Assembly (NCBI GenBank): GCA_003599025.1
Contig: QZIL01000033.1
Coordinates: forward strand, 1 to 37,420
Reading direction: 5' to 3'
Length of the DNA stretch: 37,420 nt
Source: Nitrospiraceae bacterium
GTDB taxonomy: Bacteria > Nitrospirota > Thermodesulfovibrionia > UBA6902
The notes beneath the pieces are model-generated. The model made no database searches and had not been told where the DNA came from. It saw nothing but the letters and a program-made list of their open reading frames with translations. Positions 1 through 37,420 of the stretch are shown here, piece by piece. The translations under genes were made by a program, and so were the position numbers. Position 1 is the stretch's first letter; each line of letters starts with the position of its first letter.

Positions 1-22
1 GATATGAGGAGGTAAAGGAAGG

Positions 23-319
23 ATGAGCAAGAAATTCTGGGAAAAACTTCCCGCAGGCTCTGTGGTCCTTGAAGCAGGGAGTGCGGCAAAATTCAAGACA
101 GGCGGATGGCGCGCCATGAGACCGAAATGGATTGAGGAAAACTGCATCCAGTGCATGTTCTGCTGGATGTATTGTCCGGACATGTCAGTTAAGGTCAATG
201 CTGAAGGCAAGAGAGAAGACTTCAATTATGAATACTGCAAGGGCTGCGGGATATGTGCCCTCGAGTGCCCCGGTAAAAAGGGCGTAAAGGCCATTGTAAT
301 GGAAGAGGAGGGCAAATAA
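23..319 (+). CDS. porD: Pyruvate/2-oxoacid:ferredoxin oxidoreductase delta subunit (2x[4Fe-4S] ferredoxin)
   Basis: 98 aa with two CxxCxxCxxxC clusters (CIQCMFCWMYCP, CKGCGICALECP); stop overlaps the start of the alpha subunit gene; GGAGG upstream. Confidence 0.93.
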   Translation: MSKKFWEKLPAGSVVLEAGSAAKFKTGGWRAMRPKWIEENCIQCMFCWMYCPDMSVKVNAEGKREDFNYEYCKGCGICALECPGKKGVKAIVMEEEGK

Positions 320-1497
320 TGGGAAAGATAGTAGCTGTAACAGGAAACGAAGCTTGCGCAGAGGCATTAAGACAGATCAACCCGGACGTATGCGCAGCAT
401 ACCCTATCACTCCAGCAACCGACCTTATGCAGAGGTTTTCAGGTTTTGTAAATAACGGCAAAGTTGATACTGTTCTGGTGCTGGTAGAGAGTGAGCACAG
501 CGCCATGAGCGCCTGCATAGGCGCGGCAGCAGCAGGCGGAAGGGTCGCTACAGCCACATCATCGCAGGGGCTTGCATTGATGTGGGAGATGCTCTATATT
601 GCGTCAGGGACAAGACTGCCGATCGTAATGCCGCTGGTAAACAGGGCATTGTCCGCTCCACTTAACATCCACGGTGACCATTCAGACGGAATGGGGGCAA
701 GGGACACAGGCTGGATACAGTTCTATTCAGAGAATGCCCAGGAAGCATACGACAACACCATACAGGCCTTCAGGATCGCTGAGCATCTTGATATCAGACT
801 GCCTGCCATGGTGTGTCTGGACGGCTTTATCGTTAGTCATTCTATTGAAAGAGTCGAATACATCGAAGACGAGAAGGTAAAAAAATTCGTGGGTAAATTC
901 AAGGCGGTCAATCCGCTTCTGGACATTGACAAACCCAAGAGCTATGGCCCGCTTATCCTGACCGACCTCTATCATGAATACAAGAGGGCCCAGCATGAAG
1001 TGATGACAAAGGTTTCTGATGTTGTGCTGGACGTTGCCGCTGATTTTGAAAAGATGACGGGCAGAAAATACGAACTCTTTGAGAAGTACAGGATGAGCGA
1101 CGCAGAGATCGCCATCGTTGTAATGAGCTCAGCCGCAGGCACTACAAAGGACATAATAGACGAGTACAGGAAAAAAGGCGTCAAGATCGGCCTCATTAAA
1201 CCAAGGATGTTCAGACCGTTCCCGTTCAAGGAAATGGCCAATGCGCTTAAAAAAGTAAAGGCAGTGGCAGTACTTGACAGGGCAGACTCATTCGGCGGAT
1301 ACGGGCCGTTGTATTACGAAATCTGCGGAGCTGTTATGTCGCTGGAGAAAAAGCCCCTGATGATCAACAAGATTTTCGGACTTGGCGGCAGGGACTACCT
1401 CCCTGATCAGGCGGAGCATACAATTGATGAACTGATCAAAATTGCAAAGTCCGGAAAGGTAAAAACCGTAAAGGAATACATTGGAGTGAAAGAATAA
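319..1497 (+). CDS. porA: Pyruvate:ferredoxin oxidoreductase alpha subunit
   Basis: 392 aa; N-terminal GNEACAEALRQINPDVCAAYPITPATDLMQ and the IGLIKPRMFRPFP region are typical of PorA; next to porD and porB. Confidence 0.95.
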   Translation: MGKIVAVTGNEACAEALRQINPDVCAAYPITPATDLMQRFSGFVNNGKVDTVLVLVESEHSAMSACIGAAAAGGRVATATSSQGLALMWEMLYIASGTRLPIVMPLVNRALSAPLNIHGDHSDGMGARDTGWIQFYSENAQEAYDNTIQAFRIAEHLDIRLPAMVCLDGFIVSHSIERVEYIEDEKVKKFVGKFKAVNPLLDIDKPKSYGPLILTDLYHEYKRAQHEVMTKVSDVVLDVAADFEKMTGRKYELFEKYRMSDAEIAIVVMSSAAGTTKDIIDEYRKKGVKIGLIKPRMFRPFPFKEMANALKKVKAVAVLDRADSFGGYGPLYYEICGAVMSLEKKPLMINKIFGLGGRDYLPDQAEHTIDELIKIAKSGKVKTVKEYIGVKE

Positions 1498-1519
1498 AAC
1501 TAGTGACAGTGATTAGTGT

Positions 1520-1548
1520 CAGTGTCAGTAGTAATTATACTGACACTG
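1520..1548. repeat. Perfect 11-bp inverted repeat (hairpin) between porA and porB
   Basis: CAGTGTCAGTA-gtaatta-TACTGACACTG; further CAGTGTC/GACACTG half units flank it. Confidence 0.8.
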
Positions 1549-1588
1549 TTCCCTGACACTGATACTTAAAAATAGTGAGGTAATAAAA

Positions 1589-2581
1589 ATGACAACTAAA
1601 CCGCTTAGATTAAGAGAACTCGCAAAGGAAGAGGACAAATTCACATTCGGCCACAGGCTGTGTGCAGGATGCGGAGCTCCTATCGTGGTGAAACAGGTGC
1701 TGATGGCAACTGATTATCCAATTGTGGCATCCAATGCTACCGGATGCCTTGAGGTCTCCTCCTGCATTTCGACCTTTACCGCATGGAAGATCCCCTGGAT
1801 GCACTCTGCATTTGAGAATGCTGCAGCAACTATATCCGGGATCGAAGCCATGTACAGGTCTCTTGTAAAACAGGGGAAGATAGAGGAGAAGAATGTCAAA
1901 TTTATCGCCTTTGGAGGTGACGGAGGTACATATGACATCGGCTTTCAGAGCCTCTCAGGGGCCATGGAGCGCGGTCATGACATGATGTATATATGTTATG
2001 ACAACGGTGCCTACATGAACACCGGTATTCAGCGCTCAAGCGCCACGCCTTTTGGAGCGGACACGACAACATGTCCAGCAGGTGATGTAATCCCCGGCAA
2101 ACTCCAGCAGAGAAAAGACCTGACAAAGATCATGGCAGCACACGGCATTCCGTATGTCGGCCAGGCATCACCGAGCCACTGGATGGACCTGATGAAAAAA
2201 GTGCAGAAGGCCTTTGAGATTAAAGGCCCCAAATTCATGAATGTAATATCCCCATGCAACCGTGGCTGGCGTTCAAAGACAGACGATGCGATTAAACTCA
2301 GCAGACTCGCTGTCGACACATGCTACTGGCCGTTGTATGAAATAGAAAACGGGGTAACAAGAATCAACTATAAGCCAAAAGAGAAGAAACCGCTTGTGGA
2401 ATTCCTGAAACCCCAGGGCAGGTTCAAGCATATGTTTGCAGCAGGAAATGAATGGATGCTGACACAGGCACAGGAGTATGTAGACGCTCAGTGGGAGCTG
2501 CTCCAGAGACAGGCCGCATTCTCCGGGGGAGAGGAAAAGGCCGAGGCACCGGCAACAGAAGAAAAGACAGAAGGACAATAA
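1589..2581 (+). CDS. porB: Pyruvate:ferredoxin oxidoreductase beta subunit (TPP-binding)
   Basis: 330 aa; HRLCAGCGAPI, ATGCLEV, GDGGTYDIGFQSLSGAMERGHD...YDNGAYMNTGIQRSS (TPP/Mg motif) typical of PorB. Confidence 0.95.
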   Translation: MTTKPLRLRELAKEEDKFTFGHRLCAGCGAPIVVKQVLMATDYPIVASNATGCLEVSSCISTFTAWKIPWMHSAFENAAATISGIEAMYRSLVKQGKIEEKNVKFIAFGGDGGTYDIGFQSLSGAMERGHDMMYICYDNGAYMNTGIQRSSATPFGADTTTCPAGDVIPGKLQQRKDLTKIMAAHGIPYVGQASPSHWMDLMKKVQKAFEIKGPKFMNVISPCNRGWRSKTDDAIKLSRLAVDTCYWPLYEIENGVTRINYKPKEKKPLVEFLKPQGRFKHMFAAGNEWMLTQAQEYVDAQWELLQRQAAFSGGEEKAEAPATEEKTEGQ

Positions 2582-2590
2582 TTTTTTCAT

Positions 2591-2626
2591 CTGCTCTGCT
2601 CTCTGTTTAATAAGAGAGCAGAGCAG
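2591..2626. terminator. Perfect 13-bp hairpin downstream of porB (terminator-like, no adjacent U tract on + strand)
   Basis: CTGCTCTGCTCTC-TGTTTAATAA-GAGAGCAGAGCAG. Confidence 0.55.
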
Positions 2627-2698
2627 AAATGTTACGACTTTTTACCAATCCCTTACCTTCAATCCCTTAAACTGATGTCTTACGGAGACAGATTTATC

Positions 2699-3542
2699 AT
2701 GAATGACTCTTTAAGAGCGCATGTGGAACAGATCACTAACCTGCCGTCCCTTCCGGCCATAGCCAATCAGATAATTGCCCTCACAGAGGATGACCTGCTT
2801 TCCGTAAATAAACTCGAAACGATCATCGGAAACGACCCCGCCATTTCTGCAAAAAATCATGAGTGTCGCCAACTCTGCCTTTTACGGTTTCCACACACCT
2901 GTAAAAACACTCAGGAATGCGATAATGCGGATAGGCTTCAACAGTGTCAGGAACATAGCTGTCGGGATAGCCATAATGACGGTCCTCCATGATGAAAACC
3001 ACCGGGGGACACCCGACTATGAACGGATATTCAATCACTCCGTGGCCGTCGCATTCATCTCGAGTCTGCTGTCAAAGCGGACCGGATACGGCATCACTGA
3101 TGAAATTGTCATCAGCGGAATTTTGCATGATATGGGACTGCTGATACTCAGCAGGCATTTCCCGGAAAGATACATGGATGTAATGAATAAGTTTGAAGAA
3201 GGCAAGACTCTTTATGATGCAGAAAAGGAGGTTTTCGATTTCAGTCATTGTGAAATAGGAAACTGGCTGGCCTCTAAATGGAGTCTGCCTGATACTGTTG
3301 CAGACACAATTTTATACCATCATAAGCCATCCCAGGCCGCACAGAACATGGTGCATATCGCTACTGTACATGTTGCCGACTTCATAGTCGACAATCATGT
3401 AATCAGGGCAACTGCCGGGGATTACAGCGCTCCTTTTGATCCTTCCTCTCTCGACCTGCTTGGCATGTCGGAAAAAACCCTTAACGATGTAGTAACAGAA
3501 GTAAAAAGCGGATCCTTATTTAACGAGCTCTTTATAGTATGA
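2699..3542 (+). pseudogene. HDOD-domain signalling protein, frameshifted (two overlapping ORFs 2675-2992 and 2859-3542)
   Basis: N-part ...LPSLPAIANQIIALTEDD...GNDPAISAK and C-part IMSVANSAFYGFHTPVKTLRNAIMRIGFNSVRNIAVG rejoin if one A is removed from A6 at 2851-2856; SD-like GGAGA before ATG 2699. Confidence 0.8.
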
Positions 3543-3672
3543 ATATCAGGAGAGACGCCTGTTTTTCTTCCTGCTGATGCTGAAGACTCTGAATTATTAA
3601 CTCAATGCAGACCTTGTATCTGTCCAGTCCCGCACCCTGTCTGAACTGAAACACCCCATATCGGCTCAGCCT

Positions 3673-5718
3673 TTAGAGGTCCCTTTTTGTTAAAAGGCAG
3701 CCATCTCCCATGTCTCTGCCATCAGAGGCAGGAACAGGCACTCTTTCGGAAACTGGCATTACAATATATTCGACAAAGGATATGCCTTCAAAGTTTTCTT
3801 TTAACCGCGCGATAAACTCATCTTTGCCTTCCATTTTTTCAGAGTAATACACCATGATCTTTGAATGGTATTCCTTAAGCTTTTTCATAAGCTTGTGCAG
3901 GCTGTCGTCCTCAACAGATATCATTTTTGTTATATCGATACCTATTGTCTTTTTTTCGGTCTTAAGGTAATTCAATATTCTCCTGTAGAGCTTTACCCAG
4001 TTGATTCCATCCATTATCCCTCGGAGTTCAAGACACATATGTTCGGTGCTAAGGTTCTTCCTGAGCTTCAATTCCAGATAATTAAAAGACATATCAGGCA
4101 GACTGCGGCCTTTAAGCGGAGAAGATAGAAACTGCAGGAGTGATTTCCGGTATGAAGTCACGTACGTCGAGGGCTGCCGGACATCACCAAGCAATTTCAA
4201 CTTGAGATTTTCCTTAAATGCAAAACCCTGCCCCAGTTTAGTAAGTGCACGCTGGGCTACAGTTTTTTCCCCGAGCAGCCTTCTGTATCTCTCCTCAATA
4301 TCCATGGCAAACATTGCTGTCTTCCTGTTCGGAAGGTATGGCTGCATGATGTCGATAGCTGAATAAAAATCCCTGGAATATTCTCTCAGTTTTTCATTTC
4401 TCTTCCTTTTCCACGTGTCCTGATATCTGAGGGTATATTCGTAGCCGGTTATGTATGTTTCACACATCCTCATTATTGAAGGCCCGAGTTCATGAAAATC
4501 TCTCTGAAATGCCTCCTTGAGAATATGCTGGGACTCTTTCTGCGTAAACTCCGGATGGTTAAACCAGATGCGGTGCTGACCGTGCCATTCCTCAAAGGGG
4601 ACATCAGTGCAGAGTTTCCCTTTTCCCATGTACTCATCGTATAACGCTGTTTTAGGAAGAGGCCCCAATTGCATGAACTGGGCAAAGTCAGGACGGAGCG
4701 TCTTCATGTAGTCAACCTCTTTCCATATATTTTCCTTTGTATGATGCTCCTGAAACAGGATACTGGAGGCCAGGACTGATACGCCATGGTTTCTAAGGTC
4801 ACTGAACAGCTTCGGCATGTCTATCCCCCTGTTCTTCTGGTAATTTTCGAGATAAGATTCGACCCCAAGCCACAGGAAGCCCACTCCGAGCTCAAAGACA
4901 TTCTCTATCCCGAAATCCATTATCGCCTCTGCAGAAGAAAAGATCCCGAAGTAATACAATTTATCATGCTTTTTCATAAGATCAAGAAGCTCCATCGCGC
5001 GCTTTTTGTTTTTGAGAAAATTTTCATCCATAACAAAAAAGTCACTGCACCCGAATTTCTTCTCCATCTTCACACAAATGTCAAACAGCTCTTTGCCTGT
5101 CTGAAAAAAAGGAATATGCTCGAACCTGAAATTATGGGTAGTGCAGCAGAAGCGGCAGCGGTTGGGACACCCTACCCCGGGCATGAGGATGCCTGATTTG
5201 CCAAGCAGAGGTATTCCCATAAAGCGTTTATTTTCAGCAGAAGGTATTATGGGATGCTTAATGGGGGCATCAACCTTCTCATCGAATAATTTCCTCAACC
5301 ACCTGACTCCCTCACCACGGGCAACATAATCACAATCGATCATTTTTTCTATATCAGGGATCTGGGTACCATGCCCGCCCAGGATTATCTTTGTACTCGG
5401 GCTGTATTTTCTTATCAGCTCAGACATCTTTCTGGCCTTCAGAAAGTTCGGGGTTATAAAAGAGATTCCGACATAATCATATCCCTTTTTGATCTCTTTG
5501 ATAAAACGGTCCAGCGTCGGAAAATCCAGGACAACGGCAGGATACTCAATATTTTCCGCCATAAGATAAAGGCCGAAGCTCCTGTGGTTATAACGAAGTG
5601 AAAAGATCCCCTGCTCTCTTGTTATCTGATTGTGATACAACTCCATGATATTCTCTTTGCGACCATACTGATCATCGACGCCATACGGCTTAAAGACCGA
5701 CGTTAACAGAAGTTTCAT
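3673..5718 (-). CDS. B12-binding domain radical SAM protein with extended C-terminal region
   Basis: 681 aa; cobalamin-binding-like N-terminus (GYDYVGISFITPNF...IILGGHGTQIPD), radical SAM motif CPNRCRFC, GVGFLWLGVES. Confidence 0.88.
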   Translation of the reverse strand: MKLLLTSVFKPYGVDDQYGRKENIMELYHNQITREQGIFSLRYNHRSFGLYLMAENIEYPAVVLDFPTLDRFIKEIKKGYDYVGISFITPNFLKARKMSELIRKYSPSTKIILGGHGTQIPDIEKMIDCDYVARGEGVRWLRKLFDEKVDAPIKHPIIPSAENKRFMGIPLLGKSGILMPGVGCPNRCRFCCTTHNFRFEHIPFFQTGKELFDICVKMEKKFGCSDFFVMDENFLKNKKRAMELLDLMKKHDKLYYFGIFSSAEAIMDFGIENVFELGVGFLWLGVESYLENYQKNRGIDMPKLFSDLRNHGVSVLASSILFQEHHTKENIWKEVDYMKTLRPDFAQFMQLGPLPKTALYDEYMGKGKLCTDVPFEEWHGQHRIWFNHPEFTQKESQHILKEAFQRDFHELGPSIMRMCETYITGYEYTLRYQDTWKRKRNEKLREYSRDFYSAIDIMQPYLPNRKTAMFAMDIEERYRRLLGEKTVAQRALTKLGQGFAFKENLKLKLLGDVRQPSTYVTSYRKSLLQFLSSPLKGRSLPDMSFNYLELKLRKNLSTEHMCLELRGIMDGINWVKLYRRILNYLKTEKKTIGIDITKMISVEDDSLHKLMKKLKEYHSKIMVYYSEKMEGKDEFIARLKENFEGISFVEYIVMPVSERVPVPASDGRDMGDGCLLTKRDL

Positions 5719-6023
5719 TTTATATCTCCTTTGCTATTTGGCAGCACTGGAGAACAGTACACGCAGAAATTCGATTTCACTTAGTTGCAAAACATTGCAC
5801 TGCAGGCAAACCTTGCGGGGAATGATGCGGACAATCGATTCTTAAAAATAAATACATTTCTCTGATTACTACCTTAATGTTAACAGTAGCATAATAAAAC
5901 AGACCCGGTCAATGTCAGCGGGATGATTTATTGTAGCACGCAGTCATGAAAGCCCGGAGAAGATGCAATTGTGAAAAGAATTTACGATCCTCAGGCATAT
6001 GAGCTCAAAAGCCCTGAACAAAT

Positions 6024-6121
6024 TGGCGGGAGCGTGTGGGAATCGAACCCACCCTGCTCACTTGTGGCAAGCAACACCGGATTTGAAGTCCGGGAGGCAC
6101 ACCAGAAACCTATACGCTCCC
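6024..6121 (-). tRNA. selC: tRNA-Sec (anticodon UCA), CCA encoded
   Basis: Minus strand GGGAGCGT...ACGCTCCC-G-CCA: 8-bp acceptor, 5-bp T stem GTGGG-TTCGATT-CCCAC, anticodon arm CCGGA-CTTCAAA-TCCGG, long variable arm GCTTGC-CACAA-GTGAGC; ~98 nt; lies next to selB and selA. Confidence 0.95.
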
Positions 6122-6217
6122 AATATCGTCGGACATCCTGAGTTAAACAGTGTCCATAGTACGATAATAATACTTGATTAGTAAAATATATGGCAACCGG
6201 GACTTGCAGCTGAATGC

Positions 6218-8113
6218 CTATGACTGCTTCTTCAGAAACTTCCTGACTTCCCCGACCCTGAGCGTAATCTTGTTGCTGTCCAGATATTCAAGAAACGGGA
6301 GTGCGTACTTTCTTGACGTCTTTAAAATATCGCGGAATTCTCCGACCGTCATTTCGCTCTTTACGCTGAAGAATTTCTGCAGACCTTCAATCATCTTTGT
6401 ATAACTGCTCATCGGGATGTAGAGTGAATCATTTATCCTGACAAGGCTTTTTTCAGAGGCCATGATCTTCAGCAGTTCCCCTGATTCCTGGGGTTTTATC
6501 AATATAGCCTGCGCCAGTTCGTCTTTTGAAGGTGGCTGAAATCCGGCCTCCTCCAGGATTTTCAATATCCTGTCTTTCAGGCCCTGTTTGTCCTCGCTGA
6601 GGGATATTTTGAATGACTTCAGCCGGAGCAGGTCTTTGTCAATTACTACCCTGTCCAGACCGGCGAGCATTGTCTCAAAGAGCCTCTGATCAAGCCCCCG
6701 GAATAAGGCCCTGACCGCCTCTTTCGGCATGCCCGGCTTAAGGGGATTTGCCTTGTGAAACTCCGCAAGAGATTCCATTACATTATTGATGAATTCGTTG
6801 TACCTCTCACTGTGAATGATCCTGCCTTCACACCTTACCAGTCTGCCGGTCTTTTCGAGTGCGCTCATCTGGCTCTGAAGTTCTGCAGGATCGACTTTGA
6901 TCCAGGACGCGATGTCAGCAACAGTCACTCCGTTTGTCCCGCCCTGGTGTATCTTTACCAGTATCTTTTCCTGAAGGCTGCCCTGTTCGAGGACTTCAAG
7001 GTCCTTTATTCTCTCCTCCTTTTTCCTCCTTTTCGGGGAGACATCCAGTATCTCCCCTCCCCCGATTGTCATCAGGGGGGAGAACCTCCGGACAATATAC
7101 CTGTCGCCGGTCATGACCGTAATCGGCTCTTTAAACCTTAACTGGCAGAAGGACTTTTCACCCGGCTTCAGCTCGTCTTTATCATACAAAAGGACCCTGC
7201 CAGTGAGCTCTGTAGTCCCTGTATGAAAGTGTACAAGGCTCCTCGTCTTCAGACCCTTGACAGGGGCGTTTTTGAGAACTTCGATGTCCGCGTCTATAAA
7301 AGACGTCGTCCTGAGTTTCTCGGGGATGGCCACGACATCGCCACGCTGTACGTCCTCTTTGGCCACCCCCTGCAGGTTCATCGCCACACGCTGACCGGCA
7401 TGCGCCTTCCTGATGTCCTTCCCGTGACTCTGCAGTCCCCTTACCTTCGTCTTGATCCCCCTTGGAAGTATTTCCACATTGGAGTCAATTGAAATGCTGC
7501 CTGATACCGCAGTACCTGTCACAACCGTGCCGAAACCCTTGAGGGTAAATATCCTGTCAACAGGCAGCCTGAATACTCCGCTTTCGGATTTTGGCTCTAC
7601 TTCCATAGCGAGGTCATGGATTTTTTCCTTCAAAAGATCGATATTATGTCCCGTCTTTGAAGAGACTGCGATGATCCCCGCGTCTTCCAGGAACGTACCC
7701 TTTGCAAAATTCCTGATATCATCCGTGATTAGTTCGATCCAGTCAGCGTCGACAAGGTCTGATTTGGTAATGACGATCATTCCCCTTTTGACCTTGAGAA
7801 GATTGCAGATGTCCAGATGCTCACGGCTCTGCGGCATGATGCTTTCATCAGCGGCAATGACCATAAGCACGATGTCAACGCCACCTGCGCCGGCGAGCAT
7901 GTTCTTGATAAGCCGTTCATGTCCTGGCACGTCAACGATGCCGACCTTCAGCCCGTCGGGATAGGCAAGGTCCGCAAACCCGAGGTCGATGGTGATGCCC
8001 CGTTCCTTTTCTTCCTTCAGACGGTCAGGGTCTGTGCCGGTCAGTGCCTTTACAAGCGCGCTTTTACCGTGGTCTATATGTCCTGCTGTTCCGAGAATTA
8101 CGTAACGATCCAT
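6218..8113 (-). CDS. selB: Selenocysteine-specific elongation factor SelB
   Basis: 631 aa; [49 protein letters not shown] GTPase signature, long C-terminal winged-helix region. Confidence 0.96.
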
Positions 8114-8207
8114 CTTTTAAAAACTCCAAATATCAAACAAATCCCGAGGACTCTATTTCAAATTCCGGAAACACGTCGGTTCATATTACTGGAATTGGGA
8201 ATTGATT

Positions 8208-8235
8208 GTAATTCGTAATTTGTAATTCGTAATTT
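8208..8235. repeat. Perfect 14-bp tandem duplication GTAATTCGTAATTT x2
   Basis: Direct reading of the selA-selB intergenic gap. Confidence 0.8.
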
Positions 8236-8250
8236 CTATTGTGGAATCTA

Positions 8251-9666
8251 TTATATATTATTTCCAAACGCGGCAATGACGCAGCCTGTCAATATCTTGA
8301 TCTCCCGGTCCTGAATGGTCCTTGCATCAATAAGAAGCGCATCTCCCTGTATCCTCGCAATTACCGGGGGGACACCCCTTCGAAGTCTCTCTTCAAGCCC
8401 ATTGACCGAGATACCTGAAGGCCTGACTGATACCGCATACGTGGGGAAATCCGTCTCCGGAAGAGAACCGCCTCCTGCACGGGACTGGTCACCAACTATT
8501 TTCAGTTCTGCCTGCCCGGATATGGATTTCTTTAATAAAGCATGAATCCTGGCCGCCCTTTTCCTTATCACCTCAAGCGGCTGGGTCAGCATCCTCACAG
8601 TAGGAATTTCCTGCAGCGCCTTCTCTTCATCAAGATACTGCATAAAGGTGGCCTCAAGCGCGGCAAAGGTCATTTTATCAATACGAAGCGCCCTGAGCAT
8701 GGGGTTTTTCTGTATCTTTTGAATCAGCTTTTCCTTCCCGACAATAATGCCTGCCTGCGGACCTCCAAGGAGTTTGTCCCCGCTGAATGTCACAATGTCA
8801 GCTCCCTGTTTGATGACCTCCTGGACGGTTGGTTCCCCGTGTATCCCGAACTTCTCAAGACTTATCAGGGACCCGCTGCCAAGGTCGTCTACCACAGGGA
8901 TCCTGAAGGCCTTTCCGAGCACTACAAGCCTTTCCACCGGGACTTCTTCAGTAAAGCCGATCACCTTATAATTGCTCTGATGCACCTTCATCAGCAGACC
9001 TGTATTGCCGCAGACTGCATTTTCATAGTCGGACAAATGGGTCTTGTTAGTTGTGCCGACCTCTCTCAGGATTGCACCGCTCGCCTGCATAACTTCAGGG
9101 ATCCTGAAGGAACCGCCTATTTCAACAAGTTCCCCGCGTGACACAATGACTTCCCTTCCTCTTGCGAAGGTATCAAGACAGACAAGCACTGCAGCAGCAT
9201 TATTGTTAACCACTATAGCGTCTTCCGCACCGGTCAATTCCTTGATAATGTCTTTAATATGGGAGTATCTCTTTCCTCTTTTACCTTTTGAGATCTCATA
9301 TTCCAGGTTTGAATAACCTCCTGCAATTGCAGCAACATTTGAGATCGCCTTGTCAGATAATATCGCCCTGCCGAGGTTTGTATGAATGACAACGCCTGAC
9401 GCATTTATCAGCGGCCGCAGCTTATGGGCGGAATATTTTCTGATTAAATTTTCGATTTCTCCGGCTATTGCATCCAGGGAGACATCCGGATCAAGGCCGT
9501 TCAGAATGGCCCTGCGTTTTAATTCAATGACTTCCCTGACAGCCCGCACTACTATTTTCCGATAAGAACCCTCAAGCCACTTCTGACCGTAAGGGCCTTT
9601 CAGACATTCATTTACCTGAGGCAACTTTGATAGTTTCTCCTGAATTGTCATGTGATTTTCTACCAT
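8251..9666 (-). CDS. selA: L-seryl-tRNA(Sec) selenium transferase
   Basis: 471 aa; INASGVVIHTNLGRAILS, VNNNAAAVLV, FSGDKLLGGPQAGIIVG (PLP lysine motif). Confidence 0.96.
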   Translation of the reverse strand: MVENHMTIQEKLSKLPQVNECLKGPYGQKWLEGSYRKIVVRAVREVIELKRRAILNGLDPDVSLDAIAGEIENLIRKYSAHKLRPLINASGVVIHTNLGRAILSDKAISNVAAIAGGYSNLEYEISKGKRGKRYSHIKDIIKELTGAEDAIVVNNNAAAVLVCLDTFARGREVIVSRGELVEIGGSFRIPEVMQASGAILREVGTTNKTHLSDYENAVCGNTGLLMKVHQSNYKVIGFTEEVPVERLVVLGKAFRIPVVDDLGSGSLISLEKFGIHGEPTVQEVIKQGADIVTFSGDKLLGGPQAGIIVGKEKLIQKIQKNPMLRALRIDKMTFAALEATFMQYLDEEKALQEIPTVRMLTQPLEVIRKRAARIHALLKKSISGQAELKIVGDQSRAGGGSLPETDFPTYAVSVRPSGISVNGLEERLRRGVPPVIARIQGDALLIDARTIQDREIKILTGCVIAAFGNNI

Positions 9667-9711
9667 AGGAAACAGGATATGGTCAAGCTAAAAGGATTTT
9701 ATATACTTATG

Positions 9712-9816
9712 TCCACAGATCTCACAGATAACGACACGGCTATAAATGAAACAGGAAGAATAGCCGGGGTCAGTTGCTCTTTTCATATCCATGATAATCT
9801 GCGTCAATCTGCGCAT
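9712..9816. repeat. Degenerate inverted-repeat element with CAGAT(n)CAGAT termini (ERIC-like style)
   Basis: TCCACAGATCTCACAGAT ... AATCTGCGTCAATCTGCGCAT; same terminal motif as 24043-24292. Confidence 0.55.
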
Positions 9817-9834
9817 GACACTTTTTTATTTTCA

Positions 9835-11559
9835 TTACAGCTGCCAGAAATATGTGATCACCCCTACCAGTATAAAATTACTGTCTATGACCGCCTCAAA
9901 CAATGTGCTCACCTGCATCCTGCGCTTCTGAAAAATATAAAAGCACGTTACCACAAATACAGGTGACAGGACAAGATAGTAGCCCAGTCCCGGAACAAGA
10001 CCGAAAAACGCGGACAGAAACATAAACAGGCTTATCATAACAGCGAGTATGAGCAGCATTATCTGAGTCTGTTTCGGCCCTATGATTATGGGGATGGTTT
10101 CCCTGCCGACAATCCTGTCCCCTTCAATGCTTAAAATATCAAACACCACTGATCTTATAAAAACGGATATAAGCACAAATGCCAGCATCGAAATGGACAT
10201 ATAAGAAAAAAACACACCTTTGTTCAACATAGGGATAAGGACTATCACCCATGCCCATGCCATTGATACAAGGAAGTCCTTGGAACCAGGGAGGTCTTTA
10301 AGTCTCTTGTATTTAATGAAGGGCTGAAGTCTTTCAGGGACTATACGTATCGTATATATTATTCCGAGCAGGTAAGAAAACAGGAGCAGTATAAAATCGG
10401 TCAATCCGAGCAGATACGATAAATATAGTGCAGCAAGTGACGCCCCTGTTGCCCCGATAATCAGGGCCTTTCCGTAGTCCCTGAAAAACCTTGTCCTCGC
10501 AGGGTCTGAAAATTCGTCCTTCAATCGTTCGTTATATCTGTTAAATGTATGCACCGCAAATACATAAAAGAAGGCTATGAACATCATGGTAGCAGAAGGC
10601 TTCAGTCCCTGAAACACCAGACTGGAATAACACATACTGACAGCGCCGAGGCTCAGGTATAAAGTGCTTTCCACCATGAATTCGCCGATACCTTCCCAAT
10701 ACCGGTATATCCTGCCCTTTCTCTTTTTCAGGAGAAACTTTATTCTGTCAAGTACCTTGTTAATGACCCAGTTGGGGGTAGAGGCCCCGGCCATTACACC
10801 TATATTTTCATATTTGTCCAGACCGAGCCAGTCAAGTTCATCTTCGCTCTCTATATGGAATGATGGTACGCCGGTAGAAAGTGATATCTCATAAAGCCTC
10901 CTCGTATTCGCACTGTCTCTGCCCCCTACAATCACCATGGCATCGACTTCACCGGCCAGTTCAAAGACTTCCTTCTGCCTCAGGCTGGTCGAATCGCAGA
11001 TTGTGTCAAATACCTTCACCTCAGATACTTTGTTCTTTATAGACTCAACTATTTCCTGGAATACCCTTCTGTCCTGTGTTGTCTGTGCGATTACACAGGC
11101 CCTCTCCATCTCAGGCAGGTCATCAAGATCTTTAATATTTTCAACAACAATACCTTTGCCGTCAGCATACCCCAGCAGTCCGTTCACTTCCGCATGTCCC
11201 CTGTCTCCTACAATGATTGCCCTGTATCCTTCCTTAATTTCCTTCTTTAATATTGCATGGGCCCTTGCAACATGAGGACAGGTCGCATCACATATGACAT
11301 TCCCGGCGTCTTTTATTCTATTCCGCTCTTCAGGGGCGACTCCGTGGGCCCTCAGGATAACTGTTGCGTTGGAAACCGGATTCTCTCCAAGGACCTCGAC
11401 CCCCTTTTGCCTGAGCATTTCCACGGCCTGGGGATTGTGTACAAGAGGGCCGTAGGTATATAACTTACCCTTTTCCCTGTTTGCAGCATCAAGGACAATG
11501 TTCATGGCCCGCCGTACTCCCATGCAGAAACCAGCAGTCTTGGCAAGCTTGACCTTCAA
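9835..11559 (-). CDS. ispH: IspH (HMBPP reductase) fused to a C-terminal UbiA-family prenyltransferase-like membrane domain
   Basis: 574 aa; IspH: KTAGFCMGVRRAMNIVLDA, GPLVHNPQAVEMLRQKGV, CDATCPHV, GGRDSANTRRL, GASTPNWVI; then ~290 aa multi-TM region with DILSIEGDRIVGRETIPIIIG (UbiA second motif). TTG start abuts the deoC stop. Confidence 0.9.
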   Translation of the reverse strand: MKVKLAKTAGFCMGVRRAMNIVLDAANREKGKLYTYGPLVHNPQAVEMLRQKGVEVLGENPVSNATVILRAHGVAPEERNRIKDAGNVICDATCPHVARAHAILKKEIKEGYRAIIVGDRGHAEVNGLLGYADGKGIVVENIKDLDDLPEMERACVIAQTTQDRRVFQEIVESIKNKVSEVKVFDTICDSTSLRQKEVFELAGEVDAMVIVGGRDSANTRRLYEISLSTGVPSFHIESEDELDWLGLDKYENIGVMAGASTPNWVINKVLDRIKFLLKKRKGRIYRYWEGIGEFMVESTLYLSLGAVSMCYSSLVFQGLKPSATMMFIAFFYVFAVHTFNRYNERLKDEFSDPARTRFFRDYGKALIIGATGASLAALYLSYLLGLTDFILLLFSYLLGIIYTIRIVPERLQPFIKYKRLKDLPGSKDFLVSMAWAWVIVLIPMLNKGVFFSYMSISMLAFVLISVFIRSVVFDILSIEGDRIVGRETIPIIIGPKQTQIMLLILAVMISLFMFLSAFFGLVPGLGYYLVLSPVFVVTCFYIFQKRRMQVSTLFEAVIDSNFILVGVITYFWQL

Positions 11560-12219
11560 CTAATATTCCCCCGGTGCCTCTTTCATGATCGCCGCTCCCG
11601 AGCTCGTCCCGATCCGCGTAGCGCCTGCCTCAATCAATGCCTTTGCCTGTGCAAAGGTCTTTATCCCGCCTGCGGCCTTAATCCCCGGTTTTCCTTTTGT
11701 TAAGGTCTTTATCAGCTGAACATCCCTGATGACTGCACCGGAAGGGCCAAAACCAGTGGAGGTTTTTATATAATCAGCCCCTGCCTCGATCACTGCTTTA
11801 CAGGCCTTTTTCTTTTCATCATCCGTCAGGTAACATGTTTCTATTATTATTTTATGCACCGCTTCAGGGGTGGCTGTCACAATATCTGATATTTCTTTTT
11901 TCACGGCATCCCACTCCCCTGACTTTGCCAGCCCTGTATTTATCACTACATCAAGCTCATCAGCCCCGTTAAGGACCGTCTGCATCGCTTCGTATATTTT
12001 AACTGCGGACAATGTCATCCCAAGGGGGAACCCTATGACCGCTGCAACTTTCACATGGGACTTAAACAGGGCCTCTTTGGCGATAGCAGAAAAATATGGA
12101 TGCACACACACGGCAAAAAAGCCGTATCTTACTGCTTCATCACATAACTGCAGGACATCCGCTCTTGTTGCATCAGGCCTGAGAAGAGTGTGGTCTATCA
12201 ATTTTGCTATGCTTGTCAT
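11560..12219 (-). CDS. deoC: Deoxyribose-phosphate aldolase
   Basis: 219 aa; IDHTLLRPDATRADV, VAAVIGFPLGM, DELDVVINTG, YIKTSTGFGPSGA, KAAGGIKTFAQA. Confidence 0.95.
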   Translation of the reverse strand: MTSIAKLIDHTLLRPDATRADVLQLCDEAVRYGFFAVCVHPYFSAIAKEALFKSHVKVAAVIGFPLGMTLSAVKIYEAMQTVLNGADELDVVINTGLAKSGEWDAVKKEISDIVTATPEAVHKIIIETCYLTDDEKKKACKAVIEAGADYIKTSTGFGPSGAVIRDVQLIKTLTKGKPGIKAAGGIKTFAQAKALIEAGATRIGTSSGAAIMKEAPGEY

Positions 12220-13083
12220 CTATCTCTCCCTTTCTGTATGTTCAGCGACCTTTTTCCTGTATGCCTTATGGAGCAGCCTGGTATGGCTGCCGGGTCCAGG
12301 ATATTTCCTCACATTAATAATCTCAGCCACAGGCATGACTTCCATAGTCGTGTTTGAAATAAAGACTTCCTGCGCATTACGAATATCTTCCGGTCTGAAT
12401 CTGCCTTCACAGGTTTCTATATGCAATTCATGCGCAGCCTCGAGAATTATCCTCCTTGTGATCCCGTCCAGTATCCCGACTTTCAGGGAGGGAGTACACA
12501 GAACATTGTTCTTTATAAAAAATATATTCGTGATCGTACCTTCAGCAATATACCCTCTGTAATTCAGCATGACAGCTTCATACGCGCCTTTTCTCTTTGC
12601 CTCGATTTTGGCAAGTATATTGTTAAGAAAGTTAAGTGATTTTATTCGGGGATCAAGCGCCCTGCTGTAATTGCGCCGGATATCAGCAATAGCGACTTTG
12701 ACTCCCTTATGATAATACTGCACCGGATATTTCCTGAAAGGAGTGACAAATATTACAAATGTCGCTTCGGGACACAGGACAGGGTCCAGCCCTACAGGCC
12801 CCGCGCCCCTTGATACCGTTATCCTGATTACAGCCTCTTTCACCCTGTTCGCCTTCATGGTCTTATAAACAGCCTTTTTAACCGCATCCTGAGACTTTGG
12901 TATTACAAGTTCAATTAAGGATGCCGACCGGAAGAGCCTTTTCACATGTTCGTCAAGCATATAGACCACACCATTATACGCCCTCAAGGTTTCATATATC
13001 CCGTCACCGTAGAGAAACCCGTGGTCAAAAACAGAGATCACAGCTCTTTCTTTGGGCACAACTTTATTATTCAGATAAATCAT
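12220..13083 (-). CDS. Class IV PLP aminotransferase (branched-chain aminotransferase / aminodeoxychorismate lyase family)
   Basis: 287 aa; VFDHGFLYGDGIYETLRAYNG, SLNFLNNILAKIEAKRKGAYEAVMLNYRGYIAEGTITNIFFI, GITRRIILE. Confidence 0.9.
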   Translation of the reverse strand: MIYLNNKVVPKERAVISVFDHGFLYGDGIYETLRAYNGVVYMLDEHVKRLFRSASLIELVIPKSQDAVKKAVYKTMKANRVKEAVIRITVSRGAGPVGLDPVLCPEATFVIFVTPFRKYPVQYYHKGVKVAIADIRRNYSRALDPRIKSLNFLNNILAKIEAKRKGAYEAVMLNYRGYIAEGTITNIFFIKNNVLCTPSLKVGILDGITRRIILEAAHELHIETCEGRFRPEDIRNAQEVFISNTTMEVMPVAEIINVRKYPGPGSHTRLLHKAYRKKVAEHTERER

Positions 13084-13237
13084 GGCAACAGTTTATCACG
13101 GCAATCCTCTAATTTCCATATGTTTGAGATATTGACCTATTTACCAATTAATCTCTACAATAAGCTGAATTCAGGGCTAAAAAAATCATAATGAAAGGCC
13201 TTCTCCAAAATAGTCGAATACCGGATGATTTGGTGAC

Positions 13238-14659
13238 ATGATAAAAAGGGCATTGAGCATAGCACTGCTGATTACGGCAGACATTTTAACTATATTTATA
13301 GTGCTGCAGGCCGCAATATTTTCCAGAAAAAATATTATGCCTCATTTCGGGTCTTTCCCTGAATTCCCCCCGATTGACTTTACCTTTTTCTGGTGGATTT
13401 TTCCGGTCTGGATTTTTTTTATCACTTATGAAGGCCTGTATGCAAAAAGATTTTCCTTCTGGGACGAGGTAAAGATGTTATGGAAGACAGTATTTTTTTC
13501 AACGCTGGCCACCTTTGCGATCCTCTACCTGAGCAAGACAGGAGAACAGGTATCAAGGACGGTCCTTGTGCTGACAGGCATTATTGCAATTCCTGTTGTT
13601 CCGGTAATAAGGACCAATGTTAAGAAGCTCCTTATTTATAGCGGGCTGCAGAACAGCAAGGTCCTTATCCTGGGAGCGGGAGAGACCGGAAGATTGATAT
13701 ACAATGCCCTGAGGAGGGACCGGAATCTCGGCATGAATGTCGTCGGTTTTCTTGATGATGATCCTCGTAAAATCGGCGGCAATATCGATGGGATAAAAAT
13801 ACATCCCGGTGTTGACAGGGCACAAAAATATATCGGCAGGTGCGGTATAGAAAGCATCGTTATAGCTATGCCTGGGTGTGAAAAGAAAAAAATTGTTTCC
13901 CTGGTCAACCAGCTGCAGCACAAGGCCCGGAACATCATCCTTATTCCGGACCTCTTTGGAATAACCGTGCTGGGTACAGACCTGCAGCATTTCTTTCAGG
14001 ACCAGGCTATCGGCCTTGAAGTAAAAAACAATCTGGCCCGGCCGCTGAATATTTTCATAAAAAAGATTTTTGATCTGATAACAAGCTCTGTTCTGCTTAT
14101 CCTGCTGGCCATTCCCATGCTGATCATAGCTGCAGTGATAAAAGCCACTTCTCCGGGTCCCGCTATTTTTTCACAGATACGAATCGGCAGGCATAACAGA
14201 CCATTTAAATGTTACAAGTTCAGAACCATGTATAAAGATGCAGAGGAAAGACTCAGCTATCTTCTGGAAAACGACATTGAGGCCAGAAATGAGTGGGAGC
14301 ATCACTGGAAACTCTCAAATGACCCGAGAGTCACAAAAATCGGGAGTTTTCTCAGACAGACCTCACTGGACGAATTACCTCAGATATTTAATGTGCTCAA
14401 GGGGGACATGAGCCTTGTGGGACCACGGCCTGTTACGAAACAGGAAATAGACGAATACTACAAGGACCAGGCGGAACTCTGCTTCGGTGTACCACCGGGG
14501 GTCACAGGCCTGTGGCAGGTAAGCGGCAGGAGCAATACCGCCTATGATTACAGGATCACTCTTGATTCATGGTATGTAAGAAACTGGAATTTGTGGCTGG
14601 ATATTGTTATTCTGTTTAAAACAGTCAGCGTGGTTATTAAGAAAGAAGGAGCAGTGTAA
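13238..14659 (+). CDS. Undecaprenyl-phosphate sugar phosphotransferase (WbaP-type exopolysaccharide polyprenyl glycosylphosphotransferase)
   Basis: 473 aa; N-terminal TM helices, Rossmann-like VLILGAGETGRLIY, C-terminal KATSPGPAIFSQIRIGRHNRPFKCYKFRTMYKDAEERL...TSLDELPQIFNVLKGDMSLVGPRPV. Confidence 0.92.
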   Translation: MIKRALSIALLITADILTIFIVLQAAIFSRKNIMPHFGSFPEFPPIDFTFFWWIFPVWIFFITYEGLYAKRFSFWDEVKMLWKTVFFSTLATFAILYLSKTGEQVSRTVLVLTGIIAIPVVPVIRTNVKKLLIYSGLQNSKVLILGAGETGRLIYNALRRDRNLGMNVVGFLDDDPRKIGGNIDGIKIHPGVDRAQKYIGRCGIESIVIAMPGCEKKKIVSLVNQLQHKARNIILIPDLFGITVLGTDLQHFFQDQAIGLEVKNNLARPLNIFIKKIFDLITSSVLLILLAIPMLIIAAVIKATSPGPAIFSQIRIGRHNRPFKCYKFRTMYKDAEERLSYLLENDIEARNEWEHHWKLSNDPRVTKIGSFLRQTSLDELPQIFNVLKGDMSLVGPRPVTKQEIDEYYKDQAELCFGVPPGVTGLWQVSGRSNTAYDYRITLDSWYVRNWNLWLDIVILFKTVSVVIKKEGAV

Positions 14660-14685
14660 CTTAAATCAATCAATCATTTTTTGCT

Positions 14686-14785
14686 GTCATACCCGCCCCG
14701 AATAAAATCGGGATAAACTCCAGCGGGTATCCAGGGGCACGCCTTCCTGAAAGACAGGGTTCCCGATAAAAACCTCGGGAATGAC
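14686..14785. repeat. Dispersed palindromic repeat with GTCAT(T/A)CCCGC ... CGGGAATGAC ends
   Basis: GTCATACCCGC...GCGGGTATCCAG...CTCGGGAATGAC; related copies at 22950, 24114, 25687 and 26207. Confidence 0.7.
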
Positions 14786-14826
14786 AATTTGAGTCTTTTA
14801 ATTATTAATAGAAAAAGGAGGAAACA

Positions 14827-14985
14827 ATGGAAAAATGGAAATGCACTGTATGCGGTTATGTTTACAACCCCGAAGAAGGAGACCCTGACGGAGGTATTGA
14901 ACCTAATACACCTTTTGAGAAAATCCCGGATGACTGGGTATGCCCGGTTTGCGGGGCCTCAAAAGACCAGTTCGAAAAAGTCTGA
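14827..14985 (+). CDS. Rubredoxin
   Basis: 52 aa read directly: [52 protein letters not shown]; CxxC...CPVCG rubredoxin signature; AGGAGG upstream. Absent from supplied ORF track (<60 aa). Confidence 0.97.
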
Positions 14986-14998
14986 TTTATATACTGCA

Positions 14999-15156
14999 CC
15001 GGAGGAGGGCGAAATTAACAAAGTCATCTCGATACATTAAGCGCAGCCTTGAACCTGCATAACTGATTCGCGTTCAGCAGTATATAGAGGATATTGACTG
15101 GCTGTATAAAATAATGTCTTATCGAATTATGAATTTTTAATTTCGTCCTCCTCCGG
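14999..15156. repeat. Hairpin-forming element bounded by 19-bp inverted repeats (18/19), imperfect pairing extends further inward
   Basis: CCGGAGGAGGGCGAAATTA (14999-15017) vs reverse complement of TAATTTCGTCCTCCTCCGG (15138-15156). Confidence 0.75.
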
Positions 15157-15200
15157 CAAGAATGCTTACATTGGGACAGACACTTTTCAGTGAATTGTCC

Positions 15201-15380
15201 CTATTCGATATTAAATACCGCTACTTCCTTTACTCCCGGGATATATTCGCCCACAGGCACAAGCTTCTTCCCTTCACTGACGCATCCGATTATAATGGTC
15301 CATAACTGGTTGAGCTCCTCTTTTTCCCTCGCATTTTCCGGTGTCATTTTAAGCAGACTGCCTTCCAGCTCGATTCTCAT
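15201..15380 (-). CDS. Small hypothetical protein (59 aa)
   Basis: MRIELEGSLLKMTPENAREKEELNQLWTIIIGCVSEGKKLVPVGEYIPGVKEVAVFNIE; ideal SD AGGAGG ahead of ATG; below the ORF-track length cutoff. Confidence 0.7.
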   Translation of the reverse strand: MRIELEGSLLKMTPENAREKEELNQLWTIIIGCVSEGKKLVPVGEYIPGVKEVAVFNIE

Positions 15381-15531
15381 AACACATCCTCCTTCCTGTT
15401 CAATTGATTAACTCGCGGAACACACTTAACACAAAACAGCTACTCGAAATAAAGTTGTTTTCAGTTCCAGCTCTACACACTGTAATATTTAATCCCAGTA
15501 TATCAGGAAAATAGCAGCATGCAAATAAATC

Positions 15532-16497
15532 TTACTTCCCGAACTCCTCTTTTGCCTCCTGATACAGCATCTCAGGTTTGTCCATATATCTCGGTGAAAA
15601 ATGAATAGCCTCCAGCCTTCCGACTCCCGCCTGCCTCGCGATTCTTCCGGCTTCCTTTGCTGTAAGATGATAGCGGTCCCTGGCCCTGTCTTTATCTGCA
15701 TCCAGAAAACAGGTCTCAATATACAGGACATCAGACCCCTTTACGAGATCAACAATCTTCCTGACATTCTCCTCACTGCCTGCAGCATCAACAACATACG
15801 AAAGCTTCTGCCCTCTGGTGATACTGGCCACACCATTTAATTCCTTATAAGTATATGTCCGGCCATTAACTGTAAAGACACTGTCTTCGTTTTTTTCTCT
15901 GACAGATGCCTTGAGCTGCTTTAACCACGGTCCTACAGGAAGTCCCAGGCTGCTTAGCCTCGCTTTATCAATGTTTACGTGAACGTCCTCCTCAAGGCTG
16001 AAGGCCAGACAGGGTACCCGGTGATCAAGACTTACAGCACGGACAGTACAAAGATTGTCCTTCAGTAATTCACCGGAGAAAGTCTTTGTCCCGAGTTCTT
16101 CCCGGACAAATGAATTCCCTGCCCTGAATTCCGTTTCTCTTACGGAACCACCTGCAACTTCATGCACTTCAATGATAAGAGGATAATCTTCTATGAGGTT
16201 CCATGTATATCCCCTCAGCTTGCCTTCGATGCAGGCCGTGAAACCTTCAGGCCCGTATAATTTCAGCGGTCTTTCTTTTTTCAGGCTGATTCGTAATATG
16301 TTATCAAACCCTATGAAATGGTCGATATGCGTGTGGGATATGAATATCTCTGTTGTCTTGAGAATGTCCCGGGGAGAAAGCGTATTCGTGTATCCAAGAT
16401 CAAAAATCATGGCACGGCCTTCCCTGAGGAACCTTACATAGAGACCGGGGTCATCAAAAGGCCCGCTAAAAGGCCTGACATGAAAAGATGGTTTCAT
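15532..16497 (-). CDS. Metallo-beta-lactamase fold hydrolase, RNase Z-like
   Basis: 321 aa; FISHTHIDHFIGFDNILR (HxHxDH), MIFDLGYTN, VLYIETCFLDADKDRARDRYHLTAKEAGRIA. Confidence 0.85.
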   Translation of the reverse strand: MKPSFHVRPFSGPFDDPGLYVRFLREGRAMIFDLGYTNTLSPRDILKTTEIFISHTHIDHFIGFDNILRISLKKERPLKLYGPEGFTACIEGKLRGYTWNLIEDYPLIIEVHEVAGGSVRETEFRAGNSFVREELGTKTFSGELLKDNLCTVRAVSLDHRVPCLAFSLEEDVHVNIDKARLSSLGLPVGPWLKQLKASVREKNEDSVFTVNGRTYTYKELNGVASITRGQKLSYVVDAAGSEENVRKIVDLVKGSDVLYIETCFLDADKDRARDRYHLTAKEAGRIARQAGVGRLEAIHFSPRYMDKPEMLYQEAKEEFGK

Positions 16498-16691
16498 GGA
16501 AAATTATAGCTTACTTAATGATATAATATTTACAAAATTAAACTTTAATGAACAAACATATATAATTAAGCGTTCTTATTCATTCTGTTATACAATGAAT
16601 CCGGGATGTATCCGGAGTTTCTCTGAATTATATAGCTGTTAACTGTTCCAGCACATTTTGATAATTCTATTATATTTACGAGGAGGTTGGA

Positions 16692-17684
16692 ATGCCTGAA
16701 CTGAGAAAAGACCCCATTTCCGGCAGATGGGTCATCATATCGATAGAGAGGGGTAAAAGGCCGTCCGATTTCGGCATGCGTGTTTCCGCAAAAAAGGGGG
16801 GGTTTTGCGCATTTTGTGAAGGCAACGAACGTACAACACCTCCGGAAATCATGGCCTTCAGGTCAGATGGCGGAAAACCCAACACACCGGGCTGGACATT
16901 AAGGGTCGTGTCCAACAAGTTCCCTGCACTTAACGTCGAAGGAAAGCTTAACAGGTCCGGGGAAGGCATATTCGACAGGATGAACGGCGTCGGTGCTCAT
17001 GAAGTAATTATCGAATGCCCTGACCATAACCTGACCCTTTCAACAATGCCGCTTAAATCCGTGGAAGAAGTCTTGTGGGCCTTTCATCACAGGATATCAG
17101 ACCTGAAAAAAGATACACGCTTCAAATATGTACTCGTCTTTAAAAATGAAGGCGATGAGGCCGGCGCTTCACTTGAACATACTCATTCCCAGCTTATTGC
17201 TCTGCCCATTGTGCCGCACCTTGTAGAAGAGGAACTCTTTCAGGCCGAACAGTACTACAAGTACAAGGAGCGATGTATTTTCTGCGATATCATTCACCAG
17301 GAGACAGCTGACAAGAAAAGGGTGATTTCTGAAAACGATGAGTTTATCGCCATTGCACCGTTTGCCCCCCGCTCCCCGTTTGAAACAATGATATTACCTA
17401 AACGGCACGAATCCAGTTTCTTCCCGCGCGGCAACTTCGGCCAGCTCGCCAGAATACTTCAGCAGACGCTGAAGCAGATAGACAAAGTCCTTGACCTGCC
17501 CCCGTACAATTTCATGATCCATACGTCCCCTTTTAAAAATGAGGAAAATGAATATTATCACTGGCACATTGAGATAATACCCAAGCTGACGAAAATCGCC
17601 GGTTTCGAGTGGGGTTCAGGTTTTTATATAAACCCGACCCCCCCTGAGGAGGCCGCTAAATTTTTGAGGGAAGCTGAAATATAA
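16692..17684 (+). CDS. galT: Galactose-1-phosphate uridylyltransferase
   Basis: 330 aa; MPELRKDPISGRWVIIS, CAFCEGNE, VSNKFPAL, GAHEVIIECPDHN, EAGASLEHTHSQLIALP; GAGGAGG upstream. Confidence 0.93.
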   Translation: MPELRKDPISGRWVIISIERGKRPSDFGMRVSAKKGGFCAFCEGNERTTPPEIMAFRSDGGKPNTPGWTLRVVSNKFPALNVEGKLNRSGEGIFDRMNGVGAHEVIIECPDHNLTLSTMPLKSVEEVLWAFHHRISDLKKDTRFKYVLVFKNEGDEAGASLEHTHSQLIALPIVPHLVEEELFQAEQYYKYKERCIFCDIIHQETADKKRVISENDEFIAIAPFAPRSPFETMILPKRHESSFFPRGNFGQLARILQQTLKQIDKVLDLPPYNFMIHTSPFKNEENEYYHWHIEIIPKLTKIAGFEWGSGFYINPTPPEEAAKFLREAEI

Positions 17685-17700
17685 AGCGTATATCAATATA

Positions 17701-20700
17701 TTGCACATGGCCAAAACTACAGAGAGCAGACTGATGATGGAAAATTCAGTACAGAAAGAAATATTACAGAAGATCACGGGCATTGCAAGTTCAACTCTCG
17801 AACTGAGAGAAATTCTCGACACAATTACCCACGTCCTGGCTGATGCCCTTGATAAAGACCTCTGTACTATCTGTCTGCTTAAACCTGAAAAAAAGATCAT
17901 ATGCATAGAGGCTTCCAAAGGCGTGAACAAAGAGTCCGTCACTGTCTACTGCATAGAGGACGACAACGGGACCATTGATGCGATGTTTAAGGAGGCCGGG
18001 CCGGTAGTTATTGAAGACATCAGAAAATCCCCTCATGTAAAGACGATCCTCAATCCCGAGTCCGCTGACATGCTGTCCCTGCTTGCCGTCCCGATTGTTC
18101 AGGACACGAAGGTTGCAGGACTTCTTATGGTCCAGACCAGAGATGCCTGTATTTACAGCGAGGATGAAATTAACCTTCTTACCATAATCGCATGTAATAT
18201 AAGCGCTGCTGTCCGCAATGCCGACCTGTACAGAAACGTAAAGGCACAGCTTGATGAACTGAAGGTAATACACGAAATCGGAAAAGCGATCTCATCTATT
18301 CTGAATATCGATGATCTGCTGCCCTATATATGCAAAGAGGTTTCAAAGTTATTTAACGTCACAGGATGCATTCTAAGACTGATGGAGGTGAACAACCTTC
18401 AGATAAAGGCCTCTTACGGTCTGTCCGACAGGATAAAACAGGCCATGAATCTTAAGCCCGGCGAAGGTATCGCAGGGCATGTGTTCGTCACCGGCGCCCC
18501 CCTGTTGATAGACGACACCCACAGGATGCCGGACAATTTCCGCGTTCCCGGCATTGACGCCACCTCTGTTATTTGCGTCCCTCTCTCAGTACGCGACCGG
18601 ACTATCGGCACGCTTGGTCTTTACGATAAAAAGGACGAATGGGGCCTGACCACTTTTACAGAGGATGATCTTAAATCGCTTTTGACCTTTGCCTCTGTAT
18701 CATCAATAGCCATTGAGAATGCAAGACTGTACAGGGCAGAACTGGAAAAGGAGAAGGAAGTCACCCAGACAAAAGACTACCTGAAGAGCCTGATAGAGGA
18801 CTCAGCCGATGCGATTATAACATCTGATATCGAAGGGATCATCACGTCATGGAACAAGGGGGCTGAGATTATTTACGGCTACACTGAAGATGAAGTAATC
18901 GGCAAGTTCCTTCCCATGGTCCCCGCGTTTCTTCAGGAAGAAGAAAAAAGCTTCATGAACAAACTCAGGAATAAAGAGACACTGAGAAACCTGGAGACCA
19001 TAAGGCAAACCAAAAACGGCAGACTGATTGAAGTCAGCCTGACCCTCTCGCCCATACTCGACACTTCAGAAAATGTCACGGGGATAAGCGGCATTTCGAG
19101 GGACATCTCGGAAAAGAAACTTGTGGAGAAGGAGCTCATAAGAAAGAACCAGGAGTTGTCCAGGCTCTTCTTCATTAATTCCGTTGTCAGGAGCACCCTC
19201 GAACTGGACAAGCTCCTTAAAATGGTGCTCACTGTTGTTACAATGGGAGACGGGCTCGGATTTAACAGGGCCATTCTCTTTCTTGTCGATAAGTCTAACA
19301 AAGTGCTGAAAGGTGAAATGGGGGTAGGCCCTGCAAGTCCTGAAGAGGCAAAGAACATATGGCTTTCAATGGAAGGCAAGAGTCTCGGGACCATAATAGA
19401 AGAAATAGAAAGCGGGCCGGTCTATCTGGATTCCCACCTGGACAAACTCAGCCAGAAACTCAGTGTCGATATAACCGGTGATTGTATCCTGTGCCGGTGC
19501 ATTCGTGAAAAGAGGCCTTTTAATGTCCGTAATGCCCGGACAGAACCTCTGGTCACCCCATACCTGATTCAAATGCTCGGGGCCGATTCCTTCGGTGTCG
19601 TCCCGCTGATTTCAAGGGACAAAATCATAGGCATAATCTGGGTCGACAATCTATTTACCGGCAGACCGATAAAAGACGAAGACCTGCAGTTTCTGATGGG
19701 TTTTTCGAGCCATATTGCCTCAGCCATAGAAAACGCCAGGCTCTTTGAGAACGTGGCCCTGGCCCAGTCTGAACTGAAGAATATATTTGAATCGATTTCG
19801 GACCTGGTCTATTATACAGACCAGGATTTTACCATCAGACGTGTGAACCAGGCAGTTGTAAGGAAAATCGGGAAACCTGAAGAAGAGATTATCGGGCAGA
19901 AGTGTTACAAGATATTTCATGGTAAAGACGAGCCGTGGGAATTATGTCCTCATCACAAATCATCGGCATCACAGCAGCCTTACGTCGGGGAACTTGAAGA
20001 CCCCCATCTAAACGGCACATTTGTGGTTTCCAATTCCCCTATCTTTGATTCAGCCCGGAACTTTGTGGGCACAGTACATATCTCGCGCGACGTTACAGAA
20101 CTCCGCACTCTCAGAGAGAGGGTCATCCACTCAGAAAGAATGGCGGCCCTCGGTGAACTGGCTGCAAGGGTTGCACACGAGATCCGCAATCCCCTCATTT
20201 CCATAGGAGGATTTGCGCGACGGCTTGAAAAAAAGCTCTCTGGGGACATTCAGGAATATGCAAAGATCATAGTCAATGAAGTGAGCAGGCTGGAAAATAT
20301 ACTTAAGGAAATACTGGGGTTTGTAAAAAGCTCAAGGGTGAACAAGAGCGACGTTAATATCAACAATCTGCTTGACGGCATAGTGAACCTGATCACCCCG
20401 TTAATGGATGAAAGGCACAACAGGGTAATAAAAGATTTTTCACGAGTACCGATTATTGCTGTAATTGACCCCGACAGAATAAAGGAGGCTATACTGAATA
20501 TAGTAACAAACGCAGCCCAGGCAACCGAGCATGGGACAATTACCCTTAAAACAAGGCTTGAGGACAATGAAGCGGTCATCGAACTTATAGACACAGGATG
20601 CGGGATCAAGGAAGAAGACCTGAAGAACATTTTTAATCCGTTCTTCACTACCAAAGCGCAGGGCACCGGCCTCGGCCTTGCGGTAACACATAAGATCATT

Positions 20701-20787
20701 CAGGAGCACGACGGGAAGGTGAAGGTGGAGAGTGTCTGGGGCGGTGGTACAGCATTTAAAATCTATCTGCCGGCCAGGGAAAGCTGA
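17701..20787 (+). CDS. Multi-domain sensor histidine kinase (multiple GAF and PAS domains, HisKA, HATPase_c)
   Basis: 1028 aa; H-box [26 protein letters not shown]-box [41 protein letters not shown]-like and PAS-like ([22 protein letters not shown]) segments upstream. Confidence 0.92.
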
Positions 20788-20871
20788 CTATCAGAAACCA
20801 CCGGGAAAGTGACTGAAAAATGATAATGAATATATACAATAAACCAAATGGTAAAGAAAGGAGGACGCATA

Positions 20872-21219
20872 ATGAAACTTCTCATAGTTGATGATGATAC
20901 AAATATCCAGCGGCTATACAAAGAGGAACTGGAGGAGGAAGGATACAACGTTGTTATTGCGGGCACTGGCAAAGAAGCACTGGAGATGTTTGAAAGTGAG
21001 AACCCTGACATTGTCACCCTGGACATCCTCATGCCGGACATTGACGGGATAAGCCTTCTGAGAAAAATGAAGGAGCAGCGGCCAAACATTCCAATAATTA
21101 TGTCGACCGCTTATGACTACAGGGACGACTTTGCAGTATGGGCGTCCGAGGCGTATATTGTTAAATCCTCGGACCTGGCTGAATTGAAAAATACTATCAG
21201 AAAGCTGATGGACAAGTAA
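20872..21219 (+). CDS. Single-domain response regulator (CheY-like receiver)
   Basis: MKLLIVDDDTNIQRLYKEELEEEGY...VTLDILMPDIDG...PIIMSTAYDY...YIVKSSDL; SD AAAGGAGG before ATG 20872. Confidence 0.93.
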   Translation: MKLLIVDDDTNIQRLYKEELEEEGYNVVIAGTGKEALEMFESENPDIVTLDILMPDIDGISLLRKMKEQRPNIPIIMSTAYDYRDDFAVWASEAYIVKSSDLAELKNTIRKLMDK

Positions 21220-21452
21220 CTTGCGCTGTGTAACAGATAAACATCTGGTTGCCGGGCATATATATAATCTTGCCTTTATAGTTTCAGGCTTGATATCCGG
21301 ATCATAAATGGCAGTACTGCATTTGACCCGAAATATGAGAGAGACTTTCACAGGTTTACAAATCAGACATCGATTGGGTAATATTCTAAGGTACATGAGA
21401 AGGGAAAATACCCCGGGAAGAGCAGCAGTTCCGGACAGAAACCTTCCGTACT

Positions 21453-21544
21453 GGAGAGGTGGCCGAGAGGCTGAAGGCAACCGCCTGCTAAGCGGTTGTG
21501 GGGGTAAAACCCCACCCAGGGTTCGAATCCCTGCCTCTCCGCCA
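21453..21544 (+). tRNA. tRNA-Ser (anticodon GCU), CCA encoded
   Basis: GGAGAGG...CCTCTCC-G-CCA acceptor, anticodon loop CTGCTAA, long variable arm GTGGGGGTAAAACCCCAC, T loop GTTCGAATC. Confidence 0.95.
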
Positions 21545-21600
21545 TTTATAACCTGTATGGTTAGTAATTAATATAGAAACATTATATCAGGAGGATCAGT

Positions 21601-22143
21601 ATGAGAAAAATCACGGTGTTAATATTGATGACCATTCTGCTGTTTGCATTTGCGGCATGCAAGAAAAAAGAGGACCCCGCCCCTGTTCAAAAAAGCCCTA
21701 TGTCTCAGGGACCGATCGTAGACACACCGGCTGGAACGCCTCCGGCACACGGAACCCCTCAACAGAAGACCGAGTTCCAGGTAGTTGTTCCTCCTGATGT
21801 TGAAGGAATGTGGTCTAAGGTAATCCTTCTCGTCGATGATAAACAGAACAAGACACAAAAAGAATTCACATTGAAAATCGGCGATGAATTCAATATCCCT
21901 GATTCAAATCTTACTGTCAAGATAGGACCGTTCCTGCCGGACTTTAAAATGGCCGGCACCACGATTACGTCTTCATCCAATGAACCGAACAACCCGTCAT
22001 TGGGAGTGGCGGTCTTTGAAGGAGGGACACGTATATTTCCCGCCTCGGGGCAGTGGGGATGGCTGTACGTAAAATTCCCTGCCATTCACGCCTTCCAGCA
22101 CGAGCGTTTCGCACTGGCATTGAAGGGTGGAGTGAAGAAGTAA
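21601..22143 (+). CDS. DUF2155-like lipoprotein
   Basis: 180 aa; signal peptide with lipobox LFAFAAC; C-terminal half (GDEFNIPDSNLTVKIGPFLPDF...GWLYVKFPAIHAFQHERFALALKG) resembles DUF2155. Confidence 0.7.
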   Translation: MRKITVLILMTILLFAFAACKKKEDPAPVQKSPMSQGPIVDTPAGTPPAHGTPQQKTEFQVVVPPDVEGMWSKVILLVDDKQNKTQKEFTLKIGDEFNIPDSNLTVKIGPFLPDFKMAGTTITSSSNEPNNPSLGVAVFEGGTRIFPASGQWGWLYVKFPAIHAFQHERFALALKGGVKK

Positions 22144-22171
22144 TTCAGCTTGCTTAACGGAAAGCTCTACA

Positions 22172-22207
22172 GGGACAGCAGCCATAAAGCTGCTGTTTCT
22201 TTTTTCC
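22172..22207 (+). terminator. Rho-independent terminator after the DUF2155 lipoprotein gene
   Basis: ACAGCAGC-cataaa-GCTGCTGT followed by TTCTTTTTTCC. Confidence 0.9.
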
Positions 22208-22615
22208 TGTTATCATCACTTAACCGTGCCAGATATCATTTTTTTCTTAACACTGTGGCATCTTGAATGACTGAGATGATAGCTGAACACATTATATTCG
22301 ACGGATTTCCAAGAACAATACTTCATCTTATCTCCACCAACTAAACAATATTTCTTTCTCACCAGAGACGATGAGCCGTTGCCGATGCGTTAAGCCTTAA
22401 AAAAAGCGGCTTAACAATAACGGAACATTATAGATCCAGCTGACCATCCCGATTTTAGAACTGTCAGTAACATGGCAAAAAAATACAGTGGATACGACAG
22501 CAATAGGCTCATATGGCAATCAGGATGACGCAAGAAGGGGCCATAATCCGCATAAGTCGGGACGTAAATCCCATCATCCGTTATTAAGGATACTCTCAGA
22601 TATTGACCTCGATAA

Positions 22616-22906
22616 TCAGCTGTACTTCACCTTTCTGTCATAAATATCCCTGACTCCTGTAAGCCTGACGATTTTATTCTTCGAGGACTGCCCTGAGATA
22701 ATCTTGACATCTTTTTTGGAAATACCGAATTCCCGGGCAAGGACTTCTACAAGTTCTTTATTGGCTTTCCCTTCGACAGGAGGGGATGTGAGCCTGACCT
22801 TAAGCGCCTCGCCATATTGACCGACCACTTCTGACCTTGAGGACCGGGGTTCGACTTTGATCTTGAGTGTTAAATGTTCTTTTGATTTGACTTCAGGTTT
22901 TTTCAT
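22616..22906 (-). CDS. DUF167 / YggU family protein
   Basis: 96 aa; LKIKVEPRSSRSEVVG...KVRLTSPPVEGKANKELVEVLAREFGISKKDVKIISGQSSKNKIVRL. Confidence 0.93.
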   Translation of the reverse strand: MKKPEVKSKEHLTLKIKVEPRSSRSEVVGQYGEALKVRLTSPPVEGKANKELVEVLAREFGISKKDVKIISGQSSKNKIVRLTGVRDIYDRKVKYS

Positions 22907-22949
22907 AGATGTAATTAGAACGGTTTAATGACTTGCCTCCCTAGAAGCA

Positions 22950-23040
22950 GTCATTCCCGCGACGGCGGGAATCCAGAGAAAAAGAAACTGGAATCGTAGC
23001 CTGCCCCGCACTTGATGCGGGGGTCAAGCCGGAGAATGAC
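22950..23040. repeat. Dispersed palindromic repeat (GTCATTCCCGC...AATGAC family)
   Basis: GTCATTCCCGCGACGGCGGGAATCCAG...CCGGAGAATGAC. Confidence 0.75.
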
Positions 23041-23087
23041 AATATCGAGTTTGACTTTTACGCCCTGCGCTCTTGGCGAAGGGTTCT

Positions 23088-23135
23088 TAAAACTGTTTGA
23101 ACCGTTTGAACGGCTGGAACAGTTGAAACGGTTTT
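23088..23135. repeat. AAC(C/T)GTTTGAAC-type ~10-bp periodic palindromic repeat immediately 3' of truB
   Basis: AAAACTGTTTGAACCGTTTGAACGGCTGGAACAGTTGAAACGGTTTT; both ends complementary and internally repeated. Confidence 0.65.
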
Positions 23136-23136
23136 A

Positions 23137-24033
23137 TTATGCAAACACGACATCCATTTTAATTTCATTATTCACGGTGGAATAACTGCCGATCGCGAGC
23201 AAGTCTCCTCCCGGAGAAACTATCTTTATTCCTGAAGCAGATTTCATATCATCTGCTGGTCTCATGCTGCCGAGTTGTATCGGGTGCCCATTCATGACAG
23301 CCTTAATCATGGTCTCTTTTATTTTAAGTTCAGGCATCCAGGACAATGCTTCATTAATGGTATAAAAACCCCTGTCTGCCGGTTCACCTTCACTTACTGC
23401 TTTCAGCTCCTCAAGGGTCAGACTGTTTCCAAGGCTGAAAGGCCCCACAGCAGTGCGCTCCAGTTCATGAAGATGTGCTCCAGTCCCTAATTTCTGTCCT
23501 ATATCATGACACAGTGTCCTTATATAGGTCCCCTTCGAACATCGGGCGATGAATGTTACATAGGGCAGGGCAATATTAATCAGGCTGATGTTGTAGATGG
23601 TTATTTCTCTGCTGCTGCGTTCTATTTCTATCCCCTGCCTTGCGTATTTATAAAGTGACTGGCCTTTATGCTTCAATGCTGAAAACATGGGGGGATGCTG
23701 AAGCGAAGTCCCTTTAAAAGATTTCAATATGTCCTCTATGCGGCCCTCGTCAATATTGCCTGTTTCCCTTTGTTCAATAATATTACCGCATGCGTCCTGA
23801 GTGTCGGTGGTCTCTCCCAGTTTCATAACAGCTTTATATTCCTTGTCAAGGTCGGAGAAATATGAGGCGAGCCGAGTGGCCCTGTTTATGCAGATTATGA
23901 GCAGCCCTGTTGCAAGCGGATCAAGTGTCCCTGTATGTCCGGCCTTCTTTACTTTCAATATCCTTTTTACACTGGTAACAGCATCCTGTGATGTGATGTC
24001 TCTGGGTTTATTGATAGCGATTAATATGTCCAT
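23137..24033 (-). CDS. truB: tRNA pseudouridine(55) synthase
   Basis: 298 aa; INKPRDITSQDAVTSVKRILKVKKAGHTGTLDPLATGLL, GTSLQHPPMFSALKHKGQSLYKYARQGIE, RCSKGTYIRTLCHDIG. Confidence 0.95.
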   Translation of the reverse strand: MDILIAINKPRDITSQDAVTSVKRILKVKKAGHTGTLDPLATGLLIICINRATRLASYFSDLDKEYKAVMKLGETTDTQDACGNIIEQRETGNIDEGRIEDILKSFKGTSLQHPPMFSALKHKGQSLYKYARQGIEIERSSREITIYNISLINIALPYVTFIARCSKGTYIRTLCHDIGQKLGTGAHLHELERTAVGPFSLGNSLTLEELKAVSEGEPADRGFYTINEALSWMPELKIKETMIKAVMNGHPIQLGSMRPADDMKSASGIKIVSPGGDLLAIGSYSTVNNEIKMDVVFA

Positions 24034-24042
24034 AAATTATAT

Positions 24043-24292
24043 ATCCGCAGATTACACAGATACCGTAGTTTATCCGGCTTATAAGGTATTAAAATTCTGG
24101 GCAACTATTTTTCGTCATTCCCGCGAAGGCGGGAATCCTGCTTTGTTAATTTTACTGTATGCTTGCTTATCCTGATGTTTCAGGACAGGCATAACAATTA
24201 TCGACTACTTCAAGCATTGGAAGATTCTGCTCAGATAGAACGGGATCACATATCTTACCAACTAATCAGAGGAATCTGTGCAATCTATGGAT
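24043..24292. repeat. ~250-bp segment bounded by 20-bp inverted repeats (16/20) with a nested GTCATTCCCGC half-repeat
   Basis: ATCCGCAGATTACACAGATA (24043-24062) vs reverse complement of AATCTGTGCAATCTATGGAT (24273-24292). Confidence 0.65.
24114..24140. repeat. Solo half of the GTCATTCCCGC/GCGGGAATCC repeat
   Basis: GTCATTCCCGCGAAGGCGGGAATCCTG. Confidence 0.7.
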
Positions 24293-24300
24293 TAAATATG

Positions 24301-25278
24301 TTAACTTTCTTTTATTGCTTTTCTGACAGCCCTGAAGACCTTGTCCTGCACCTCTTTTAATGTGCCGGTCACCTTGCAGCCTGCTGCTGCCACATGTCCG
24401 CCCCCCCCGAAACTCCGGGCTATCTTCTGCACATCGACCCTGCCCTTTGAACGAAGGCTCAGCTTGTAAGTATGGCCTCCATCCTGCCGGAAGAAAACAG
24501 CGACCTCGGTATCTTTTATTTTTCTCGGAAAATCAACAAAGTCCTCGCAGTCCTCGGAAGTAGTCTCTGTTTTATCGAACATGTGTTTAGTAGCATTGAT
24601 CCAGGCAATCCCGTCTTTTCTCTCAAGCGTTGCGAGTGACAGACCCAGCAGCTTCATGGACTTGAAGGGGATGCTTTCATATACTTCTTTAGATATGTCC
24701 CATGGTCTTGCGCCTGCTTCAACAAGACAGGCCGCAGTCTGTAATGACTCTGCTGAGGCGTTTGAATATCTGAACCCTCCTGTATCTGTCAGTATTGCTG
24801 TATACAGGTTTGTGGCAATGTTTTTATCAATGGTTACCCTGAGTGCGGTCAATACCCTGTATACAAGCAGTCCTGCTGCAGCAGCATCAGGGTCAATAAG
24901 GCTTGCAGATAACGATCTGTAAAATTCAGAAGTTTTTGAATTGGAAGGAAGGACATGGTGATCAATCACTGCCATCTTCTTTGCCCTGAACCCTTCAAAG
25001 CCTGTTCGACTGACTTCATTGCAGTCTACTATAAATACAACATCAAACTCCCCTGCCGGCGGCTTTTGCCGGACAGTCTTTGATAAAGGCAGAAAACTCA
25101 GGGTCTCAGGCACCGGGTCCCGGCTGAGTACGCATATGTCCTTCTTGCCCATTTTCCTCAACCCTAGTGACAGGGCCAGTGACGATCCTATAGAATCGGC
25201 TTCAGGGTTAATGTGGCCAACTATGAGAAATGATTTGTTCTGCTTAATCAGGTTGAGAAGTTTAGAAGAGATCTTCAT
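24301..25278 (-). CDS. nrnA: DHH/DHHA1 phosphoesterase, NrnA-like nanoRNase / pAp phosphatase
   Basis: 325 aa; VGHINPEADSIGSSLAL, VFIVDCNEVSR, AVIDHHVLPS, LTDTGGFRYSNA, SFGGGGHVAAAGCKV. Confidence 0.92.
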   Translation of the reverse strand: MKISSKLLNLIKQNKSFLIVGHINPEADSIGSSLALSLGLRKMGKKDICVLSRDPVPETLSFLPLSKTVRQKPPAGEFDVVFIVDCNEVSRTGFEGFRAKKMAVIDHHVLPSNSKTSEFYRSLSASLIDPDAAAAGLLVYRVLTALRVTIDKNIATNLYTAILTDTGGFRYSNASAESLQTAACLVEAGARPWDISKEVYESIPFKSMKLLGLSLATLERKDGIAWINATKHMFDKTETTSEDCEDFVDFPRKIKDTEVAVFFRQDGGHTYKLSLRSKGRVDVQKIARSFGGGGHVAAAGCKVTGTLKEVQDKVFRAVRKAIKES

Positions 25279-25639
25279 CTGTGTCAGGGGTGCTCCTTTC
25301 TGATTTGATGTCGTCGAGCAGTTTGTCTATTTTCATGCCGTACTGGATCGATTCGTCTATCCTGAACATTAACGTGGGCACGCATCTCATCTTTAATCTC
25401 CTGCCAAGCTCCCCTTTTATAAAAGATGCTGTTGCGTTAAGCTTTTTTAATATTTTTTCACTGTCCTCAACATTTAATACGCTCACATAAACCGTGGCAT
25501 GTCTCAGGTCGTCGCTTGTCTTTGCGTCCGTCACTGTTACAAAGCCCAGATATTTGTGCTTGATCTTGTTCATAATAATATCAGCGACCTCTTTTCTTAT
25601 AGATTCGCTGACCCTTGATGACCGTTTATATGGATGCAT
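25262..25639 (-). CDS. rbfA: Ribosome-binding factor A
   Basis: 125 aa; RVSESIRKEVADIIMNKIKHKYLGFVTVTDAKTSDDLRHATVYVSVL...RCVPTLMFRIDESIQYGMKIDKLL; overlaps nrnA start by 17 bp. Confidence 0.94.
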   Translation of the reverse strand: MHPYKRSSRVSESIRKEVADIIMNKIKHKYLGFVTVTDAKTSDDLRHATVYVSVLNVEDSEKILKKLNATASFIKGELGRRLKMRCVPTLMFRIDESIQYGMKIDKLLDDIKSERSTPDTDEDLF

Positions 25640-25686
25640 TGATCTCCTGAATTACTAATATATTTATGTTGAAAACCACCCTGTTT

Positions 25687-25800
25687 GTCATTCCCGCGAA
25701 AGTCGAATCGACTCGATTCCGAGCGGGAATCCAGAAATATCGGTAAAATACTGGATTCCCCCGTATCAAGTACGGGGCAGGCTTGCAAGCCCGGAATGAC
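25687..25800. repeat. Full-length dispersed palindromic repeat (GTCATTCCCGC...CCCGGAATGAC)
   Basis: Direct reading; 114 bp in the rbfA/DUF503 gap. Confidence 0.75.
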
Positions 25801-25895
25801 GACAGTGAGGCTTTGTTATGTTAGTTCTTAGTAAATGGTAAAAGATATTGAACAGATCTATCAGAACTAACCACTGTTCCTGATTTCTTTATAAG

Positions 25896-26177
25896 TTATA
25901 ACAATTCAAGTCTGCTGTCAATTAATTCAACGTCATGAATATCGTACACCACATTCTTAATATTTTCAAAAACCTTGTTTATAAACTGTGTCTCATTGGC
26001 AACCATTGCTATCCCGATTACACTCCGCTGCCACAGGTCATTGGCATCGACTTCGGCCACGGAAACATTGAACTTGTTCTTTATCCTGTCAATGAGACTC
26101 TTGATGACGAACCTTTTTTCTTTCAGGGAATGTGCTTCAGGTATGTGTAAATCAAGTGTGAGGAGACCTACGATCAT
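25896..26177 (-). CDS. DUF503 / YlxP-like protein
   Basis: 93 aa; MIVGLLTLDLHIPEAHSLKEKRFVIKSLIDRIKNKFNVSVAEVDANDLWQRSVIGIAMVANE; between infB and rbfA. Confidence 0.94.
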   Translation of the reverse strand: MIVGLLTLDLHIPEAHSLKEKRFVIKSLIDRIKNKFNVSVAEVDANDLWQRSVIGIAMVANETQFINKVFENIKNVVYDIHDVELIDSRLELL

Positions 26178-26206
26178 GTCGAGTATTCAATAAAAAAACA
26201 GCCACC

Positions 26207-26231
26207 GGATTCCCGCTATTGCGGGAATGAC
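26207..26231. repeat. Solo half-repeat GGATTCCCGCTATTGCGGGAATGAC
   Basis: Inverse orientation of the copy at 24114. Confidence 0.65.
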
Positions 26232-26255
26232 TGATACGCACACTTCGAAAGGTTT

Positions 26256-28649
26256 TTATTCGAATTTTGTAGCGACTTCTTCCCGGATATAATTTTCAAG
26301 TATGTCGCCGACCTTGATGTCATTGAAGTTTTCGACCATAATGCCGCATTCATATCCTGTCAGGACTTCTTTCACGTCATCCTTGAATCTTTTCAGGGAT
26401 GATATCTTGCTGTCATAGACCACAACATTGTCTCTTATTACCCTGATCCCGGCACTCGATCTGGCGATCTTTCCATCAAGAACATAGCATCCGGCAATGG
26501 TCCCGATGCGCGATATCTGAAAGAGACTTCTTACCTCGGCCCTGCCAAGAATTTTTTCAGTAATGGTAGGTGCCAGCAGGCCTTCAAGGGCCTTTTTGAT
26601 ATCATCTATAGCTTCGTAAATTACATTATACAGCCTGACATCAACCCCTTCCTTGTCTTTAAGTGCAGAGGCCTTGGCGTCAGCCCGCACGTTAAATCCT
26701 ATAATTATGGCGGTTGATGCTGCAGCGAGCATAACATCTGATTCATTTATGCCACCTGTTCCGGTGTGAATGACATTTACTTTCACATGCGGGTGGGTGA
26801 GGTTGGACAGGGCGTCTTTCACAGCCTCAACAGAACCCTGTACATCGGCCTTGAGTATAATGTTGAGGTCCCTGATTTCCCCTTCCTTTACACGTTCATA
26901 AAGGTCATCAAGGGTAAGTTTTTTCTTCTGGGCAACTGCAGCGGTTTTCTGCTTGTGCAGCCTGTTTAAGGCTATCTGTCTCGCCTTCCTCTCATCGTCC
27001 ATCACTACAAATATATCGCCTGCCTGTGGAACGTCCGGAAAACCTATGACTTCAACTGGAGTGGACGGTCCGGCCTTATCTATCTTTTTGCCTGTATCAT
27101 CTATCAGTGCCCTGACCCTTCCGGCAATCGTCCCGACAAGGAACGAGTCTCCGGTTTTTAACACGCCTGTATTGACCAGCACAGTACCGACAGGGCCTCT
27201 TCCCCTGTCGAGCTTGGCCTCAACGATAGTTCCTTTTGCAGACCTGTTGTAATCCGCCTTTAATTCCATTATGTCAGCCTGGAGCAGGATCATCTCCAGC
27301 AGCTGTTCAATACCGGTCTTCTGCTTTGCCGAAACCTCAACAAAGATGTTTTTCCCACCCCAGTCTTCAGGGACCACGTCGTGCGAAGAAAGTTCGGTCT
27401 TTACTCTTGAGATGTTGGCTTCAGGTTTGTCAATCTTGTTGATTGCTACGATAATCGGTACGTTTGCTGCCTTAGCGTGGTCAATCGCCTCAATTGTCTG
27501 TGGCATGACGCTGTCATCAGCGGCAACCACGAGTATGACTATGTCCGTTACCTTCGCGCCCCTGGCCCTCATCATTGTAAAGGCCTCATGGCCCGGGGTA
27601 TCTAGAAAGGCGATCTCCTTGTCCTTCAATCTGACTTTGTAAGCGCCGATGTGCTGTGTTATGCCCCCGGCTTCTGTTTCAGTCACCCTGGTCTTTCTGA
27701 TTGCATCAAGAAGTGTGGTCTTTCCATGGTCTACATGCCCCATGATTGTTACTATAGGGGGTCGGGGACTTAGTGAGGACTCATCAACTGCTGTCTCTTC
27801 AAGTAACGCCTCTTCATCTTCTGCAATCACCATTTCGAGTTTCAGTCCAAAAGACTCAGAAACGATCTGTGCTGCATCGGCATCCACCGGCTGGTTTATT
27901 GTCGGCATATAACCGAGTTCCATGAATTTCTTTATCACATCATTGAGCTTCTGACCGATAAGGTCGGCGAATTCCTTTACAGTGGCGCCTTCCTGGAATT
28001 TAATAACACGCTTTCTGGGGGCTGTAGGGGCCGGGGCGACAATTTCTTCGGTCTTTTTTGGAAGCGGTCGCTTATCGTGTTTTTTAAAATGCGGTTTGTT
28101 GAAATCAAAGCCTTTTTTTGATATCTCCACGCGCCTGATGGAATCAAAGGCCCTTTGCATACCCGGCTTGCTCTTGAATTTTGCGAGTTTCTCGCTCTCG
28201 ACTTCTTTTTTGAACCTGTCAGGAACAATTATCTCATCTTCTTCAGGTGCGCCGCCTTCTTCTTTCCCCGGGACTTCGGCTGCTACGTCAGGAGCACTCT
28301 TTTTTAATTTTGATAATTTTGCTGCAAGAGCGGTTTTTGAGTCTTTTTTATCTTTCCCGGGTTTATGAGCAGGGGGCTTGTCCTGTGTCTTAACAGCTTC
28401 CCTGCTCGTCTTTACATCAGCTGTAACAGCAGGTTTTACCTCTTTTTCCCTGACTCTGGGCTGGGCTGGTTTTGCCCCTGCAGTGGCAGACTGCTTCAGA
28501 AAGATATCGGTCAGCTTTTTTTCTGTATCTTCATTGATATTTGACATATGGGACTTGGCTTCAATCCCAAGTTCCGCAAGTTTGGCGAGTATTTCCTTGC
28601 TGGTGACTTTAATCTTCTTGGACAGTTCGTATATTCTTATTCCAGCCAT
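26256..28649 (-). CDS. infB: Translation initiation factor IF-2
   Basis: 797 aa; [85 protein letters not shown]. Confidence 0.97.
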
Positions 28650-28741
28650 CTTTTCCTTAATGAATAAAAATGTTAATAATCAACCCGCTTGTGTATTCAA
28701 ATAGAGACCTTTATGTGTTGGAATCTAATCCTTGCTCTGGG

Positions 28742-28770
28742 TTGTAAGTTTTCCGGATTAATGTTATCAT
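28742..28770 (+). promoter_or_regulatory. Putative sigma70-type promoter for rpmB
   Basis: TTGTAA - 17 bp - TATCAT ~100 bp upstream of rpmB; sequence-only prediction. Confidence 0.35.
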
Positions 28771-28872
28771 AACCTCTCTTTATAAAGCAAACCGGGGCCT
28801 TATAAAGGACAACCGGTTACATATAAGTAGTGAATATTTTCTATAAGAATAAGATGAATGGGAGGAAAATAG

Positions 28873-29061
28873 ATGGCAGTATGTTCAGTATGTGATAAAA
28901 AAAGGGCCACAGGCAATAATGTCAGTCACGCCAATAACAAAACAAAGCGGGTTTTTTTACCTAACCTGCAAAGGGTCAAAATCCAGACTGACCACGGCGT
29001 AAGAAGGGAATATGTCTGCACCCGGTGTCTCCGTTCCGGCAAGATTAAAAAGGCAGTTTAA
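28873..29061 (+). CDS. rpmB: 50S ribosomal protein L28
   Basis: 62 aa; [37 protein letters not shown]...[22 protein letters not shown]. Confidence 0.95.
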
Positions 29062-29140
29062 TTAATATAATCAGGTCCCGGTTTCCTGAAATGTTCAGGC
29101 GCCTGGGACCTGAAGCTATTCCCTCATCAATTGGACACCT

Positions 29141-29584
29141 ATGGAGCCTCTTCGTAAGATCCTCGGAGATTTCAGTAAAACCCTTGGCATAGAAAGCGGA
29201 AGTATTCTTAATGCAGTAAGAAGAAAATGGGCTGATATCGTCGGGCCTGCTGTTGCTGCCCACACATTCCCTGATACAATCAGGGGCAAAGTGCTCACCA
29301 TAATCGTTGATACCCCTCAATGGATGCACCATCTGAGTTTTTACAAAGAAGATATTTCCGGCAAACTCAAGTTCTGTAATATCGAGGGTGTCAATTTTAA
29401 ACTGGGCAGGCTTCCTGAAAAAAAGGACGCCCCTGTCAGACAGGAGGATGCAGGGCTTACTGATGAGGACCTGAGATTTCTTGAAAATACAATTAATAAT
29501 GTAAGGGACGATGAGCTTAAGGCGCAATTCAGAAAGCTGATCATCCACGGCTTAACAAAAGGGAAATGGCGAGAAAAGGGATGA
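29141..29584 (+). CDS. DUF721 / DciA-like protein
   Basis: 147 aa; RKWADIVGPAVAAHTFPDTIRGKVLTIIVDTPQWMHHLSFYKEDISGKL. Confidence 0.82.
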   Translation: MEPLRKILGDFSKTLGIESGSILNAVRRKWADIVGPAVAAHTFPDTIRGKVLTIIVDTPQWMHHLSFYKEDISGKLKFCNIEGVNFKLGRLPEKKDAPVRQEDAGLTDEDLRFLENTINNVRDDELKAQFRKLIIHGLTKGKWREKG

Positions 29585-29610
29585 TTTGTTTCAACCCTTT
29601 CCCGGCGTCC

Positions 29611-30867
29611 TTATGCTGACTCGGCCTTCTCTCCGTAGGTAAGGATCGGCTTTTCCTTCCTGGTTATCACTTCCTCGGTTATCACGCATTCTTTTATATC
29701 AGTCTGAGAGGGTATCTCATACATGACATCGAGCATGATCTCTTCAAGGATGGCCCTGAGACCGCGTGCACCGGTTTTGCGCTTTACCGCTTCTTTCGCT
29801 ATTGCGGAACAGGCCTTTTCAGCAAATTTCAGTTTTACGTTATCAAATGAAAAGAGTTTCTGATATTGTTTCACAAGCGCATTCTTTGGTTCAGTAAGAA
29901 TGCGTATCAGGGCCGACTCTCCCAGTTCATCAAGAGATGCAAAGACCGGAAGACGACCGACGAATTCTGGGATAAGGCCGTACTTGATCAGGTCCTGAGG
30001 CTGCACTTTTTTTAAGGTCTCACCGATTTTTCTGCCTGTGACTGTTGCTGGTTCAGACCCGAACCCCACGACTTTTTTGCCCATTCTTTCCTCTACGATC
30101 TTTTCGAGCCCTACAAAGGCGCCTCCGCATATAAAAAGGATATTTGTTGTGTTGATCTGGATAAACTCCTGCTGCGGGTGCTTTCTTCCTCCCTGCGGAG
30201 GAATGTTGGCAATAGTCCCTTCAATAATCTTCAGGAGCGCCTGCTGGACCCCCTCTCCGGAAACATCTCGTGTTATAGATACATTTTCGGTTTTCCGGCT
30301 TATCTTGTCTATTTCATCAATGTATATAATCCCCCGCTGCGCCTTTTCAACATCAAAGTCAGCGGCCTGCAGGAGCTTGAGTATAATATTTTCTACGTCC
30401 TCTCCCACATACCCGGCTTCAGTGAGGGTCGTAGCATCAGCAATGGTAAACGGCACATCAAGTATCTTTGCGAGTGTCTGTGCCAGGATGGTCTTGCCTG
30501 TTCCAGTGGGACCTATGAGGAGGATATTGCTTTTTTGCAGTTCAACGTCAGACTGCTTGGGATTGTTTATCCGTTTGTAATGATTATGCACAGCGACTGA
30601 TAGGATCTTCTTTGCCTGTTCCTGCTCAATCACATAATCATCAAGAAAACCCTTTATCTCCTTTGGCGTCGGGAGCTTACGGGACACGTTTATATCAAAG
30701 GACGGCTCGATTTCTTCGGCCATTATTTCATTGCACAGGCCGACACACTCGTCACATATGTATACGGTAGGCCCTGCTATCAGTTTTCGGACTTCTTTCT
30801 GCCCTTTGCCGCAAAAAGAACATTTCAGTAAATCACCATACTGCTCTGTCGGTTTTTTTTCTTTCAT
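29611..30867 (-). CDS. clpX: ATP-dependent Clp protease ATP-binding subunit ClpX
   Basis: 418 aa; zinc-finger [55 protein letters not shown]. Confidence 0.97.
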
Positions 30868-30874
30868 AATATAC

Positions 30875-31465
30875 TTATTCTTTCCTCATTGATTCTATTA
30901 CTTCATCTACGATGCCGTATTCCTTTGCCTCATGCCCTGACATGAAATAGTCTCTTTCAGTATCGACCTGGATCTTGTCAAGAGGCTGGCCTGAATGCTT
31001 TGCGAGAATCCCGTTCAGGGTCTCCTTCATCTTCAGGATCTCTTTTGCGTGGATTGCGATGTCAGTGGCCTGACCGTAAAAGCCCCCGATCGGCTGGTGT
31101 ATCATTACCCGCGAGTGCGGCAGGACAAAACGCTTGCCCTTTGTGCCTGCTGTCAGCAGGAGAGCCCCCATGCTTGCCGCCTGTCCTATGCAGTACGTGG
31201 AAATGTCGGGCTTGATGTATTGCATGGTATCGTAAATGGCCAGCCCGGATGAAACCACACCGCCCGGCGAATTTATGTATATGTGTATGTCTTTTTCAGC
31301 GTCTTCAGTCTGCAGAAAAAGCAGCTGGGCAATGACGGTATTTGCCAGATTATCATCTATAGGACTGCCGATGAATACAATCCGGTCTTTGAGAAGCCTT
31401 GAATATATGTCATATGCCCTCTCTGACCTTCCGGTCTGTTCTATTACCATTGGAATCAAACTCAT
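30875..31465 (-). CDS. clpP: ATP-dependent Clp protease proteolytic subunit
   Basis: 196 aa; [74 protein letters not shown]. Confidence 0.97.
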
Positions 31466-31571
31466 TTTATCTCCTAAAAAAGAAAGTTTTGCTTTTCTCT
31501 ATATTACATGCAAGCATGAGTATATTGCTATATGCCTCTTAACAATAGTTGCCTGAAGCCTGCTGCTGAAC

Positions 31572-32837
31572 TTACTGAATGGTCGACTTTTCGAGGATCA
31601 TTTCGAGTACTTTATCTGCAAACAACCTGCTCTTTAACGCATCCATTGATCCCTCTCTGACAGTATATAATTTAGTTACTTCTTCCGGTTTCAGGTTGTT
31701 GCGGACGGCTATTTCATCTATCGCCTTTTTAACGTCCTCATCGGTTATTTCTATTTTGTCTTTCTTGCCTATCGCCTCAAGAAGCAGTACGCTTTTTACA
31801 TTCTCCCTGGCCCTGGATTCAAATACCTTTGCCATTTCATCTTCCGGCCTTACTTCTCTGCCCTGCTTCATGGCGTCCTGCTTTTCATGGTGGATCATGG
31901 ACTCAATTTCCCCATAGACCATTGATGTGGGCACATCAAATTCATGCCTCTTGATAAGTTCGTCCAGGATCTCTTTTTTATAACTGAGATTGATCTCGCC
32001 CTCTTTTCTCTTGCCGAGGTTTTCATGGATTGTTTTTCTCAGTTCATCCACAGTGCTGCAGTTGGCACTTTGGGCGAGTTCGTCGTCAACAGGCGGGATG
32101 TTTTTCTTTTTGGCCTCTGTGACAACGACCTTAAACAGCACTTCCTTCCCTGCTATGGTCTTGTTAGGGTGATCATTTTCAAAATTCAGTTTAATATCAA
32201 CCGCATCCCCCTTCTTCTTTCCTGTCAGGGCATCGCTGAACTCTTTGGGCATATCGGGTGTTCCAAGGACCAGGGGATATTCCTTGTAGGACAATTCGCT
32301 TACAGGCTGTCCGTCAATAAAGGCATCACTGTCAACAATTGCCATGTCGCTTTCCTTTAATTCTTCATCTGATACTGAATAGAGTGCCTTGCTTTCCTGC
32401 AGCAGTTTGATCGACCTTTCCACTTCATCGTCTTCCACTGAAACGGGCTTTTTCTTTAAGACAATCCCTTCATAATTAACGTTTTCTATTTCCGGCTTGA
32501 CCTCAATAGTGACTGTAAAAGAAAGGGGCTGGCCCGGCGTGATCTCCAGTTTTTTCTCATCTATATCAGGGTAACTGACCGGCTCAAGTTTCGATTCCTT
32601 GATGGCCTCCATGTAAGACTGTGGAACGACCTTTTCTATGACCTGGGCTTCAACGCTCTTGCTGAACTTTTTTACAAGGATTGCCTGCGGCACCTTTCCC
32701 GGCCTGAACCCCGGAATCCTGGTTGTTGCCCTGATTTGATTATATACAGAGTCGGTTTCCGATTGGATAACGTCCGATGGGACATTGATTTTAAGCCTTC
32801 TTGTTGTAGCGGATACTTTTTCTATTTCCTGGAGCAT
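31572..32837 (-). CDS. tig: Trigger factor (likely start ATG at 32837, shorter than ORF-track 32843)
   Basis: MLQEIEKVSATTRRLKINVPSDVIQSE...RIPGFRPGKVPQAILVKKFSKSVEAQVIEKVVPQSY; upstream of clpP-clpX. Confidence 0.93.
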   Translation of the reverse strand: MLQEIEKVSATTRRLKINVPSDVIQSETDSVYNQIRATTRIPGFRPGKVPQAILVKKFSKSVEAQVIEKVVPQSYMEAIKESKLEPVSYPDIDEKKLEITPGQPLSFTVTIEVKPEIENVNYEGIVLKKKPVSVEDDEVERSIKLLQESKALYSVSDEELKESDMAIVDSDAFIDGQPVSELSYKEYPLVLGTPDMPKEFSDALTGKKKGDAVDIKLNFENDHPNKTIAGKEVLFKVVVTEAKKKNIPPVDDELAQSANCSTVDELRKTIHENLGKRKEGEINLSYKKEILDELIKRHEFDVPTSMVYGEIESMIHHEKQDAMKQGREVRPEDEMAKVFESRARENVKSVLLLEAIGKKDKIEITDEDVKKAIDEIAVRNNLKPEEVTKLYTVREGSMDALKSRLFADKVLEMILEKSTIQ

Positions 32838-32936
32838 GTGCACCTCATTTATTATTTGATTTTGCCTATAATGTTAGAATTATGCCTGATGATTTGTCAA
32901 TGAAATCGGGTTAATGGAGCCTTGAGATGCGGGTCC

Positions 32937-33206
32937 TTAATAAGGGATTACAACATCGTATCCGGACAGCATGATAGCGATCTCTTCAGTGGTCTTCTGT
33001 TCAAAAGGGTTTTCAGGATTATTGGAGTAAATTTTTGCCCTGAGGTCCGACAGCATCTCCAGATTGACCTCGATATCATCATCGATATCCAGCTTGTCAT
33101 CCATGACAAATACACTTACTTCATCGTTGGACAGTGTCGCACCGACAGCCATCCTTAAGGCCTCAGACTTTCTGTCTCTTACAAAAATCGCTATTTTTTT
33201 CTTCAT
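32937..33206 (-). CDS. Small DsrE-like protein
   Basis: 89 aa; MKKKIAIFVRDRKSEALRMAVGATLSNDEVSVFVMDDKLD...EEIAIMLSGYDVVIPY; fold assignment by resemblance. Confidence 0.55.
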   Translation of the reverse strand: MKKKIAIFVRDRKSEALRMAVGATLSNDEVSVFVMDDKLDIDDDIEVNLEMLSDLRAKIYSNNPENPFEQKTTEEIAIMLSGYDVVIPY

Positions 33207-33297
33207 TGGTAAATCCGGTATAATCGTCAGAGTGTATTATAATAACAAAAACTAAAATATTCTATTTGATGCTGATTCCGGACCGGTCGGCACTTTA

Positions 33298-34356
33298 TTG
33301 GTTTTCGTACATCTGCCTGTGGAAAAATATATATCAGTCGTTATACCCATCTACAACATGGCTGCAACTATAGGGCAGTGCCTCGAAGCTGCGTTCCGGT
33401 CGGACTATAAGAATTTCGAGGTGGTCGTAGTCGATGATCATTCTGATGACAATTCAGTTGAAATAATAAAGAAGTACCCCTGTAAACTGATCTGTCTTGA
33501 AAAGCGGTCCGGTACATCAAAGGCAAGGAATACCGGGGCGAGAAACAGCAGCGGGGATTATATCTTTTTTATTGATGCGGACTGTCTCCTGGAACAGGAT
33601 ACATTATCTATAGTAAACAAGACGTTATTCAGCAATGAAACCGGGGTCATGATAGGGGGTACTTACACAAAAATGCCGTATGACAGGACCTTCTACAGTA
33701 TCTTCCAGTCTGTCTTTGTTAATTATTCCGAGACCAAGAATATAGCGGCCCCAGACTATATAGCTGCCCATGCAATGATTGTAGATGCCGTTACATTTGA
33801 AAAAAGCGGAGGTTTCCCGGAGGACTTTATGCCGATTATTGAAGATATTGAATTTAGCCACAGGCTGCGAAGGTCCGGATGCAGGCTACTTATGAATCCG
33901 GACATTCAGGTCCGGCATATATTCAATTTCACACTGATGAAATCACTCCGTAATGCTGTAAAAAAATCCATGTACTGGAACATGTACTCTCTTGAAAACA
34001 GAGATGTTTTTAAAGACTCGGGTTCTGCTTCTATTGAATTAAAGACCAACGTTGCGCTGTTATTTATCAATGTTATTTTAATAGTATTGTCTGTCCTGCT
34101 TGATGTCCCCGGACTCCTTTATCCCGTCATTCCTTTATTTATGTTTAATATTTTTATAAACAGAAAGTTGCTTATGCTTTTTTATAAAACCGGAGGTGCG
34201 TTGTTTGGTGCTAAGGCGTTTATTTACTATACAATCGTTTATCCCGTCCCTATAGCAATCGGGACGTTCAGGGCACTGATCAATTATTTGTCAGCGGACA
34301 GACAAATAAAGATTAAAAATGCAGTGAGAGGCAAGAAGCGAGAAGAAGGAAGTTGA
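33298..34356 (+). CDS. Family 2 glycosyltransferase with C-terminal TM helices (start uncertain)
   Basis: 352 aa; ISVVIPIYNMAATIGQCLEAAFRSDYKNFEVVVVDDHSDDNSVEI, SKARNTGARNSSGDYIFFIDADC, IIEDIEFSHRLRRSG; GT-A core. Confidence 0.9.
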   Translation: MVFVHLPVEKYISVVIPIYNMAATIGQCLEAAFRSDYKNFEVVVVDDHSDDNSVEIIKKYPCKLICLEKRSGTSKARNTGARNSSGDYIFFIDADCLLEQDTLSIVNKTLFSNETGVMIGGTYTKMPYDRTFYSIFQSVFVNYSETKNIAAPDYIAAHAMIVDAVTFEKSGGFPEDFMPIIEDIEFSHRLRRSGCRLLMNPDIQVRHIFNFTLMKSLRNAVKKSMYWNMYSLENRDVFKDSGSASIELKTNVALLFINVILIVLSVLLDVPGLLYPVIPLFMFNIFINRKLLMLFYKTGGALFGAKAFIYYTIVYPVPIAIGTFRALINYLSADRQIKIKNAVRGKKREEGS

Positions 34357-34428
34357 GAAAATGCCTTTTATGTTCCTGATGCATGCTTATATATTTAATC
34401 AGCGCAAGTCTGAGCCTGAAAGGGAATT

Positions 34429-35511
34429 GTGATGTCCTATTCTCCATTTCGGCATATTGGTTCCGTGTTCTGGAAGCGCAGTCCCATTCAACTGACCTTC
34501 TTCCTCACAAAAAGATGCAATTCCCGATGCTCCTTCTGTTTCTACCGGGCAAATGTAGATGTCCGGGAAGAAAAGGGCGCTGAACTTTCCCTTGGAGAAA
34601 TTGAAAAAGTGTCCGGTTCAATGGGGAAGCTGCTGTGGCTGGCATTCTCAGGGGGGGAGATATTTCTGAGAGATGACATTGTTGAAATAACAAAGGTGTT
34701 CTATGAAAGGAACAAACCCGCTATCATTCTCTTTCCAACCAACGGCCTGCTTACGGATGTCATAAGAGAAAAAATTGAAAATGTCCTGAAACACTGTGTG
34801 AACAGCACGATAGTTGTTAAGCTTTCTCTGGACGGGCCGGAACGCATTCATGATGTTATAAGGGGCAGAAAGGGAAGTTTCCGGACAACCATGCAGACGT
34901 ATGAGGCCCTCGGGCCACTGATTGATAAATATGCGAATTTTGAGCTTGGTATAAATACCGTTTATTGTTCGGCAAACCAGGACCATATGGATGAGGTGAT
35001 TGAATTTGTCGGTAGATTAGACAGAATCAAAACCCATACAGTATCACTTGTCCGGGGCAAAGGGCTTGAGGAGATTGATATCGAAAAATACCGGGAGACA
35101 ACAGACAAACTTGCTGAAAACCTGAGGAGAAAAATTTCCAGTATGTATCGTTTCAGGGGGGCAAGGCTAAAGGCCGCACAGGATATATTGCAGAGACGTC
35201 TTATTTATGATACAGAGACACTGAAAAAGAAATTAGTTGACTGTTACGCCGGAAGGCTCAATCTTGTCCTTACGGAAACAGGAGACCTTTATCCCTGCGA
35301 GTCCTTCAGTATGAGGATGGGCAATGTCAGAGAAAGCGAATATAATATTAAGGAAATGATGAGGTCCGGGCAGGTCCGTACTGTACTGAGCACTATCAGG
35401 GAGACCGGATGCTTTTGCTCTCACGAATGCTATCTTATGACGAATATATTGTTCAGTGTCCGCATGTATCCCCGGCTGATGAAAGAATATCTTCAACTGA
35501 CAGGGGATTAA
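34429..35511 (+). CDS. Radical SAM protein with SPASM-like C-terminal cysteines
   Basis: 360 aa; CNSRCSFCFYRA (CxxxCxxC), WLAFSGGEIFLRDD, C-terminal DCYAG...YPCES...CFCSHEC. Confidence 0.87.
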   Translation: MMSYSPFRHIGSVFWKRSPIQLTFFLTKRCNSRCSFCFYRANVDVREEKGAELSLGEIEKVSGSMGKLLWLAFSGGEIFLRDDIVEITKVFYERNKPAIILFPTNGLLTDVIREKIENVLKHCVNSTIVVKLSLDGPERIHDVIRGRKGSFRTTMQTYEALGPLIDKYANFELGINTVYCSANQDHMDEVIEFVGRLDRIKTHTVSLVRGKGLEEIDIEKYRETTDKLAENLRRKISSMYRFRGARLKAAQDILQRRLIYDTETLKKKLVDCYAGRLNLVLTETGDLYPCESFSMRMGNVRESEYNIKEMMRSGQVRTVLSTIRETGCFCSHECYLMTNILFSVRMYPRLMKEYLQLTGD

Positions 35512-35687
35512 ATCCTATCATTGTATTAATCAGGTAAGCAGCCTTGCCGTACATGAGTAATTTAACTGTAAGGTAAAGACTGATGTATAATTAATTTATT
35601 TATAATGGAAGGGATGGGCTCATTAGTGCACTTTTTTTAGTGCGCTATAATTGCATTCATAATACAGGAAAGATTATCATAGAAAAA

Positions 35688-37103
35688 ATGAAATTATCAG
35701 CAGTTATACTCGCAGCAGGCCGCGGCAAGAGGATGAAGTCGCGGACCCCGAAGATACTTCATGAGGCACTGGGCAGACCAATGCTCCGGTATGTTATTGA
35801 TGCAGTGAGTACGCTCAAGCCGGCAAAGACGGTGGTAGTAATCGGCAATGGCGCGGATGAAGTCAGGGGACGGATCAGTGACGGCCATTTGACTTTTGTA
35901 CTCCAGAAAGAACTTCTCGGCACAGGAGATGCGGTTGCTATTGCCCGCAAAGAGCTTCTCAAAGGCACGGTCCTTGTCCTTAACGGAGATTGTCCACTCA
36001 TAACAGCAGCTACACTAAAAAGCCTGCTGGCCAGGCACAAACGGAGCAGGAACGTGCTTTCCTTTCTTTCTTTTGTTGATGAATCGATGAGTGGTTATGG
36101 AAGGATCATACGGGACAGCAGCGGCAGGGTCACGGACATTGTAGAGGACAAGCATGCCTCTGCATTGCAAAAGAATATGTTCAAGGAATTAAATGGCGGG
36201 GTCTATGTAATTGAAAGTGAGGCACTGGCGTATCTTGATAAAATCAAAAAGAACAATTCTTCTGGAGAGTATTATCTCACTGACATCATCGGGATTATAT
36301 CCGGTGCAGGAAAGAGGCTAGATGCTTATCTGTGCCCTTCAGAGGAAATACGCGGGGTAAACAGCAGGGAAGAACTTTATGAAATATCTGTTATCCTGCA
36401 AAAAAGGGTCATATCCGGCTGGATGCAGAAGGGGGTAACGTTTATCGGTCCTGAGACGACGCATGTCCATGTCTCTGCCAGGATAGGAAGGGACACGGTC
36501 ATTTATCCTAATACTTATATTGAAGGGTCGACCTCTATCGGAAATAATTGCACTATTTATCCCGGTTCCAGAATATGTGACAGCGTTCTGGGAAACGGGG
36601 TTATAATTAAAGACAACACCCTTATAGAAAAAAGCCGGATACATGACGGGTCATCTATCGGCCCCTGTGCCCATCTCAGGCCTGAAAGTGTTATCGGTCG
36701 TAATGCGAAGATCGGCAACTTTGTTGAAGTAAAGAAATCGAATATCGGCGCTGGCACAAAGGCCGGTCATTTAACATATCTTGGAGATGCAGAGATAGGC
36801 CCCGGGGTAAATATAGGTGCTGGTACAATTACCTGTAATTATGACGGGAAGAACAAGTTCAGGACGATCATTAAATCAGGGGTATTTATCGGCAGTGATA
36901 CCCAGCTTGTCGCCCCTGTCAGGATCAACAAAGATGCATATGTTGCTGCAGGTTCTACGATTACAAGGGATGTACCGTCCGGCTCCCTGGCAATCAGCAG
37001 GGGCAGACAGAGAAACCTGGAAGACTGGACTAAAAGACGGGAAGGAGATATGAGTAAGGAGCCGGGAGTAAAAGGAAAAAGGAAAAAGGCGGTTGATAAG
37101 TAG
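35688..37103 (+). CDS. glmU: Bifunctional UDP-N-acetylglucosamine pyrophosphorylase / glucosamine-1-P N-acetyltransferase (start at ATG 35688)
   Basis: MKLSAVILAAGRGKRMKSRTPKILHEALGRPMLRYVIDAV; left-handed beta-helix C-terminus HLRPESVIGRNAKIGNFVEVKKSNIGAGTKAGHLTYLGDAEIG. Confidence 0.96.
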   Translation: MKLSAVILAAGRGKRMKSRTPKILHEALGRPMLRYVIDAVSTLKPAKTVVVIGNGADEVRGRISDGHLTFVLQKELLGTGDAVAIARKELLKGTVLVLNGDCPLITAATLKSLLARHKRSRNVLSFLSFVDESMSGYGRIIRDSSGRVTDIVEDKHASALQKNMFKELNGGVYVIESEALAYLDKIKKNNSSGEYYLTDIIGIISGAGKRLDAYLCPSEEIRGVNSREELYEISVILQKRVISGWMQKGVTFIGPETTHVHVSARIGRDTVIYPNTYIEGSTSIGNNCTIYPGSRICDSVLGNGVIIKDNTLIEKSRIHDGSSIGPCAHLRPESVIGRNAKIGNFVEVKKSNIGAGTKAGHLTYLGDAEIGPGVNIGAGTITCNYDGKNKFRTIIKSGVFIGSDTQLVAPVRINKDAYVAAGSTITRDVPSGSLAISRGRQRNLEDWTKRREGDMSKEPGVKGKRKKAVDK

Positions 37104-37146
37104 CACCCTTTTGACTACCTGCTGCTGATTGCTTACTACTGAAACC

Positions 37147-37420
37147 ATGTGTGGAATAATCGGATATATAGGTAAAAGAAACGCAATACCTGTGCTAATA
37201 AACGGACTTAAGAGACTTGAATACCGGGGGTATGACTCTGCCGGGATCTCATTCTTAAAAGACAATAATATAGGAGTGAGGAGGTGCGCCGGCAAAATAA
37301 AAGACCTGGAGACGTTAATTAAAAAAGAAAGACTTAAAAGCACCATAGGAATAGGGCATACCAGATGGGCCACGCACGGGAGACCTTCAGAGGAAAATGC
37401 CCATCCACACAGGGCGGACG
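37147..37420 (+). CDS. glmS: Glutamine-fructose-6-phosphate aminotransferase, 5' part (truncated by window end)
   Basis: [39 protein letters not shown]...[22 protein letters not shown]-terminal Cys nucleophile; 43 bp after glmU stop. Confidence 0.96.

Follow-up and report, generated by a model that had tools for sequence, protein, structure and literature searches.

An IspH-UbiA fusion protein conserved in a family of Nitrospirota, with probable replacement of the stand-alone ispH in some genomes

The fusion gene, its neighbors and its distribution

The window, the whole stretch of DNA that was analysed (37,420 nucleotides), carries on its minus strand an open reading frame at 11559-9835 that encodes 574 aa, begins with TTG and runs unbroken without an internal stop; the plus-strand reading of 9835-11559 contains many stops. 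The original prediction, which had joined IspH to UbiA in one ORF at 9835-11559, was right in its coordinates, and both Pfam domains were found in the one frame. LYTB/IspH (PF02401) covered residues 3-274 (10738-11553; E = 9.9e-92), and UbiA (PF01040) covered residues 306-547 (9919-10644; E = 3.7e-15, 56.3 bits against a curated cut-off of 34.2), with further C-terminal helices to residue 574. The gap between the two domains is a basic linker of residues 275-305 (KFLLKKRKGRIYR...; 10645-10737). Scanning the two halves separately, as had been proposed, recovered the same two domains.

The TTG start abuts the stop codon (TAG) of a deoC-like aldolase gene directly upstream (11560-12219, minus strand; Pfam DeoC, 3.8e-17), and a class IV aminotransferase gene (12220-13083, minus strand; Aminotran_4, 3.4e-63) is the first of this conserved trio. 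The order aminotransferase-deoC-fusion is kept at loci L073, L074, L077 and L079 (genome G211) but not at L076 (genome G142), where the fusion lies beside rpsB-tsf-pyrH-frr and a ketoacyl synthase gene. A FabF-like ketoacyl-synthase gene is convergent to the fusion at both L076 (8932-10158) and L077 (5470-6720), the surroundings being otherwise different. Downstream of the fusion in the window is a selenocysteine cluster on the minus strand (6024-9666) with selA (8251-9666), selB (6218-8113) and tRNA-Sec (6024-6121), adjoined by the gene for a 681-aa B12-binding radical SAM protein (3673-5718, minus strand).

We searched 296 genomes of the phylum for the same architecture and found the full-length fusion in 4 (G000, G211, G142 and G252), all from the window's own family; the remaining phylum members among the matches listed had the IspH domain only. 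When named genome contigs were scanned, loci L072-L079 joined the set, labeled as Nitrospirae, Thermodesulfovibrionia, Thermodesulfovibrio sp., UBA6902 and one 'Deferribacteres' MAG. Since L076 is the contig of G142 and L079 that of G211, each was counted once, which gives ten distinct fusion genomes with the window's included. In the nine others, all independently assembled, the fusion occupies a single frame with no internal stops (L078 is cut by a contig end), and the UbiA domain is 60-88% identical to that of the window. The fusion is therefore a real conserved protein and not the product of chance, a frameshift or an assembly join. None of the plasmid records covered 80% of the fusion query, and no fusion was found in the viral contigs searched. 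Genome G296 has two contigs (L102 and L106) that each match ispH-ubiA and are 94.6% identical over 1970 nt, which would reflect either recent gene duplication or an assembly that combines strains.

The UbiA half and its acceptor

The UbiA match above the Pfam cut-off, together with approximately nine helices, places the C-terminal half in the UbiA superfamily. Its first motif spans residues 340-355 (N-R-Y-N-E-R-L-K-D-E-F-S-D-P-A-R; 10495-10542), a Y-x3-K pattern lies within residues 416-428 (KYKRLKDLPGSKD; Y417 and K421; 10276-10314), and the second motif, which the original prediction gave exactly, spans residues 474-490 (DILSIEGDRIVGRETIP; 10090-10140). Seven positions are invariant across the fusions (N340, E344, D348, Y417, D474, S477 and D481), and the patterns N-x3-E-x3-D, Y-x3-K and D-x2-S-I-E-x-D are kept. 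When aligned with canonical UbiA proteins, Y417 was invariant and K421 nearly so. The classical DXXXD positions read E344-x3-D348 and S477-x3-D481, and a literal DXXXD occurs at D348-D352. The strict forms NDxxDxxxD and DxxxD are thus replaced by NRYNERLKD and SIEGD, departures that are also seen in other superfamily members, so that membership does not depend on the strict forms.

The first motif had been called degenerate, a description that holds in part. NR in place of ND is normal, being found also in the MqnP-like UbiA of the same genomes (NRI[IL]DRK[FI]D). The one unusual change is from Asp to Glu at position 5; Glu at this position also occurs in the cyoE-like UbiA proteins L061 and L063 (NQYQERRTD) from the same family of genomes. 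These two proteins score under the heme O synthase cut-off. In AfUbiA, Mg is held by N68 and D72 in the first motif and by D198 and D202 in the second, all of them required for binding or activity; mutation of D72, a Mg ligand, abolishes GPP binding (PMC4106721). Compared to AfUbiA, the fusion has Glu at the equivalent of D72, Ser at the first Asp of the second DXXXD, and an extra Asp, D474.

A fold search with a model of the UbiA domain returned UbiA structures first, at a probability of 1.00: 4od5 (TM 0.59/0.64), the DGGGP synthase structures 6m31/7bpu, and 4tq4. The fold check that had been proposed thus gave UbiA structures as the best matches, but the model had a low pLDDT of about 63 and canonical UbiA proteins were in its input alignment, so that this support for the fold is not independent. 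In the full-length model, the UbiA half was of low confidence and gave weak UbiA matches. Sequence searches of the PDB with the UbiA domain, as a single sequence or as a profile, returned no match.

The dN/dS of the UbiA half was about 0.05-0.08, the same as that of IspH. Taken together, these data indicate that the UbiA half is probably an active prenyltransferase and is not clearly degenerate. Alternatively, IspH could be active while the UbiA domain, catalytically dead, anchors the protein in the membrane or acts as a scaffold that binds lipids, akin to the repurposed anchor of the original prediction. Two substitutions, Glu for Asp in the first motif and Ser for Asp in the second, would agree with a dead domain, as would its low sequence similarity to any characterised UbiA. 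However, the second-motif Ser is also present in chlorophyll synthase, and because the active-site pattern (N-x3-E-x3-D, Y-x3-K, D-x2-S-x-E-x-D) does not vary among the fusions and the domain is under the same degree of constraint as IspH, we consider a dead anchor unlikely and less plausible than an active prenyltransferase.

What such a prenyltransferase would act on was approached through the other UbiA proteins of these genomes. The fusion-bearing genomes tested encode a separate MqnP-like UbiA with a strong match to MqnP-type and ubiA_other models. When the fusion UbiA domain was compared with family models, no MqnP or UbiA/MenA model was among its matches, which were weak and to archaeal-type prenyltransferase, DGGGP synthase and chlorophyll synthase models. 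Because a separate MqnP-type UbiA is present and the fusion matches other families weakly, the acceptor is probably not a respiratory quinone precursor.

Other candidate clues were set aside. Operon context was considered as a pointer to the acceptor, but although the trio is kept in several genomes, the surroundings of G142/L076 differ. The sulfur-metabolism marker dsrA was rejected as a correlate of the fusion, as it is present in genomes with and without it; 15 of the 17 genomes had it, the window's own 70%-complete genome showed none, and it marks reduction and oxidation alike. Electron delivery from quinol to IspH by way of the UbiA domain was also rejected, since menaquinol is far too oxidising to feed IspH. 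A polyprenyl synthetase is encoded approximately 4 kb from the fusion in L077, a proximity that may be due to chance. IspH makes C5 units only. One could imagine that the paired sites pass IspH-made DMAPP straight to UbiA for dimethylallylation of a small acceptor, making the protein a dedicated C5-prenylating enzyme. We regard this as improbable; if true, such a pairing would contrast with a tethered IspH that merely sits beside a polyprenyl transferase.

The IspH half and the stand-alone ispH

The original prediction had recognized IspH signatures in the first ~280 aa, and both the Pfam match and the mapping of active-site residues to E. coli IspH (from a PDB alignment) bear this out. The Fe-S cysteines C12, C94 and C188 are kept, as are H41, H72, H122, E124, T160/T161, S216, N218 and S260; the conserved E. 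coli positions are C12, H41, H74, C96, H124, E126, T167, T168, C197, S225, N227 and S269. The three Fe-S cysteines and the HMBPP-binding residues that define IspH are thus present, and the sole change among the E. coli catalytic residues checked was S226 to Ala. The nearest solved IspH by sequence was 3dnf (E = 9.6e-73), which the IspH half of the full-length structure model also matched (TM 0.80 on the target). The IspH domains of the fusions formed one clade (support 1.0) on a stem of 1.09 substitutions per site, apart from the stand-alone copies of the family. This clade and its long stem argue for acquisition or a very old divergence and not for a recent duplication.

Whether a stand-alone ispH also exists had been posed as a check. 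The window's genome has one, of 279 aa, in the order plsC-ispH-rpsA, and its genus likewise carries a separate ispH in that position. Both the fusion and a stand-alone ispH were present in G000, G211, G296, G297, G298 and G301, with three IspH matches in G296. The fusion was the sole IspH found in G142, G252, G299 and G302; because these genomes are drafts, the lack of a second ispH is strong evidence only for G142 and G252, in which the slot was seen to be empty. In these two, plsC and rpsA lie about 110-160 bp apart with no ispH between them, whereas relatives hold ispH there. Just upstream of rpsA, G142 (L082) retains 38 nt that match the window's genome at 97% identity; they cover the 3' end of ispH (its final six sense codons and the stop) and the rpsA leader with its ribosome-binding site. 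This stretch resembles a scar left by a deletion in which the rpsA ribosome-binding site was spared, although selection on that site alone could have kept it.

IspG, which catalyzes the step before IspH, was found once per genome in four genomes tested, G142 and G252 among them; therefore, these cells are expected to produce HMBPP and to require an IspH. Because the plsC-rpsA slot is empty and ispG is present, the fused IspH is almost surely the working enzyme in G142 and G252. As read from the genomes, these data strongly suggest that in some Nitrospirota the fusion replaced the ordinary ispH and that its IspH half works. The fusion tree does not join G252 and the G142 group as sisters, and both copies persist in G301, which is placed near the latter; ispH was therefore probably lost twice, though support in the rpsA tree is low on this point (0.38).

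The fused IspH could instead be a specialised paralogue that catalyzes a reaction other than HMBPP reduction. The co-occurrence of fusion and stand-alone ispH in the window's genome and in the relatives named above as holding both, and the identity of 40% between the window genome's two IspH copies, would fit such a role. However, the fusion almost surely supplies IspH in G142 and G252, where ispG remains and the stand-alone slot is empty, and its active site is conserved, so that a paralogue of this kind is very unlikely. Least tenable is the reading of the ORF as an artefact, whether of a frameshift, of misassembly or of two genes overlapping by chance: the window's genome was assembled as a draft of 120 contigs and 70% completeness, and a frameshift, an assembly join or homologs always encoded as two genes had been raised as grounds for doubt, but the identical single-ORF layout in nine other genomes already refutes it.

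Proposed role and comparison with known systems

We propose a bifunctional isoprenoid enzyme that is bound to the membrane, and we assign a probability of roughly 0.7 to this explanation as a whole, including its entry into the family and the displacement of ispH. The N-terminal half would be a working IspH, the enzyme that ends the bacterial pathway to isoprenoid precursors by reducing HMBPP to IPP and DMAPP. The C-terminal UbiA-superfamily half would keep IspH on the cytoplasmic side of the membrane and would very probably prenylate an acceptor that is not the respiratory quinone. The fused gene may have entered one Nitrospirota family (Thermodesulfovibrionia, UBA6902-like) from outside or by old divergence, and would then have displaced the resident ispH in some lineages. 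The data show the architecture, the conserved catalytic residues, the selection on both halves and, in genomes whose single IspH copy is the fusion, the loss of ispH. A membrane-tethered isoprenoid enzyme was among the first suggestions made for this ORF; its architecture and tethering are supported here, and the loss of the stand-alone ispH lends indirect support to IspH activity.

The fusion type has been described before. Rao et al. named and described 47 IspH-UbiA fusions in 2015, from sulfate reducers that were mainly Desulfobacterales, proposed membrane tethering with a high local concentration of IPP/DMAPP, and noted a separate UbiA/MenA in the hosts (PMC4746011). Their attempt to express a full-length IspH-UbiA failed and is the sole published attempt (PMC4746011); the one other paper in our literature search that mentions the fusion does so by citing theirs. 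The statement in the original prediction that no IspH-UbiA enzyme has been characterised therefore still holds biochemically, whereas the fusion itself was already published and named. This analysis adds members from Nitrospirota, the replacement of their stand-alone ispH in some genomes and a revised reading of the UbiA motifs. The Nitrospirota genomes offer a natural replacement test, in that a fused IspH that is the only copy should be functional, and this focuses the question on what the UbiA half prenylates. Their proteins, especially those of G142/L076 and L077, are also good candidates for expression in place of the published versions, with which it failed.

Like the fusions of Rao et al., the window's protein has an N-terminal IspH and a C-terminal UbiA in one chain, and its hosts, which are probably anaerobic sulfur-cycling bacteria, encode a separate quinone UbiA. 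It differs from them in its host phylum, Nitrospirota as opposed to mainly Desulfobacterales; apparently in reading E-x3-D and S-x3-D at the classical positions where two DXXXD repeats were described; and in having replaced the stand-alone ispH in some genomes. The architecture suggests common descent of the Nitrospirota and Desulfobacterales fusions, the published set having been compared by its description. IspH-RPS1 fusions (Rao et al. 2015; NCBIfam NF000907) likewise carry a partner at the C-terminus of IspH, and the resident stand-alone ispH adjoins rpsA in the same Nitrospirota genomes; however, the partner here is UbiA and not S1 repeats, and the NF000907 score was 316.5 against a cut-off of 624. 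The second motif, D-x2-S-x-E-G-D, is shared with chlorophyll synthase, as in PDB 9sau/9sas, the evidence being its match to the solved chain. The weak family-model matches and the presence of DGGGP synthase among the fold matches recall the archaeal enzyme. Unlike chlorophyll synthase and DGGGP synthase, the fusion UbiA scores far below the curated cut-off of every family.
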